Position numbers and translations under genes: made by a program. Under the pieces are notes generated by a model, which searched no databases, was not told the origin of the DNA, and was given only the letters and a program-made list of their open reading frames with translations. This document shows, one piece after another, positions 1-64,000 of a stretch of 64,000 nucleotides of DNA. The first letter of the stretch is position 1; the number at the start of each line of letters is the position of its first letter. Source of the stretch: an uncultured Clostridium sp. (GTDB lineage Bacteria > Bacillota > Clostridia > Clostridiales > Clostridiaceae); NCBI RefSeq assembly GCF_947072515.1, contig NZ_CAMTIG010000003.1, forward strand, positions 62,001-126,000, written 5' to 3'.

Positions 1-1
1 A

Positions 2-820
2 GGTGGAACTTATGAAGTAAGTGATGCATTAATGGCAGATTTAAAAGCTGGAATTCAAGGACAACATGCCTCAAACTTAGGTGGAATATTAGCTAATGAG
101 ATTGCTAAAGAAGTTGGAGTAAGAGCGTTTATAGTTGATCCAGTAGTTGTTGATGAGTTAGAAGCAGTAGCTAGGATTTCAGGAGTTCCTGAACTTCCAA
201 GAAAAAGTAAATTCCATGCATTAAATCAAAAAGCAGTAGCTAAAAGATTTGGTAAAGAAAGTGGAAAAGGATACGAAAATTTAAATCTTATAGTAACTCA
301 CATGGGTGGAGGAGTTTCAGTTGGAGCTCATAAAATGGGAAGAGTTGTAGATGTTAATAATGCATTAGATGGAGATGGACCATTCTCACCAGAGAGAGCA
401 GGGGCAGTTCCAGCAGGAGATTTAATAAAAATGTGTTTCTCAGGAAAATATACTGAATCAGAGGTATATAGTAAAATCGTTGGTAAAGGCGGAATGGTTG
501 CATACTTAGATACTAATGATATGAGAGATGTAAGAAAAGCGGCTGGAGAAGGAAGTAAGGAAGCACAATTAATATATGATGCATTTATTTATCAAGTAGC
601 TAAAGGAATCGGAGAAATGGCTACAGTATTAGAAGGTAATGTAGATAAAATAATATTAACAGGTGGAATAGCTTATTCAGAAGACGTAGTTAGAGATATA
701 ACTAAAAAAGTTGCATTTATTTCAGATGTAAAAGCTTATCCTGGAGAAGATGAATTATTAGCACTAGCACAAGGTGCAATAAGAGTTCTTGATGGAGAAG
801 AAGAAGCTAAAGAATATTAA
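2..820 (+). CDS. buk: Butyrate kinase, C-terminal part (5' end outside window)
   Basis: Converts butyryl phosphate and ADP to butyrate and ATP, the last step of butyrate fermentation in the cytosol. The reading frame is open from base 2, so the gene begins upstream; about 272 of the usual ~355 residues are present. Acetokinase-family features are visible: a glycine-rich phosphate-binding stretch ([10 protein letters not shown]) and a C-terminal TGGIAYS motif. An in-frame ATG at base 32 is internal, not the start, because homologous sequence ([10 protein letters not shown]) precedes it. Phosphotransbutyrylase (ptb) is expected just upstream. A terminator follows directly. Confidence 0.95.
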
Positions 821-834
821 TATTAATTAGAGAA

Positions 835-869
835 AGAACTTACAGATATAAATGTAAGTTCTTTTTTTA
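835..869 (+). terminator. Intrinsic terminator after buk
   Basis: A 10-bp stem AGAACTTACA / TGTAAGTTCT with an 8-base loop is followed by a run of seven T. It lies 14 bases after the buk stop. Confidence 0.9.
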
Positions 870-968
870 TTATAGAAGAGAAGAGAAATACTTTTACTAA
901 GTAAAGCTATAAATTATAAAAGTAAAATGATATAATAAATTTAATATAGAAATGCGGAGGATGAGAAA

Positions 969-1280
969 ATGGGGATATTAAATTCTAAACTAAGAAGTGA
1001 AGAAATGGACTTGTTTTTTAGAGCTATTTTAGAATTGGACAACATAGAAGACTGTTATAAGTTTTTTGAAGATGTAGCTACGGTTAATGAAATAAAATCA
1101 CTAGCACAGAGAATCCACGTAGCAAAACTTTTAAGTGAAAAAAATACGTATATAGAAATAGCTGAAAAAACAGGAGCGAGTACAGCAACTATCAGTAGAG
1201 TAAATAGATCTTTAAATTACGGTAGTGATGGATATAATATTATATTAAATAGGTTAAAAGAGCAAAATATTGTCAAATAA
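969..1280 (+). CDS. YerC/YecD family TrpR-related protein
   Basis: A 103-residue protein of the TrpR superfamily (YerC/YecD group), a predicted DNA-binding protein whose ligand and targets are not known. The N-terminal half is helical. The C-terminal half carries a helix-turn-helix, with turn and recognition helix around residues 63-80 (EIAEKTGASTATISRVNRSL). A GGAGG site at 956-960 lies 8 bases before the ATG. It stands alone between the buk terminator and glmM, with 73 bases to glmM and no clear terminator between, so read-through into glmM is possible. Family assignment is confident; function is not. Confidence 0.85.
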   Translation: MGILNSKLRSEEMDLFFRAILELDNIEDCYKFFEDVATVNEIKSLAQRIHVAKLLSEKNTYIEIAEKTGASTATISRVNRSLNYGSDGYNIILNRLKEQNIVK

Positions 1281-1353
1281 CAGAGAAAATTATATACTAT
1301 ATATTATGAAACAGACTTAATTTATAAGTAATTTTTAAGAAAGAGGTAGAACT

Positions 1354-2700
1354 ATGAGTAGAATATTTGGAACAGATGGTGTTAGAGGAATAGCAAACTC
1401 TGAACTTACAGCTAGATTAGCATATAATTTAGGGAGAGCAGGTGCGTATGTTTTAACAGAAGGTGCACACAAACCTAAAATTATAGTTGGAAAAGATACA
1501 AGAATATCAGGAGATATGCTTGAATCAGCTTTAGTAGCAGGAATATTATCAGTAGGTGCAGAAGCAATTATATTAGGAGTAATTCCAACACCAGCAGTTG
1601 CACATTTAGCAAGAGAATATGGAGCAGATGCAGGAGTTATGATTTCAGCATCACATAACCCTGTTGAATACAATGGAATTAAATTCTTTAATGGAAATGG
1701 ATATAAGCTATCTGATGAATTAGAAGATCAAATCCAAAGTGTAATAGAAAGTGATTTTGAAGGAGTTCCAAATCCAGTAGGAGCACAAGTAGGAAGAAAA
1801 AGAAAAGAAGCATCAGCTTTAGAAGACTATATAGAATTTGCAAAAAATACTACACCATTTAAATTAGATGGAGTTAAAGTAGCTTTAGATTGTGCAAATG
1901 GAGCAGCTTATGCAGCAGCAGTTCAAGCATTTAGAGACTTAGGAGCAGAAGTATTTGTAATAAATGATAATCCAGATGGAACTAATATAAATGAAAAATG
2001 TGGTTCAACTCATCCAGAAGAACTTATGGATTATGTAGTTAGAAAAGGATGCGATATGGGATTTGCATTTGATGGAGATGCAGATAGATGTTTAGCAGTT
2101 GATAATAAAGGAAACTTAATAAATGGAGACTTTATTTTAGCAATATGTGCAAAATACTTAAAAGAAATAGGAAGATTAAAAGATGATACTCTAGTAGTTA
2201 CAGTTATGAGTAACTTAGGACTTGATATAGCTTGTAAAAACTTAGGAATAAATGTATTAAAAACTAAAGTTGGAGATAGATATGTTCTTGAAGAAATGGT
2301 TAAAGGAAAATATTCTTTAGGTGGAGAGCAATCAGGGCATATTATACTATTAGAAAACAATACTACAGGAGATGGACTTGTAACAGCCCTTCAAGTAGCA
2401 TCAGTAGTTAAGAAAAGTGGTAAAACATTAAATGAATTAGCATCAATAATGAGAGAATTACCACAAGTTTTAGTAAATGCAACAGTTCCAAATGATAAAA
2501 AAGATATTTATTTAACGGATGCAGAAATTAAAGCTGAAATAGAAAGAATGGAAAAACTTATGGATGGTAAAGGAAGAGTGCTTATAAGACCTTCAGGTAC
2601 TGAACCGTTAGTAAGAGTTATGTTAGAGGGTGAAAATCAAGAAGAAATTGATAAACTAGCACATAACTTAGCAGATATGATATTAGCAAAATGTAAATAG
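1354..2700 (+). CDS. glmM: Phosphoglucosamine mutase
   Basis: Interconverts glucosamine-6-phosphate and glucosamine-1-phosphate for UDP-GlcNAc and peptidoglycan synthesis. It has 448 residues, the normal family length. The catalytic phosphoserine motif SASHNP is present with the serine at residue 100, the metal loop DGDADR near residue 240, the sugar-binding GGEQSGH near 324 and the phosphate-binding RPSGTEP near the C terminus. The N terminus ([10 protein letters not shown]) is typical, supporting the ATG behind AAGAGG. glmS, the preceding step, is also in this window, about 38 kb away and ribozyme-controlled. Confidence 0.97.
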
Positions 2701-2707
2701 AAATTAT

Positions 2708-2750
2708 AAAAACTACTAAAAATAAGTAATTTATTTTTAGTAGTTTTTTT
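2708..2750 (+). terminator. Intrinsic terminator after glmM
   Basis: A 15-bp perfect stem AACTACTAAAAATAA / TTATTTTTAGTAGTT is followed by T7. The A-run on the 5' side makes it potentially bidirectional. Confidence 0.9.
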
Positions 2751-2790
2751 AGTTAAATAGTATGTAGTAATAACTAAACATTATAGTTAT

Positions 2791-3006
2791 TTATTTTTGA
2801 TTTTTAATATTTTCATCTTTAGCAGGAACATATTCCTTTGTGTGAAGGTTAGAGTTATTTCCATAAAGATGTTTATTTTCTTCTGTTAATAATGGATTTT
2901 CTACATCATAGCTATAAGATATGACAGAAGTAAGATTATTTTCTTTTGCATAGCTATTGATTGATTTAGTTGTATCAGCATTTTGGGCTGAAGTTTTCTT
3001 TTTCAT
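2791..3006 (-). CDS. Small hydrophilic hypothetical protein (71 aa)
   Basis: I do not recognise this protein. It is short, with no cysteine or membrane segment, a basic N terminus (MKKKTS) and an Asn/Ser/Tyr-rich body ending KDENIKNQK. The start is set by AAAGGAG placed 9 bases before an ATG at 3006; an in-frame ATG at 3015 directly abuts that site and is too close. It stands alone, convergent with glmM. The good ribosome binding site is the main evidence that it is real. Confidence 0.6.
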   Translation of the reverse strand: MKKKTSAQNADTTKSINSYAKENNLTSVISYSYDVENPLLTEENKHLYGNNSNLHTKEYVPAKDENIKNQK

Positions 3007-3160
3007 AAATATCATCTCCTTTATAATAGTTTGTGCAAAAAGAGAGCTTTTATAGCTTGTAATTATTGCAATTTAAAAAGAAAACATGAAATTGAAAAAT
3101 TAAAAAGTAAAAGTCGATTTTGAGTTTAAAATAAAAGTTAGTTTTAATGTGATTTTTTAA

Positions 3161-3227
3161 CGACTTAGAGATAGAATATTACCACTTATGCAAAAAATAT
3201 TTACAATGACTATAAGAAACATATAAT
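3161..3227 (+). promoter_or_regulatory. Promoter of LytTR operon with 21-bp-spaced direct repeats
   Basis: A -35 TTTACA (3200-3205), 16-base spacer and -10 TATAAT (3222-3227) precede the LytTR gene. Just upstream of the -35, two similar 9-mers, CGACTTAGA (3161) and CCACTTATG (3182), start exactly 21 bp apart. That is the usual arrangement for LytTR dimers: two 9-bp repeats separated by 12 bp on one DNA face. The repeat assignment is inference; the promoter elements are read directly. Confidence 0.5.
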
Positions 3228-3249
3228 AAGTAGAGTGGAGCGTGATTGA

Positions 3250-3705
3250 ATGAGAATAAAAATAGAGATTAATAATCAGATAGATGATAATGAAATTATT
3301 ATTAGATGTAAGGATTTTAATAATGAAATAAAAGATATTCAAAATCTACTTCTAGATAGAGTAAACAAATATGCATCATTAGAATTTTTTAAAAATAATA
3401 AAGAATATTACCTATCATTACAAAATATTTTATTCTTTGAGACTAATACAACTAATTTAGATGCGCATACAAAAGATGATATTTATAAAGTAAAATATAA
3501 ATTATATGAATTAGAAGAAATATTACCTAGTGAATTTGTAAGGGTATCAAAATCAGCAATTATAAATATAAGACATGTATATGCTATAACTAAAAATATA
3601 ACATCAACAAGTTTAGTTGAGTTTAAAAACACAGAAAAGAAGATGTATGTTTCAAGGAATTATTATAAGAATTTAAAATTAAAATTATCAGAAAAGAGGA
3701 TATAA
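3250..3705 (+). CDS. LytTR-family transcriptional regulator
   Basis: A 151-residue protein with no receiver domain. Residues 1-45 form the short N-terminal region typical of stand-alone LytTR regulators. Residues ~50-148 form the LytTR DNA-binding domain, with the hallmark FVRVSKSAIINIRHVYAI segment and the C-terminal VSRNYYKNLK. Such proteins usually regulate their own operon together with a downstream membrane protein. The next gene begins one base after this stop, so they form one operon. A second gene of the same type lies at 15621. Confidence 0.9.
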   Translation: MRIKIEINNQIDDNEIIIRCKDFNNEIKDIQNLLLDRVNKYASLEFFKNNKEYYLSLQNILFFETNTTNLDAHTKDDIYKVKYKLYELEEILPSEFVRVSKSAIINIRHVYAITKNITSTSLVEFKNTEKKMYVSRNYYKNLKLKLSEKRI

Positions 3706-3706
3706 T

Positions 3707-4393
3707 ATGAAAAAGAGAAGTGTTTTTTGGGGGTTATTATTAATAATAGCTAGTATTTTATTAGTTTTAACTGATATAAAAGGATTTCATTTGAGAAGTG
3801 GACTTGATATAGTAGTAACAATAATATTATTAGGGATATTTATAGAAAGTTTAATTAAAATAAATTTTTATGGAATTATATTTCCTATAGGGTTAACTTA
3901 TTTAATCTATCAAGAAGAGTTTAAGTTATATAAATTAAATATAATAATAGTACTTCTAGGGTCACTGTTATTAAGTGTAGGATTATCGATGATTTTTAAA
4001 AGGAATAATAGAAAGATGATAGATATATTTAGCAGAAAAGAAAAAGTAAAATTAAAGGAAAGTTATGATATTGAAGCAAAAGTTCATTTGGGAGAAACAA
4101 TTACATATGTAACAAATGAATTTAGAGATGGATATTTAGAAAGTTCATTTGGGGCAATAAAGGTATATTTTGATAAATCAAATATTGAAGGTACTGATGC
4201 TAGTTTTGAAATAAACTCTTTATGTGCAGGAGTTGAGCTTTACGTTCCAAAAGAATGGCAAATAGTAAATGGAATAACTAATATATTGAGTGGTGTAAAT
4301 GAAGAAGGCAAGTATATAAATGTAGAGAAAAAATCTGTTCTAAGATTAACAGGAATTTCAAAGCTTTCGGGGATAACTATAAAATATGTATAG
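3707..4393 (+). CDS. LiaF-like membrane protein
   Basis: A 228-residue membrane protein. Residues ~5-95 contain about four hydrophobic segments (LiaI/LiaF-type transmembrane region). Residues ~120-228 form a beta-rich soluble domain of the cell-wall-active-antibiotic-response (LiaF C-terminal) type, with the short repeats GYLESSFGAIKVYF and LSGVNEEGKY. LiaF proteins act at the membrane as part of envelope-stress sensing. Partnered here with a LytTR regulator instead of a LiaRS two-component system, it may control or be controlled by that regulator; this is inference. Confidence 0.75.
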   Translation: MKKRSVFWGLLLIIASILLVLTDIKGFHLRSGLDIVVTIILLGIFIESLIKINFYGIIFPIGLTYLIYQEEFKLYKLNIIIVLLGSLLLSVGLSMIFKRNNRKMIDIFSRKEKVKLKESYDIEAKVHLGETITYVTNEFRDGYLESSFGAIKVYFDKSNIEGTDASFEINSLCAGVELYVPKEWQIVNGITNILSGVNEEGKYINVEKKSVLRLTGISKLSGITIKYV

Positions 4394-4484
4394 TAATATA
4401 ATGCAATCATATATTGTATTATAAGTAGTTAATGTGGAGCATTATATAAAATAAATGTTATATTAATTATATAAGTTTAAAAAT

Positions 4485-4523
4485 AAACACAGCAGGAGAG
4501 ATTAAATCCTGCTGTGTTTACTT
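4485..4523. terminator. Bidirectional terminator between convergent genes
   Basis: A 13-bp perfect stem AAACACAGCAGGA / TCCTGCTGTGTTT with a 9-base loop. It lies between the LiaF-like gene and DUF4317, which face each other. Confidence 0.85.
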
Positions 4524-4567
4524 TTGAAAAGATTTATAATAATTATAGCTAAGTTTTTTAGTATTTA

Positions 4568-5836
4568 TTATATTAAATCCTCTTGTCCATTAATTGTAGT
4601 TTGTTCATCATCATTAATGGGGATAATAATACATTTTTGTCCATCAATAATTTGAGATTTTATTTGAGGTAGTTTTTTAGGTTTTACGTGAAGAACTACA
4701 TCATAATTAGAAGATTCATTTTCAAGGTCTTTTTCTGAATCAGAAGTTAGTGCAATTTCGCCCTTTGCTTCTTCTAGTTCTTCTTGTAGAAGTTGAACTT
4801 GTTTTTCAAGACGTTCCTCTTTTTTTCTTTGCTCATTAATCTTAATAAGTTTTATGTCAACTAAGTTTTCAGCAAGTGGAGGTTCTTCACTAAAGTTTTC
4901 TAAATAAGATTCCTCTATTTTAGTAGTTATTTCTTCAGGAATACCACTATTAATTAAAACTTCTTGGATATTTTTATCTGTTAATATCATTGGTTCTGCT
5001 TCAGGATCATCATAAATAGCATTATGTTCTTCTATAGTGTTATTTAAAGTCTCTTGAATATCCATAAATATTTCATCAGCCTTTTCTTCATCAGCACCCA
5101 TTGTATCTTTAATGATAAACTTAAAGTTTTCTTTTTGAATAGTTGCTGTTTGCTTAGGAGAACATCCTAGAGCATTCTCCATTAACTCAGGATGATGTTC
5201 TTTTGGATTCTTAGTGTAATACATTAAAGAGTTTACATCAGCACTACGATCGATAAAAGCTGGGAATATAAAGCCATTTGTAGGCAAATCAACCACCCAA
5301 TCTCTAATACGTGCTTTTATTTTGTTTTCTTCTTCAAAACATCTAAGTCCTGGTTTAGATAAAGAAACAGGACATATTGCACATAAAATATATTCATAAA
5401 CCTCATCAGATTCATCTAATTTTAGGTTGTCCTTAGTTTTTGTAATAACATCATATGCATCATGGAAAAGAAGAATCAGAAAATTTCCAGTATAATCATA
5501 GTTTTCAATAATTGAAGTATAAAAATTTTCTAGAAGACTATCATCTTTTAAAGCACTCTTTTTTAATTGAGTAAGAGAAAGCTGTTTCTCATTAACAAAG
5601 TCCTCGTTAAGTGGAAAGTTTAATTCTAAGATATTATTTCCAATACTTCCGGAAAGAATCTTTTTAGCTATTTCTAAATATTTGAAATACTCATCATCTT
5701 CTAAATTTAAGAAAGTTTCTCTAAAATTAAAAAGAATATTTTTTTCTCCATTTACGTAACATCCACACATTTTAGTGAAAGTACATTGCTCTTTTTTATA
5801 ACGTTTTTTTAATTCAAGAATATCTTTTTTTCGCAT
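4568..5836 (-). CDS. DUF4317 family protein
   Basis: A 422-residue cytosolic protein of the DUF4317 family, common in Clostridia and of unknown function. The N terminus MRKKDILELKKRYK and the conserved CGCYVNGEK segment near residue 25 fit the family. Residues ~330-370 are a charged coiled-coil (many E/K/Q), and the C-terminal ~40 residues are low in structure. No membrane segment is seen. It is a single gene, convergent with the LiaF-like gene and separated by 583 bases from kdpF upstream. Confidence 0.85.
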   Translation of the reverse strand: MRKKDILELKKRYKKEQCTFTKMCGCYVNGEKNILFNFRETFLNLEDDEYFKYLEIAKKILSGSIGNNILELNFPLNEDFVNEKQLSLTQLKKSALKDDSLLENFYTSIIENYDYTGNFLILLFHDAYDVITKTKDNLKLDESDEVYEYILCAICPVSLSKPGLRCFEEENKIKARIRDWVVDLPTNGFIFPAFIDRSADVNSLMYYTKNPKEHHPELMENALGCSPKQTATIQKENFKFIIKDTMGADEEKADEIFMDIQETLNNTIEEHNAIYDDPEAEPMILTDKNIQEVLINSGIPEEITTKIEESYLENFSEEPPLAENLVDIKLIKINEQRKKEERLEKQVQLLQEELEEAKGEIALTSDSEKDLENESSNYDVVLHVKPKKLPQIKSQIIDGQKCIIIPINDDEQTTINGQEDLI

Positions 5837-6419
5837 ATAAGCCCCCTTGAGTTAGATTAATTTATATTCTATATTAGTAAGTATAAGCTTTTTCTTATAT
5901 TTATTCAAAGAGAAACTTGTATGAATAAATATAGAAAAAATGAATAATTATAAAAGAAGTAAAGTGTAAAACTTTAAAAAAATAAAATATCTCAATATTA
6001 TTCAAAAATAGCTAAATTTTTTAAAAAATATAGTAAAGGTTTAAAGTTGAGGCTAAATAGTTAACAAGATATAAATTTGAGTATATTTAATTCAAAAAGG
6101 TCACTATTTATTAATTAAATTAACTAGTTTGGGTAATGAAGGAAAATAAACAATTGCAATAAAGTTAATAAAACTTGCAAAAGATAAATAAAAAATCTGA
6201 TTTTTTTATGCAAATATATTTAAAATTGAATAAAATGATTTATATTTATTCAAATTCAAATAAAAAATAGTCAAGCATATGCATGGAAATATAAAACAAT
6301 TAATTCAAGGAAATGTAATAAATAAACTGTGGAAAGTTAGGGTAATATATATATAATTTTAATAAGTAGAGTAAAGTAAATTGTAAATAATAGACACATA
6401 TAGAGTGGAGGATTAAAGT
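5837..6419. other. 583-base intergenic region between DUF4317 and kdpF
   Basis: It has very AT-rich sequence with no coding region or RNA I can recognise. An 11-bp inverted repeat ATATTTATTCA / TGAATAAATAT lies at 5897-5907 and 5922-5932, and a third copy of ATATTTATTCA lies at 6242-6252. A TATAAT at 6352-6357 could be the kdp -10, but no good -35 is visible. I looked for a c-di-AMP (ydaO) riboswitch and did not find one. Confidence 0.5.
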
Positions 6420-6497
6420 ATGATATTACTAGGAATTATCATTATATTGATATTTGGATATTTATTTTATGCGTTATTTAATCCAGATAAATTTTAA
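6420..6497 (+). CDS. kdpF: KdpF, small subunit of the K+-transporting ATPase
   Basis: A 25-residue single-span membrane peptide: Met followed by a hydrophobic segment (LLGIIIILIFGYLFYALF) and a polar tail NPDKF. Length, composition and position directly before kdpA match KdpF, which stabilises the KdpABC complex. GTGGAGG at 6405-6411 lies 8 bases before the ATG. Its stop is 18 bases before kdpA. Confidence 0.9.
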   Translation: MILLGIIIILIFGYLFYALFNPDKF

Positions 6498-6515
6498 CTT
6501 TAGGAGGAATATAAA

Positions 6516-8201
6516 GTGGTAGGAGTACAATTAATTTTATTTTTAATTGTTTTCTTAGTTTTAATAGCCATAGTCGGAAAATATATTTCTAATATAATTA
6601 ATTTTAGAAATTATAAGACAAATGGTTTTTTTGACAAGATAGACAATTGCATATATAAAGTTTGTGGAATTAGGAAAGAGAGTATGTCTTTTAAAGAATA
6701 TGCAAAAGCACTTTTAATAAGTAACTTTTTTATGTTTTTATTAGGATTCATTATTCTAAAGATTCAAGGGTTAATTCCAATATTTAATTCGGCAAGTCAT
6801 GCAAAGAATTTTAGTTTTTCTTTAGCGTTTAATACAGCTGCATCATTTGTGACAAATACAGACTTACAACATTATGCTGGAGCTAGTGCAGTATCAAACT
6901 TTACACAAATGTTAGTGATAACATTTTTAATGTTTACATCTGCTGCTACAGGTTGTGCTATAGCTGCTGGATTTATCAGAACTGTTGCAGGAAAAGAAAA
7001 AACTTTAGGAAATTTTTATGTTGATTTTACAAGATTTTTAACAAGATTATTAATTCCATTTTCTATAGTAATAGGAATAATATTAATATTCTGTGGAGTA
7101 CCACAAAGTCTTAAAGGAATAGTTGATTATAAGACTATAACAGGTAGCTTCCAAAGCATAATGCTTGGACCGATAGCATCTTTAGAAGCTATTAAACACT
7201 TAGGAACAAACGGTGGAGGATTCTTTGCAGCTAACTCTGCACATCCATTCTCAAACCCATCTATTATAACTAACTATATAGAAATGATTTCTATGACAAT
7301 AATTCCAGGATCATTTATAGTAGCGTTTGGGGACACTGTAAAAAATAAAAAACAAGCTATTGTTATAATAGTTGCTTTACTTGTTTTAGTAGCTGTATCA
7401 TTTGCTATTATGTATTGTTCAATCACAAAAGGAAATGCAATATTACAGCACATGGGGTTATCAAAAGCAATGAGTGGCTCAGAAGGTCAGGAACTAAGGT
7501 TTGGAAATCTTGGAACGTCCTTATTTAGTACAATAACAACAACATTTACAACAGGAAGTACAAATGTAGCATTAAATGCTATGAATCCAATGTTTATTTT
7601 CGCAACTCTATGGGGAATGATGTTAAATACATTATTCGGAGGAGATGGAGTTGGTTTCTTAAATATTATAATGTATGTACTTTTAACAGCATTTATCTGT
7701 GGACTTATGGTTGGTAGAACACCAGAGTTCTTTGGTAAAAAAGTTGAAGCAAAAGAAATTAAACTTATTGCAGTTGCAATATTAATTCATCCAATTTTAG
7801 TATTATTCTCTACTGTTATTACTTTACTTGGTGGATTTGCAGCAACAGCAGGTGTTCATAGTGGATTCCATGGATTTACTCAAGTTCTTTATGAATTTAC
7901 AAGCGCAAGTGCTAATAACGGTTCATTAATGGGCGGATATATGAATAATAATGCCTTCTTTAATATAATAACTGGTGTAATTATGTTAATTGGAAGATTC
8001 GCACCAATATTACTTCTTTTAGGAGCGGCTGTTTCATTAGCAAACAAAAAAGCAGTTCCAAAAACTGTAGGTACTTTCAGAACAGATAATGTTATTTTTG
8101 GTGTAATGTTAATTGTAATAATTTTAGTTATTGGAGCATTAACATTCCTTCCAGTATTGGGACTTGGACCGATAACAGAGCACCTAAGATTTCTAGCTTA
8201 G
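6516..8201 (+). CDS. kdpA: Potassium-transporting ATPase potassium-binding subunit
   Basis: KdpA, 561 residues, the channel-like subunit that selects and moves K+ in the high-affinity KdpFABC pump. About ten hydrophobic segments are present, with selectivity-filter-like stretches including [12 protein letters not shown] near residue 230 and the downstream [10 protein letters not shown] and GSLMGG segments. Translation starts at GTG 6516, with AGGAGG at 6502-6507 placed 8 bases before. It is in an operon with kdpF, kdpB and kdpC, four bases before the ribosome binding region of kdpB. Confidence 0.97.
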
Positions 8202-8214
8202 TGAGGTGAAGATT

Positions 8215-10287
8215 GTGAGCGAAAAAGAACAAGAGAAAAAGAAACTTTTAAGTAAGGATATCGTTGGGAAAGCTTTTAAAGATTCATTTGTAAAGCTTAA
8301 TCCTAAACATATGATAAAAAATCCAATAATGTTTTTAGTTGAAATTGGAACAGTGTTAGTTTTATTACTAGCTATATTCCCTAATATTTTTGGGCATACA
8401 ACAGTTAGTGGCGATGTAAGAGTATATAACTTTATAGTGGCAATAATATTATTTATTACTATACTTTTTGCAAACTTTGCAGAAGCTATTGCAGAAGGAA
8501 GAGGTAAAGCTCAAGCAAGTACATTAAAGCAAACTAAACAAAATACAAAAGCAAAATTACTTAATGATGATGGTAGTTATAAAATAGTAAATGCAGATGA
8601 GCTTCAAAAAGGAGATATAATCTTAATAGAAGCTGGAGATTTAGTTCCAAATGATGGTGAAGTTATAGAAGGTATAGCTTCAGTTGATGAAAGTGCTATT
8701 ACAGGAGAATCAGCACCAGTAGTTAAAGAGTCAGGTGGAGACTTCGCATCTGTAACAGGAGGAACAAGAGTAGTTTCAGACTGGGTTAAAGTTGAGATAA
8801 CAGTTACTCCAGGGGAATCTTTCTTAGACAAGATGATTAAACTTGTTGAAGGAGCAGAAAGAAAGAAAACTCCAAATGAAATTGCACTTAGTACACTTTT
8901 ATTATCATTAACTATTATATTCTTAGTAGTAATTGTTACATTATATCCTTTAGCAGGATACTTAAATGTTCAAATATCAATAGCAACTTTAGTTGCATTA
9001 CTTGTTTGTTTAATACCAACAACAATTGGTGGTTTATTATCAGCAATTGGAATTGCTGGTATGGATAGAGTTACAAGATTTAATATGATTGCCATGTCAG
9101 GTAAAGCAGTTGAATCTTGTGGTGATGTAGATGTAATGATTCTTGATAAAACAGGAACAATTACATTTGGTAACAGACTTGCAGCTGACTTTTTACCTGT
9201 TGGAGATGTAAAAAAAGAAGATTTAATAAAGCAAGCACTTATTACTTCTCTTTTAGATACAACACCAGAAGGAAAATCAGTAGTTGATTTAGCAGAAAAG
9301 TTAGGAATAACTGATGATATAAAAAATTATCCGGATATGGAGTTTGTAGAATTCCAAGCACAAACAAAAATGAGTGGAGTAAACTTAAAAGATGGAACTA
9401 GAATAAGAAAAGGTGCTAGTTCAGCAATTAAGTCTTTTGTTGAAAACTTAGGTGGAAATATTCCAGCAGACTTAGATGGAAAAGTTGATGAAGTATCAAA
9501 ACTTGGAGGAACTCCTTTAACAGTTTGTGTTGATAATAAAGTATACGGAGTTATTTATTTAAAAGATACAGTTAAACCAGGTCTTGTAGAAAGATTTGAG
9601 AGACTTAGAGAAATGGGAATAAGAACTGTAATGTGTACAGGAGATAACCCATTAACAGCAGAAACAATAGCTAGAGAAGCTGGTGTAGATGATTTCGTAG
9701 CAGAATGTAAACCAGAAGATAAAATAGCTGTTATAAAGAAAGAACAAGATCAAGGTAAAATAGTTGCAATGACAGGAGACGGTACAAACGATGCTCCAGC
9801 TCTTGCACAAGCAGATGTTGGTATAGCAATGAATACAGGAACAACTTCAGCTAAAGAAGCTGCAAACATGGTTGACCTAGATTCTAACCCAACTAAGATT
9901 TTAGAAGTAGTTGAAATAGGTAAACAACTTTTAATTACTAGAGGAGCTTTAACAACATTTAGTATTGCAAATGATATAGCAAAATATTTTGCAGTAATTC
10001 CAGCAATATTTATTACTGCAATTCCACAAATGAAAGTATTAAACGTAATGCATTTATCATCACCTGCATCAGCAATACTTTCAGCATTAATATTTAATGC
10101 AATAATTATTCCAATACTTATACCAATCGCAATGAAAGGTGTAAAATATAGACCAATGAAAGCAGAAAGATTACTTCTTAGAAATGTTTTAATATTTGGT
10201 GTGGGTGGAGTTATTACTCCATTTATAGGTATCAAAATAATTGATATGATAATAACACCACTTTTAAGAATGTTAGGAATAATGTAG
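8215..10287 (+). CDS. kdpB: Potassium-transporting ATPase ATP-binding subunit
   Basis: KdpB, the P-type ATPase subunit that hydrolyses ATP to drive K+ uptake. The actuator motif ITGESAPV is near residue 157, the phosphorylation site DKTGTIT near residue 306, and the hinge motif [21 protein letters not shown] near residue 520; about seven membrane segments are seen. I place the start at GTG 8215 (690 residues) because the only good binding site, GAGGTG at 8203-8208, overlaps the earlier in-frame GTG at 8206. Tightly coupled to kdpA and kdpC. Confidence 0.96.
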
Positions 10288-10297
10288 GAGGATAGAT

Positions 10298-10894
10298 ATG
10301 AAGCATATAAAAATAGGTATAAAAATAACAATATTTTTTGCAATTGTCTGTGGACTAATCTATCCCTTAGTTTTAACTGGAATAGGTCAAGTGGCAGCTA
10401 ATAAAGATGCAAATGGAAGTTTAATTTATATAAATGGTAAAGCTGTAGGTTCTAAATATATAGGTCAAGACTTTAATAATGATCCAAGATATTTCCATGG
10501 TAGACCATCAGATATAAATTATGATACGACTCAAAAGAATGAAAAAATAGTACCTGAATCAGGAACAAATGTATTAGCACCATCATCTAAAGAACTACAA
10601 GTTAGAGTTAAAGCTGAAGTAGATAAGTTTATAAAAGAAAACCCAGGAGTAAATCCAAAAGATTTACCAGCAGAATTATTTACACAATCAGCATCAGGAT
10701 TAGATCCAGATATAACTCTTCAAGGAGCACAAGTTCAAATTGATAGAGTAGCTAAAAATACAGGAATAAGCAAAGAACAGTTAAATAGCTTTATTAAAGA
10801 AAGTGAAGAAGCACATTCACCATCAGGAGAAACTTTAATAAATGTATTAGAACTTAACTTAAAGGTTGCTAAAGCAGGAAACTATATAAAATAA
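10298..10894 (+). CDS. kdpC: Potassium-transporting ATPase KdpC subunit
   Basis: KdpC, 198 residues, with one N-terminal membrane span (residues ~8-28) and an extracytoplasmic domain. Family motifs include VGSKYIGQDF near residue 50, FHGRPS near 65, ASGLDPDI near 130 and NVLELN near the end. AGGAGG lies 7 bases before the ATG. It is the last gene of kdpFABC and is followed by a terminator. Confidence 0.95.
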   Translation: MKHIKIGIKITIFFAIVCGLIYPLVLTGIGQVAANKDANGSLIYINGKAVGSKYIGQDFNNDPRYFHGRPSDINYDTTQKNEKIVPESGTNVLAPSSKELQVRVKAEVDKFIKENPGVNPKDLPAELFTQSASGLDPDITLQGAQVQIDRVAKNTGISKEQLNSFIKESEEAHSPSGETLINVLELNLKVAKAGNYIK

Positions 10895-10927
10895 AAAAAA
10901 GGCAGTCCTTAGGGCTGCTTTTTTTAT
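10895..10927 (+). terminator. Terminator after kdpC
   Basis: The stem AAAGGCAGTCC / GGGCTGCTTT (two G-U pairs) with a 3-4 base loop is followed by a T-run. It separates kdpFABC from the kdpD-like gene, so the latter may be expressed at a lower or separate level. Confidence 0.8.
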
Positions 10928-10981
10928 ATAGAAAATGTAAGATAATATAATTAAGATATATGAAAAGAAAGGAAAATAAAG

Positions 10982-12139
10982 ATGGACAGTAAAGTTACAA
11001 ACTATAGAATAGAAGAATTTCATAGAGACAAACAAAATAAAAAACCAAACAAAGGAATATTTAAAGTTTATCTTGGATATTCGCCAGGAGTAGGAAAAAC
11101 TTATAGAATGCTTGAAGAAGGAAACAAGATGCTAGAATCAGGTAAGGATATAGTTATAGGATATGTAGAAGATCATGGGAGACTTGAAACTAGAGAAAAG
11201 ATTGGGGCATTAGAGGTAATTAAAAGAAAGCAAATAAAATATAAGAGTATAGACTTAGAAGAGATGAGTGTAGAAAATATAATTACAAGAAAACCTAAAT
11301 GGGTTATTGTAGATGAGTTAGCTCATACAAATGTACCAGGCTCAAAAAATAAAAAAAGATATGAAGATGTATTAGAAATATTAGATAGTGGAATAAATGT
11401 TATGACCACAGTTAATATACAACATATAGAAAGTCTAAATGATATGGTACAAGAAATTACAGGAATCAAAGTAAGAGAAACTGTACCAGACAGAATGCTT
11501 CAAATAGCAGATGACATTATGGTTATAGATTTACCACCAGAAATGTTAATTAAAAGACTTAAAAACGGACTTATATACAAAAAAGAGAATATTCAAAGAT
11601 CATTAGAAAACTTCTTTGTGAAAAGTAATCTTATAGCATTAAGAGAACTTGCATTAAGAGAAGCAGCGAACGAAATTGATGATGATTTAACAATATTAAA
11701 GAGAAATAGAGAGTTTAAGGATCATATAAATATAAATGAAAAAGTATTAGTTTGTATAAGTTCAAATCCAAATAGTTCTAAACTTATAAGACATGCGTAT
11801 AGAGTTGCAAGAAGATATAAATGTAATCTATATGTTCTGATAGTAGATTGTACAAATGTAGTTGCTAAGAGAGAGTATAAGGAAACAGATAAAACTTTAG
11901 AGTCACATAAGGTATTAGCCAAGAATTTAGATGCAATAATAGTAGAGAGACAAAGCAAATCAGTTTCAAGGGCTATTGTAGACTTTGCAAAAGAAGAGGG
12001 TATTACACAGATAATACTAGGACACAGTAGAAGAAGTAAAATGCAAACATTATTTAGAGGTTCAACAATAAGTAAAGTATTATCAGAAGCACCAAATGTA
12101 GAAGTAAGAGTGATACCATATATAGAAGAAATAGAGTAG
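10982..12139 (+). CDS. KdpD sensor-domain protein lacking histidine kinase
   Basis: This 385-residue protein matches only the N-terminal part of KdpD (~890 residues). Residues ~25-235 are the KdpD ATP-binding sensor domain, with Walker A GYSPGVGKT (32-40), VIVDELAHTN near 110 and TTVNIQHIESLND near 140. Residues ~248-380 are a universal-stress-like domain ending RVIPYIEEIE. The four membrane spans, GAF region and kinase domain of full KdpD are absent, and the gene ends cleanly with no remnant after it. No kdpE or kinase is in the window. Short KdpD proteins are known in other bacteria (for example cyanobacteria); how they signal is unclear. Confidence 0.9.
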   Translation: MDSKVTNYRIEEFHRDKQNKKPNKGIFKVYLGYSPGVGKTYRMLEEGNKMLESGKDIVIGYVEDHGRLETREKIGALEVIKRKQIKYKSIDLEEMSVENIITRKPKWVIVDELAHTNVPGSKNKKRYEDVLEILDSGINVMTTVNIQHIESLNDMVQEITGIKVRETVPDRMLQIADDIMVIDLPPEMLIKRLKNGLIYKKENIQRSLENFFVKSNLIALRELALREAANEIDDDLTILKRNREFKDHININEKVLVCISSNPNSSKLIRHAYRVARRYKCNLYVLIVDCTNVVAKREYKETDKTLESHKVLAKNLDAIIVERQSKSVSRAIVDFAKEEGITQIILGHSRRSKMQTLFRGSTISKVLSEAPNVEVRVIPYIEEIE

Positions 12140-12175
12140 AAAATTTTAACGCTAGCAAAAATAGAGGAGAAAAAA

Positions 12176-12559
12176 ATGAGTATTGCAGAGCGATTAAGGT
12201 ATTTTAGAGAGAGAAGCGGATATTCACAAGAGGACTTAGCTAAAAAGCTTAATATTTCAAGGCAGTCTATTTCTAAGTGGGAATTAGGAAAAAGCACACC
12301 GGATATTAATTATATTATTCAAATGAGTGAAATTTATGATGTATCTTTAGATGAACTATTAAAAGGTGAAGAGAAGAAGGGTGAAGTAATAAACAGTGAG
12401 ATAAAAGAAAAAGATTTAAGTATAATAAAAAAAGGCTTTTTATATTATAAAAAGGATTTTAAATATAGACACACTAATCCGGAGTTGGTGAAAATAAAAA
12501 CTATAGGATGGTTAGTGATAATTGGATTAATTTTAATTCTAGGTATTATAATGCATTAA
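12176..12559 (+). CDS. XRE-family regulator with C-terminal membrane anchor
   Basis: A 127-residue protein. Residues 4-60 form a Cro/CI-type helix-turn-helix (YSQEDLAKKLNISRQSISKW). A charged linker follows, and residues ~107-126 (IGWLVIIGLILILGIIMH) are a single hydrophobic segment. This is a membrane-tethered XRE regulator; the targets are unknown. GAGGAG lies 7 bases before the ATG. It starts 36 bases after the kdpD-like stop with no clear terminator between, so the two may be co-transcribed; a functional link to K+ sensing is speculative. Confidence 0.85.
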   Translation: MSIAERLRYFRERSGYSQEDLAKKLNISRQSISKWELGKSTPDINYIIQMSEIYDVSLDELLKGEEKKGEVINSEIKEKDLSIIKKGFLYYKKDFKYRHTNPELVKIKTIGWLVIIGLILILGIIMH

Positions 12560-12577
12560 AAGGACGCAACCACAGGA

Positions 12578-12621
12578 TGCAACTAAAAGTTGCATAAGAA
12601 ATGCTTTAGATTTCTTTTAAA
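12578..12621 (+). terminator. Two hairpins after the XRE gene
   Basis: The hairpin ATGCAACT / AGTTGCAT with a 3-base loop is followed by a second hairpin, AAGAAAT / ATTTCTT, and a short T-run (TTTT). The second is a plausible weak terminator. Confidence 0.55.
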
Positions 12622-12666
12622 ATATTTGATTATAGAAATATAAAAAATAGAAAGAAGGAATCTAAA

Positions 12667-13302
12667 ATGGAAAAACTGTTATCGACACCTATGACATCTA
12701 TAATTGGTATTCCAATTAATACATTTAAAGAAGTATGGCAATTTAATATATTTAATATTGCATTAGGAGGAATATTTCTTTTAGAAATATTAATTTTTAT
12801 AATAACGTACTCACCAAAAAATAGAGAAAATAGAGATAAAGGAACAGTATATGTGGTTGTAGTGGGATTTATGGGAAGCATATGGATTAATACATATTTC
12901 TTAAAAGGTAGTTTCATATTTCCTAAAATTAAATTGCCTTATGAAAGTTATATAATAGGAATATTATTGATGATACTAGGCATTATAGTCAGAGCTATTG
13001 CGGTGGGGACATTAAGAAAAAATTTCACATTGGAAGTTAATATATCAAGTAAGCAAAAGTTAATAACGAGTGGAATATATAAATATGTTCGTAATCCAGC
13101 TTATACTGGAAGTATAGTTAGTCTTATGGGAATAGCGATTTCATTTAGATGTGTAAACTCAATTATATGGAGTTTTATATTATTAATAGTATGTTATTCA
13201 TATAGAATTAAAGTAGAAGAAAGGGCTCTTAAAGAAAGATTTGGAGATGAATTTTTACAATATTGTATTAAGGTCAAGAAGCTGATTCCTTTTATATATT
13301 AA
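12667..13302 (+). CDS. ICMT/PEMT-type membrane methyltransferase
   Basis: A 211-residue membrane protein with about five hydrophobic segments. Its C-terminal half matches the isoprenylcysteine carboxyl methyltransferase / phospholipid methyltransferase family: LITSGIYKYVRNPAYTG at residues ~135-152 and the final EERALKERFGDEFLQYC. These enzymes use S-adenosylmethionine at the membrane; bacterial substrates are mostly unknown. AGAAGG precedes the ATG. It is a single gene ending in a terminator. Confidence 0.85.
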   Translation: MEKLLSTPMTSIIGIPINTFKEVWQFNIFNIALGGIFLLEILIFIITYSPKNRENRDKGTVYVVVVGFMGSIWINTYFLKGSFIFPKIKLPYESYIIGILLMILGIIVRAIAVGTLRKNFTLEVNISSKQKLITSGIYKYVRNPAYTGSIVSLMGIAISFRCVNSIIWSFILLIVCYSYRIKVEERALKERFGDEFLQYCIKVKKLIPFIY

Positions 13303-13310
13303 AATACGAA

Positions 13311-13357
13311 AAAAGAACTTAGTAAAAGATAAATCTTCTGCTAAGTTCTTTTTTTAT
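13311..13357 (+). terminator. Terminator after ICMT-like gene
   Basis: The stem AAGAACTTAG / CTAAGTTCTT with an 18-base loop that can form an inner stem is followed by T5. Confidence 0.85.
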
Positions 13358-13837
13358 GTAAAGGTATAGGAATGATTAAATAAAAAAGAATAGAATGAAA
13401 GAGTTTTTCATGGGTTATTCGGAAAAATATTAAATGCAGAAGAAAAACACAAATGTTGCATTTTGTATGCGTATAAAAAATAAAAATAGAAAAATTCTAT
13501 TGAAAAATGAAAGAAAATAAAATAATACTTTCATTAAAATGTTAAAAAAAAGTGAAGACACGAAAATGCCAAATAATCAAAAAAAGATGGAATATTATTA
13601 AAAATAATTAGAATTTTGATAAAATGAATAGGTTTTTTTAGTGAAAGCATTAAAAAATAGTATATTAACTTGAAATAAAATTATTTTAAACACCTATTTA
13701 ATAAAAAGTTAATTTTTGAAATGTTGAGAAAAATGCATAAAAAAGATATTATCTTATTAAGATGTTTCTGAACGAAAAAAAAATATTAAGGATTAATATT
13801 CGTTAGGATATAAACTAAAGAAGAAAGGGTGAAAACA
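13358..13837. other. 480-base intergenic region before the YjeM-like gene
   Basis: It has AT-rich sequence with no coding region or known RNA that I can see. The perfect 8-bp inverted repeat AATATTAA-gga-TTAATATT at 13782-13800 ends 37 bases before the start codon and could be an operator. Confidence 0.45.
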
Positions 13838-15406
13838 ATGAAGGATGCTAGCTTAAATAAAGGCGAGTACGCAGAAGAAATACAAGAAAACTTAATAGGA
13901 GAGGATAATAAGCAAACCAAGGTTGCAAAAGTTGGATTCTGGTCATTCGTAGCTATGATATTTATGACATGCTATGGATTAGCAAACGGACAACAAGTTT
14001 ATTACCAAATGGGATATGCGGCGATAACTTATATAATTATTGGTGTTGTAGTATTCTTTATTCCATATACTTTTATAGTATCGGAAATGAGTTCGGCATT
14101 TCACCAAGAAAAAGGTGGAATTTTCTCATGGATGAAAAACTCAGTAGGGTTAAGATTTAGTACAGTTGGTGTATTCCTTTGGTATATTTCAGCAGTTATT
14201 TGGTGGTTTAGTACAAGTTCTATTTGTATCACTTTTTCAACAATGATTTTTGGTAAAGATGAATCTGAAACTTGGAGATTATTTGGGTTAAGTAATACAG
14301 GAACTACAGCAATTATAGGTGTTATTTGGTTTTTAGTTATAGTATTTTTCTGCAGAAGAGGTATTAAAGCAATCGCGAAATTAACTAATATTTCAATGCT
14401 TGTTACTATTCTTATGCACATAATAATTTTAGGAGGAGGACTTTTAGTATTTTTCTTAAATGGGGCACATTTTGCACAACCTTTAGATTATCACGGAATT
14501 TCTTCTTTATTTATGGGACCTAATAAAGCCTATGATACTCCAATTGCAGCACTTGCATTCTTAGTATTTGCTATCTTTATTCTAGGTGGAATGGAAGCTA
14601 GTGGTGGACTTATAGATAAAGTTGATAAACCAAAAAAGAATGTTCCAAGAGCAATGATTTTATCAGGTATTATAATAGCAGTTTTATATGTGGCTATAGT
14701 TCTTATTTCAGGAATGGCAATAAATTGGAAGTCAGCTTTTAGTGATCCAAATGTAAATTTATTTAATTATGCAATTTATATGGTACAACAACAGTTCTAT
14801 ATGTTAGGTAGAGAAATTGGAATGTCTCCAGCAGCTTCATTAGCTTTAGGAGAATGGGTTAATAGAATTACAACATGGGTTGGATTTATAGCTATGCTTA
14901 ACTTACCATTAATGTTATTCTATCCAATTAAGCAAGTATTTGAAGGAATTCCAGAAGGAATGTTACCAAAATTCTTCCTTAAAAAGAATAAACATGGAAT
15001 TACAGCAAATGCATTATATGTACAAGCGGCTATTATTATTGGAGCTATGCTTCTAATTGGATTCGGTGGAAATGTTGCAAATACAGTATATAATAACTTA
15101 ACATTTATGGTTACTATAACAACAGCAATACCATGGGCATTTATAGTATTTGCATATATAAAATTCAAGTTAAATGATGATATAAAGAAAGAATATGAAT
15201 TCTTTAATAAAAAATGGGGTGTTATCGTAGGTTGTATAACTCTCATAGCACTAGTATTTTCGATTGTATTCTCAATTATACAACCATTCTTAGAACATAA
15301 TTATCAACAAGGAATATGGATAGTATCAGGTCCATTAATCTTTGGAATAATAGGATTCTTCCTAGCACAAAATTATGTAAGAAAAAGAAAAAAAGGCTTA
15401 ATTTAA
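13838..15406 (+). CDS. YjeM-type amino acid permease (APC superfamily)
   Basis: A 522-residue integral membrane transporter with about 12-13 hydrophobic segments. It resembles E. coli YjeM and more distantly the glutamate/GABA antiporter GadC: YYQMGYAAITY near residue 50, MSSAFHQEKGGIFSWMKNS near 85, GGMEASGG near 250. The hydrophilic N-terminal ~35 residues carry no signal. I choose ATG 13838 over an upstream GTG at 13829, because AAAGGGTG overlaps the GTG and is well spaced for the ATG. No decarboxylase gene lies beside it, so a GadB/GadC acid-resistance role is not supported. Substrate unknown. Confidence 0.85.
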   Translation: MKDASLNKGEYAEEIQENLIGEDNKQTKVAKVGFWSFVAMIFMTCYGLANGQQVYYQMGYAAITYIIIGVVVFFIPYTFIVSEMSSAFHQEKGGIFSWMKNSVGLRFSTVGVFLWYISAVIWWFSTSSICITFSTMIFGKDESETWRLFGLSNTGTTAIIGVIWFLVIVFFCRRGIKAIAKLTNISMLVTILMHIIILGGGLLVFFLNGAHFAQPLDYHGISSLFMGPNKAYDTPIAALAFLVFAIFILGGMEASGGLIDKVDKPKKNVPRAMILSGIIIAVLYVAIVLISGMAINWKSAFSDPNVNLFNYAIYMVQQQFYMLGREIGMSPAASLALGEWVNRITTWVGFIAMLNLPLMLFYPIKQVFEGIPEGMLPKFFLKKNKHGITANALYVQAAIIIGAMLLIGFGGNVANTVYNNLTFMVTITTAIPWAFIVFAYIKFKLNDDIKKEYEFFNKKWGVIVGCITLIALVFSIVFSIIQPFLEHNYQQGIWIVSGPLIFGIIGFFLAQNYVRKRKKGLI

Positions 15407-15415
15407 TATATAAAA

Positions 15416-15449
15416 TAAAAAGGAATTGCAATATGTAGTTCCTTTTTTG
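15416..15449 (+). terminator. Terminator after YjeM-like gene
   Basis: The stem AAAAGGAA / TTCCTTTT with a 13-base loop is followed by a T-run. Confidence 0.75.
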
Positions 15450-15509
15450 ATTGTAGAAAGGATTTATATGCATTTGGGAAATAAAAAGATGCATGTTAGT
15501 TATGATTGG

Positions 15510-15538
15510 TTCATTTTAGAAGGAAAGAGAAATATAAT
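15510..15538 (+). promoter_or_regulatory. Possible promoter of second LytTR operon
   Basis: TATAAT at 15533-15538 with a poor -35 (TTCATT, 15510-15515) at 17 bases. GTTATGATT (15499) and GTTCATTTT (15509) next to the weak -35 resemble half-sites, which would fit an activator-dependent promoter. Weak evidence. Confidence 0.35.
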
Positions 15539-15620
15539 AAAATTGTAGTTATAACTATTAATGAAAATATTTTTAAATCGATAGATAAGGGATAAAGAAC
15601 TAGTTAAAGGGAGAAAAGAG

Positions 15621-16058
15621 ATGAAGATAATAGTAGATGAGAGGCAAGCGGTTGATGAGATAGAAGTAATTATTAGATGTAATAAAGTAACTGATGAAGT
15701 TAAGAATATTATTAAGCTGCTGGATACTAGTATAGCGCAGATTAAAGGGCGTAGAGCCGGTTGTATAAGATTGATAAATATAAGTGAAATATATTATTTA
15801 GAAAGTGTAGATAAAAAAACTTTCTTATATACAGAAGATAAAGTATATGAAATAAAAGAAAGATTATATATGATAGTTGAAATGCTTAAAAATAAAGGAT
15901 TTATAAGAATATCTAAAAGTATGATAGTAAATTTAATGTATGTTAGAGGAATAAAACCTAAAATAAATAAAAGATTAATTTTAAATTTAGAAAATAAAGA
16001 AAAATTAATTGTATCACGAAGTTTTGTTGATGAATTTAAAAGAGAATTAGGAATGTAG
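15621..16058 (+). CDS. LytTR-family transcriptional regulator (second copy type)
   Basis: A 145-residue stand-alone LytTR regulator without a receiver domain. Its short N-terminal region shares the pattern EIEVIIRC with the regulator at 3250. Residues ~48-143 are the LytTR domain, with GFIRISKSMIVNLMYVRGI and the final IVSRSFVDEFKREL. AAGGGAG lies upstream of the ATG. The next gene's binding site overlaps this stop codon, so the two are one operon. Same layout as 3250-4393, but the partner membrane protein is different. Confidence 0.9.
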   Translation: MKIIVDERQAVDEIEVIIRCNKVTDEVKNIIKLLDTSIAQIKGRRAGCIRLINISEIYYLESVDKKTFLYTEDKVYEIKERLYMIVEMLKNKGFIRISKSMIVNLMYVRGIKPKINKRLILNLENKEKLIVSRSFVDEFKRELGM

Positions 16059-16067
16059 GTGAAGAAG

Positions 16068-16787
16068 ATGTATATTAATATTTTAATTATTGTTGGAATT
16101 CTTATAATAATAGGAATAGTGATTAATTTGAAGTTAAAGAGAGAAGAAAAAAATTTAAATAATCATTTAGAAAAATACAGAGAGAATTTAAAAGAGCAAA
16201 CTTTAAGTGAACAAGTTAAAGAGAGAATGAAAGAAGCAGAGAAAAATGTAGCATTAAAAGTACTTATTTTAAAAGGTGAGGAAAAATTTGCGAGAAATAT
16301 TAGATGGGACAGCGATGCAGTGTTTTTAATAGAGTTAAGTGAAAAGGGAATAGAACAATATAATATAAATTTTCTTACAAAGAAAAAAGGAAAAATATTT
16401 GAAGAAATATTATGTGAAGCAATAAAAGAGATAAAAATAGATATTGGAATTGTTTATAGAAATAGAGGGGCTGCAATTTTTCCAAAATGGGATTATGGGA
16501 GTGAGGAAAAAAAAGATGATGTCTTTGGAAAGATTCTATTTACCTTAGAAATAGAGATAAAAACAATTACTGGAGAAATTAAAAGGTTTGCATCAGATGA
16601 ATTAAGAGATAAATTAAGGATATTAGTAGAGTGGGCAAAAGAAAATAATATTAAAATAGTAGATAAAAATAATATTATAAACCAATTAGAAAAAATGAGT
16701 GATGGAGAAATATATAAATATTATAGAAATAGAAAAGAAGAAAAATATTTAGGAGTGAAAAATCATAATAAAATATATGAGGATTAG
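16068..16787 (+). CDS. Membrane-anchored protein of unknown function
   Basis: I do not recognise this 239-residue protein. It has one N-terminal membrane span (residues ~3-22), then a long charged helical stretch (~25-65) and a mixed soluble domain (~66-239) with EKFARNIRWDSDAVFLIEL and ITGEIKRFASDELRDKL. There are no catalytic motifs. The start ATG 16068 is chosen because AGGTG overlapping the regulator's stop codon lies 6 bases before it; an earlier in-frame GTG (16059) lies inside that site. It is not a DUF3021 protein, the usual partner of such LytTR regulators. Confidence 0.75.
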   Translation: MYINILIIVGILIIIGIVINLKLKREEKNLNNHLEKYRENLKEQTLSEQVKERMKEAEKNVALKVLILKGEEKFARNIRWDSDAVFLIELSEKGIEQYNINFLTKKKGKIFEEILCEAIKEIKIDIGIVYRNRGAAIFPKWDYGSEEKKDDVFGKILFTLEIEIKTITGEIKRFASDELRDKLRILVEWAKENNIKIVDKNNIINQLEKMSDGEIYKYYRNRKEEKYLGVKNHNKIYED

Positions 16788-16851
16788 AATTATAGAAAAA
16801 TGTGATTTTAGTAAATAAAAAAGAGTATTTAAAATTAAATATGATGATCAA

Positions 16852-16897
16852 GTAATTGGCTTAGAAAATTAAAAAATTTTTAAGTCAATTTTTTTAT
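16852..16897 (+). terminator. Terminator before the ilv operon
   Basis: The imperfect stem AATTGGCTTAGAAAATT / AATTTTTAAGTCAATT is followed by T7. Confidence 0.7.
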
Positions 16898-17007
16898 TAG
16901 GTTTTAAAAAAATAATAGGATAAATAAATTAAAAATTGAATGAATGATAATAAAATATATAGCACAGAAGGACAAATTTTTATATTTGTAAAAAATATTT
17001 CCAATAA

Positions 17008-17036
17008 TTGACAGTTGGAAAGAGGAGTAGTAAAAT
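17008..17036 (+). promoter_or_regulatory. Consensus promoter of the ilv-leu operon
   Basis: A -35 TTGACA (17008-17013), exactly 17-base spacer, and -10 TAAAAT (17031-17036). Transcription should start near 17043, giving a ~113-base leader before ilvN. Confidence 0.8.
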
Positions 17037-17059
17037 TAACGAAAGATAAAAAGAGTTTT

Positions 17060-17120
17060 GTAAAAAGTAAGTGTTTAATTTCCACTTTTATGAGTAAATC
17101 AAAAAGTGGTTTTTTTATAT
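17060..17120 (+). promoter_or_regulatory. Leader terminator (attenuator) of the ilv-leu operon
   Basis: The hairpin CCACTTTT / AAAAAGTGG (17083-17111) is followed by T7 inside the transcribed leader, 36 bases before ilvN. An upstream AAAAGT (17062 onward) could pair with the terminator's ACTTTT arm as a competing structure. There is no T-box TGGNACC sequence and no obvious leader peptide rich in Ile/Val/Leu codons, so the signal is unknown. Confidence 0.6.
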
Positions 17121-17155
17121 AGATTAGTAGAAAAAGAAGTGAAGGGAGGCATATT

Positions 17156-17668
17156 ATGAAAAGACATGTATTAGCTGTATTAGTAAAGAATTCTTCAGGA
17201 GTTTTAAGTAGGGTAGCAGGATTATTTTCAAGAAGAGGATACAATATTGATAGTTTATCAGTTGGGCAAACTGAAAATCCTAATATATCAAGAATGACTA
17301 TTTGTTTAAATGGAGACGATAATATATTAGAACAATTTGAGAAGCAATTAAGTAAGTTAGAAGAGATAATAAGTGTTGAAAATTTAAGACCAGAAACATC
17401 TGTGTATAGAGAACTTGTATTAATAAAAGTGAAGGCAACACCAGAAAATAGAGGAGCTATAAATGAGGTTGTTAAGATATTTAGAAGTAAGATAATAGAT
17501 GTTTCAAAAGATACATTAACAATAGAGCTAACAGGGGATGAAAGTAAAATAGAGGCATTGATTAATTTAGTAGAAGAGTATGGAATAGAAGAAGTTGTGA
17601 GAACGGGAATTACAGCTATAGAGAGAGGAGATACAACTATAACTAAAAGAGATAATTTTAGAATTTAA
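17156..17668 (+). CDS. ilvN: Acetolactate synthase small (regulatory) subunit
   Basis: The regulatory subunit of acetohydroxyacid synthase, 170 residues. It has an N-terminal ACT domain (residues 3-75; VLVKNSSGVLSRVAGLFSRR) that binds valine and a C-terminal domain (~80-160; ATPENRGAINEVVKIF). It activates the catalytic subunit IlvB, encoded five genes downstream at 22245, and confers feedback inhibition. GGGAGG lies 7 bases before the ATG. It is the first gene of the operon, 27 bases before leuC. Confidence 0.95.
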   Translation: MKRHVLAVLVKNSSGVLSRVAGLFSRRGYNIDSLSVGQTENPNISRMTICLNGDDNILEQFEKQLSKLEEIISVENLRPETSVYRELVLIKVKATPENRGAINEVVKIFRSKIIDVSKDTLTIELTGDESKIEALINLVEEYGIEEVVRTGITAIERGDTTITKRDNFRI

Positions 17669-17695
17669 GTTATAAGAAATAAGGGGGGATTATGT

Positions 17696-18955
17696 ATGGG
17701 AATGACTATGACACAAAAGATATTAGCTAAACATGCAAATTTAGACTTTGTTAAAGACGGACAACTTATTGAAGTTAGTTTGGATTTAGTTTTAGGAAAT
17801 GACATTACAACGCCAGTTGCAATAAATGAGTTTAATAAATTTGGTGTAAGAAAAGTTTTTGATAAGGAGAAAATAGCAATAGTTCCAGATCATTTTGCAC
17901 CAAATAAAGATATAAAAGCAGCAGAACAGTGCAAATGTATAAAAGAATTTTCAAGAGAAAAAGATATAAAAAATTATTTTGAAATAGGACAAATGGGAAT
18001 AGAGCATTGTTTAATTCCTGAAAAAGGGCTTGCAGTTGCTGGAGATGTAATTATTGGAGCAGATTCGCATACTTGTACCTATGGTGCACTTGGAGCTTTT
18101 TCTACAGGAATTGGTTCAACTGATATGGCAGCAGGAATGGCAATAGGAAAATGTTGGTTTAAGGTTCCAAAAGCTATTAATTTTATTCTTAAAGGAAAAC
18201 CGAGTAAATGGGTATCTGGGAAAGATATAATTCTTCATATTATTGGAGTGATAGGTGTAGATGGAGCATTATATAAATCTATGGAGTTTATTGGAGAAGG
18301 AGTAAAAAATCTTTCTATGGATGATAGATTTACTATGGCAAATATGGCTATAGAAGCTGGTGGAAAGAATGGGATATTTAAAGTTGATGAAAACACTATT
18401 GAATATTTAAAGGAGCATACAAAGAGAGAATGGACTATATATGAAGCAGATGAAGATGCCGAATATGAGAAAGTATATGAAATAGATTTAAGTAATATAA
18501 GACCTACAGTTTCGTTTCCACATTTACCTGATAATACAAGAACTATTGATGAAGTTGATGAGATTGATATAGATCAAGTTGTAATAGGATCTTGTACTAA
18601 TGGAAGAATTTCAGATTTAAGAGTTGCAAGAGAAATATTAAAAGGAAATAAAGTTGATAAAAATGTTAGATGTATTGTATTTCCAGGCACTCAAAAGATA
18701 TATTTAGATGCAATAAGGGAAGGCATAATTGAAGATTTAATAGAAGCGGGAGCAATAGTTTCTACTCCAACTTGTGGACCCTGTTTAGGTGGTCATATGG
18801 GGATTTTAGCTAAAGGTGAAAGGTGTGTTTCAACAACCAATAGAAATTTTGTGGGAAGAATGGGACATATTAAATCAGAAATATATTTAGCAAGTCCAGC
18901 TGTGGCAGCAGCTTCAGCTATTAAAGGTAAAATATTTAATCCAGAAAAGATATAG
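17696..18955 (+). CDS. leuC: 3-isopropylmalate dehydratase large subunit
   Basis: LeuC, 419 residues, isomerises 2- to 3-isopropylmalate with LeuD in leucine synthesis. It is of the short aconitase-type homologue class. [4Fe-4S] ligand cysteines are visible in VIGSCTNGR (near residue 300) and in [11 protein letters not shown] (near 360), together with [12 protein letters not shown] near 122. The ATG at 17696 follows GGGGGG; a nearby ATG at 17692 is in another frame. LeuA, which makes the substrate, is not encoded here. Confidence 0.96.
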
Positions 18956-18968
18956 GGGGGTAGGTTTT

Positions 18969-19463
18969 ATGAAAGCAAAAGGGAGAGTTTTTAAATATGG
19001 AAATAACATTGATACAGATGTAATTATTCCAGCAAGATATTTAAATACATCAAATCATTCAGAACTTGCAAAGCATTGTATGGAAGATATAGATACAAAT
19101 TTTATTAAAGAAGTAAAAGATGGCGATATTATAGTTGCTGATAAAAACTTTGGATGTGGTTCCTCTAGAGAGCATGCACCAATTGCAATAAAAGCTTCTG
19201 GAGTAAGTTGTGTTGTAGCATCTACATTTGCAAGGATATTTTATAGAAATGCAATAAATATTGGGTTACCTATATTAGAATGTGATGAAGCTACAAGAAA
19301 TATTAAAGATAAAGATGTAGTGGAAGTAGATTTTAGTACAGGAGTAATAAAAAATATAACTAGAAATGAGCAATATAAAGGGGAAGCTTTTCCAAAATTC
19401 ATGCAAGAAATCATAAATAGTGGAGGACTTGTGGAATATATAAGAAAAAAGGAGGGGAGGTAA
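18969..19463 (+). CDS. leuD: 3-isopropylmalate dehydratase small subunit
   Basis: LeuD, 164 residues, the swivelling-domain partner of Leu[16 protein letters not shown] at residues 10-25 and [11 protein letters not shown] near 60-70 are diagnostic. A GGGGGG-containing site overlaps the end of leuC, and leuD's stop directly abuts the leuB ATG at 19464, indicating translational coupling. Confidence 0.96.
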
Positions 19464-20543
19464 ATGGAGTATAAAATAGCAGTAATACCAGGTGATGGAA
19501 TAGGACCCGAAGTAATTAATGAAAGCTTGAAAGTATTAGATAAAATTGGAGAAAAGTTTAGGCATAAGTTTAAATATAAAATTCTTCAAGCTGGAGGTTG
19601 TGCAATAGATACAGAAGGTGTACCTCTTCCAGAAGCTACTTTAGAAGAATGCAGAAAAAGTGATGGAGTAATTATGGGAGCTATAGGTGGAGTAAAATGG
19701 GACAATCCTACAGCTAAAGTAAGGCCGGAACAAGCTATTCTAGGATTGAGAGAAGGATTAAATTTATATTGTAATTTAAGACCTATAATTTTGCATAAAA
19801 CACTTAAGGAGGCTTCACCATTAAAGAATTCAATAATCGAAGAAGGAATAGATATTTTAGTAGTTAGAGAATTAACTGGTGGGATATATTTTGGAGAAAG
19901 AGCTACAGAAGAGATAAATGGAATAAGAGAAGCTTATGATACATTAAAATATAATGAAGTAGAAATTAAGAGAATAGCAAAGTTAGCTTTTGAATCAGCA
20001 ATGAAAAGAGATAAAAAAGTAACTAGTATAGATAAAGCAAATGTTTTAGATTCATCAAGACTTTGGAGAAAAGTAGTTGAAGAAGTAGCTTTGGAATATC
20101 CAGAAATTACTGTAAATCATTTGTATATAGATAATGGGGCAATGCAATTAATTAGAAATCCAAAACAATTTGATGTTATTTTAACTGACAATATGTTTGG
20201 AGATATTTTATCTGATGAAGGGAGTATGATAACTGGATCTATAGGAATGCTACCTTCAGCATCACTTGGAGAAAATAGTTTTGGGCTGTATGAGCCTATA
20301 CATGGAAGTGCACCAGATATTGCAGGAAAGGGAATAGCAAATCCATTAGCTACAATTTTATCAACTAGTATGATGCTTAGATATACTTTGGGATTAGAAA
20401 CAGAAGGAAAAGCTATAGAGAATGCAGTAACTAAAGTTTTAGAAAAAGGATATAGAACAGCCGATATTATTAGTAAGGGAATGACTTTAGTTAAAACTAA
20501 AGAAATGGGGAATTTGGTGATTAAAGAACTAATGGAGGGATAA
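19464..20543 (+). CDS. leuB: 3-isopropylmalate dehydrogenase
   Basis: LeuB, 359 residues, NAD-dependent oxidative decarboxylation of 3-isopropylmalate. The N terminus [23 protein letters not shown] near 134, the metal and substrate region [14 protein letters not shown] near 235 and [17 protein letters not shown] near 280 are all typical. GGAGGGG overlaps the leuD end. The spacing to ilvD is two bases. Confidence 0.97.
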
Positions 20544-20545
20544 AT

Positions 20546-22204
20546 ATGAGAAGTGATATGGTAAAAAAGGGAGCAAGTAAAGCACCTCACAGATCTTTAT
20601 TTAAGGCAGCAGGTTTAACACAAGATGAAATAGATAAACCGCTTATAGGGATAGTTTCAGCACAAAATGATATTATTCCAGGACATATTCATTTAAATAC
20701 TATAGTAGAGGCTGTTAAAAAAGGAGTTCTTGCAAATGGAGGAACACCATTGGTGTTTCCGACAATAGGAGTTTGTGATGGGATTGCAATGGGCCATGTG
20801 GGAATGAAATACTCCCTAGCAACAAGAGAACTTATAGCAGATTCAATAGAGTGTATGGTAAATGCACATGGGTTTGATGCATTAGTATTTATTCCAAATT
20901 GCGATAAGATAGTTCCTGGAATGATTATGGGAGCATTAAGAATGAATATACCTTCAATTTTTGTAAGTGGAGGACCAATGCTTTCAGGCAAAGTAAAGGG
21001 CAAAAATATTTCTTTATCTACAATGTTTGAAGCGGTAGGAACTTTTGAAACAGGAAAGTTATCAAAAGAAGATTTTCGTGAAATGGAGGATAATGCATGT
21101 CCTACATGTGGTTCATGTTCAGGAATGTTCACAGCAAATTCGATGAATTGTTTAACAGAGGCATTAGGACTAGGACTTCCTGGGAATGGAACTGTACCAG
21201 CTGTGTATTCAGAGAGAATAAGACTTGCAAAAGATGCAGGAAAAGCTGTAATGAAGTTATTAAAAGAAAATATTAAACCTAGAGATATAGTAATAAAGGA
21301 TGCAATAAAAAATGCATTAACAGTTGATATGGCACTTGGATGTTCAACAAATTCTGTTTTACATTTAACTGCAATATCAAATGAAGCAAATGTAGAAATG
21401 AATTTAGATATAATAGATGAAATTTCAAGTAAAACACCAAATTTATGTAAACTTGCACCAGCTTCTGATACACATATTGAGGATTTGTATTGGGCAGGTG
21501 GAATACAAGGAGTAATGAAAGAATTATCTAAAAAGAGTTTATTAAATTTAAAATGTATTACTGTAACTGGGAAAACTCAAGGCGAGAATATTGAAAGTGT
21601 AGAAGTTAAAGATCATAAGGTTATAAAGACAATAGAAGAGCCTCATAGTAATACTGGTGGAATCCGAGTTTTAAGAGGAAATATTGCTATAGATGGAGCA
21701 GTAGTTAAAAAATCAGCAGTAGTATCTGAAATGATGAAGCATGAAGGCAAAGCAAAAGTTTTCAATTCAGAAGAAGAGGCTATAGATGGAATAAGAAATG
21801 GAAAAATAGAAGCAGGAGATGTTGTTGTTATAAGATATGAAGGGCCAAAAGGTGGACCTGGAATGAGAGAAATGCTTTTACCAACATCAGCAATTGTAGG
21901 AATGGGACTTGATAAATCAGTTGCATTAATAACTGATGGCAGATTTAGTGGAGCAACTAGAGGTGCAGCGATAGGACATGTTTCTCCAGAAGCAGCAGAA
22001 GGTGGAAATATAGGATTAATAGAAAATGGGGATATAATTTCTATTAATATTTTAGAAGGGAAATTAGATTTGTTAGTTTCAGAAGAAATTTTAGAAACTA
22101 GAAGAAAAAATTTAATAATGCCAGAACCAAAAATTAAAGAAGGATATTTAGGAAGATATGCTAAATTAGTTAGTTCAGCAAGTATGGGAGCAATATATAA
22201 GTAA
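20546..22204 (+). CDS. ilvD: Dihydroxy-acid dehydratase
   Basis: IlvD, 552 residues, dehydrates dihydroxy acids to the keto acids of valine and isoleucine. Fe-S cluster cysteines sit in [11 protein letters not shown] near 122 and [20 protein letters not shown] near 190. [19 protein letters not shown] near 475 is the C-terminal signature. GGAGGG lies before the ATG, within the leuB end. Confidence 0.97.
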
Positions 22205-22244
22205 AATATAAATTGAGAATTTTAAAATTAAAGGAGGGGGATAT

Positions 22245-23915
22245 ATGTTATTAACAGGTGCAGAGATATTAGTAAAAGCATTAATTGATGAAGGTGTTGA
22301 TGTTATTTTTGGATATCCAGGTGGATCGGTATTAAATATTTATGATTCACTTTATATATATAAAGAAAAAATAAATCATATTTTGACTTGCCATGAACAA
22401 AATGCAGCGCATGCAGCAGATGGATATGCAAGAGCAACTGGTAATGTTGGAGTATGTCTTGCAACATCAGGACCAGGAGCAACAAATTTAGTCACTGGAA
22501 TAGCAACAGCATATATGGATTCTATACCTTTAGTAGCTATAACTGGTAATGTTCCGAAAGACCTTCTAGGAAAAGATAGTTTTCAAGAAGTTGATATTCA
22601 AGGGATTACTATGCCAGTAACAAAACATAATTATATAGTTAAAGATGTAACTCAACTTCAAAAGATAATTAAAGAAGCATTCTATATAGCTAGAACAGGA
22701 AGACCAGGACCAGTTTTAATTGATATTCCAAAGGATATAACAGCAGCAAAAGCAATTTATAAAAATAGAGAGGAGATTTCTATTGAAATAAAAGAAATTG
22801 AAATTCTAGAAGAAGATTTAAATAAAGTAGCTGAAATGATAAATGAAAGTAAAAAACCATTTATTTATGCAGGTGGAGGAGTTGTATCAGCTGGAGCAAA
22901 CTTAGAACTAAAAGAATTAGTAGAAAAAATAGATGCTCCAATTTGTACATCATTAATGGGGAAAAGTGCTATAAATAGCGAGCATTATTTATGCACAGGA
23001 ATGATAGGAATGCATGGAACAAAAGCATCAAATTTAGGGGTAACTAAGAGTGACCTAATAGTAGCCTTAGGAGCAAGATTTTCAGATAGAGTTATAACTA
23101 ATCAAGAAAATATAAAAGATGCAAAAATAATTCATATAGATATAGATAGAGCTGAAATAAATAAAAATATTAAATCAGATGCATGTATAGTGGGAGATTT
23201 AAAAGAAATTTTAATAAGATTACTTCCTAAATTAAGAGAAGTAAGGCATAAAGAATGGAATAAGACAATAAATGATTATAAATTATTAAAAGAAAGAGTT
23301 GAAGGAGATAGTTTAACGCCAGAATTCTTTTTTGAAACTTTAAATAAAGTAAATAATGGAGAGATAATTTTAGCAACTGAAGTAGGACAGCATCAAATGT
23401 GGGCAGCTCAATATTTTAAATTTAGAGAAGAGAGAAGTTTTATATCATCAGGTGGACTTGGTACTATGGGATTTGGACTTGGGGCATCTATCGGAGCCTC
23501 TATGGCTAAACCTAATAAAAAAATAATAAATATAGCTGGTGATGGAAGCTTTGCCATGAACTGTAATGAATTTGCAACAGCAGTAACTCATAATATGCCA
23601 ATAATAGTTGTAGTAATGAATAATAGTGTTTTAGGAATGGTAAGACAATGGCAAAATTTATTTTATGATAGAAGATACTCTCAAACTACATTAAATAGAA
23701 AAACAGATATTGTTAAACTTGCAGAGGCATTTGGAGGAAAAGGATTTAGAGTTACTGAAAGGGAACAATTAGAAAGTATATTAGTTAAAGCTATAAATAC
23801 AGATGGACCAGTAATAATAGATTATATGATAGATAGTGATAAAAAAGTATTTCCAATGGTTGCACCTGGTGCACCAATTAATCAAATAATAAGTGAAGAG
23901 GATATGGAGAAATAA
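22245..23915 (+). CDS. ilvB: Acetolactate synthase large (catalytic) subunit
   Basis: Catalytic subunit of acetohydroxyacid synthase, 556 residues, ThDP- and FAD-dependent. The ThDP catalytic glutamate lies in LTCHEQNAAHAADGYARATG near residue 50, and the ThDP/Mg motif GDGSFAMNCNEFATA near 430. The order ilvN first and ilvB fifth is unusual relative to ilvBN but is known in clostridia. GGAGGGGG is a strong binding site. The 40-base gap before it has no terminator. Confidence 0.96.
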   Translation: MLLTGAEILVKALIDEGVDVIFGYPGGSVLNIYDSLYIYKEKINHILTCHEQNAAHAADGYARATGNVGVCLATSGPGATNLVTGIATAYMDSIPLVAITGNVPKDLLGKDSFQEVDIQGITMPVTKHNYIVKDVTQLQKIIKEAFYIARTGRPGPVLIDIPKDITAAKAIYKNREEISIEIKEIEILEEDLNKVAEMINESKKPFIYAGGGVVSAGANLELKELVEKIDAPICTSLMGKSAINSEHYLCTGMIGMHGTKASNLGVTKSDLIVALGARFSDRVITNQENIKDAKIIHIDIDRAEINKNIKSDACIVGDLKEILIRLLPKLREVRHKEWNKTINDYKLLKERVEGDSLTPEFFFETLNKVNNGEIILATEVGQHQMWAAQYFKFREERSFISSGGLGTMGFGLGASIGASMAKPNKKIINIAGDGSFAMNCNEFATAVTHNMPIIVVVMNNSVLGMVRQWQNLFYDRRYSQTTLNRKTDIVKLAEAFGGKGFRVTEREQLESILVKAINTDGPVIIDYMIDSDKKVFPMVAPGAPINQIISEEDMEK

Positions 23916-24935
<1,020 letters not shown>

Positions 24936-24959
24936 CCCAAAACCTTTTTAAAATATATA

Positions 24960-25003
24960 ATAAAAAGCTCCTTGTTCAATAAAGAATGAGGAGCTTTTAC
25001 GTA
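24960..25003 (+). terminator. Terminator of the ilv-leu operon
   Basis: The stem AAAAGCTCC / GGAGCTTTT with further inner pairing (TTC/GAA). It is convergent with the immunity genes and may serve both strands. Confidence 0.85.
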
Positions 25004-25040
25004 AAAGATGGAGAAAAGAATACAATTATTATATTAGTAA

Positions 25041-25361
25041 TTAAAATTGTGATTCATTTCTAAAACCTGAATAGGCACCATTTAATCCAGTACGTTTTCC
25101 AATATCACTTAATTGGCGTATTAAATCTTCTTGTTGAAGTGTAAGATGAATTTTATTATTAAAAGTAGTCCAATAAAGATATTTTACTATTCGTTCTATA
25201 TATAATGAAAGCCCACTAATATTAGAGGAGTCTAATTTTTTATAAGCTTTCAATAAAACTTTTTGAGCATTATCTAAGTCATTATTTTTTGTTTCAGCAA
25301 AACAATTATATAAAGAATGAATTATATCTTTAGCCATAGTACATTGTTCTTTTTTATTCAT
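25041..25361 (-). CDS. Enterocin A-type bacteriocin immunity protein (copy 1)
   Basis: A 106-residue protein closely resembling the enterocin A immunity family (EntA_Immun), small four-helix-bundle cytosolic proteins that protect cells from class IIa (pediocin-like) bacteriocins at the mannose-PTS receptor. Diagnostic segments are AKDIIHSLYN (10-19), IERIVKYLYWT (56-66), NKIHLT and the C-terminal LNGAYSGFRNESQF. AAGGAGG lies 8 bases before the ATG. It is a tandem paralogue of the gene at 25423. No YGNGV-type bacteriocin precursor, accessory ABC transporter or three-component regulator is nearby, so it is an orphan immunity gene. Confidence 0.85.
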   Translation of the reverse strand: MNKKEQCTMAKDIIHSLYNCFAETKNNDLDNAQKVLLKAYKKLDSSNISGLSLYIERIVKYLYWTTFNNKIHLTLQQEDLIRQLSDIGKRTGLNGAYSGFRNESQF

Positions 25362-25422
25362 AAAAGTGCCTCCTTATAACATTAAAAAAAGTATATGATT
25401 TAATTAAAAGTTATATAAATGA

Positions 25423-25743
25423 TTAGAAAGGTTTTTTGTTCCAAAAGTTAAAATAAAGACCATTTAATCCACCATGATTTACGATATCGTTCAATTGGAT
25501 TATCAAGTTTTCTTGTTCAGATGTAAGATGAATTTTTTTAGTAAAAGCAGTCCAATAAAGATATTTTACTATTCGTTCTATATATAATGAAAGACCAGTG
25601 ATATTAGAAGAATCAAGTTCTTTATAAGCTTTTAATAAAACTTTTTGAACATCATCTAAGTCATTATTTTTTGCTTTAGCAAAACAATTGTATAAAGAAT
25701 GAATTATATCCTTAGCCATAGTACATTTTTCTGTTTTATTCAT
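25423..25743 (-). CDS. Enterocin A-type bacteriocin immunity protein (copy 2)
   Basis: A 106-residue paralogue of the gene at 25041; 79 of 106 residues are identical by my count. Differences are few in residues 1-65 (8 changes) and dense in 66-106 (19 changes), including the end LNGLYFNFWNKKPF. In this family the C-terminal half determines which bacteriocin is recognised, so the two copies may protect against different bacteriocins. AAGGAG lies 8 bases before the ATG. It is upstream of copy 1 on the minus strand with 61 bases between, probably one transcript. Confidence 0.85.
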   Translation of the reverse strand: MNKTEKCTMAKDIIHSLYNCFAKAKNNDLDDVQKVLLKAYKELDSSNITGLSLYIERIVKYLYWTAFTKKIHLTSEQENLIIQLNDIVNHGGLNGLYFNFWNKKPF

Positions 25744-25804
25744 AAGAGTTTCTCCTTATAAGAATATTTATGGATTTAATCTATAAATATTTTTGAGGTA
25801 ATAG

Positions 25805-26323
25805 TTATTTATTAAATTGAAAATTATATTTATGGGAATTATATTTTATAATATTTAACAATGTTTTAAAGTCATTTTTAAAAAGGTAGTTTGGAACTGA
25901 GTATTCACCACCAGTTATAGCAATATTAATTAGAAAAATAGGATTTTTTTTCTTATAGGATTTCTTTAATTTAATTACAAGCATATCCTCAAATTTTGAA
26001 TTATAAATAGAAACATTTTTAATTGATATATTCTCTATGTGATTCCAGTTAATTAAAAAAGAAAAATTTAATAGCCCATGACTATAAATCCCATTTTCAT
26101 TTAAAATAAGCATTGGGATATGGTGTTTAATGTTATAAAAATAATTAAATGTAACATAGAGAGTTATTCCTAATAAAAATATAATAGGAATAAGAATGAG
26201 TTTTGAAGTAAGTGAAATAGAAAAACTTAGAGAAAAAAGAAGTGCAATTAAAATTAAAAGAAACTTAGGAAGTAAATATTTAAATTTATTTTGAGAAAAA
26301 TAAATTATTAATTCAGAATTCAT
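25805..26323 (-). CDS. Small membrane protein, STM3941-like
   Basis: A 172-residue protein with two adjacent hydrophobic segments (residues ~18-35 and ~40-62), followed by a soluble beta-rich domain of the type seen in STM3941-family and bacterial PH-like proteins (LILNENGIYSHG, INWNHIENISI, DMLVIKLK). The function is unknown. A GGGGG site precedes the ATG. It is upstream of the immunity genes on the same strand, 61 bases away, so it may belong to the same transcript. Confidence 0.65.
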   Translation of the reverse strand: MNSELIIYFSQNKFKYLLPKFLLILIALLFSLSFSISLTSKLILIPIIFLLGITLYVTFNYFYNIKHHIPMLILNENGIYSHGLLNFSFLINWNHIENISIKNVSIYNSKFEDMLVIKLKKSYKKKNPIFLINIAITGGEYSVPNYLFKNDFKTLLNIIKYNSHKYNFQFNK

Positions 26324-26527
26324 TTTAATAGCCCCCTTTTAATAAAATAATTATACATATCATTAGAATACCTTTCAAAAAGGTAAAGTTATGAAATTAT
26401 TAGTGAATAATATATAGAACTATTATTGAAGAATGTTAAAGGAAAAATACTATGAAAGAGTAATAGAATAAAAAAGAAGTTATTGATAAAATAATATTAT
26501 TGAAAGTATGGGGAGCGGATAGTATAA

Positions 26528-27193
26528 ATGGATTTTAAAGATAAAGTTATTATAAATAAAAAAAAGATGAAAAGTATAAGTATCAGGATTCGTGATGGAA
26601 AAGTTTTAGTTTCTGCACCTTTAAATGTATCGGAAAAATATATATTGGAGTTGTTAGAAAGTAAAAGAGGATGGATAGAAGAAAAACTAACCATTAAAAG
26701 AGATTTAAAGATAGCAGATTTATTGAAAAGAGATACTTTAGGAGTGGATGAGAAGGTAAGATATTTAGGAAAAGAATATGTTATAAAAATAAAAGAAAAA
26801 AGTAGTGGTGGTATTCAGCTTATAGGGGACAATTTAATTATTAATTGTTATAAAAAAGAGAATGCATTAGAGTTATTGAAGAAATTTTACATAGATAATA
26901 TAAATAAAATATTTAAAGAGAAGTTTGAAAAAATAGAGAAATTGACAGGATTATATGCACATAAATTAACTATTAAGTTTATGAATACACGATGGGGAAG
27001 TTGTAATAAAGTGAAAGGATATGTTAATTTAAATGGAGAACTTATTGCTAAAAAAGAGAGCTCTATAGACTATGTAATATTACATGAGTTATGTCATTTA
27101 GTTCATGGAAATCATTCAAAAGATTTTTATAGTTTAGTAGAAAAATATATGGAGAATTACAGAGAAGAAGAAATCTATTTAAATGGAAAGTAA
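26528..27193 (+). CDS. YgjP-like metallopeptidase domain protein
   Basis: A 221-residue protein of the YgjP/DUF45 (M48-related) family. The zinc motif HELCH lies near residue 182 (YVILHELCHLVHGNHS), with a downstream EKYM region, and TRWGSCNKVKGYVNLNG near 155 is the family signature. The fold is a zinc metallopeptidase; substrates are unknown. No signal peptide, so cytosolic. GGGGAG lies upstream of the ATG. Confidence 0.88.
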   Translation: MDFKDKVIINKKKMKSISIRIRDGKVLVSAPLNVSEKYILELLESKRGWIEEKLTIKRDLKIADLLKRDTLGVDEKVRYLGKEYVIKIKEKSSGGIQLIGDNLIINCYKKENALELLKKFYIDNINKIFKEKFEKIEKLTGLYAHKLTIKFMNTRWGSCNKVKGYVNLNGELIAKKESSIDYVILHELCHLVHGNHSKDFYSLVEKYMENYREEEIYLNGK

Positions 27194-27264
27194 TGCTTTT
27201 TGTATCATTCAAGAAAATGCATACATAGTATATTGTAGAAATATTTTCTTGAAGGAGTATACAA

Positions 27265-27954
27265 ATGGTGAAGAGAGCGAAAAACATATTGATTTCAATG
27301 ATAGTATTGTTATGTCTAATTATAATTCCAAGTATAGCAATGGCAAATGGGATAGTATTAGAAAAAGTTGAGCTTAATTATAGTTATTATGTAGCAGTTA
27401 TAATCTTAGTAGTTCTTGTAGGTGCAAGAGGAATAGTTGCTATATATGAGCTAAATAAAATTACTAGTTTAGCAAAAGCTGAAATTGAAAATGCAAGGGA
27501 AGCTATAAGAAATCCAAGTGATAGTAGTTGGATTTATGAGAATTTAATGAGCAGAGCTAAAATATGTATATATAAGTTCAATGAAGCTTTAGAGAAGAGA
27601 GATATATCTATTGCAAAAGGATATATAAGTGAAAAGCTAGAGAAGAAATTAAATGGGAAAATTAATAGATTAATTCAGAATAATCAAAAACAATTATTGC
27701 CTAACTATAAAATAATAAAATTATTACCTGTAAAGGCAGTTGATGATTTAAATAATGAAAAAGATTTTATAAAGATAGCAATACAGATTGAAACTTTTGA
27801 TTATTTAATAGATTGTAGTGTAAATAGAGTTGTAGAGGAAGATAATGTACCAATAAAAGTTATAGAAAAAACTTGGAGTTATATAAAGGTTGATGGTTTT
27901 TGGATTGCTGATGAAATAGAGGATTTTGAACTAGAGATAAATGATTTTATGTAA
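27265..27954 (+). CDS. Membrane protein with Tim44-like domain
   Basis: A 229-residue protein with an N-terminal hydrophobic segment (residues ~8-26, possibly a signal peptide ending ...SIAMANG), a second span (~40-58, YYVAVIILVVLVGARGIVAI), and a soluble domain (~75-229) resembling the Tim44-like fold (AKICIYKFNEALEKRDI, then VIEKTWSYIKVDGFWIADEIE). Function unknown in bacteria. GAAGGAG lies 7 bases before the ATG. It ends at a strong bidirectional terminator. Confidence 0.65.
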   Translation: MVKRAKNILISMIVLLCLIIIPSIAMANGIVLEKVELNYSYYVAVIILVVLVGARGIVAIYELNKITSLAKAEIENAREAIRNPSDSSWIYENLMSRAKICIYKFNEALEKRDISIAKGYISEKLEKKLNGKINRLIQNNQKQLLPNYKIIKLLPVKAVDDLNNEKDFIKIAIQIETFDYLIDCSVNRVVEEDNVPIKVIEKTWSYIKVDGFWIADEIEDFELEINDFM

Positions 27955-27958
27955 AATA

Positions 27959-27998
27959 ATAGAACTCGCTTTATATTTAAAGCGAGTTCTTATTTTAA
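27959..27998. terminator. Bidirectional terminator
   Basis: A 13-bp perfect stem AGAACTCGCTTTA / TAAAGCGAGTTCT with a 4-base loop lies between the Tim44-like gene and thiT, which face each other. Confidence 0.9.
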
Positions 27999-28002
27999 AT
28001 AT

Positions 28003-28695
28003 TTATTTCCTTATAGATTTCCTTGAAATATAGTTAGGATTGATAATTTTTAAAAGTCTCTCCACAGGAAGAAGCTTTAATAGTATCATACAAATAATCA
28101 TATTACCTACTAAATATGGGATATTATAAACAATTGAATATATAAAAACATTCATTCCAGCTGGTGCAGAAGACCCAAAGAATGCAACACCAGAAATAAA
28201 GTGAGCAAGGAATGCAAAGAAAAATGCAACTATAGTTCCAAACTGACGACGTTCCATAAAGAAACCAGCTACACCCATTGCTATTCCAGGTAATGGATAA
28301 TCAAATAAAACTTGAATAGGCTGAAGAATATAAGGATCAGTTATTAAAGCGATAAATCCATATAAAAATCCAGTAATGAAACCAACTTCTTTTCCATAAG
28401 CAAATGTAATTAGAAGAATTGGAAGCATTGCGCCTAAAGTAATATCTCCACCTTGTGGAAAATGAAAAAGTCTTAAAAGATCTAAAATAGTAGATAATGC
28501 AAGAGCAATGGCTATTGATGTTAACATTCTTGCATTAAATTTGACTTTTCTAGCTTTAAAGAAAGCTAAAAATATTAATAATAGACCCACTAAGGCAAGA
28601 ATAACCATAGGATCTTTAACTACTTCATGAAATTTACTTGGTAAATCAGAAAAAGCTTTACTCATTTCATGAAACCATTCTTGAAAAATATGCAT
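28003..28695 (-). CDS. thiT: Thiamine transporter ThiT (ECF S component)
   Basis: A 230-residue thiamine-specific substrate-binding membrane subunit of an energy-coupling factor transporter. Six or more hydrophobic segments are present, with the family region LGAMLPILLITFAYGKEVGFITGFLYG near residues 85-110 and DYPLPGIAMGVAGF near 130. The EcfAAT energising module is not in the window. The start at ATG 28695 follows GTGGAGG; an in-frame GTG at 28710 is part of that site. Controlled by the TPP riboswitch directly upstream. Confidence 0.93.
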   Translation of the reverse strand: MHIFQEWFHEMSKAFSDLPSKFHEVVKDPMVILALVGLLLIFLAFFKARKVKFNARMLTSIAIALALSTILDLLRLFHFPQGGDITLGAMLPILLITFAYGKEVGFITGFLYGFIALITDPYILQPIQVLFDYPLPGIAMGVAGFFMERRQFGTIVAFFFAFLAHFISGVAFFGSSAPAGMNVFIYSIVYNIPYLVGNMIICMILLKLLPVERLLKIINPNYISRKSIRK

Positions 28696-28698
28696 AAA

Positions 28699-28730
28699 AA
28701 AAACCTCCACGTTGTGCTAGAAGGCTATAA
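28699..28730 (-). promoter_or_regulatory. SD-sequestering hairpin of the thiT leader
   Basis: On the minus strand CCTT...GAGG and inner CAC-aac-GTG can form a hairpin that includes the GTGGAGG ribosome binding site and is followed by T8. The segment CTAGCAC in it (28714-28720) is perfectly complementary to GTGCTAG at the 5' edge of the TPP aptamer (28837-28843). This suggests a riboswitch expression platform acting on translation, or termination, or both. Confidence 0.5.
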
Positions 28731-28756
28731 AAATGAATCATTTAATTTTGAAACAT

Positions 28757-28845
28757 CTAAGCTTCCCTACGCTAGTATTATCTAGATCAGGTAAAAGGGT
28801 TAATGATTTAAAATCATCTCTCAGCCAAAGGCACCCCTAGCACGA
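28757..28845 (-). promoter_or_regulatory. TPP riboswitch (THI element)
   Basis: On the minus strand the conserved pieces appear in order: GGGGTGCC, GGCTGAGA, ACCCTTTTACCTGATC, then TAGATAATACTAGCGTAG and GGGAAG. These are the pyrimidine-sensing helix, P3 and the 3' junction of the thiamine pyrophosphate aptamer. High TPP should switch thiT off. Confidence 0.95.
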
Positions 28846-28923
28846 ATATTAATTATTTTAAATAAATTGACAAGCTTATTTTAAGTCTAAAATAAAGAGA
28901 TGTCAAATAAAAATATAATTAAC

Positions 28924-28987
28924 AAAAAGAACCAACTATTCATTAAAAACGGGAGTAGAGTGTTTAAAATGAATAATTGGTCTTTTG
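28924..28987 (-). terminator. Terminator after capA
   Basis: On the minus strand the long stem AGACCAATTATTCATT / AATGAATAGTTGGTTCT is followed by T5. It separates the vanY-capA pair from the thiT leader. Confidence 0.75.
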
Positions 28988-28998
28988 GATTTATATAT

Positions 28999-30285
28999 TT
29001 AGTTTGATTGCTGGCTATATAATTTGTTTTCACCTAAGATACTTTTTGTATCAGAGAGAGAACGATTTAATTTTGATATAGAATCATTAGAAATATTGAA
29101 AGAAGCAGGGGATTCTATGGCTTCTTTTACAGGAATGATTCTATGGGTCATTGTTCCATTTTTATTTGGTTCTCTATAAACCCAAGTAGGAATTACATCA
29201 TAGGACTTTAAATAAAGTTTATTTTCCTTAACACCTAGTGTGAAATCGAAAATAAGACCATCTTCAGATTTAGAGATACCAATCTCCTCAAAGCATTGGT
29301 TTGAAAGTGTATTGCCCTGAGAATAGATAGCTAATGTCTTATGACCACTTTTACTTGTTAATGTTTCATAAGGCTGAATAACATGTGGATGACCACCTAA
29401 AATAATATCAACTCCATTAGAATTAAGCATAGTAGCAATTTCTTTTTGAGAGTTGTTTTGAGTAGTATCATATTCAGTACCCCAATGAATAGAGCTAAAT
29501 ATAAATTCTACACCTTCAGCTTTCATTGATGAAATAATTTCTTTAACTTCAGTTTCCATCTCAGAAATTTTATTATAGCTAAATGTATTTATAAGTGGTG
29601 ATAAATCAGGTGATAATGGGATACTATTTATAGACTCACCATTATTTGCAGCTGTTTTAAAAGTATAAGCAAAAAATCCCACTTTATGATTATCTAACTC
29701 ATAAACTGTATACTTTTTGTCAGAAGTAGAGCTACGAGCTCCTATAGGTAACATATTACTTTCCTTTATTTTCATTATGCCCCTTTTAAAACCATCTATA
29801 CCTCTATCTATAGAATGATTTGTAGCAAATGTAATTAAATCTAAACCAGCATTCTTACAGCTAGTTAAAAATTCGTCAGGCATATTGAATAAAGGATAAC
29901 CAGAGAAATTTTCACCAGAAAATGAACCTTCAACTATTCCTAAAGATAAGTCGGAGGATTGAAGAAGTGGTGATATATATTCAAAGCTCTTATCAAAATT
30001 ATATGTAGTACCATTTTTAGCTCCACGAAGTTGAGCATCGTGTACAATTAAATTTCCAAGAGAAGTAATTTTATAGGTTTTATTTGAAGGCTTTAATTGG
30101 TCATCAGATAAATCTTCTTCATCTGAAATAGAAGGAGTTTTAGATGTAGCTTCAACATTTTTATCAATAAGATTAGATAGTGAAAAATATGAAGAAAGTA
30201 ATAGTATGAGAAGTAAACAACTACTAAAAGATAATATAAGAATAGTTTTTTTATTATTTTTTAAAGTATTATTTTTTTTCCTCAA
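28999..30285 (-). CDS. CapA-family metallophosphatase-like protein
   Basis: A 428-residue protein of the PGA_cap (CapA) family, extracytoplasmic and anchored by an N-terminal span (residues ~13-32). Calcineurin-like metal-binding motifs are visible: GNLIVHDAQLRGAK near residue 75, EGSFSGEN near 118, TFATNHSIDRG near 150, IHWGTEYD near 265 and LGGHPHVIQPYE near 295. CapA acts in poly-gamma-glutamate export in Bacillus; no capBC genes are here, so a different cell-surface role is likely. Translation starts with TTG at 30285, 7 bases after AGGAGG; vanY's stop falls within this spacer, so the two are coupled. Confidence 0.85.
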   Translation of the reverse strand: MRKKNNTLKNNKKTILILSFSSCLLLILLLSSYFSLSNLIDKNVEATSKTPSISDEEDLSDDQLKPSNKTYKITSLGNLIVHDAQLRGAKNGTTYNFDKSFEYISPLLQSSDLSLGIVEGSFSGENFSGYPLFNMPDEFLTSCKNAGLDLITFATNHSIDRGIDGFKRGIMKIKESNMLPIGARSSTSDKKYTVYELDNHKVGFFAYTFKTAANNGESINSIPLSPDLSPLINTFSYNKISEMETEVKEIISSMKAEGVEFIFSSIHWGTEYDTTQNNSQKEIATMLNSNGVDIILGGHPHVIQPYETLTSKSGHKTLAIYSQGNTLSNQCFEEIGISKSEDGLIFDFTLGVKENKLYLKSYDVIPTWVYREPNKNGTMTHRIIPVKEAIESPASFNISNDSISKLNRSLSDTKSILGENKLYSQQSN

Positions 30286-30287
30286 AA

Positions 30288-31094
30288 TTAATCCTCCTTT
30301 AAGCTTAACTCAAGAAATGAGATTTTTTCATTAATAGCATTTACATACTCCTCAAGAGTTAGATTATTTTCTTTTATATATTTAGCATGATTTACTCCAA
30401 CATATCGGTAGTGCCAAGGCTCATACTTATATCCTGTAATAGATTCTTTAGATTTAGGATAACGAAGGATAAATCCGAATTTATGAGCATTTTTATCTAG
30501 CCAATTAAAAGCATTAGTTTTTTCAAAGCTTTCTGAAAGTTTAGTATGAGTGGTAGATACAATATCAATAGCATATCCAGTTTCATGTTCACTTGCTCTT
30601 GGAGGAGCAGAATACTCAGAAGCTTTTTCAAAGCCCAGGGAATTAACTTTTTCATTAAATAAATTTTTTTGGATTGATTGAGATCTATATCCTGAAGCTC
30701 CTAAAAGCTGAATATTTTCTTTTTTGGCAGATTCGAACATTTCTTTAGCATTCGTAGCTGTAATTGCGTTTAATTTTGTAGTCGTTATATATGAAAGAAA
30801 AGGTAAGTTTGATTCTATTAAGTTAGTTCCTTCATAATTTTTAGGTAGTAAAGTCTGTTTATTACATAAAAGTAAATTAGCATCGTTTTTGTAGCTTATA
30901 AGTAAAGAAAGTTCTTTTTTTAAGTTGTTATTAGCATTAGTAACTTCTAAAGATGTATCTTTTTGTATAGCATCAGCCTTAGAGAAAATTAAATTACTCA
31001 TATAGTCATTTAATATATAAATGCACATAAGTAATGTTATAGAACCGATACTAATAGCAAAGAAGTTCTTTTTATTAATGTGTTTTTTTAGCAT
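30288..31094 (-). CDS. D-Ala-D-Ala carboxypeptidase, VanY/M15 family
   Basis: A 268-residue extracytoplasmic peptidoglycan carboxypeptidase that trims stem peptides. It has an N-terminal membrane anchor (residues ~9-28). M15B zinc and catalytic motifs are present: SEHETGYAIDIV (zinc His and Asp) near residue 165 and EPWHYRYVG near 225. The start ATG 31094 follows AAGGAGG; an in-frame TTG at 31112 lies before that site. It is translationally coupled to the CapA-family gene. Despite the VanY name there is no vancomycin-resistance cluster here. Confidence 0.9.
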   Translation of the reverse strand: MLKKHINKKNFFAISIGSITLLMCIYILNDYMSNLIFSKADAIQKDTSLEVTNANNNLKKELSLLISYKNDANLLLCNKQTLLPKNYEGTNLIESNLPFLSYITTTKLNAITATNAKEMFESAKKENIQLLGASGYRSQSIQKNLFNEKVNSLGFEKASEYSAPPRASEHETGYAIDIVSTTHTKLSESFEKTNAFNWLDKNAHKFGFILRYPKSKESITGYKYEPWHYRYVGVNHAKYIKENNLTLEEYVNAINEKISFLELSLKED

Positions 31095-31310
31095 AATTTC
31101 CTCCTTTTTCAAAATACTTGTATATTACAATATTACCATAATAAGTAATAAATAAACATTAAAATAAAATTACTTTATTTTAATAATATATAAGAAGTTT
31201 GAATTATTGGCGGTTTATGATAAAATTAAATCCATATTAAACCTATCGGAATACTTAGTTTGAATAAACTAAGAGATAACAATAAATAATAAATAAAAAG
31301 GAGGATTATG

Positions 31311-32453
31311 ATGGAAGTATATTTTGATAATTCGGCAACAACAAAGCCTTATAGAGAAGTTATTGATGAAGTAGTTTATGGAATGGAAAATTTTTATGGA
31401 AATCCATCATCTTTACATGCTTTAGGTATAAAAGCTGAAAAGGAACTTACTAAAGCTAGAAAAATTATAGGTGAAGAGATAAAAGGTACAGGAGAAGAAA
31501 TTTATTTTATATCAGGTGCTAGTGAGGGGAATAATTTAGTATTCAAAGGAATTGCTAGAAGTGGGCAACATATAATAACTACGAAATTTGAACATCAGTC
31601 AATATTAAAAACTTGCGAATTTTTAGAAAAAGAAGGAGTGAGTATTACATATTTAAATGTTGATAATGAGGGAAAGATATCTTTAGAAGAACTTAAAAAT
31701 GCTATAACAAAAAATACTGTGTTAGTTTCTATTATGTTTGTAAATAATGAAATGGGAGCAATACAAGATTTAGAGAAAATAGGAAACATTATAAAGGAAA
31801 ATAGTACAAGAGCAAAATTTCATGTAGATGCAGTTCAAGGATATGGAAAATTTAAAATAGATGTAAAGAAAATGAAAATAGATATTTTAACTACTACGGG
31901 GCATAAATTCCATGGACCTAAAGGAACAGGATTTATTTATATAAGAAAAGGGATAAATATAAATTCTCTTATTCATGGAGGGGAGCAAGAAAATTCATTA
32001 AGAGCAGGAACTCAAAATATTGCAGGAATATTAGGTCTTAAAAAAGCAGCAGAAATAGTTAGTAAAAATATAGAGATTAATTATAAAAAAGTTTTTGAGT
32101 TAAAAAAATATATGATAGAAAAAATATCTGAAATTGAAGATATAAGAATTAATAGTCCGTTAGAAACTACATCTCCATATATATTAAATATATCTTTTAA
32201 TGGAGTGAGAGCAGAAGTATTATTGCACTATTTAGAAGGAGAAGGAATTTATGTATCTACTGGATCAGCATGTACATCCAAATCTAGTGGAGTAAATGGG
32301 AGTTATGTAATAAAAGCATTAGGGCTTTGTGAAAAAGAGGTAAATGGAGCTATAAGATTTTCTTTTTCAGAGAATAATACTAAAGAAGAAGTTGATTACA
32401 CAATAGATGTATTAAAAAAAGGACTTAAATTTTTAAGGAGAGTAAAAAAATAA
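31311..32453 (+). CDS. Cysteine desulfurase, IscS/NifS family
   Basis: A PLP enzyme that removes sulfur from cysteine and passes it on as persulfide, 380 residues. The PLP lysine lies in TTGHKFHGPKG near residue 200 and the catalytic cysteine in STGSACTSKSSG near 320. The ATG at 31311 is preferred over the adjacent ATG at 31308 for its spacing from AAGGAGG. The ThiI start overlaps this stop codon by one base, so the two act as a sulfur donor and acceptor pair. Confidence 0.93.
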   Translation: MEVYFDNSATTKPYREVIDEVVYGMENFYGNPSSLHALGIKAEKELTKARKIIGEEIKGTGEEIYFISGASEGNNLVFKGIARSGQHIITTKFEHQSILKTCEFLEKEGVSITYLNVDNEGKISLEELKNAITKNTVLVSIMFVNNEMGAIQDLEKIGNIIKENSTRAKFHVDAVQGYGKFKIDVKKMKIDILTTTGHKFHGPKGTGFIYIRKGININSLIHGGEQENSLRAGTQNIAGILGLKKAAEIVSKNIEINYKKVFELKKYMIEKISEIEDIRINSPLETTSPYILNISFNGVRAEVLLHYLEGEGIYVSTGSACTSKSSGVNGSYVIKALGLCEKEVNGAIRFSFSENNTKEEVDYTIDVLKKGLKFLRRVKK

Positions 32454-33607
32454 TGAGAAAATTAATATTAGTTAAATATGCATCAGAAATATTTTTAAAG
32501 GGTCTTAATAAAAATAAATTTGAAAAGAAATTAAGAGATAATATAAAGAAAAAACTTAAGGGATTAGAATATGAATTTATAATAGATCAAGGAAGATATT
32601 TTATAAAAGTAGATGATTTAGAAGAAGGAATAGATAGAGTAAAGAAAGTCTTTGGAGTTGCAGAAGTATGTATAGTAACAGAAGTAGAAAGAGACTTAGA
32701 TGTTATAAAAGCAGAAGTAGTAAAAAAGATAAATGAAGTTAAACCAAAAACTTTTAAAATAGTTACAAATAGAGCAAATAAAGTATTTCATATGAATTCA
32801 ATGGAGATATCACGAGATATTGGAGGGTTTGTATTAGACAATTATAAGGGTGAACTTTCAGTTGATGTGAAAAAACCTGAATGCTTAGTAAATGTTGAAA
32901 TAAGAGAGAGAGCGTACGTATTTACAAGTAGTGATAAAGTAAAAGGTGCAGGTGGACTTCCTTATGGAATGAATGGAGGAACAATGCTAATGTTATCAGG
33001 AGGAATTGATTCGCCTGTAGCAGGATATTTAATGGCTAGAAGAGGAGTAGAGCTTAACTGTGTTTACTATCATAGCCATCCTTATACATCAGAAAGAGCA
33101 AAAGATAAAGTTAAAGAATTAGCAGAAATTTTAGCAGGATATACAGGAAAAGTTAGATTGTTTATTGTTCCATTTACAGAGATTCAAATGGAAATTATAG
33201 ATAAATGCCCAGGAGAAGAATTAACAATCATAATGAGAAGATTTATGATGAAAGTTGCTTGTGCAATAGCGGATAAAGATGGAATACAATCTGTTGCTAC
33301 AGGAGAGAGTATAGGGCAAGTTGCAAGTCAAACTATGGAAGGATTAGTAGTAAGTAGTGACTGTGCAGATAGACCTGTATTTAGACCTTTAATTGCAATG
33401 GATAAGGGTGATATAATGGATATTGCAAGAGAAATAGGAACATATGAAACATCTATACTTCCATATGAAGATTGTTGTACAATATTTGTTCCAAAACATC
33501 CCAAAACAAAACCAAGATTAGAAGAAATAAAAAAATCAGAATCAGTGTTAGATGTAGATAGTTTAGTTGAAAAAGCAGTAAACGAAGCAGAAATAGTTGT
33601 ATTTTAA
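32453..33607 (+). CDS. thiI: tRNA 4-thiouridine synthetase ThiI
   Basis: ThiI, 384 residues, activates uridine 8 of tRNA with ATP and accepts sulfur from the adjacent desulfurase. Residues ~1-165 are ferredoxin-like and THUMP domains (EIFLKGLNKNKFEKKL); the PP-loop SGGIDSPVAGYLMARRG is near residue 180. The C-terminal rhodanese domain of E. coli ThiI is absent, as usual in Firmicutes with a paired IscS. Overlaps the iscS stop (TAATG). Confidence 0.95.
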   Translation: MRKLILVKYASEIFLKGLNKNKFEKKLRDNIKKKLKGLEYEFIIDQGRYFIKVDDLEEGIDRVKKVFGVAEVCIVTEVERDLDVIKAEVVKKINEVKPKTFKIVTNRANKVFHMNSMEISRDIGGFVLDNYKGELSVDVKKPECLVNVEIRERAYVFTSSDKVKGAGGLPYGMNGGTMLMLSGGIDSPVAGYLMARRGVELNCVYYHSHPYTSERAKDKVKELAEILAGYTGKVRLFIVPFTEIQMEIIDKCPGEELTIIMRRFMMKVACAIADKDGIQSVATGESIGQVASQTMEGLVVSSDCADRPVFRPLIAMDKGDIMDIAREIGTYETSILPYEDCCTIFVPKHPKTKPRLEEIKKSESVLDVDSLVEKAVNEAEIVVF

Positions 33608-33610
33608 TAT

Positions 33611-33646
33611 GAATGGGCTATCTTAAAATAAAGGTAGCCTATTTTA
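33611..33646 (+). terminator. Terminator after thiI
   Basis: The stem AATGGGCTATCTT / AAGGTAGCCTATT with two G-U pairs is followed by TTTTAT. Confidence 0.7.
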
Positions 33647-33677
33647 TGTGAGTAAAAAAAGGAGAAACAAAAGAAAA

Positions 33678-35072
33678 ATGATTTTAGAGAATATAAAAAA
33701 CTTTTTTACCATTTTTGGTGCACCAGTATTTTTACCGGTGGTTATTTTTATAATATGTAAGGCTTTAAAAATTAATAGTAAAAAAGCCTTTTTATCAGGA
33801 CTTTATGCAGGCGTTGGACTAGAAGGATTTATGCTTTTAATAGGAGCTTTTACACCAATAATAATGCCTGTCATAAAACAGATGGTAAGTTCAACGGGTA
33901 TAAATTTACCTGTATTAGATTTAGGATGGCAAACTGCAGCAATTATAGCTTATTCAAGTAAAATTGGATTAATATTCTTTGCATTTGCAATAGTGATACA
34001 AATAGTTTTATTTGCAAGTAAATGGACAAATATTTTTCTGCCATCAGACTTATGGCTTAATTATACATACATGATATGGGGATCTATGCTTTATGTAGCA
34101 ACAAAAAATGTTTGGCTATCGATGATCTTTATGTTAGTTATAATGATGTATAGCATATTAAATATAGAAGTTATCTGTAAAAGTTGGTCTAAATATTATA
34201 ATTATCCAAGTTGTACTATAATATCTATGCATAATACGGAAGTTACATTGCTTTTATATGTATTAGATCCTTTATTTAATAAGCTTGGGATAAATAAAAT
34301 AAAATTCAATCCAGAAAAATTAAAAGAAAAATTAGGAGTTTTTGGAGAACCAGGAACGATAGGTCTTATATTAGGAATATTTATTGGAATTTTAGGAAAT
34401 ATTAAAAGACTTGATACAATGGTTGCATGGGGACAGATAATGAAATTAGGAATAGTTTTAGCAACTTTAATGATAGTATTTCCTAAGATAGCCGAAGTTT
34501 TTGGAAAAGCATTTAAACCAATGGCAGAAGCAGCAACAGAAGGTTTAAATAAAAATAATAAAAGAAAAAGACCTTGGTATATAGGAGTTGATGATGCTAC
34601 AGGATACGGTGAGCCAGCAACACTTATTTCAGGAACATTATTAATTCCAATAATGGTTTTAATGGCATTAATACTTCCTGGAAATAGAACATTACCAATG
34701 GTAGATTTGATAGCATTGCCATTTATGGTGGAAGCGTTAGTTGCAATGACAAAAGGAAATATGTTAAAGGTAATAATCGTGGGAGGAATATGGTTTTCAA
34801 TAGGGCTATATACCTGTTCTGCATTAGCACCAATCTATACACATGCAGCAATAGTAGCTGGAGTTGCAATACCAGCAGGTGCAATATTTATTACTAGTTT
34901 TAATATGATGGCACAGCCTGTTGCATCATTAATGTTTTTTGCATTTTTAACACAGTCAATAATTTTAATTATAGGAATCATAATTTTATATTTTGTATTA
35001 TATTTTGTAGTTATGAAAAACTTAGATAGGATTCATGGGTACATTGAAAGGCAAGCAGAGAAAAATATATAA
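33678..35072 (+). CDS. PTS galactitol-type EIIC membrane component
   Basis: A 464-residue sugar-transporting membrane subunit of the galactitol (GatC) PTS family, with about ten hydrophobic segments. The N terminus FTIFGAPVFLPVVIFII and the conserved LGWQTAAIIAYSSKIG segment are typical. The cytoplasmic EIIA and EIIB partners are not adjacent; the genes on both sides are unrelated, so it is an orphan EIIC. The start is uncertain: ATG 33678 fits family alignments but lies 13 bases from AGGAG; an earlier GTG (33648) has no binding site. Confidence 0.85.
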   Translation: MILENIKNFFTIFGAPVFLPVVIFIICKALKINSKKAFLSGLYAGVGLEGFMLLIGAFTPIIMPVIKQMVSSTGINLPVLDLGWQTAAIIAYSSKIGLIFFAFAIVIQIVLFASKWTNIFLPSDLWLNYTYMIWGSMLYVATKNVWLSMIFMLVIMMYSILNIEVICKSWSKYYNYPSCTIISMHNTEVTLLLYVLDPLFNKLGINKIKFNPEKLKEKLGVFGEPGTIGLILGIFIGILGNIKRLDTMVAWGQIMKLGIVLATLMIVFPKIAEVFGKAFKPMAEAATEGLNKNNKRKRPWYIGVDDATGYGEPATLISGTLLIPIMVLMALILPGNRTLPMVDLIALPFMVEALVAMTKGNMLKVIIVGGIWFSIGLYTCSALAPIYTHAAIVAGVAIPAGAIFITSFNMMAQPVASLMFFAFLTQSIILIIGIIILYFVLYFVVMKNLDRIHGYIERQAEKNI

Positions 35073-35073
35073 A

Positions 35074-35133
35074 TAATCCACAAATAAAAAATAATCCTCA
35101 CAAAATGTGAGGATTATTTCTATTTATGTGGAT
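35074..35133. terminator. Bidirectional terminator
   Basis: The inner hairpin ATAATCCTCACA / TGTGAGGATTAT with T-run, flanked by an outer complementary pair AATCCACA / TGTGGATT. It lies between the convergent EIIC and ABC transporter genes. Confidence 0.85.
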
Positions 35134-35138
35134 TGTTT

Positions 35139-36992
35139 TTATGCACTAGCATCTTCTTCATGTGCAAATTGACTGTTGTAAAGATCAGCATAGAAGCCAC
35201 CTTGATTCATAAGTTCATTATGGTTTCCTTGTTCAATAACATTTCCTTTATCCATAACTAAGATTAAATCAGCATCTTTTATAGTTGATAATCTATGTGC
35301 AATAACGAAGTTAGTTCTTCCTTCCATAAGTCTAGTCATGGCATTTTGAATATAACTTTCAGTTCTTGTATCAACTGAACTTGTAGCTTCATCAAGTATT
35401 AAAACTTTAGGGTTAGCTAAAATAGCTCTAGCTATAGTTAAAAGTTGTTTTTGTCCTTGTGAAATATTAGAAGCTTCTTCATTTAAAATTGTGTCATAGC
35501 CTTCAGGAAGAGTTCTAATAAAGTGATCTGCATGAGCAGCTTTAGCAGCTTCTATAATATCATCCATAGTAGCACCTTTTCTACCATAAGCTATATTATC
35601 TTTAATGCTTCCATTAAATAACCATGTATCTTGAAGAACCATACCAAACATACTTCTTAAATATTCACGACTAAATTTAGTAATATCAACACCATCAAAT
35701 GTGATAGCACCATCATTAAGTTCATAGAATCTCATCATAAGATTTATAAGAGTAGTTTTACCAGCTCCAGTAGGTCCAACAATAGCAACTGTTTGACCAG
35801 CTTTAACATGAATATTCATATCATCCATAAGAATTTTATCTTCTGAATATCCAAACTTAACATCTTTGAAATCTACATTTCCTTCTGGTGACTCTATAAC
35901 ATCTGGGTTAATAGGATCAGCAATAGCATCAGGTTCATCTAAGATTTCAAAAACTCTTTCAGCTGCAGCCATTGTAGTTTGTAATACACTAGCAATATTA
36001 GTAGTTTGGCTAATTTGTTGAGTAAATTGTCTTGAATATTGAATAAATGATTGAATATATCCAACTTGTAATCTACCATTAATAACCATAATACCACCAA
36101 CAACAGCTATACCAACATAAGCGATATTACTTATAAGACTCATAATAGGCATTAATATGTTTGCCATAAATTGAGCTTTCCAAGCTGAGTTATAAAGTTT
36201 TCCGTTTATTTCATCAAATTTTTTGATTGATTCATCTTCTTGACCAAAAGATTTTATTACAGTATGTCCTGAATAAATTTCCTCAACGTGTCCACTAAGA
36301 GCACCAAGTTGTCTTTGTTGGTTAAAGAAAAATCTTTGAGATTTTTTTATTAAAGGCATTGCTATTAAAAAACATATTGGTAAAGTAATGATACAAATTA
36401 AAGTTAAAATTGGACTTATAGTAAGCATCATAATTGTAATACCAATAATAGTTATAACAGCAGTTATAAGCTGAGTTAAACTTTGTTGAAGAGTACTAGC
36501 GATAGTATCTATATCATTAGTAACACGGCTTAATACATCTCCTTGTGGATGAGTATCAAAATAATTAATAGGTAATCTATGAAGTTTTTCATCTACTGCA
36601 GTTCTTAAGTTTAATACAGTATTTTGAGCAACTTCTGACATAATAAATTTTTGTAAGTAAAGGAATAAGGAACTAAATACATACAAACATAAAAGTATGA
36701 TAATATAGTGTCCAAGTTTAGTGAAATCAATAGATGCACCAGGAATTCCTTTAAATTTTTCCATCATTCCATCAAGTATTACGTTTAAAGTATCACCAAG
36801 TATTTTAGGGCTTAAAACAGTAAAAGCGGTACTTAAAATAGTCATTATAATAACGAATGTAAGTTTTACTTTAAAAGGTTTAAGATATTTTAAAAGACGT
36901 CTTCCAGAACCTTTAAAGTCTCTAGCTTTTTCACCAGTACCGACTTGACCTCTACCGCCTCCAAAGCCAACTGAGGATTTTTTATTACTCAT
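35139..36992 (-). CDS. ABC exporter half-transporter, second subunit
   Basis: A 617-residue membrane-fused ATP-binding protein. Residues 1-35 are a Gly/Lys-rich leader, ~40-330 hold six membrane spans, and ~375-600 the nucleotide-binding domain with Walker A GPTGAGKTT, signature NISQGQKQ, Walker B VLILDEATSSVD and the H-loop VIAHRLS. The catalytic Glu after Walker B is present, making this the catalytically competent half of a heterodimer. ATG 36992 overlaps the partner's stop codon by 8 bases (ATGAGTAA). Likely a drug or peptide exporter; substrate unknown. Confidence 0.92.
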   Translation of the reverse strand: MSNKKSSVGFGGGRGQVGTGEKARDFKGSGRRLLKYLKPFKVKLTFVIIMTILSTAFTVLSPKILGDTLNVILDGMMEKFKGIPGASIDFTKLGHYIIILLCLYVFSSLFLYLQKFIMSEVAQNTVLNLRTAVDEKLHRLPINYFDTHPQGDVLSRVTNDIDTIASTLQQSLTQLITAVITIIGITIMMLTISPILTLICIITLPICFLIAMPLIKKSQRFFFNQQRQLGALSGHVEEIYSGHTVIKSFGQEDESIKKFDEINGKLYNSAWKAQFMANILMPIMSLISNIAYVGIAVVGGIMVINGRLQVGYIQSFIQYSRQFTQQISQTTNIASVLQTTMAAAERVFEILDEPDAIADPINPDVIESPEGNVDFKDVKFGYSEDKILMDDMNIHVKAGQTVAIVGPTGAGKTTLINLMMRFYELNDGAITFDGVDITKFSREYLRSMFGMVLQDTWLFNGSIKDNIAYGRKGATMDDIIEAAKAAHADHFIRTLPEGYDTILNEEASNISQGQKQLLTIARAILANPKVLILDEATSSVDTRTESYIQNAMTRLMEGRTNFVIAHRLSTIKDADLILVMDKGNVIEQGNHNELMNQGGFYADLYNSQFAHEEDASA

Positions 36993-38718
36993 TTTCAAGC
37001 TCCTCCTTTGAAAGTTGTGAAGATGCTATCTCTTGGTAGACAGAACAATTAGTTAAAAGTTCTCTATGAGTACCATGACCAACGATTTTTCCTTCATTTA
37101 TAACAAGGATGTTATCGGCATCTTTTATAGTATTTATTCTTTGGGCTACTATTAAAACAGCAGCAGTACGAGTTTCTTTTTTTAATGCAGAACGAAGATT
37201 TGCATCAGTTTTAAAATCAAGTGCAGAGAAACTATCATCGAACATATAAACATCAGGTCTTCTAATTAATGCTCTTGCAATAGAAAGTCTTTGTTTTTGT
37301 CCACCTGAGAAGTTTCTACCACCTTGCTCAACTAAAGAGTTAAATCCATCTTCTTTATTTAAAATGAAATCATAAGATTGAGCAACTGTGCTAGCATGAA
37401 TCATATCATCCATTGAAGCATCTTCTTTACCAAACTTTAAGTTATCTTCTATAGTTCCAGAGAAAAGCACAGCTTTTTGAGGAACAAAACCTAATTTACT
37501 TCTTAGAAGTTCTAATGGTAAAGTTTTAATATTAGTTCCATTTACTAATATTTCACCTTCAGTAGAATCATAGAATCTACTTATAAGATTTAAAATAGTA
37601 GATTTACCAGAACCAGTACCACCTATAATTGCTGTTGTTTCACCAGGATTGATTCTAAAATTAATGTTTGAAAGTGCATTATTTTCAGCTCCAGGGAAAG
37701 CAAATGAAACATTCTTAAATTCAATTGATCCTTTTTCAGGGAAATTTGAAGTAGAATTTTCAGGATCAACTATAGAAGGTTCTATAGCAAGAACTTTGTT
37801 TATTCTGTCAGCAGAAGCAGCAGCTCTTGGAATCATGATAAATAACATACTAACCATTATAAGAGCAAACATAATTTGCATAGTATATTGGATAAATGCC
37901 ATTAAGTTACCAACTTCCATAGCACCACTATTTATTTTATCTGCACCAAACCATAAAATAGCTACAGATGTTAAGTTTAAAATTAACATTAAAAGTGGCA
38001 TTAAAATAGAAATTATTTTATTTACCTTAATAGCATTATCAGTAAAGTCATAGTTTGCTTCTTCAAATCTGTCTTTTTCAACATCTTGTTTATTGAAAGC
38101 TCTAACAACTCTAATACCAGTAAGGTTTTCACGAAGAACTTTATTAATTCTATCAAGTTTAGATTGCATAGCCTTAAATCTAGGCATTCCAATTTTACCG
38201 ATAACTAATATTGCGATAACAACTAGAGGCATTGATACAACTAATACTAGTGAAAGACCAGGTTCAGTCTTTATAGCCATATAAATACCTGCAACGCAAG
38301 TAAGTGGAGCAACAACCATCATAGTTAAGATAGTCATTAATAACTGTTGAACTTGAGTTACGTCATTAGTAGTTCTTGTAATAAGAGAAGCAGTACCTAC
38401 ATTATCTACTTCAGCAAGAGAAAAACTTTCTGTTTTAGTAAATACGAATCTTCTAACATCACGTCCAAATCCCATAGCAACACGAGAGGACAAGAAGCTA
38501 GCACAAATAGTTGCAATGCTTCCGATAAAAGTGATTCCAATCATATAGCCACCAATTTTCATTATGTAGTTAACATCTTTACCTACAATACCTTTATCAA
38601 CTATCTTAGAAAGCATAGTTGGAAGATATAACTGAGTTACAGTTTGTATTAAAAGAAGTAATACAACAAAGAAAAGAGGTAGACTATAGGGTTTTAATTT
38701 TTTAAATAGTTTTATCAA
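36985..38718 (-). CDS. ABC exporter half-transporter, first subunit
   Basis: A 577-residue partner of the gene at 35139. There are six membrane spans in ~15-310 and a nucleotide-binding domain in ~335-560 with Walker A GGTGSGKST, signature NFSGGQKQR and Walker B VYMFDDSFSALD. An Asp stands in place of the catalytic Glu after Walker B, and the H-loop reads VAQRIN with no histidine, so this is the degenerate ATP site of a heterodimeric exporter. Start is likely TTG 38718, overlapping the marR stop (TTGA); an earlier TTG (38727) directly abuts the GGGAG site. Confidence 0.92.
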   Translation of the reverse strand: MIKLFKKLKPYSLPLFFVVLLLLIQTVTQLYLPTMLSKIVDKGIVGKDVNYIMKIGGYMIGITFIGSIATICASFLSSRVAMGFGRDVRRFVFTKTESFSLAEVDNVGTASLITRTTNDVTQVQQLLMTILTMMVVAPLTCVAGIYMAIKTEPGLSLVLVVSMPLVVIAILVIGKIGMPRFKAMQSKLDRINKVLRENLTGIRVVRAFNKQDVEKDRFEEANYDFTDNAIKVNKIISILMPLLMLILNLTSVAILWFGADKINSGAMEVGNLMAFIQYTMQIMFALIMVSMLFIMIPRAAASADRINKVLAIEPSIVDPENSTSNFPEKGSIEFKNVSFAFPGAENNALSNINFRINPGETTAIIGGTGSGKSTILNLISRFYDSTEGEILVNGTNIKTLPLELLRSKLGFVPQKAVLFSGTIEDNLKFGKEDASMDDMIHASTVAQSYDFILNKEDGFNSLVEQGGRNFSGGQKQRLSIARALIRRPDVYMFDDSFSALDFKTDANLRSALKKETRTAAVLIVAQRINTIKDADNILVINEGKIVGHGTHRELLTNCSVYQEIASSQLSKEELENE

Positions 38719-39182
38719 TTTAAACAACTCCCATCCTTTGTTTTATTATAATTCTCAAGATTAGTTTTAACCTTAAGAATCAAATTATTTAAAGTTTCGA
38801 TTTCCTTATCTGTAAAATTTTCTAAACAAATTTTATCAAGTTTACGAAAAACGATTTTTAATCTTTCGCAAGTTTGAAAGCCTTTTTCAGATAAGAAAAT
38901 TCTAGAAACACGCCTATCTTTTTTATCAAATTCTTTAAAAAGAAATCCAGATTTCTCAAGTCTTTTAATCATAACAGTAATAGTAGCAGGCTTAATTTTA
39001 AGTTTGTCAGCGATTTCTCTTTGACTAACACCATTTGCTTTATATAAAGTGAATAAAAGTTGAGGTTGGCCAGGATAAAGCCCTTCTTTTTCAAGTTCGC
39101 AATGAGTAACTGAGAAATGAGCACGCATTAGACTTCCTAAATTTTTTAAAAAGACTAATTCTTTTTCGTCATCCATATCCAT
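38715..39182 (-). CDS. MarR-family regulator of the ABC exporter
   Basis: A 155-residue winged-helix regulator. The DNA-binding core is KANGVSQREIADKLKIKPATITVMIKRLEKSGF (residues ~50-85) with the wing DKKDRRVSRIFLSEKG. It overlaps the first ABC gene by four bases, forming a three-gene operon. ATG 39182 lies 8 bases after AAGGAGG; the GTG at 39191 overlaps that site. It probably represses its own operon through the palindrome at 39208-39234 and releases it when a toxic compound binds. Confidence 0.92.
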   Translation of the reverse strand: MDMDDEKELVFLKNLGSLMRAHFSVTHCELEKEGLYPGQPQLLFTLYKANGVSQREIADKLKIKPATITVMIKRLEKSGFLFKEFDKKDRRVSRIFLSEKGFQTCERLKIVFRKLDKICLENFTDKEIETLNNLILKVKTNLENYNKTKDGSCLN

Positions 39183-39207
39183 TTTAAACACCTCCTTCTA
39201 AATAAGA

Positions 39208-39234
39208 TTAGGTGGCTAATTATTAGCCGCCTAA
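39208..39234. promoter_or_regulatory. Palindromic MarR operator at the transcription start
   Basis: 12-base arms TTAGGTGGCTAA / TTAGCCGCCTAA (one mismatch) with a 3-base spacer. It begins four bases downstream of the -10 of the marR promoter, so bound repressor would cover the start of transcription. Confidence 0.75.
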
Positions 39235-39237
39235 CTA

Positions 39238-39266
39238 ATTTTAGTTCAAAATAAATTTAAAATCAA
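39238..39266 (-). promoter_or_regulatory. Promoter of the marR-ABC operon
   Basis: On the minus strand a -35 TTGATT (39261-39266), 17-base spacer, and -10 TAAAAT (39238-39243). Confidence 0.7.
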
Positions 39267-39327
39267 TGAAAAAATTTGTAAAAAATGATATTATTTTAAG
39301 GGAAAAGAGACGAAAGGAGGAGGAAAA

Positions 39328-39570
39328 ATGAATTATGTGTATATAGTAAAATGTAAAGATAATACATTGTATACGGGCTGGACAAACAATTTAGAGCAAA
39401 GAATAAAAGCTCATAATGAAGGTAAAGGAGCAAAGTATACTAAAGGGAGAGGACCCTTAGAATTAGTATACTTTGAAGAATTTGAAGAAAAAGTAAAAGC
39501 TATGAAGAGAGAATATGAGATTAAGAAAATGAATAGGAATTCAAAAGACAAATTAATAAACAAAAAATAG
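39328..39570 (+). CDS. GIY-YIG domain protein
   Basis: An 80-residue single-domain GIY-YIG nuclease-fold protein of the YhbQ/UPF0213 type. YVYIVKCKDNTLYTGWTNN (residues 3-21) carries the motif as YVY...YTG; the active-site Arg is in LEQRIKAH, and the C-terminal EYEIKKMNRNSK is the conserved end. Cellular role not established. AAAGGAGGAGG lies 7 bases before the ATG. Divergent from marR. Confidence 0.9.
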   Translation: MNYVYIVKCKDNTLYTGWTNNLEQRIKAHNEGKGAKYTKGRGPLELVYFEEFEEKVKAMKREYEIKKMNRNSKDKLINKK

Positions 39571-39728
39571 AAAAATTAGAAAATTAATAAAAAAATAGTA
39601 ACGAAAATAAAGAATCTTAATAAAATATTAATATAAAAAGTAAAAAGAATATGATATTATTATTTGCAAAGGTATAAGAAAAAACATGAAGGAGTGATTT
39701 TATAGAAAAAAGATAAATTATAAAACAA

Positions 39729-39880
39729 TGTAAAGCGCCAGAACTAAAGTAATTTAGTTGACGAGGATGGGGAGTTTATCGAACTTTCGGCGGGTGCCCC
39801 ACGGTAACGCACTACCGTTAACAGTTAGCCAAAACTATGGAGTAATTCGTAGGACAAATCTAACTTGGTGTTAAAGCCTT
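39729..39880 (+). ncRNA. glmS ribozyme (glucosamine-6-phosphate-activated)
   Basis: Conserved core in order: AGCGCC with the cleavage site between A39734 and G39735, TTGACGAGGATGGGGAG, TTATCGAA..TTTCGGCGGGTGCC, then the P3/P3.1 region CACGGTAACG...ACCGTTA and the P4 segment. Bound glucosamine-6-phosphate makes it cut the mRNA 5' of glmS, lowering GlmS. Flanking 39571-39728 and 39881-40005 hold nothing else I recognise. Confidence 0.96.
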
Positions 39881-40005
39881 CAATATTAAATTTTAGTAGA
39901 TTCCTAGGATTATTATACCTACTATTAATATTCTTTTAGCTAGGACTAAGATTTATAGAAGATGAAAACTAAATATATGTGATATGAAGGAAGGATGAAA
40001 CTTTT

Positions 40006-41832
40006 ATGTGCGGAATAGTAGGATATGTTGGAGATAAAAAAGCAACAAACTTTTTAGTTGAGGGATTATCAAAGCTGGAGTATAGAGGATATGATTCAGC
40101 AGGAGTAGCAGTAATTGAAGGAGAAAACCTTATAGTTAAGAAAAAGAAAGGAAGACTTACAAATCTTGCGGACGAATTAACTAAGAGTCCTTTAATGGGA
40201 AGTGTTGGAATTGGACATACTAGATGGGCAACACACGGAGCACCATCAGATGCAAATTCACATCCACATCTAAGTAATAATGGAGAAATAGCTGTTGTAC
40301 ACAATGGTATAATAGAAAACTACATTGAACTTAGAAGATTTTTAGGAGAAGAAGGATACACTTTCAAATCGGAAACTGATACTGAGGTAATACCAAACCT
40401 TATTCAATATTACTATAATGGAAATCTTTTTGATGCTGTAGTTAAAGCAACTAACAGATTAGAAGGAAGTTATGCTATTGGAGTAGTCTCAAAAAATGAT
40501 GTAGACACTTTAATTGGTGTAAGAAAAGATAGTCCATTAATAGTTGGTCTTGGAGATACTGAAAACTTTATTGCATCAGATATACCAGCGGTTTTAAGTA
40601 ACACAAGAAAAGTATATCTATTAGAGGATAACGAATTTGTCGTAATGAACAAAGAAGGGGTAACTCTTTTAACAAAAGACGGCGAAAAGATAGATAAGGA
40701 AATCTTTAATGTAACATGGGATGAAAAAGCAGCTGAAAAAGGTGGTTTTGATTCATTTATGTTAAAAGAAATCCATGAGCAACCAAAAGCGATTCGAGAC
40801 ACGATGACTTCTAGAATATCAATGGAGCATGGTGTTTTTTTTGATGACTTCAAGTTAACAAAAGAAGAATTAGAATCTATTGATAGAATTTATATGGTTG
40901 CATGTGGAACTGCATATCATGCAGGGCTTATGGGAAAAGCATCTATAGAAAGATATGCAAGAATATCTGTTGAGGTTGATATAGCATCTGAATTTAGATA
41001 TAGAAACCCATTAGTTACAGATAAATCTTTAGTAATAATCCTTAGTCAATCAGGGGAAACTGCAGATACTTTAGCAGCACTTAGAGACTGTAAAAAAATA
41101 GGAGCAAAAGTATTAGTTGTAACAAATGTAGTTGGAAGTACTATGTCAAGAGAAGCAAATCATGTTATTTATACAATGGCAGGACCAGAAATCTCTGTAG
41201 CTTCAACAAAAGCATATACAACTCAAGTATTAGTAATGCATATGATAGCAGTTTACTTTAGTCAGCTAAGAGGATTATGTGAAGGTGAAGAATTAAAAAG
41301 AATAATAAAAGAAATGCTAGAGCTTCCAGAAAAACTTGAGGAAGCCTTAAATATAAAAGAAGAAGTAGAACAAATGGCCAAGGGAATAAAAGATGAAAAA
41401 GATATTTATTTCTTAGGTAGAGGAATGGATTACTTCTTAGCATTAGAAGGCTCATTAAAGCTTAAAGAAATTTCATATATCCACTCAGAAGCTTATGCTG
41501 GTGGTGAATTAAAGCATGGTCCAATAGCTTTAATAGAAGAAGGAACAAAAGTTGTATCAATATTAACTCAAAAAAACTTAATAGATAAAATGATAAGTAA
41601 CGTAGTAGAAATAAAATCTAGAGGAGCTAAAGTATTTGGAATTACATTCCAAAGTGAAGCAAAAGCATGTGAAGTGTTAGATAATATATTATTTATACCA
41701 GAAACACATGAAATATTAGCCCCAATAGTAGGAGCCGTTGCACTTCAATTATTGGCATATTATGTAGCTAGTCAAAAAGGTTTTGATATAGATAAACCAA
41801 GAAACTTAGCTAAGTCAGTAACAGTTGAATAG
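40006..41832 (+). CDS. glmS: Glutamine-fructose-6-phosphate aminotransferase
   Basis: GlmS, 608 residues, makes glucosamine-6-phosphate from fructose-6-phosphate and glutamine. The N-terminal nucleophile Cys2 (MCGIVGYVG) and glutaminase domain occupy ~1-240 (HTRWATHG, HNGIIENY). Two SIS domains follow (LSQSGETADTLAAL near 350; GGELKHGPIALIEEG near 500), ending with the typical DKPRNLAKSVTVE. AAGGAAGG lies before the ATG. Controlled by the ribozyme upstream. Confidence 0.98.
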   Translation: MCGIVGYVGDKKATNFLVEGLSKLEYRGYDSAGVAVIEGENLIVKKKKGRLTNLADELTKSPLMGSVGIGHTRWATHGAPSDANSHPHLSNNGEIAVVHNGIIENYIELRRFLGEEGYTFKSETDTEVIPNLIQYYYNGNLFDAVVKATNRLEGSYAIGVVSKNDVDTLIGVRKDSPLIVGLGDTENFIASDIPAVLSNTRKVYLLEDNEFVVMNKEGVTLLTKDGEKIDKEIFNVTWDEKAAEKGGFDSFMLKEIHEQPKAIRDTMTSRISMEHGVFFDDFKLTKEELESIDRIYMVACGTAYHAGLMGKASIERYARISVEVDIASEFRYRNPLVTDKSLVIILSQSGETADTLAALRDCKKIGAKVLVVTNVVGSTMSREANHVIYTMAGPEISVASTKAYTTQVLVMHMIAVYFSQLRGLCEGEELKRIIKEMLELPEKLEEALNIKEEVEQMAKGIKDEKDIYFLGRGMDYFLALEGSLKLKEISYIHSEAYAGGELKHGPIALIEEGTKVVSILTQKNLIDKMISNVVEIKSRGAKVFGITFQSEAKACEVLDNILFIPETHEILAPIVGAVALQLLAYYVASQKGFDIDKPRNLAKSVTVE

Positions 41833-41875
41833 AATTTATTGTTAAAATTAAGATTTAAAAAGAGGAGATATTAAA

Positions 41876-42031
41876 ATGAGCGATAGATTAGAAAAATTAT
41901 TAAATGATTATAGAGAAACAAGAAGATGTTTAGAAATGGGAATCGAATGGTTACCAAATAATGAATTTGCAAAAGCAAAACTAGAAGTAGTAAACATGAT
42001 TATTGCAGATTTAGAAAATATAGAAGCATAA
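41876..42031 (+). CDS. Small acidic protein after glmS (51 aa)
   Basis: I do not recognise this 51-residue helical protein (MSDRLEKLLNDYRETRRCLE..., ending ENIEA). AGAGGAG lies 10 bases before the ATG, and it begins 43 bases after the glmS stop with no terminator between; the shared terminator follows its own stop. It is therefore probably a second gene of the glmS transcript. The good binding site and clean ending support its being real. Confidence 0.7.
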   Translation: MSDRLEKLLNDYRETRRCLEMGIEWLPNNEFAKAKLEVVNMIIADLENIEA

Positions 42032-42055
42032 AATTAAAAATTAATATAAATGTAC

Positions 42056-42090
42056 GTCAGAAAAAAGAGCCAATTTGGCTCTTTTTTTAA
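42056..42090 (+). terminator. Terminator after glmS and the small protein
   Basis: The stem AAAAAGAGCC / GGCTCTTTTT with a 5-base loop is followed by T's. Confidence 0.9.
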
Positions 42091-42190
42091 TTGATTTAAA
42101 TATTATAGATAAGTTTTTTTATATTTCATAAGTAATTAATAAATGAGGAGTAATGTAAAGGTAGATAAATTAAGAAAGAAGGTTTACTTT

Positions 42191-42661
42191 ATGTTTAAGG
42201 AAATGAGAAAAGCAAAACAAGCAATTAGTGCAGAAAGAATTGAAGAAATATTAAAAGCTGGTGAATATGGAGTTTTATCAACAGTAGGAGAAAATGGATA
42301 TCCTTATGGAGCACCAGTTAACTATTCATATATAAATGGCAAATTATATTTTCATGGAGCTGTTAAAGGTCATAAAATAGAAAATATAGAATTTAATAAT
42401 AAAGTATCATTTACAGTTGTAGGAAATACTAAAGTATTAGCTGAAAAATTTGATTCAGAATTTGAAAGTGTAATAATGTTTGGTAAAGCTGTTGAAGTAA
42501 AAGATAAAGAAAAAGAAGAAGTTTTATTATATATTGTAAATAAATATTCAAGTGACTATGTAAAAGAAGGAAAAGAATACATTGAAAGAGCATTTAATGC
42601 TGTAAAAGTAATGAGAGTAGATTTAGATCATATAACAGGAAAATATTATAAAGATAAATAA
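42191..42661 (+). CDS. Pyridoxamine 5'-phosphate oxidase family flavoprotein (Nim-like)
   Basis: A 156-residue split-barrel FMN-binding protein. The N terminus MFKEMRKAKQAISAE and the core GVLSTVGENGYPYGAPVNYSY, then FHGAVKGHKIENI, match the Nim (nitroimidazole reductase-like) branch. Real substrates are mostly unknown; Nim homologues do not by themselves prove drug resistance. I start at ATG 42191, 8 bases after AGAAGG and matching the family N terminus; an in-frame ATG 48 bases earlier (42143) is less likely. Confidence 0.88.
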   Translation: MFKEMRKAKQAISAERIEEILKAGEYGVLSTVGENGYPYGAPVNYSYINGKLYFHGAVKGHKIENIEFNNKVSFTVVGNTKVLAEKFDSEFESVIMFGKAVEVKDKEKEEVLLYIVNKYSSDYVKEGKEYIERAFNAVKVMRVDLDHITGKYYKDK

Positions 42662-42721
42662 ACTTCAAACTGTAATAAATTTGTAGTTGAACAGTTCATG
42701 AAAATTTAATAGAATCTAAGT

Positions 42722-42770
42722 AGGAACCACGAATCATATAAATCTTATGTTTAGTGGTTCTTTTATATTA
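42722..42770 (+). terminator. Terminator before lctB
   Basis: The stem GGAACCAC / GTGGTTC with a 23-base loop is followed by TTTTATATT. Confidence 0.65.
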
Positions 42771-42834
42771 TAGAAGAGAATTTTATAATAGATTATAGTT
42801 TGAAAAAAGAGCGAGATATTAGGAGGACATTACT

Positions 42835-43623
42835 TTGAAAATAGCAGTATGTATAAAACAAGTACCAAGTAGTGAAAATGTTAGTGTTGATACTGAAAAA
42901 GGTATCTTAATTAGAGATAATTTAGAAAATAAAATGAATCCATTAGACTTACATGCATTAGAAGTAGGTATTAATATAAAAGAAAATAAAGGTGGGGAAG
43001 TTTCAGTTATAAGTATGGGACCACCACAAGCGGAAGAAATAATAAGAGAAGCTTATGCAATAGGAGCAGATAAAGGATATCTTTTATCAGATAGAAAATT
43101 TGCAGGAGCAGATGTTTTAGCAACAAGTCATGCTTTAGCAGAAGGAATTAAAAAAATGGGGCACATAGATTTAATTCTTTGTGGAAAACTGACTGTAGAT
43201 GGAGATACAGCACAAGTTGGACCAGCTTTAGCAACTATTTTAAATATACCACACATAATTGCAGTTAAAGAAGTTATTGAATGTAAGGAAAAATCTATTG
43301 TTGTTGAAAGAGAAATGGGTAATGGAACTCAAGTTGTAGAAGTAAGTTTCCCATGTCTTTTAACTATAGATAAAGAAGCTTCATATCCAAGACTTCCATC
43401 GTACATAAAAATGAAAGCTAGTAAAGATAGAGAAGTAAAAATGTTCTCTATGAATGATTTAGAAGATAAAAATGAAGAAAACTATGGATTAGCAGGTTCA
43501 CCAACAAAGGTTGGAAATATCTTTAATTCAACTACGGAGAAAGAAAAAGAACAGTGGGAAGGTTCAGGAGATGAACTAGGAAATAAATTTTCTCAAAAAT
43601 TAAAAGAATTAAAGTTTATTTAG
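42835..43623 (+). CDS. lctB: Electron-transfer flavoprotein beta subunit (LctB-like)
   Basis: EtfB, 262 residues. The N terminus MKIAVCIKQVP and GKLTVDGDTAQVGPALA near residue 118 are typical. With EtfA and the following FAD-linked dehydrogenase it matches the lctBCD arrangement, in which lactate oxidation with NAD+ is driven by co-oxidation of ferredoxin. Translation starts at TTG 42835, 8 bases after AGGAGG. First gene of the operon; no lactate permease is seen here. Confidence 0.9.
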   Translation: MKIAVCIKQVPSSENVSVDTEKGILIRDNLENKMNPLDLHALEVGINIKENKGGEVSVISMGPPQAEEIIREAYAIGADKGYLLSDRKFAGADVLATSHALAEGIKKMGHIDLILCGKLTVDGDTAQVGPALATILNIPHIIAVKEVIECKEKSIVVEREMGNGTQVVEVSFPCLLTIDKEASYPRLPSYIKMKASKDREVKMFSMNDLEDKNEENYGLAGSPTKVGNIFNSTTEKEKEQWEGSGDELGNKFSQKLKELKFI

Positions 43624-43635
43624 AGAGGTAGAGAG

Positions 43636-44646
43636 ATGAGTAATAATAGATTAGATAAAAGCTTATGGAAAGGCATATTAGTTTATGTTGATTTTTTAGG
43701 AGATAAAATACATCCTGTAACTTTTGAACTTATAGGAAAAGCAAGAGAGCTTGCGGATAAAGTAAATGAAAAAGTATATTGCTTAATGATAGGTAATGAT
43801 TTAAAAGAAAAAGCAGAAGAGTTACTTCATTATGGAGTTGATGAAATTCATATATTTGATAATAAAGAATTAGAAGAGTTTAAAATTGAGCCATATACAG
43901 AAGCTTTTAAAGAGTTTGTAGAGAAGGCAAAACCATCAGTTATAATAACTCCTGCAACTTCAGTTGGACTATCTGTAGCTCCAACAATAGCTGCAAAATT
44001 TAAAACAGGATTAACAGCAAATTGTACAATTCTTAATATTAATGAAAATGGAGATTTAGTTCAGACAAGACCAGCTTTTGGCGGAAATATAATGGCAGAT
44101 ATGCTAACTCCAAATCATAGACCTCAAATGGTTACAGTTAGATATAAAGCAATGAATCCTGCTGAAAGAGAAGAAACTGCAAGAGGAGAAATAATAAATC
44201 ATACTATTGAAAATTTTGAATCAAAGATAAATATAATAGAAACTAAACTTGAAGCAAATGAAGATGATTTAACAGATGCTGAAGTTATAGTTGTAGCTGG
44301 TAGAGGAGTAAGAAGTGAAGAAGATATGAAAATGATTCATGAGCTTGCAAGATTACTAGACGGACAAGTTGGAGTTACTAGACCTTTAATAGAAAAAGGT
44401 TGGGCTGATGAAAAATTACAAATTGGTATAAGTGGAAGAATGGTTAGACCGAAACTTATAATAACTTGTGGAATATCAGGAGATGTTCAGTTCTCAGCTG
44501 GAATTGATAAATCAGATTATATTTTTGCTATAAATAATGATAAAGATGCACCAATATTTGATGTTGCAAATTATGGTATCGTAGGAGACCTTTATGAGGT
44601 TGTTCCAAGATTGATAGAAAATATAAAAAGGGAAAAGGAACTGTAA
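43636..44646 (+). CDS. lctC: Electron-transfer flavoprotein alpha subunit (LctC-like)
   Basis: EtfA, 336 residues. The C-terminal FAD-binding domain is clear: [13 protein letters not shown] near 219, [13 protein letters not shown] near 248, [21 protein letters not shown] near 262 and [17 protein letters not shown] near 305. There is no CxxCxxC ferredoxin module at the N terminus, unlike some bifurcating EtfA proteins. Two bases separate its stop from the next ATG, so tight coupling is expected. Confidence 0.92.
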
Positions 44647-44647
44647 A

Positions 44648-46048
44648 ATGAATTATAAAGTAATTGATTCTAATGATATAAAAGCTTTAAAAGAGATAAT
44701 TAAAGATGAAAAAAGAGTACTTTTAGGTGGAGATATAAGAGAAGAATATAGCCATGATGAACTTTGTGGAATAAGTGAATACCCAGAAGTAGTAATTAAA
44801 ATAAAAACAACTGAAGAAGTTTCAGAAATAATGAAATATGCTTATGAAAATAATATTCCTGTAACACCAAGAGGAACAGGAACAGGACTTGTAGGAGCAG
44901 CAGTTCCTATATATAAAGGAATACTTTTAGATCTTTCAACAATGAATAAGATACTTGAGATAGATGAAGAAAACTTAACTGTTACAGTAGAAACAGGAGT
45001 TTTATTAATGGATTTAACTAAGTTTGTAGAAGATAATAATCTTTTCTACCCACCAGATCCAGGAGAAAAAACGGCTACTATAGGTGGAAATATCGCAACT
45101 AATGCAGGTGGAATGAGAGCTGTTAAATACGGTGTTACTAGAGATTATGTAAGAGGACTTGAAGTTGTTCTTCCAAATGGAGAAGTAATAAGAGTTGGAG
45201 GAAAAATAGTTAAAAATAGTTCAGGATATGCATTAAAAGATTTAATGATAGGTTCAGAAGGAACTTTAGGTATTGTAACAAAAGCAATATTAAAACTTTT
45301 ACCACTACCTAAAAAGTCTATAAGTCTTTTAGTTCCATTCCCTAATTTAGATAAGGCTATAGGAACAGTTCCCAAAATAATAAAATCAAGACATATACCA
45401 ACTGCTATTGAATTTATGCAAAGAGCTGCAATTACGGCATCAGAAGAATTTTTAGGAAAGAAATTCCCTGATAGTAAGGCAGATGCATATTTAATTCTTT
45501 CATTTGATGGAAATAGTAGAGACGAAATAATAAAGAATTTTGAAGAAGTTGCAGAAATATGTATGGAAGAGGAAGCTTTAGATGTACTAGTTTCTGATAC
45601 AGCAGAAAGAAATGCATCAATTTGGTCAGCAAGAGGTGCTTTCTTAGAAGCTATAAAAGCATCTACAACTCAAATGGATGAAGTAGATGTAGTTGTTCCA
45701 AGAAATAGAATTGCTCAATTTGTTAATTACACACATGAATTAGAAGAAAAATATGATATAAGAATTAGATCATTTGGACACGCTGGTGATGGAAATCTTC
45801 ACATTTATATTTTAAGAGATGAATTAAATGAAGAAGAATGGGAAAGTAGAATGAAAAATGCTATGAATGATATGTATGCAATGGCTAAAGAAATGAAAGG
45901 TCAAGTATCAGGAGAGCATGGAATTGGATATGATAAAATTGATTTTATGAAAGATTCAATTGGTGAAGCTAGTTATCTAGCGATGAAATCTATAAAAGTA
46001 GCTTTAGATCCAAAAGGATTACTTAATCCAGGAAAAGTAGTTAAATAA
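44648..46048 (+). CDS. lctD: FAD-linked lactate dehydrogenase (LctD-like, GlcD family)
   Basis: A 466-residue vanillyl-alcohol-oxidase-type flavoprotein of the GlcD/D-lactate dehydrogenase family. The FAD-binding PCMH part is at ~35-215 ([36 protein letters not shown]), and the C-terminal substrate domain holds the metal-binding [11 protein letters not shown] near 377 and [15 protein letters not shown] near 420. In lctBCD it oxidises lactate to pyruvate and passes electrons to EtfAB. Glycolate or 2-hydroxyglutarate cannot be excluded as substrate. Confidence 0.9.
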
Positions 46049-46054
46049 AATAAG

Positions 46055-46092
46055 ATAAAAAAACTAGGTTTTCACCTAGTTTTTCTTTTTTA
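46055..46092. terminator. Terminator after lctD
   Basis: The stem AAAAACTAGGT / ACCTAGTTTTT with a 4-base loop. Convergent with the next gene and probably bidirectional. Confidence 0.9.
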
Positions 46093-47802
46093 TTGTATAT
46101 TTTCAGTTTCTTTAGTTTCCATTTTAGCATTTGGAGTAAGAGTATCATTAACGAAACCATTAACAAGCATGTATCTATTATCACCTATATTAATGTAGTT
46201 AACATTTACTTTATCACCAACTTGGCTTATAGCAACATCTTTTGAAGTGCTAGTAGGAACTGAGAAAATTTTATCTGAATCATTTAATTTTACTTCGTAA
46301 GTAGAGTTACCATTATCAATAACTAAACCAATTCTAGAAATTGATCCAGAAATAGTTGAATTTGATTTATCACTACCTTGCAGACTTATATTATTAGAAG
46401 ATATTTCTTCTAAATAAGAGTTTAAAGTTTGTTGTAAGCTAGTTCCAACAGCAACGATACTGTAGTTTTTAACATTAACCATTGCATATTGTTTTACAAG
46501 TCCAGTTGCATCTTGTAAAGTCATAAAATATGTTGGTTGGTTTTGAATATTTATAAGATATGGGAATGTAGCTTTATAGCCAAACTGTTGAACTTTTCCT
46601 TCAGCTGACTGCATTGCAGCTTCTTCTGTAGCACCAGAAGTTTTATACATAATAGTCTTACCAGTTCTAGTATTAGTAAGAGTAAATCCAACTAAACTTT
46701 GATCTGCACCAACAGAAGTAAGTCCAGTGTAGAAATAGCATTGACCATCATTATAAATCATATTCATACCTTGAGTAGTTTGAAGTTTATCTCTACCACT
46801 AAAGTTAAAGATACCATGAACAAGTTCTCCCCATTTATTCAAATGTCTTGTTATAATGCTTTTTGGTTGAATTCTATCTACCCATGATGGAGTATCTTGA
46901 ACATTATAGATTTTAGTTTCACCAGTTTCAGCATTAATTATTTCTGTACCGATGACTTTTTGTTCGTCTATTCCTATGGCAGCTGTATATCTAGTAACAA
47001 CCCAATAAGGAACACCTTGATCATTAAGTTCAAAAGTAAAATCCATATGACCACAAGTTGGATCTTTTAAGTAAGCCCATCTTTGAATATTATCAAAGAA
47101 ATAAGCCGAGTTTAAATATTTTAAATTAAGAGGCTTACCATTAAGTTCAGTTACTAGTTCAGTATCATTAGGATTTGTAGCACTAACTACTACATAACCA
47201 GGAGTACCATCATTAAATATCCATTTTATAAATGACGATGGTTCTAAAGGTCCAACATAAACTAATTTACCGTTTACACTTTGAAGAGTCATAGTTCCTA
47301 CAGTTACTTGACTTCCAAGACCCTGAATACTACCAAGTTTTTTATCAGCTAAGGTTTGAGCTAAAGCTTGATTTACTACTGGAAGTTGATTTAAATCTAC
47401 TGGTTGAATTTGATCGGAAAAATTAACTTCATTAACTGTTCCAATTAAATTTCTTTGAGCTTGTGTTGAGATTAGTGGGCTAAATATTATAACTAAAATA
47501 ATATAAACAATTAAAATACCCCCACCAGTTAACATAAATTTTTTATTTAATTTAATAAAACCATAAATTAAACATGATACTATGACTGGTAAAATAAAAT
47601 TGAAAAGTCCTAAACGTAGATTTAAAATAAAATCATTGTTAATAGCTAAAAATAACCAATATATAATAGCAAGTGGAATAAATAATTTTAAAAAGCCAGA
47701 AAAGCTTGCCTTTGGAGCTGGAGTTGTTCCCTTATTTTTAAATTTAAAAATAAGATCACGAATAAAGTTTCCAAAGTAATCGTAATTATTATTTTGCTGC
47801 AT
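46090..47802 (-). CDS. Large membrane-anchored protein of unknown function
   Basis: I do not recognise this 570-residue protein. Residues ~36-112 hold three hydrophobic segments; the remaining ~450 residues look extracytoplasmic and beta-rich. Within residues ~275-420 I see patterns like PepSY-type modules (IGTEIINAETGETKIYNV, then EEAAMQSAEGKVQQFGYKA), and the last ~100 residues form another possible small beta domain. No catalytic motif. AAAGGAG lies 7 bases before the ATG. It stands alone between lctD and ridA. Confidence 0.75.
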   Translation of the reverse strand: MQQNNNYDYFGNFIRDLIFKFKNKGTTPAPKASFSGFLKLFIPLAIIYWLFLAINNDFILNLRLGLFNFILPVIVSCLIYGFIKLNKKFMLTGGGILIVYIILVIIFSPLISTQAQRNLIGTVNEVNFSDQIQPVDLNQLPVVNQALAQTLADKKLGSIQGLGSQVTVGTMTLQSVNGKLVYVGPLEPSSFIKWIFNDGTPGYVVVSATNPNDTELVTELNGKPLNLKYLNSAYFFDNIQRWAYLKDPTCGHMDFTFELNDQGVPYWVVTRYTAAIGIDEQKVIGTEIINAETGETKIYNVQDTPSWVDRIQPKSIITRHLNKWGELVHGIFNFSGRDKLQTTQGMNMIYNDGQCYFYTGLTSVGADQSLVGFTLTNTRTGKTIMYKTSGATEEAAMQSAEGKVQQFGYKATFPYLINIQNQPTYFMTLQDATGLVKQYAMVNVKNYSIVAVGTSLQQTLNSYLEEISSNNISLQGSDKSNSTISGSISRIGLVIDNGNSTYEVKLNDSDKIFSVPTSTSKDVAISQVGDKVNVNYINIGDNRYMLVNGFVNDTLTPNAKMETKETENIQ

Positions 47803-48045
47803 AAAAAATCTCCTTTATAAAAATTTGTATTAGTTAATTGTAATAATAATTTAGTAAACTGCTATTAACAAAGGAAAAAACTTTTATTAATTTTGAAAAA
47901 ATTAGAAAAAGATGAATAATTTTTACAAAAACTAAAATATGTAAGATTAGTTTTAAAGTAAAAAATAAACTTACTTCAAGAAAGTAAGAAATTATATTAT
48001 AATAATAGAAGAAATAAAATAATTGAGATTCTTAGGAGGCAGGTT

Positions 48046-48420
48046 ATGTTAGAAAAGATAAGTACAAAAAAAGCACCACAAGCTATAGGACCATATTCAC
48101 AGGCAATAAAGGTTGGGAGTATGTTATTTACATCAGGACAAATTGCATTAGATCCAGAAACGATGGAAATTGTAGGAGAAAATGTACAAGAACAAGCAGA
48201 AAGAGTAATGAAAAATTTACAAGCAGTATTAGAAGAAGCTGGAACAAACTTTGATAAAGTAATAAAGACAACATGCTTCTTAGTTAATATGGATGATTTT
48301 GCAGCATTTAATGAAGTATATGGAAAATATATTACTAATGCACCAGCTAGATCATGTGTTGCAGTAAATACATTACCTAAAAATGTTTTATGCGAAGTGG
48401 AAGTAATAGCAGAAATATAG
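48046..48420 (+). CDS. RidA family enamine/imine deaminase
   Basis: A 124-residue RidA (YjgF/YER057c/UK114) protein that hydrolyses reactive enamines formed by PLP enzymes such as threonine dehydratase. AIGPYSQAIKVG near residue 13, TSGQIALDP near 30, and the catalytic arginine in APARSCVAV near 104 are present. AGGAGG precedes the ATG. Cytosolic trimer in the family. Followed by a terminator. Confidence 0.95.
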   Translation: MLEKISTKKAPQAIGPYSQAIKVGSMLFTSGQIALDPETMEIVGENVQEQAERVMKNLQAVLEEAGTNFDKVIKTTCFLVNMDDFAAFNEVYGKYITNAPARSCVAVNTLPKNVLCEVEVIAEI

Positions 48421-48426
48421 AATATA

Positions 48427-48455
48427 TAAACAACCTTAAAGGGTTGTTTTTTCAT
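48427..48455 (+). terminator. Terminator after ridA
   Basis: The stem AACAACC / GGGTTGTT with a 5-base loop is followed by T6. Confidence 0.85.
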
Positions 48456-48542
48456 TTGAAAGAAAAATAAATAATTTACAATTGGTAAAAAATAGAAAAT
48501 ATATGATATATTATAAATATATTTTTTATTTATAGAAAGTAG

Positions 48543-49106
48543 GTGTCTAAAATAGATAAAAAATTTGTACGAAAAACTATATCTATAAAAAGAGATAGTT
48601 TAAATCAAAACGAAAAAACTATTTATGATAAAAAAATAATACAATATTTCATAGAATTAGAAGAATATAAAAAGGCTGAAAATATTTGTATTTATGTAAG
48701 CTTTAAATCAGAAATAAATACAAGAGAAATAATAGAAATTGCATTGAGAGATAGAAAAAATATATATGTTCCAAGGGTTAAAAAGAATAGAGAAATGGAG
48801 TTTATAAAAATAAATTCATTAAGAGATTTAGAAAAAAATAAAATGGGGATTTTAGAACCAAAACTAAACTTAACAGAATTAGTTGAAAAGGTTGATATAA
48901 ATGTTCTTCCAGGGTTAGCTTTTGATTTAGAGAGAGGAAGAATAGGTTATGGTGGAGGGTATTATGATAGGTATTTTCAAAATATAAATTGTTTAAATGT
49001 TAGTTTATGTTATGAAATTCAAATAATAGAAAAAATACCGATGGAAAAGCATGATATAAAATATGATTATTTAATATCAGAAAAAGGAATTTTAAAAAAG
49101 ATATAG
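48543..49106 (+). CDS. 5-formyltetrahydrofolate cyclo-ligase
   Basis: A 187-residue enzyme that converts 5-formyl-THF to 5,10-methenyl-THF with ATP. The core motifs YVSFKSEINTREII near residue 50, VDINVLPGLAFDLERGRIGYGGGYYDR near 118 and IPMEKHDIKYDYLIS near 160 are typical. The start is odd: the only standard codon is GTG 48543, which lies inside the AGGTG binding site. An ATA codon at 48552 sits exactly where a start would be expected, 6 bases after AGGTG. No ATG is available. Confidence 0.88.
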   Translation: MSKIDKKFVRKTISIKRDSLNQNEKTIYDKKIIQYFIELEEYKKAENICIYVSFKSEINTREIIEIALRDRKNIYVPRVKKNREMEFIKINSLRDLEKNKMGILEPKLNLTELVEKVDINVLPGLAFDLERGRIGYGGGYYDRYFQNINCLNVSLCYEIQIIEKIPMEKHDIKYDYLISEKGILKKI

Positions 49107-49127
49107 TGTAAAAGGGGGAATTAATTT

Positions 49128-50402
49128 ATGAGAGAGTATAAAAGGGGAACAATATGTATTCAAGGAGGGTATGAACCTAAAGTTGGGGAACCGAGGGTTT
49201 TACCAATTATTCAAAGTACAACTTATAAATATGATGATCCAGATCATTTAGAAAAATTGTTTAACCTAGAAGAAACTGGACATTTATATACAAGAATATC
49301 TAATCCTACAGTAGAGGCCTTAGAAAAAAAGTATGTAGAACTTGAAGGTGGAGTAGGAGCAGTAGCAACATCTTCAGGACAGGCTGCTATATTGAATGCT
49401 ATATTGAATATTTGTAAAGAAGGAGATAATTTAATTTCAGTTGCAACATTATATGGAGGTACTATAAATTTATTTACAGTACATCTTAAAAATATAGGAA
49501 TTGAAGTAAGATTTATTAATCCAGATGCAGCAGAAAGTGAAATATTAAAGCTTGCAGATGATAAAACAAAATTAGTATATGGAGAAACTATCGGAAATCC
49601 AAGTTTAAATATTTTAGATTTTGAAAAATTTTCAAAAGTATCTAGAATTATAGGAGTTCCACTAGTAGTTGATAATACTGTAGCAACACCAATACATTGC
49701 AATCCAATAAAGTATGGAGCAAATATAGTGATTCATTCTACAACGAAATACTCAGATGGACATGCACAAGCTGTTGGAGGAATAGTAGTAGATGGAGGGA
49801 ATTTTAATTGGAATAATGGTAAATTTAAAGATCTTACAGAAGGAGATCCAAGCTATCATGGAATTAAATATGTGGATGTATTTAAAGAGGCAGCATATAG
49901 TGTAAAGTTAAGAGTTACCTTAATAAGAGATTTTGGAAATGCATTAACTCCATTTAATGCATATCTAACAAATTTAGGTTTAGAAACATTACATTTAAGA
50001 ATGGAGAGACATTCAAATAATGCATTAAAATTGGCGGAGTGGCTTTTACAAAATCCAAAAGTAAGTTTTGTAAATTATCCTTTTTTAAAGAGTAATTCAG
50101 AGTATAGAAAAGGAAAGAAGTACCTTGAAGGTGGTGCAAGTGGAATTTTAAATTTTGGAATTAAAGGTGGAATTAAAGAAGCAAAGGAATTTATGAAAGG
50201 ATTAAAATTGGTAGCTTTACTAGTACACTTAGGTGATGCAAGAACATCTATACTTCATCCTGCTACTACAACACATAATCAATTAAGTAAAGAAGCACAG
50301 GAGAATAGTGGAGTAAGAGAGGATATGATGAGAGTATCAGTTGGAATAGAAGATATAGAAGATATAATAAAAGATTTTGAAAATGCATTTGAAAGAATTT
50401 AA
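49128..50402 (+). CDS. O-acetylhomoserine sulfhydrylase (aminocarboxypropyltransferase)
   Basis: A 424-residue PLP enzyme of the Cys/Met metabolism family, of the MetY (OAH sulfhydrylase) type, making homocysteine from O-acetylhomoserine and sulfide. TGHLYTRISNPTVEALEKK near residue 50, the PLP lysine in IHSTTKYSDGHAQAVGG near 207, and LVHLGDARTSILHPATTTH near 366 match the family. GGGGG precedes the ATG. It follows the cyclo-ligase by 21 bases, so the two may form a one-carbon/methionine operon. Confidence 0.93.
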   Translation: MREYKRGTICIQGGYEPKVGEPRVLPIIQSTTYKYDDPDHLEKLFNLEETGHLYTRISNPTVEALEKKYVELEGGVGAVATSSGQAAILNAILNICKEGDNLISVATLYGGTINLFTVHLKNIGIEVRFINPDAAESEILKLADDKTKLVYGETIGNPSLNILDFEKFSKVSRIIGVPLVVDNTVATPIHCNPIKYGANIVIHSTTKYSDGHAQAVGGIVVDGGNFNWNNGKFKDLTEGDPSYHGIKYVDVFKEAAYSVKLRVTLIRDFGNALTPFNAYLTNLGLETLHLRMERHSNNALKLAEWLLQNPKVSFVNYPFLKSNSEYRKGKKYLEGGASGILNFGIKGGIKEAKEFMKGLKLVALLVHLGDARTSILHPATTTHNQLSKEAQENSGVREDMMRVSVGIEDIEDIIKDFENAFERI

Positions 50403-50408
50403 TTTATA

Positions 50409-50446
50409 ATAAAAAGCTAGGAAAATAAATTTCCTAGCTTTTACTA
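50409..50446. terminator. Bidirectional terminator between metY-like gene and thrS
   Basis: The stem AAAAGCTAGGAAA / TTTCCTAGCTTTT with a 5-base loop, T-rich on both outer sides. Confidence 0.9.
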
Positions 50447-50457
50447 TTGTATTAAAA

Positions 50458-52389
50458 TTAGATTTCTTTAGTTTCGATTTCGTTTAATAATCTAGCTTTG
50501 AATTCTTCAAAGTTTATTGAACCTTCATCACCATTTTTTCTACTTCTAACAGCAACAGATTTTTCAGCAGCTTCTTTTTCTCCAACAACAATAATGTAAG
50601 GAGTTCTTTCAAGTCTAGCTTCTCTGATTTTATATCCGATTTTTTCAGCTCTAAAATCACCTTCAACTCTAATTCCGCTTCTTCTTAAGTTTTTAATAAC
50701 TTCATCAGCGTAATCATTGTATTTATCTGATATTGGAAGTATTTTAGCTTGAACTGGTGCAAGCCAAGTTGGAAGTGCTCCAGCATATTTTTCAATAAGC
50801 ATTGCAAGAGTTCTTTCATAGCATCCAATTGATGATCTGTGAATGATGTAAGGTAATTTCTTTTCACCATTTTTATCGATATAAGTCATGTTAAATCTTT
50901 CTGCAAGAGCAAAGTCGATTTGAACAGTGATTATTGTATCTTCTTTTCCATGAACATTCTTGAATTGAATATCAAGTTTTGGTCCGTAGAATGCAGCTTC
51001 ATCATCAGCTTCAACGTAATCTATTTTTAAGTGATCTAAGATAGTTTTCATTATAACTTGAGTTTCTTCCCAAGCAGTAGGATTATCTATATATTTAGCT
51101 TTATTGTTTGGACTCCATTTTGAGAATCTATAAGTGATATCATCAGCGATTCCTAAAGTTTCCATAACATATTTAATTAAATCAACAACTGATTTAAATT
51201 CTTCTTCTAATTGTTCTGGAGTTACGACTAAATGTCCATCAGCTAAAGTAAATTGTCTAACTCTGATAAGGCCATGCATTTCTCCTGAAGATTCATTTCT
51301 AAATAAAGTAGAAGTTTCAGCATATCTTATTGGTAGATCTCTGTAACTATGTTGTTCAGCATTATAAATTGTATATTGGAATGGGCAAGTCATTGGTCTT
51401 AAAGCAAAAACTTCATCATCTTTTTCTTCATCACCTAAAACGAACATACCATCTTTATAATGATCCCAGTGTCCAGAAACTTTGTAAAGGTCACTTTTAG
51501 CCATTAATGGAGTTTTAGTTAAAACATAACCTCTTCTTTCTTCTTCGTCTTCAATCCATCTTTGAAGAACTTGAACAACTTTAGCACCTTTTGGCATTAA
51601 TAATGGAAGTCCTTGACCAACTTTTTCATCAGTCATGAATAATTTTAATTCTCTTCCAAGTTTATTATGATCTCTTTTTTTAGCTTCTTCCACAGCTTCT
51701 AAATGTTCTTCTAAATCTTTAGCTTTTAAGAATACAGTTCCGTAAATTCTTGAAAGCATTTTATTTTTTTCATCACCTTTCCAATAAGCCCCAGCACTTC
51801 TAAGAAGTTTTATAGCCTTCATTGGTTTTAATGACATTACGTGTGGACCAGCACAAAGATCAGTAAAATCACCTATTTTATAGAATGAAATAACTTCTCC
51901 TTCAGGTAGGTCATTTATAAGTTCTACTTTGTAAGGTTCATTTTTCATAAGATCTAAGGCTTCATTTTTTGGAAGTTCAAATCTTTCAATAGAAGGATTT
52001 TCCTTAACTATTTTTTTCATTTCAGCTTCGATACTTACTAAATCATCAGCTGAGAATGAACCATCTTTATCAAAATCATAATAGAAACCATCTTCTATAG
52101 CAGGTCCTATAGCAATTTTTGCATCATTGAAAAGTCTCTTTACGGCATACGCTAACACGTGAGAAGCAGTATGTCTTAAAGCGTCTTTTCCTTCTTGTGA
52201 ATCAAATGTGCAGATAGAAACCTCTGCATCTTCATTTAAAATAAATCTAAGGTCAACAACTTTATTGTTTACCATTGCGCAAAGTGCATTTCTAGCTAAC
52301 CCTTCGCTAATTCCTTTAGCTACGTCTAACATTGAAACGCCAGCTTCGAATTCTTTAACCGAACCGTCTTTTAAAATAACTTTAATCAT
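50458..52389 (-). CDS. thrS: Threonine-tRNA ligase
   Basis: ThrS, 643 residues, full length. TGS domain at ~1-62, editing domain at ~65-240 (HTASHVLAYAVKRLF; LCAGPHV with the zinc Cys), class II catalytic core at ~270-535 (MTCPFQY, RYAETSTLFRNESSGEMHGLIRVR, PYIIHRSSIGCYERT), and anticodon-binding domain at ~540-640. GAGGAG precedes the ATG. Expression is controlled by the T-box leader upstream. Confidence 0.98.
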   Translation of the reverse strand: MIKVILKDGSVKEFEAGVSMLDVAKGISEGLARNALCAMVNNKVVDLRFILNEDAEVSICTFDSQEGKDALRHTASHVLAYAVKRLFNDAKIAIGPAIEDGFYYDFDKDGSFSADDLVSIEAEMKKIVKENPSIERFELPKNEALDLMKNEPYKVELINDLPEGEVISFYKIGDFTDLCAGPHVMSLKPMKAIKLLRSAGAYWKGDEKNKMLSRIYGTVFLKAKDLEEHLEAVEEAKKRDHNKLGRELKLFMTDEKVGQGLPLLMPKGAKVVQVLQRWIEDEEERRGYVLTKTPLMAKSDLYKVSGHWDHYKDGMFVLGDEEKDDEVFALRPMTCPFQYTIYNAEQHSYRDLPIRYAETSTLFRNESSGEMHGLIRVRQFTLADGHLVVTPEQLEEEFKSVVDLIKYVMETLGIADDITYRFSKWSPNNKAKYIDNPTAWEETQVIMKTILDHLKIDYVEADDEAAFYGPKLDIQFKNVHGKEDTIITVQIDFALAERFNMTYIDKNGEKKLPYIIHRSSIGCYERTLAMLIEKYAGALPTWLAPVQAKILPISDKYNDYADEVIKNLRRSGIRVEGDFRAEKIGYKIREARLERTPYIIVVGEKEAAEKSVAVRSRKNGDEGSINFEEFKARLLNEIETKEI

Positions 52390-52426
52390 TTTTATTATCT
52401 CCTCTCGTTTTAAATTATAAAATAAA

Positions 52427-52671
52427 AAAACTCCGACTCTATAGAAAACTATAGAGACGAAGTAATATCCGTGGTTCCACTCTAATTATTCATATAATAA
52501 ATATATGAATCACTTTAGTTATCGTAACGTGATAAATCCGGACTGTATTAAAGTCGCTCGGAGATGGTTTTCTGTTATGCTCAAGTAAAAATACTTTCAG
52601 CTACTGTATTTTCTCTCTTTAAGTGAGGAATATAACATACTCGTTCTCGTCAATGCGTTAATTATTGATTT
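52427..52671 (-). promoter_or_regulatory. T-box riboswitch of thrS
   Basis: On the minus strand the conserved antiterminator bulge GAGTGGAACCACGG is followed by the terminator stem CGTCTCTATAG / CTATAGAGTCGG and T7 (52429-52463). Stem I with AGTAGCTGAAAG lies upstream. An ACT threonine codon is seen where the specifier would be expected, but I cannot fix the specifier without folding. Uncharged tRNA-Thr should stabilise the antiterminator and turn thrS on. Confidence 0.93.
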
Positions 52672-52677
52672 GTATTT

Positions 52678-52706
52678 ATTATAGTAACTCAATCTATTTA
52701 TGTCAA
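52678..52706 (-). promoter_or_regulatory. Consensus promoter of the thrS T-box transcript
   Basis: On the minus strand a perfect -35 TTGACA (52701-52706), 17-base spacer and perfect -10 TATAAT (52678-52683). A 14-bp inverted repeat AACAGATAATATAT / ATATATTATCTGTT (52705-52734) touches the -35 and may be the end of the HNH transcript or an operator. Confidence 0.85.
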
Positions 52707-52735
52707 CAGATAATATATGAATATATTATCTGTTG

Positions 52736-53146
52736 TTAAATTTTATAGATTTCTTTACATATATTTTCTAGCTCAATCTTTTGTAAAAGCTCTTCAGGAT
52801 AATAAGCATTGCCCATTATTGAAAAAATTATATGGTCAGTCTTAAAGCCCTCTTTGTAAAGTTTTAGATGTTTAGTTATCCTTTTGATGGTATTTTTAGG
52901 AGCATTTAAAATTATCCCTAGATCTCGTGAAGAATAGAATTTTTTTGTAAGCAAATTATAGAGGCTTTTTTGAAGCTCTATTTTATACTCGATATCTTTT
53001 GTTAGATTTTGATGTGGTCCAAGCTTTCCTCTATGATGTTTCTGACATAAATACATATAATTTATTTCAATATCAAATCCACCTTCAGAGCGATGGACAA
53101 TATGATGAATGTCAGCAGGTTTATTACATATTTGGCAAAAATACAA
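52736..53146 (-). CDS. HNH-endonuclease-type zinc protein
   Basis: A 136-residue protein. Residues 1-45 form an HNH-like zinc module (FCQICNKPADIHHIVHRSEGG, then YLCQKHHRGKLG). Residues ~50-136 include a predicted helix-turn-helix-like stretch (SSRDLGIILNAPKNTIKRITKHL). It could be a nuclease or a DNA-binding protein; nothing shows which. GGGGG precedes the ATG. It lies downstream of ispF on the same strand and just before the thrS promoter. Confidence 0.7.
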   Translation of the reverse strand: MYFCQICNKPADIHHIVHRSEGGFDIEINYMYLCQKHHRGKLGPHQNLTKDIEYKIELQKSLYNLLTKKFYSSRDLGIILNAPKNTIKRITKHLKLYKEGFKTDHIIFSIMGNAYYPEELLQKIELENICKEIYKI

Positions 53147-53214
53147 AGTATATCCCCCTTTATTATAAAATTATGTGTATAACTTTATAGAGATATTATA
53201 AATTAATATTTAGA

Positions 53215-53682
53215 CTAAAGAAGAAGGCAGATTGCTTGTGATGAAATTCCAAGTTCTTCTCCTGTAAAACCAAGCTTTTCCTCTGTTGTAGCCTTAACAT
53301 TTATTTGATTTAAACTAATATTTAATGCATTTGCAATATTTTCTCTCATATTCATAATATGCGGAGCCATTTTTGGCTTTTGAGCTATTATAGTTGAATC
53401 GATATTATTAATTTTAAAATTGTTAGACTCTAAAAGTTTGCCTACGTGCTCTAAAAGTTTTATGCTAGAAATTCCTTTATATTGTGGGTCAGTATCAGGA
53501 AAGTGAGTACCGATATCACCTAAAGCAGAAGCTCCAAGTAAAGCATCCATAATTGCATGTAATAAAACATCAGCATCAGAATGGCCTAAAAGTCCTAAGT
53601 GATGTTCAATCTTAACTCCTCCTAAAATTAAATCTCTTTCTGGAACTAAACGATGAACATCATATCCTAATCCAATTCTCAT
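53215..53682 (-). CDS. ispF: 2-C-methyl-D-erythritol 2,4-cyclodiphosphate synthase
   Basis: IspF, 155 residues, a step of the MEP isoprenoid pathway. [11 protein letters not shown] carries the zinc ligands Asp and His; [18 protein letters not shown] near residue 34, [11 protein letters not shown] near 56, and the C-terminal [12 protein letters not shown] are conserved. The start is ATG 53682, after GAGGTG; the GTG at 53691 lies within that site. It is not linked to ispD here. Confidence 0.97.
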
Positions 53683-53922
53683 AAAAATCACCTCTTTAAA
53701 AAATCTCCTATAATTTTATCATAAAAATTTCTTATAAAGAAGAATGGATAAGATACTTTTGTACGTTTATATTTAAAATCAACATAAATAATATTTCTTT
53801 TTTTCATAAAAAAACCTTTAGTAAAAGTAGTTTATAATACATTATATTAAAATGAGTAAAATAATGACAATATCTATAAGAGTTTATTAGATAAATTAGT
53901 TAAAAATTTATATGTTTTAAGG

Positions 53923-53928
53923 TATAAT
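53923..53928 (+). promoter_or_regulatory. -10 element of the SigI/RsgI-like fusion gene
   Basis: TATAAT at 53923-53928, with TTAAAA as a weak -35 at 17 bases. Transcription would start near 53935, only ~15-30 bases before the possible start codons, so nothing upstream is part of this gene. Confidence 0.6.
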
Positions 53929-53946
53929 TAAACTATATAAAAAGGT

Positions 53947-54990
53947 TTGGGGTTGAAATTTGTGAGAAAATTTAATAAAAATAAGTATGTTTTTTCGAAA
54001 TCTGCAGGTTTTTTATCGATAGGAGAAGGGGGAGATAAAAAACGTAAAGAGCAGATAGCTTTATTTAGAAAAGAAGTTTATTTATATGAGGTATACATAA
54101 ATAAACTATCGTTAGTAAAAACGAGTTATGAAATAAGAAATGTACTGCTTAATATTTCATTTTTTATAATTGAAAATGGACATATTTTAAATAATCTTTA
54201 TAAGAAAAAAAGATTGAATGTAAGTTTATTAAGTAGTGAATGCATGATAAAAAGAGAGTTTATACACAAATATAAGGAGTATATAATATTTTATACAATT
54301 CTATTTGCTAATCCAAAATATAAATTAATTCAAAACTATTTTAGAATTATTCAATTAGAGGAAAATAATAAAGACACTAATTTAAAAATGTCTGAAAAAA
54401 ATGAAGAGATAAAAAAAGGAATAGCTATAAAGGTAAGTGATAGGACAGTTAGTATATTAACTAGTACAGGTGAAATAATAAGAAGTAAAAAAGAAGATGC
54501 AACTGTTGGAAATGAACATGAAATAAGAGAAAATAAATTTCTAAAGAAAAATAAAGTGAAACTTCTTATAGCAATTATGTTAATAACTATGGGGGTAGCT
54601 GGATTTATAAAAATATATAATGGTTCAACTAATTCAATAACAGTTGGAACAACATCACTTATAAAAATGGAGACAAATACATTCGATAAAGTTTTAAAAG
54701 TATCAACAAAAACTGAAAAAGGGAAAGAGATGCTTACAGATATAGCTATAAATGGAGAATCATTAGATATAGCTATACTAGAGATTATTAAATATGCTGA
54801 ACAAAATGGAATGATACCAGAGAAAAGTATTTTAATAACTATAAGTGGGGAACCTATAAATATTAAGAGGCTTAAAAAAACTGGAGAATATATATATGAG
54901 AAAAAAATAAGTGTAGATATAAATAATAGTGGAACAGAACATAAACTATACACAATAATAAAAAACCAAAAGGAAGAAGAAAATGAATAG
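53947..54990 (+). CDS. SigI C-terminal-like domain fused to RsgI-type anti-sigma factor
   Basis: 347 residues from the first possible start (TTG 53947; TTG 53953 and GTG 53962 are alternatives). Residues ~31-133 resemble the C-terminal domain of sigma-[11 protein letters not shown] at 83-92 corresponds to the SigI segment LYxKKxLPV, and [13 protein letters not shown] (102-114) lies where SigI has SRKTIERxRKYII. Residues ~156-192 match the RsgI N-terminal anti-sigma domain ([20 protein letters not shown]). One membrane span lies at ~204-223. The outer part (229-302) has the RsgI fold pattern ([12 protein letters not shown]) but lacks the Asn-Pro cleavage motif. Sigma region 2 is absent. The RsgI part is more certain than the SigI part. 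Confidence 0.75.
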
Positions 54991-55789
54991 AACTAGATAC
55001 AAATATATAAATAAAAAAGCAAGAGAAAAAGATACAAGTAAAAAAATTGATACAAAAATTATTGAACATGAAGATAGAAGTGAAGAGGTAAGGCTAAATA
55101 AATATATAGCAGAATCGGGATATTGCTCAAGAAGAGAAGCAGATAAACTTGTAGAGCAAGGAGAAGTTTCTGTTGATGGTAAAGTTGCAGTAATGGGACA
55201 GAAAATAATTAAAGGACAAATAGTTAAAGTAAGAGGTAGAGCAATAAATAAAGAGGAAGAACTTGTTTACATAGCTTTAAATAAACCTATAGGAATTACT
55301 TGTACAGCAGAAAGAAAAGTAAAAGGAAACATAGTTGATTTTGTAAATCATGAAAAGAGAATATATAACATAGGAAGATTAGATAAGGATTCACAAGGTC
55401 TTATTTTAATGACTAATGATGGTGATATAGTAAATAAAATTTTGAGAGCTGGAAATAATCATGAGAAAGAGTATGTAGTAACTGTAAATAAAAAAGTTAC
55501 ACCAGAATTTATAAAAAAAATGAGTAATGGGGTACAGATTTTAGATACAGTAACAAATAAATGCTTTGTAAAAAAAGAAGGGGAAAATGTATTTAGAATT
55601 ATACTTACTCAAGGATTGAATAGACAAATTAGAAGAATGTGTGAAGCGCTTGGTTATGAAGTTACACAACTTGAAAGAATAAGAATAATGAATATTAATT
55701 TAGGCAGTTTAAAAATAGGTGAGTGGAGAAACTTAACTTATAAAGAATTAAAAAGATTAAATGAATTAATAAAAACTTCTAGAAAATAA
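54983..55789 (+). CDS. rluF: 23S rRNA pseudouridine synthase, RluF type
   Basis: A 268-residue RsuA/RluB/RluF family enzyme. A basic N-terminal extension (1-35) is followed by an S4 domain (~36-83; [24 protein letters not shown]). The catalytic domain (~90-260) has the catalytic Asp in [20 protein letters not shown], plus [32 protein letters not shown] is specific to RluF, which modifies U2604 of 23S rRNA (E. coli numbering). Its ATG overlaps the fusion gene's stop by 8 bases, so translation is coupled. Ends with a terminator. Confidence 0.93.
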
Positions 55790-55796
55790 GAATAAT

Positions 55797-55842
55797 TAAC
55801 AGTTTATAGATAAATAATATCTGTAAACTGTTTTTTTATTGT
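55797..55842 (+). terminator. Terminator after rluF
   Basis: The stem ACAGTTTATAGATA / TATCTGTAAACTGT (one G-U) with a short loop is followed by T7. Confidence 0.85.
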
Positions 55843-55885
55843 GAATAAATATAAAATGTTGCATAAATACAAAAAATTACTAACA

Positions 55886-56106
55886 GTGTCCACAGGTACC
55901 TGTGGATAACTTGTGGTAAATTTGTTGATATTTCTGTAGATAAAAAAGATTTTTTTGAAGAATTATAGAAAAACGTGTAATTTTTTTTAGAAAAGGAGTA
56001 GAGAATGTATGATAAAAAGGGAATCGAGACGAATTATAAGATGGCTGTGGATAATGTTGTTATTAACAATATCCACACAATGTCTGTGGATAACTAGTTA
56101 TGCACA
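55886..56106. promoter_or_regulatory. Cluster of DnaA boxes
   Basis: Three perfect DnaA boxes (TGTGGATAA on the plus strand) lie at 55901-55909, 56046-56054 and 56085-56093. One-mismatch boxes lie at 55935-55943 (TGTAGATAA), 56069-56077 (ATATCCACA) and 56098-56106 (TTATGCACA), and weaker ones at 55886 and 55912. An 18-base perfect palindrome, TCCACAGGTACCTGTGGA, lies at 55889-55906. The cluster covers the promoter region and the signal-peptide codons of the next gene. Confidence 0.75.
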
Positions 56107-56722
56107 GGTAGTTGAAGATATAATGCCACAAAAAAATTCTGTGAAAACAAAATGTTTAGATATAGATACAGATATTCCATATATAAACAGTCCATATGGA
56201 ATAGTTACGAATGAAATTATAAATCAAAGGGTGCATAATTTTATGGTGGAGATGAACAATACAGTAGATGAATATAAAGCCTCGGGATATATTTGCAATT
56301 ATCCATTAGAATTTAAAGCTAGTTATAATATCGAGAGAAATAATAATAATGTACTAAGTTTTTATATGGATTACTACCAATTTGCAGGGGGAGCACATGG
56401 TATGAGCTATAGAGAGCCATATACTATGAAGAAAAATGATGGAATAGTTCTAGGACTTAAAGATTTATTTAATAGTAATTATAATTATGCAGAAATCATT
56501 AATAAAAATATAAGAGAGCAAATAAATAGTGATAAGGATAAATATTTTGATGGTGGAGCAGATTTTAAAGGAGTAGATAATAAAACAGTATTTTATTTAA
56601 CAGATACTGAACTTGTAATTTTATATGGTTTATATGAGATAGCACCATATGCTTCAGGAATAATTGAATTTAAAATTAATTTAAATAATTTTAAAGATGG
56701 GCTAAAATATGATACTATTTAA
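56009..56722 (+). CDS. Secreted DUF4163/DUF3298 protein
   Basis: A 237-residue exported protein: signal peptide at 1-32 (basic MIKRESRRIIRW, hydrophobic core, SYAQ), then a DUF4163-like region (~50-115) and a DUF3298-like region (~120-230; GGAHGMSYREPYTMKKNDG near 127, FYLTDTELVILYGLYEIAPYASG near 195). The same module pair occurs in the RsiV anti-sigma ectodomain and the PdaC deacetylase N terminus, where it can bind lysozyme or wall material. No catalytic domain here. GGAG precedes the ATG. Its signal-peptide codons contain perfect DnaA boxes. Confidence 0.85.
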   Translation: MIKRESRRIIRWLWIMLLLTISTQCLWITSYAQVVEDIMPQKNSVKTKCLDIDTDIPYINSPYGIVTNEIINQRVHNFMVEMNNTVDEYKASGYICNYPLEFKASYNIERNNNNVLSFYMDYYQFAGGAHGMSYREPYTMKKNDGIVLGLKDLFNSNYNYAEIINKNIREQINSDKDKYFDGGADFKGVDNKTVFYLTDTELVILYGLYEIAPYASGIIEFKINLNNFKDGLKYDTI

Positions 56723-56751
56723 ATAAACATTATATAGTGAGGTGAGGTAGG

Positions 56752-58128
56752 ATGGGGGAATTAAACAGAATATTTTTAAGTCAAAAAGAATTTTTTAAAA
56801 GTGGTAAGACGAAAGATTTGGATTTTAGAATAGAAAATTTAAAGAAGTTGAAAAAAGCAATTAAAGAAAATGAAGAAGAGTTTTTAATCGCATTAACAAA
56901 TGATTTAGGAAAAAGTCAATTCGAAGGATATGTAACAGAAATTGGATTAGTTTATGACGAAATAAATCTTCACGTAAAGAAACTGAAAAAATGGGCAAAG
57001 AGAGAAAGAGTTAAAGCTCCTATAGTACATTTTCCAAGTAAAAATTACATATATAAAGAGCCTTATGGAGTATCTTTAATTATAGGACCATTCAATTATC
57101 CTTTTCAATTAATAGTTGCACCATTAGTTGGAGCTATAAGTGGAGGAAATTGTGCTGTTATAAAGCCATCAGAAAGTGCAGTTAATACAGCTAAAACACT
57201 TAAAAAGGTTATAAATAGCATATTTGATGAAGCCTATGTAACAGTTGTTGCAGAAACAGAGGGGAAAGAGGCTGTAACAGAATTAATAAACACACCTTAT
57301 GATAAAATATTTTTCACAGGAAGTGTTGGGGTAGGAAAAATAATAATGCAAGCTGCATCTAAAAATTTAATTCCAGTAACATTAGAACTTGGGGGAAAGA
57401 GTCCATGTATTGTAGACGAAGATGCAAAACTAGAAATGGCGGCAAAAAGAATAGTATGGGGTAAATTTTTAAATGCAGGACAAACTTGCGTAGCACCAGA
57501 TTACTTAATGGTGCATAAGAAAGTAAAAGAAAAATTATTAAAACTTATAGTCAAAGAAATTGAATTACAGTATGGAGTAGACAGAATAAATAACTTAGAG
57601 TATCCAAGAATAATTAGAGAAAGTGATACGGAAAAGTTGAAAAATTACTTTGCTGACGGACATATATATTATGGTGGAGCATATGATATAAATGATAAAT
57701 TTATAGATCCAACAATTCTTACAGAAGTAGCTGTAGATAGTTCGGTAATGACTAATGAAATATTTGGGCCAATATTACCTGTAATAGAATTTTCAGATAC
57801 TAAAGAAGCAGTTGAGTTTGTAAATAGTAGACCAAAACCACTAGCTTTTTATTATTTTTCAGAATCAAATTCCAAAGTAGAAGAAGTTTTAAATGATACT
57901 ACATCAGGTGGAGTAACTATAAATGATACGGTAATTCATGTAGGGCAAACTTCATTACCATTTGGAGGAGTTGGAAATAGTGGAATGGGAGATTATCATG
58001 GTAAAGCAAGTTTTGATGCTTTTTCTCATAGAAGATCAGTAGTAAAAAGAGGTACATTTATAGAATTTAATATAAGATATGCACCTTTTAAAAACAAAAT
58101 AAATTTACTAAGAAGAGTAATGAAATAG
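56752..58128 (+). CDS. Aldehyde dehydrogenase (class 3 / YwdH-like)
   Basis: A 458-residue NAD(P)-dependent aldehyde dehydrogenase. GPFNYPFQLIVAPLVGAISGGN near residue 110, the cofactor-binding FFTGSVGVGK near 186, the general base in LELGGKSP near 211 and the catalytic Cys in NAGQTCVAPDY near 240 are all present. The C-terminal hydrophobic anchor of some class 3 enzymes is not seen. It is not a CoA-acylating type. GAGGTGAGG lies before the ATG. Physiological aldehyde unknown. Confidence 0.93.
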   Translation: MGELNRIFLSQKEFFKSGKTKDLDFRIENLKKLKKAIKENEEEFLIALTNDLGKSQFEGYVTEIGLVYDEINLHVKKLKKWAKRERVKAPIVHFPSKNYIYKEPYGVSLIIGPFNYPFQLIVAPLVGAISGGNCAVIKPSESAVNTAKTLKKVINSIFDEAYVTVVAETEGKEAVTELINTPYDKIFFTGSVGVGKIIMQAASKNLIPVTLELGGKSPCIVDEDAKLEMAAKRIVWGKFLNAGQTCVAPDYLMVHKKVKEKLLKLIVKEIELQYGVDRINNLEYPRIIRESDTEKLKNYFADGHIYYGGAYDINDKFIDPTILTEVAVDSSVMTNEIFGPILPVIEFSDTKEAVEFVNSRPKPLAFYYFSESNSKVEEVLNDTTSGGVTINDTVIHVGQTSLPFGGVGNSGMGDYHGKASFDAFSHRRSVVKRGTFIEFNIRYAPFKNKINLLRRVMK

Positions 58129-58154
58129 ATAATACTAGAATGTTTAAAAACTTT

Positions 58155-58201
58155 AAAAAAGCTACTACAAAATAATTTGAATATTTTGTAGTAGCTTTTC
58201 A
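58155..58201. terminator. Bidirectional terminator
   Basis: A long stem AAAAGCTACTACAAAATA / TATTTTGTAGTAGCTTTT (near perfect) lies between the convergent aldehyde dehydrogenase and MFS genes. Confidence 0.9.
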
Positions 58202-58214
58202 TTTATTAGGAATT

Positions 58215-59885
58215 TTAATTAGTATTACTTTTTTCAGCACCTTTATTTGATAAGAATAGTGAGAAAATAAATGCTACAATACAGAATACTGCAGAAGCTA
58301 AAAATAAATTTCCATATCCTTTATCTAAAGTACTTTGGAATGCTGTTGTTATAGCATCCTTTGAATTAACTAATTGTTGTAAATAATGAGTTTTAAATGC
58401 TAAAAACTCAGGACTCTTAGCAAGCATAGTAGGAACTTTATCAAGTTCAGAAGTAACTAAATTATGCATTAAAGAGTAGATATTATTAGCAGACGCATTT
58501 TGGAATGCTGATGATGTAGCACTTCCTGCCATATTGCCAGCATGGGCCATCATAGAAGATGGTAATTTAGGCATAACTGCTGCTAAATTTTTTGGTACAT
58601 TTTGTGCTGCATTAGATATAAAGTTAACTAAAAGGTTAGGGCCTACAGCAACACCAATTGAACGAACTAATGCTATAGTAGATTGTCCCATTGTTGCTTC
58701 AGATTCAGGAACAAGTGCAAGCATTAAATAATTTAATGGTGTAGCAAAAGTAAATCCAAATCCAGAACCTAAAATAGCAATACCAATTAAAAGATTAGCA
58801 ATACCTGGATGATTTGCAGTTACAAGTGCAAAGTAAAGACATCCTGCAATTGAAATTATAAATCCAAATATAAGTACAAATTTTCCACCAATCTTATCGA
58901 TAAGTTTACCACTTAAAACAGAAGATATTCCCATAAATACAGCAAAAATAGTAGAGAAATATCCACCAGTACCAGACGGTAGTTTCAGAACATTATCACT
59001 AAATTGAGGTAAGAATATTAATGCCATAAGTCCAGCACCAACGATTAAGCTTACGATTAGTACAATAACAATATCTTTATTTTTAAAATAATTTAAATTT
59101 AATACTGGATCTTCAGCACGCTTTTCTGCAAAAATAAAAATAGGGATAAATACTACAAAAATAATTAAATAAGGTAAAACATCTTTAGATGTAAGAGATT
59201 TGTAGAAGTTATCAAATTTTAAATTAGTTAAAGCATACATAATTGAAAGAATTACGATACCTAAAGAAGTAGCACCAAATAAATCTAATTTAGATTTTTT
59301 AGTATTTCCAACACTTTCTTCAAGTTTAAATCCTAAAATTATAACTACAATACTAATTGGAATGTTTATAAAGAATAGAACACCCCAGTTTTTATCACCA
59401 AAAATTTGTAAAAGTGCAGAACCTAAAGTTGGTCCAACAACTGTACAAATTCCAAATATAGCTCCTATAAAACCAAGTGCAGAACCTCTTTTTTCTGGTG
59501 GGAAAGATGTTCCTATATATGTTGTAGCAATTGGCATAATTCCACCACCACCAATAGCTTCAATAACTCTAAAAATAAGAAGCATAGTATAGCTTTCAAA
59601 TATATTAGATAATCCACATAGTAGGGAACCTACTGCGAATAAAATTATTGATATTAAATAAATCTTTTTTCTTCCAAATTTGTCCGAAAGTTTTCCCATA
59701 ATAGGCATTGCAACAGCATATGCAAGTGTATAAATAGTTATCATCCAAATACTTGATGATTGTGAAATATTAAGTCCACCTGCAATAATGTTTCTAGCAG
59801 GAGCAACGATACCAGAATCTAAAGCTCCCATAGCGATACCAAGTAGGAAAACAATCATGGCAACTTTAGTAGATGCTTTTTTCAT
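58215..59885 (-). CDS. MFS multidrug exporter, DHA2 (EmrB/QacA) family
   Basis: A 556-residue membrane transporter with 14 predicted spans driven by the proton gradient. Motif A appears as GKLSDKFGRKKIYL near residue 65 and motif C as GAIFGICTVVGPTLGSAL near 140. A long polar loop rich in Ala/Ser/Met (~430-510) lies before the last span. The start ATG 59885 follows AAGGAG at 10 bases; a longer in-frame reading upstream has no binding site. It is divergent from the TetR-type gene at 60026, which probably represses it. Confidence 0.92.
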   Translation of the reverse strand: MKKASTKVAMIVFLLGIAMGALDSGIVAPARNIIAGGLNISQSSSIWMITIYTLAYAVAMPIMGKLSDKFGRKKIYLISIILFAVGSLLCGLSNIFESYTMLLIFRVIEAIGGGGIMPIATTYIGTSFPPEKRGSALGFIGAIFGICTVVGPTLGSALLQIFGDKNWGVLFFINIPISIVVIILGFKLEESVGNTKKSKLDLFGATSLGIVILSIMYALTNLKFDNFYKSLTSKDVLPYLIIFVVFIPIFIFAEKRAEDPVLNLNYFKNKDIVIVLIVSLIVGAGLMALIFLPQFSDNVLKLPSGTGGYFSTIFAVFMGISSVLSGKLIDKIGGKFVLIFGFIISIAGCLYFALVTANHPGIANLLIGIAILGSGFGFTFATPLNYLMLALVPESEATMGQSTIALVRSIGVAVGPNLLVNFISNAAQNVPKNLAAVMPKLPSSMMAHAGNMAGSATSSAFQNASANNIYSLMHNLVTSELDKVPTMLAKSPEFLAFKTHYLQQLVNSKDAITTAFQSTLDKGYGNLFLASAVFCIVAFIFSLFLSNKGAEKSNTN

Positions 59886-59925
59886 GTTGTTTTCACTCCT
59901 TAAAATTTTTCTTTTGTAAAAAAGA

Positions 59926-59945
59926 ACTGTCACATTTGTGACAGT
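59926..59945. promoter_or_regulatory. Perfect palindromic TetR operator
   Basis: ACTGTCACA-tt-TGTGACAGT, 9-base perfect arms. It lies between the divergent MFS and tetR genes and overlaps the -35 of the tetR promoter. Confidence 0.85.
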
Positions 59946-59964
59946 CGATAAACTAGATTATAAT
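59936..59964 (+). promoter_or_regulatory. Promoter of the tetR-like gene
   Basis: A -35 TTGTGA (59936-59941), 17-base spacer and perfect -10 TATAAT (59959-59964). Confidence 0.7.
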
Positions 59965-60025
59965 GATATAGAAAAGTATAGTCAATAGATTAGGAGGAAC
60001 TTATACAGAAGAGGAGATTTGTGTC

Positions 60026-60571
60026 ATGGAAAATATAACTAAAAGAAATAGGAAATCAATAGAGCTTATATGTAATGCAATGTTTAAGTTATTAAAAGAA
60101 AAAGATTTTAAAAGTATATCTATAACAGAATTGTGTGAAGAGGCACAGCTAGCTAGAAAAACATTTTATAGAAACTTTGAATCAAAAGAAGATGTTATAA
60201 AGAAAAGTATAGATTATATGTTTAAGCAGTTAGGAAAACGAATAAAATTTGATAAGAATATGGAACCTAAAAAAATTACATTAGAATATTTTAATTTTTG
60301 GTATGAAAATAGAGAATTTTTAAAACTTATTTTAAAAAATGATTTATTTAATATATTAAATAGCCAATATGATTTATATATAAAGGTTTTTAGAAAGATT
60401 ATGTGTGGGGAAGAGGAGATGAGTAGGGAATTAGAATATACCATAATATTTGCATCCGGAGGTTATTGGAATGTTTTACAGCATTGGGTTAGAAAAGATT
60501 TTAAAGATGATCCTAAAGATCTTGCAAAAATGTGGGAAAAGCATTTTGATAAAATAAGATGTAAAGTATAA
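60026..60571 (+). CDS. TetR/AcrR-family regulator
   Basis: A 181-residue regulator. Residues ~8-58 form the TetR helix-turn-helix (FKSISITELCEEAQLARKTFYRNFESKEDVI). Residues ~75-178 form a ligand-binding domain (TetR_C-type, ending WVRKDFKDDPKDLAKMWEKHF). GAGGAG lies 10 bases before the ATG. It probably represses itself and the divergent exporter through the palindrome at 59926-59945. Inducer unknown. Confidence 0.92.
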   Translation: MENITKRNRKSIELICNAMFKLLKEKDFKSISITELCEEAQLARKTFYRNFESKEDVIKKSIDYMFKQLGKRIKFDKNMEPKKITLEYFNFWYENREFLKLILKNDLFNILNSQYDLYIKVFRKIMCGEEEMSRELEYTIIFASGGYWNVLQHWVRKDFKDDPKDLAKMWEKHFDKIRCKV

Positions 60572-60572
60572 A

Positions 60573-60604
60573 TAAAAGGACTCGCATTTTAGCGAGTCCT
60601 TAAA
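60573..60604. terminator. Bidirectional terminator
   Basis: The stem AAGGACTCGC / GCGAGTCCTT with a short loop lies between the convergent tetR-like and P-type ATPase genes. Confidence 0.9.
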
Positions 60605-60611
60605 ATAAAGG

Positions 60612-63209
60612 TTATTTGTATCTAATCATTTTAACTATTTGAATTATAACTGTTGGTAAGAATGCGAATAAGTAAATGAAACCAACAGAAGAAGCTGATA
60701 ATGGTGATATTTCAAATAATCCTCTAAATACAGGTACAAATAAGATTATATTTAATAATACTACACCTGTTATAAATGCATACCAGCTAAATTTATTTGT
60801 AAATAGTCCAAGTTTAAATATAGATTCTTTGCCTCTACAGTTAAATCCATGGAATAATCTAGCTAAACATAATGTTGCAAAGGCCATTGTGCTTGCAACA
60901 CCATAGCTTGTTTTTGAACCTATATAAAAAGCTAACATTGTAAAGATTGCGATAACAACACCTTCGAAGGCAATATCTTTAATAAAGCTTTTAGTTAAGA
61001 TAGATTCTTTACTATCTCTAGGTTTTTCTTTAAGAATATTTTTACTTCCTTTTTCAACACCTATTGCTATAGCAGGTAAGCTATCAGTAACAAGATTTAT
61101 AAATAATAAGTGTACTGGTGCAAATGGTGCAGGTAATGCAGCTAATGAAGCATATAAAACAGCTATTATAGCAGAAGTATTACCAGATAAAAGGAATTTT
61201 ATTGAGTTTTTGATATTAGCATAAACATTTCTACCGTTAGCAACAGATTTTACAATAGTTGCAAAGTTATCGTCAGTTAAAATCATTGAAGAAGCATCTT
61301 TAGAAACTTCAGTACCAGTAATCCCCATTGCAATACCGATATCAGCTTGTTTTAAGGCCGGAGCATCATTAACTCCATCACCGGTCATAGCAACAATTTT
61401 ACCTTTGTTTTGCCAAGCGTTAACTATTCTGATTTTGTGCTCTGGAGAAACCCTTGCATAAACTGAAATATGTTCTAGCTTTTCCATAAGCTCATCTTCA
61501 GACATTTTATTTAATTCTAATCCTTCTACAGCTAAATCACCTTCTTTAAAGATTCCAATTTGTTTAGCGATAGCAGAAGCAGTGATTTTATGGTCACCAG
61601 TAATCATGATTGGTTTAATTCCAGCTGATATACAATCAGTAACTGCTTGAGCAGATTCCACTCTTGGAGGATCAATCATAGAAATTAATCCGATGAAAGT
61701 ATAACCATATTCATCATCAAGAGTTATATCTTTAACAGAAGGAAGTTCTTTGTAGGCAAAAGCTAAAACTCTTAAACCATTTTGAGAAAGATCCATATTT
61801 GTTTGAATGATTTTTTGTTTATCTTCAGGAGTTATTTCTCTAACACCTTCAGATGTTTTAATAAATTGAAGTCTATCTAAAAGAACATCAAAAGCTCCTT
61901 TAGTAAAAAGAGTAGTCTTATTATTAAAATCGTGAAGAGTACTCATAAGTTTCCTATCAGAATCAAAAGGAATTTCTCTTAAACGTTCAATACCTTGTCT
62001 GAAAGTAGTTTCTTTAATATTGTATAGGTGACCTAAATTAACTAAAGCTACTTCAGTTGGATCACCAAGTTCATTTCCATCTACAGATGTAGAATCATTA
62101 CAAAGAATACAACTAGTAAGTAGGTATTCATGAACTTCATTATCAAGTTTTAAATCTTCAGAATTGATTAAAGTTCCATCTACATAAAGTTGTTTAGTAG
62201 TCATTTTATTTTGAGTTAAAGTACCTGTTTTATCAGAACAGATAATTGATACTGAACCAAGACCTTCAACAGCTTTTAAAGATTTAATAATAGCATTTTC
62301 AGTTGCCATTTTTTGAGTTCCTAAAGCTAATACTATAGTAACGATAGAACTTAAAGCTTCTGGAATAGCAGCAACAGCTAAAGCAACTGCAAACATTAAT
62401 GATTCAAGCATTGGAGTTCCTCTGTAAACACTTAAAGCAAAAACTAGAGCACAAATAACAAGAATTATAATAGCAAGTTTTTTAGAGAAATCATCAAGAG
62501 AGATTTGAAGTGGTGTTTTCTTTTCTTGAGTTTGTTCCATTAAAGTTGCTATTTTTCCAAGCTCCGTATTCATACCAGTAGAGGTAACTACTACCAAAGC
62601 ACGTCCATAAGTAACAAGTGAACTAGAGAAAACCATATTTTTTTGGTCACCAAGAGCAACTTCTTCTTTATCGATAAAATCAGAGAATTTAGTTACACTT
62701 TCAGATTCACCAGTTAGGGCGCTTTCATTAACTTGAAGGGAATAATTTTCAATTATTCTACCATCAGCGCAAACTAGATCACCAGCCTCTAGTATTAAAA
62801 TATCACCTGGAATTACATCAGCAGATGGAATTTCAAGTTTTTGTCCATCACGCATAACTTTAGCAAGTGGGGCGGATAGGGCTTTTAAACTATTCAGGGA
62901 TTGTTCAGCTTTAACATGTTGTACAGTACCTAAGATTGCATTAAGGATAATAACAACAAAGATAACAAGTGTACTTTCTATATGTCCTGCAACCATAGAA
63001 ATAATACCAGCAATTACTAGTATAAATACTAGTAAGTCTTTGAATTGCTCAAAAAATACTTGGACTGTACTTTTCTTTTTCTTTTCATTTAAAACATTTT
63101 TTCCAAATGTTTCAGAATTCTTTTCAAGATTTTCTTTTGATAATCCTTCTTTAGAAGTATTAAAAAATGCAAGGATATCAACTACAGATTTGTTGAAAAA
63201 ATTATTCAT
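60612..63209 (-). CDS. P-type cation ATPase (P2, Ca2+/Mn2+ exporter type)
   Basis: An 865-residue P2-type ATPase, annotated in general as calcium-translocating. The N-terminal cation ATPase domain, the actuator motif LTGESESV near 164, the M4 motif AAIPEALSSIVTIVLALG near 285, the phosphorylation site SDKTGTLTQNKMTT near 325, and MTGDGVNDAPALKQADIGIAMG near 615 are present; about ten spans. M4 reads PEAL, where calcium pumps of the SERCA type read PEGL. A Mn2+-sensing yybP-ykoY riboswitch precedes it, so Mn2+ export is the more likely job. AAAGGAG precedes the ATG. Confidence 0.92.
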   Translation of the reverse strand: MNNFFNKSVVDILAFFNTSKEGLSKENLEKNSETFGKNVLNEKKKKSTVQVFFEQFKDLLVFILVIAGIISMVAGHIESTLVIFVVIILNAILGTVQHVKAEQSLNSLKALSAPLAKVMRDGQKLEIPSADVIPGDILILEAGDLVCADGRIIENYSLQVNESALTGESESVTKFSDFIDKEEVALGDQKNMVFSSSLVTYGRALVVVTSTGMNTELGKIATLMEQTQEKKTPLQISLDDFSKKLAIIILVICALVFALSVYRGTPMLESLMFAVALAVAAIPEALSSIVTIVLALGTQKMATENAIIKSLKAVEGLGSVSIICSDKTGTLTQNKMTTKQLYVDGTLINSEDLKLDNEVHEYLLTSCILCNDSTSVDGNELGDPTEVALVNLGHLYNIKETTFRQGIERLREIPFDSDRKLMSTLHDFNNKTTLFTKGAFDVLLDRLQFIKTSEGVREITPEDKQKIIQTNMDLSQNGLRVLAFAYKELPSVKDITLDDEYGYTFIGLISMIDPPRVESAQAVTDCISAGIKPIMITGDHKITASAIAKQIGIFKEGDLAVEGLELNKMSEDELMEKLEHISVYARVSPEHKIRIVNAWQNKGKIVAMTGDGVNDAPALKQADIGIAMGITGTEVSKDASSMILTDDNFATIVKSVANGRNVYANIKNSIKFLLSGNTSAIIAVLYASLAALPAPFAPVHLLFINLVTDSLPAIAIGVEKGSKNILKEKPRDSKESILTKSFIKDIAFEGVVIAIFTMLAFYIGSKTSYGVASTMAFATLCLARLFHGFNCRGKESIFKLGLFTNKFSWYAFITGVVLLNIILFVPVFRGLFEISPLSASSVGFIYLFAFLPTVIIQIVKMIRYK

Positions 63210-63403
63210 AATAAAACTCCTTTCAGGTTTAGCATAATTAATGTAAGAGTAGTTTTAAAAGATTTATAGCTGTTTAAAATTTTACCTAAATAATAACTTA
63301 GTATAGCTAATAGACTATGATTTTATACTTTTAAGTGTATGAGTATAATTCTAAGTGATTATTAAAATTAGCAAGTTAATCTAATAAAAGAATATTTTTA
63401 CGT

Positions 63404-63465
63404 TAAAAAAGACTTTTAATATAAGCATTTAAAAATAAAATTTTAAAAACTTATATTAAAAGTCT
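63404..63465 (-). terminator. Riboswitch-controlled terminator
   Basis: On the minus strand a 16-bp stem AGACTTTTAATATAAG / CTTATATTAAAAGTCT (63450-63465 and 63410-63425) is followed by T6. Its 5' arm includes the 3' strand of aptamer helix P1 (63456-63462), so aptamer and terminator are mutually exclusive. Confidence 0.85.
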
Positions 63466-63546
63466 CGTAACCTAAAAATACAGGTATATAACACCAGACT
63501 AAAAGTCGAGATTGTTGATGTTATATTTACTACTACTCCCTCTTAA
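63456..63546 (-). promoter_or_regulatory. yybP-ykoY (Mn2+) riboswitch
   Basis: On the minus strand: AAGAGGGAGTAG (the conserved GGGGAGUAG element), ATCAACA (the Mn-binding loop), an internal arm, then ACGAGACTTTTAA (the conserved GCAAGACC-like 3' element). P1 pairs TTAAGAG with CTTTTAA. Mn2+ binding should stabilise P1 and prevent the downstream terminator, turning the exporter on. Confidence 0.82.
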
Positions 63547-63578
63547 CAGCTCAATAGCTTATTTAGATTTATATTTTA

Positions 63579-63607
63579 ATATTAAATTATATTCATAAAA
63601 ATGTCAA
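63579..63607 (-). promoter_or_regulatory. Promoter of the P-type ATPase transcript
   Basis: On the minus strand a -35 TTGACA (63602-63607), 17-base spacer and -10 TAATAT (63579-63584). The start would be near 63572, 25 bases before the riboswitch. Confidence 0.65.
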
Positions 63608-63841
63608 TATTTCGTAAAAAAATATTTTTTTAGTTAAATAAAGTGGTAAATAAAAGATTTTAAGTAATAAACATCTAAAATAGGAATTAAGTAAAGTCAT
63701 TAAGCAATATATTTATAAAATCATAAATAAAAAGGAAAGAAAGCAGAACATATTAGCTTGAAAAATAATTTGATAGTGCAATAATTAATTTAAGGTAAAA
63801 AATATAAAAAATTCTAAAAAAAGATAAAAGAGGGGAAGTTT

Positions 63842-64000
63842 ATGAAAACATTTTTTGAGAAAGTTATAGAAAAATTAAAAGATTTAGATGAAGTAGAATT
63901 AATAATGTTAGGAGGATCAAGGGCAGTTAGTAAAAATGATCAATTATCTGATTATGATGTATATGTATATTCGAATAGGAAAATAGATATTGAGAAGAGA
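63842..64000 (+). CDS. Nucleotidyltransferase-domain protein, N-terminal part
   Basis: Only the first 53 residues are in the window. LIMLGGSRAVSKNDQLSDYDVYVY carries the nucleotidyltransferase GGSRA...SDYDVYVY signature (Gly-Ser and the two metal-binding Asp). This fits a Polbeta-type or aminoglycoside-adenylyltransferase-like domain; the substrate cannot be judged from this piece. AGAGGGG lies before the ATG. Confidence 0.75.
   Translation, partial: MKTFFEKVIEKLKDLDEVELIMLGGSRAVSKNDQLSDYDVYVYSNRKIDIEKR

Follow-up and report, generated by a model that had tools for sequence, protein, structure and literature searches.

A single gene in the 64,000-nucleotide stretch of DNA that we analyzed (hereafter the window), from an uncultured Clostridium sp., encodes a chain that joins the C-terminal domain of the sigma factor SigI (SigIC) to the parts of an RsgI, namely an N-terminal domain, a single membrane span and an outer domain of RsgI type, and that lacks sigma region 2; this architecture is confirmed at the level of sequence profiles. 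Alignment with SigI showed that the promoter-reading residues of the fused SigIC are eroded, while the folds and the remaining sequence are kept. We tentatively read the protein, with a probability of roughly 45%, as a self-capped module that is anchored in the membrane and has been reused for protein-protein signaling, and which would act neither as a sigma factor nor in trans as an anti-sigma factor for SigI. The features discussed below are as follows, with residues of the fusion counted from TTG 53947 except where marked.

52736-53146, - strand: small HNH endonuclease-like protein
53900..53928, + strand: sigma-70-type promoter-like site, TTAAAA-17-TATAAT, 10/12 matches, 33 bases before GTG 53962
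53947, + strand: TTG, alternative start of the fusion, giving 347 aa
53962..54990, + strand: SigIC-RsgI fusion gene, GTG start, 342 aa
53971..53997, + strand: N-terminal F-N-K-N-K-Y-V-F-S motif, residues 9-17, with a predicted strand at 14-16
54034..54339, + strand: SigIC, residues 30-131, its DNA-contact sites eroded
54412..54516, + strand: RsgI N-terminal domain, residues 156-190
54535..54621, + strand: predicted membrane-spanning helix, residues 197-225, from a hydrophobic sequence and a structure-model helix at 192-220 (GTG numbering)
54625..54930, + strand: extracytoplasmic RsgI_M / SEAL-type domain, residues 227-328 by structure and 239-344 by Pfam
54652..54657, + strand: Thr236-Ser237, where RsgI proteins have their Asn-Pro self-cleavage site
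54983..55789, + strand: S4-domain RNA pseudouridine synthase, overlapping the fusion by 8 bases
55798..55832, + strand: terminator-like stem-loop closing the two-gene unit
56009-56722, + strand: protein with PdaC and DUF3298 domains

We performed profile searches with the translated protein and found that residues 30-131 resemble NCBIfam TIGR02895 (SigI) over profile positions 117-218 of 219 (E value 1.6e-10), scoring 41 bits against a full-length cut-off of 185, a shortfall that is expected for a partial domain. Eight more SigI models matched the same residues. The SigI match begins only at position 117, and no match to region 2 was found beside the fusion gene. In the remainder of the chain, Pfam placed RsgI_N (PF12791) at residues 156-190 (E value 1.6e-5, 25.1 bits, cut-off 25) and RsgI_M at 239-344 (E value 3.6e-8). 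These matches bear out three claims of the first-pass annotation, which had described a SigIC-like region at about residues 31-133, an RsgI-type remainder and the loss of sigma region 2. That annotation had also placed the open reading frame at 53947..54990; the frame is present there, and its start is corrected to GTG 53962, the start in relatives and in the database record. When a profile built from 37 family sequences was used as the query, it matched SigI6 (8i24_F, 9.4e-17), SigI1C (6ivu_B, 1.2e-10), RsgI1N (6ivs_A, 7.4e-5) and, weakly, the periplasmic domain of RsgI (8hep_B, 0.023); the window's single sequence reached SigI6 at an E value of 0.02 only. The RsgI_N domain was superposed on 6ivs with an rmsd of 1.0 over 41 columns (Foldseek E value 0.17). 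Upstream of SigIC, F16 of the N-terminal motif is invariant in a 75-row alignment of fusions, and the motif may have originated from the interdomain linker of SigI. We scored 7997 candidates and found no full-length SigI-RsgI fusion intermediates among 55 proteins of 329-384 residues. Where members of the fusion family carry a name at all, it is "anti-sigma factor domain-containing protein," and the sigma half is left unlabeled.

Our reading that the chain is self-capped draws on a structure model. The cytosolic part, modeled alone (195 aa, 23 sequences), gave a pLDDT of 89.6 and a pTM of 0.88, and by our own rough estimate the pTM would be about 0.84 with the RsgI domain docked and 0.67-0.72 with it loose. 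The model is good but indirect evidence that SigIC is docked in cis on its own RsgI domain and that the chain is self-capped, as the first reading of the sequence had suggested, and the predicted docking presumably resembles that of the known SigI1C-RsgI1N complex. We propose that the outer domain would sense the state of the envelope, that the signal would pass without self-cleavage as the contact between SigIC and RsgI is altered or opened, and that the exposed surface of SigIC would then bind a cytosolic partner by protein-protein contact. Our leading guess for this partner is the flap-tip helix of the RNA polymerase beta subunit, because the available part of one study indicates that in true SigI the same SigIC surface binds both RsgI and the beta flap, at overlapping sites (PMC10575876). 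That SigIC has been kept as a regulated flap-binding module without a sigma core in a clostridial membrane protein of ancient origin, which would make the fusion a membrane-tethered, self-capped regulator of RNA polymerase that reads no promoter of its own, we consider distinctly unlikely. More broadly, signaling seems to be a second use found for an old on/off switch.

The self-cleavage site of RsgI bears on how such a signal could be passed. Of the ordinary RsgI-type proteins in the loci examined (24 distinct sequences), 20 have a clear Asn-Pro, and none of 75 distinct fusions has Asn-Pro at the expected place, which agrees with the earlier observation that the site reads Thr-Ser in the window's protein. 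Thr-Ser occupies the position in 54 of the 75, followed by Asn-Ala (4), Ser-Ser (3) and 14 other pairs found once each; it sits in a turn between two predicted strands, where RsgI has Asn-Pro. In SEA-type domains, cleavage proceeds by an acyl shift. One alternative to our reading is regulated release, in which the outer domain would be cleaved, either through such an acyl shift at Thr-Ser or by a separate site-1 protease, RseP would free the cytosolic part and the free SigIC would act on RNA polymerase. The position of Thr-Ser in the turn, its frequency among fusions even though the residue after it varies, and the two M50 protease genes in the window's genome are consistent with release, as is the course of RsgI signaling through self-cleavage, RseP and ClpXP that is described in the available part of PMC12203970. 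However, Thr-Ser has been lost in the deeper fusion lineages, which looks like relaxed constraint following the loss of Asn-Pro, and a freed chain might be open to degradation by ClpXP from the C terminus; we consider regulated release unlikely. Nor do we take Thr-Ser to prove a new chemistry of cleavage, since the pair, which looked nearly invariant in a 34-row alignment, is found in 54 of 75 fusions in the wider set.

Next, we assessed the residues with which SigI reads its promoters. The SigI6 open complex, as covered in the available part of its description, names 13 sites that touch the -35 element, and replacement of H171 by Tyr in SigI6 abolished activity in vivo (PMC10575876). We compared these 13 positions in an alignment of 24 SigI proteins and the 75 fusions. 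In SigI, conservation was 0.68 at the contact positions and 0.59 elsewhere; in the fusions, the order was reversed, with 0.34 at the contact positions (counting the gap at Arg172 as zero) versus 0.55 elsewhere. With the Arg172 site excluded, conservation dropped from SigI to the fusions by 0.340 at the 12 remaining contact sites versus 0.043 at the 90 others (permutation p 1e-5; 0/100,000 shuffles as high). The position of His171, which reads the minor groove, holds His in 17/24 SigI and in 0/75 fusions, and a one-residue gap stands at the Arg172 position in all 75. Likewise, the SigI majority residue is found in the fusions at 4 of 13 contact sites versus 45 of 91 other sites. The changes that had been noticed in the recognition helices of the window's protein are matched by a loss of conservation throughout the fusions. 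This comparison also weighs on a second alternative, namely that the fusion is a membrane-tethered DNA-binding regulator in which SigIC serves as a helix-turn-helix without a sigma role. The fold is kept, and the window's protein retains basic residues in its recognition helices; its major-groove sites still carry a net charge of +4. The loss of the minor-groove His and the reversal of conservation at the contact sites argue against this alternative, which we regard as improbable.

A third alternative depends on whether true SigI/RsgI pairs reside in the same cells. We counted a SigI as full-length if its profile match began no later than position 15 and reached at least position 213, and found such matches in 30 of 68 genomes of the genus. 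Of the 38 genomes without one, 36 match the fusion, the window's own included (one other, G074, matches by a fragment), and 10 are under 90% complete, so that some of these absences may be gaps. In the window's genome, the fusion gave the only match found to the C-terminal part of the SigI model (from position 117) and the only RsgI_M match; five further, weak hits of the SigI profile are presumed to be other sigma factors, and a region-2 partner encoded separately is conceivable. A cognate sigI was not found upstream of the fusion, where ispF lies on the opposite strand instead, and in relatives we did not see an intact sigI directly upstream of a frameshifted counterpart of this gene. Since the fusion occurs in 36 of 38 genomes without full-length SigI and its own genome holds no second match, a general role as a decoy that titrates another SigI/RsgI pair, which the first-pass annotation had raised, is unlikely. 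A decoy or modulator of a resident pair would find one to act on where full-length SigI is also present, and in one genome (G165, locus L123) the intact fusion is directly preceded by an intact sigI-rsgI pair, but the RsgI site of the fusion appears, in the model, to be filled already in cis. We therefore consider this alternative highly improbable.

In that locus (L123 3980-6688), the three genes follow one another on the same strand in the order sigI, rsgI, fusion, and the rsgI keeps its Asn-Pro; the arrangement is possibly the trace of a tandem duplication. Elsewhere, a small RsgI-like gene follows an ordinary sigI-rsgI pair (L137 4294-4878, genome G192) and encodes 194 aa with RsgI_N and RsgI_M and without Asn-Pro. 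Frames of 194-195 codons that match the RsgI part were also present in G204 and G183.

We then characterized the distribution of the fusion. In a first search of 40 genomes (the window's own, 24 from the genus and 15 from the order), the window's own and all 24 genus genomes matched the fusion, and matches outside the family were separate sigI-like and rsgI-like pieces. In the larger genus set, 66 of 68 genomes matched a 34-row fusion profile, counting the window's own and the G074 match, a 48-residue fragment at a contig end; the two genomes without a match are 59% and 78% complete. A search of 194 genomes of the family, including 138 from other genera, found the fusion in one open frame in at least 38 of the 138, from 15 genera, as counted from the matches listed and including one (G156) whose scored match ends at profile position 230 of 339. 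Other family genomes have ordinary adjacent sigI and rsgI genes. In the order search, the matches listed from outside the family were either sigI and rsgI as separate pieces or frames with interruptions; one match, in G223, covers profile positions 53-294 with two stops. Named carriers, drawn from 26 confirmed loci among 66 candidate stretches, include C. beijerinckii, C. puniceum, C. uliginosum, C. neonatale, C. gasigenes, C. tertium and C. sartagoforme. The family varies in form: three loci (L128, L129 and L130) encode fusions of 366-409 aa in which the linker from SigIC to RsgI_N is about 35-46 residues longer than in the window's protein, and two relatives of the fusion in genus g21 (L131 2878-3921 and L132 2956-3996) have no HMM-detectable RsgI_N. 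In L039 and L043-L046, the stop of sigI adjoins the first start of rsgI in one frame, leaving a single stop codon between the two genes.

A tree of 99 distinct SigIC domains has one branch, with support of 100/98, that divides the 75 fusions from the 24 SigI. This tree was built from 110 columns with midpoint rooting and leaves many inner forks unresolved; a single origin is the simplest reading of it, and the fusions would form a clade only if the root lies among SigI. We calculated dN/dS for 32 non-overlapping pairs and found values of 0.13-0.25 in the nine close pairs (dS under 0.7). The other 23 pairs, with dS of 0.76-1.15 and apparent dN/dS of 0.24-0.96, were treated as saturated and left out; they include the window's own row (dS 0.91), so the close-pair values come from its relatives. 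Judging from these comparisons of sequences, a single origin early in the family is probable for the fusion, and purifying selection acts on it, as measured in the close pairs. That the gene is a decaying or chance fusion, as had been considered at first, or a sequencing or assembly artifact is hardly credible and is ruled out for the family, for although a single stop codon in some loci shows how easily such fusions could arise and the window's lineage forms a long branch in the SigIC tree, the architecture is common to the genus and 15 further genera, falls on one tree branch, has low dN/dS in close pairs and partly shares its neighbors.

Each half of the fusion resembles a known protein. 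Its C-terminal sigma domain is like that of the SigI sigma factors of Bacilli and Clostridia in fold and sequence, but the fusion differs from these in its lack of region 2, its lost minor-groove and poorly conserved major-groove residues, and its attached RsgI. With RsgI of B. subtilis and RsgI1-9 of C. thermocellum, which have a SEAL-type outer domain, it shares the order of RsgI_N, one span and RsgI_M; it differs from them in having SigIC in front, no Asn-Pro and no partner sigI in the window's genome. The two halves of the family profile each match one partner of the SigI1C-RsgI1N complex (PDB 6IVU), which consists of two chains, whereas the fusion is one. No description of a SigIC-RsgI fusion was found in the open-access literature searched, a scope outside which most subscription papers lie, and the available parts of PMC7690194, PMC6056542, PMC4711584 and PMC6362236 treat ordinary SigI or RsgI rather than the fusion. 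The nearest described case found is RsgI9 of C. thermocellum, an orphan without a paired sigI, which according to the available part of its description (PMC12203970) has an enlarged cytosolic part like the fusion but, unlike it, carries about 100 extra residues that separate its RsgI_N-like domain from the span, and has an outer domain that self-cleaves. The fusion illustrates how a sigma/anti-sigma pair may become a single chain by loss of the sigma core, and it offers a natural test of whether SigIC has uses beyond promoter reading and whether SEAL-type signaling can work without self-cleavage. As a caution, fusion genes should not be counted as a sign of a SigI system.

Finally, we examined the genomic neighborhood, which gives only a weak hint of function. 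The TATAAT upstream of the gene had been taken as a sign that the gene begins here; the site is present as part of the 10/12 promoter-like match, but such sites are no commoner here than in shuffled sequence (14 found versus a shuffle mean of 17.2). The pseudouridine synthase gene is probably co-transcribed with the fusion, and the stem-loop after it was the one terminator-like structure found (shuffle mean 0.2). On the same strand and 3' of the fusion, a pseudouridine synthase gene was found for 45 of the 75 distinct fusions, at a distance within 60 bases in 33 cases, of 60-700 bases in 6 and of more than that in 6; none was found for the other 30 in the flank examined, which was often only about 1.5 kb. 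In C. beijerinckii, the fusion is followed by a convergent gene, which we take to encode a polysaccharide deacetylase. The PdaC and DUF3298 domain protein is near the fusion in many relatives, and relatives of the small HNH endonuclease-like protein are on the same side of ispF in many loci.
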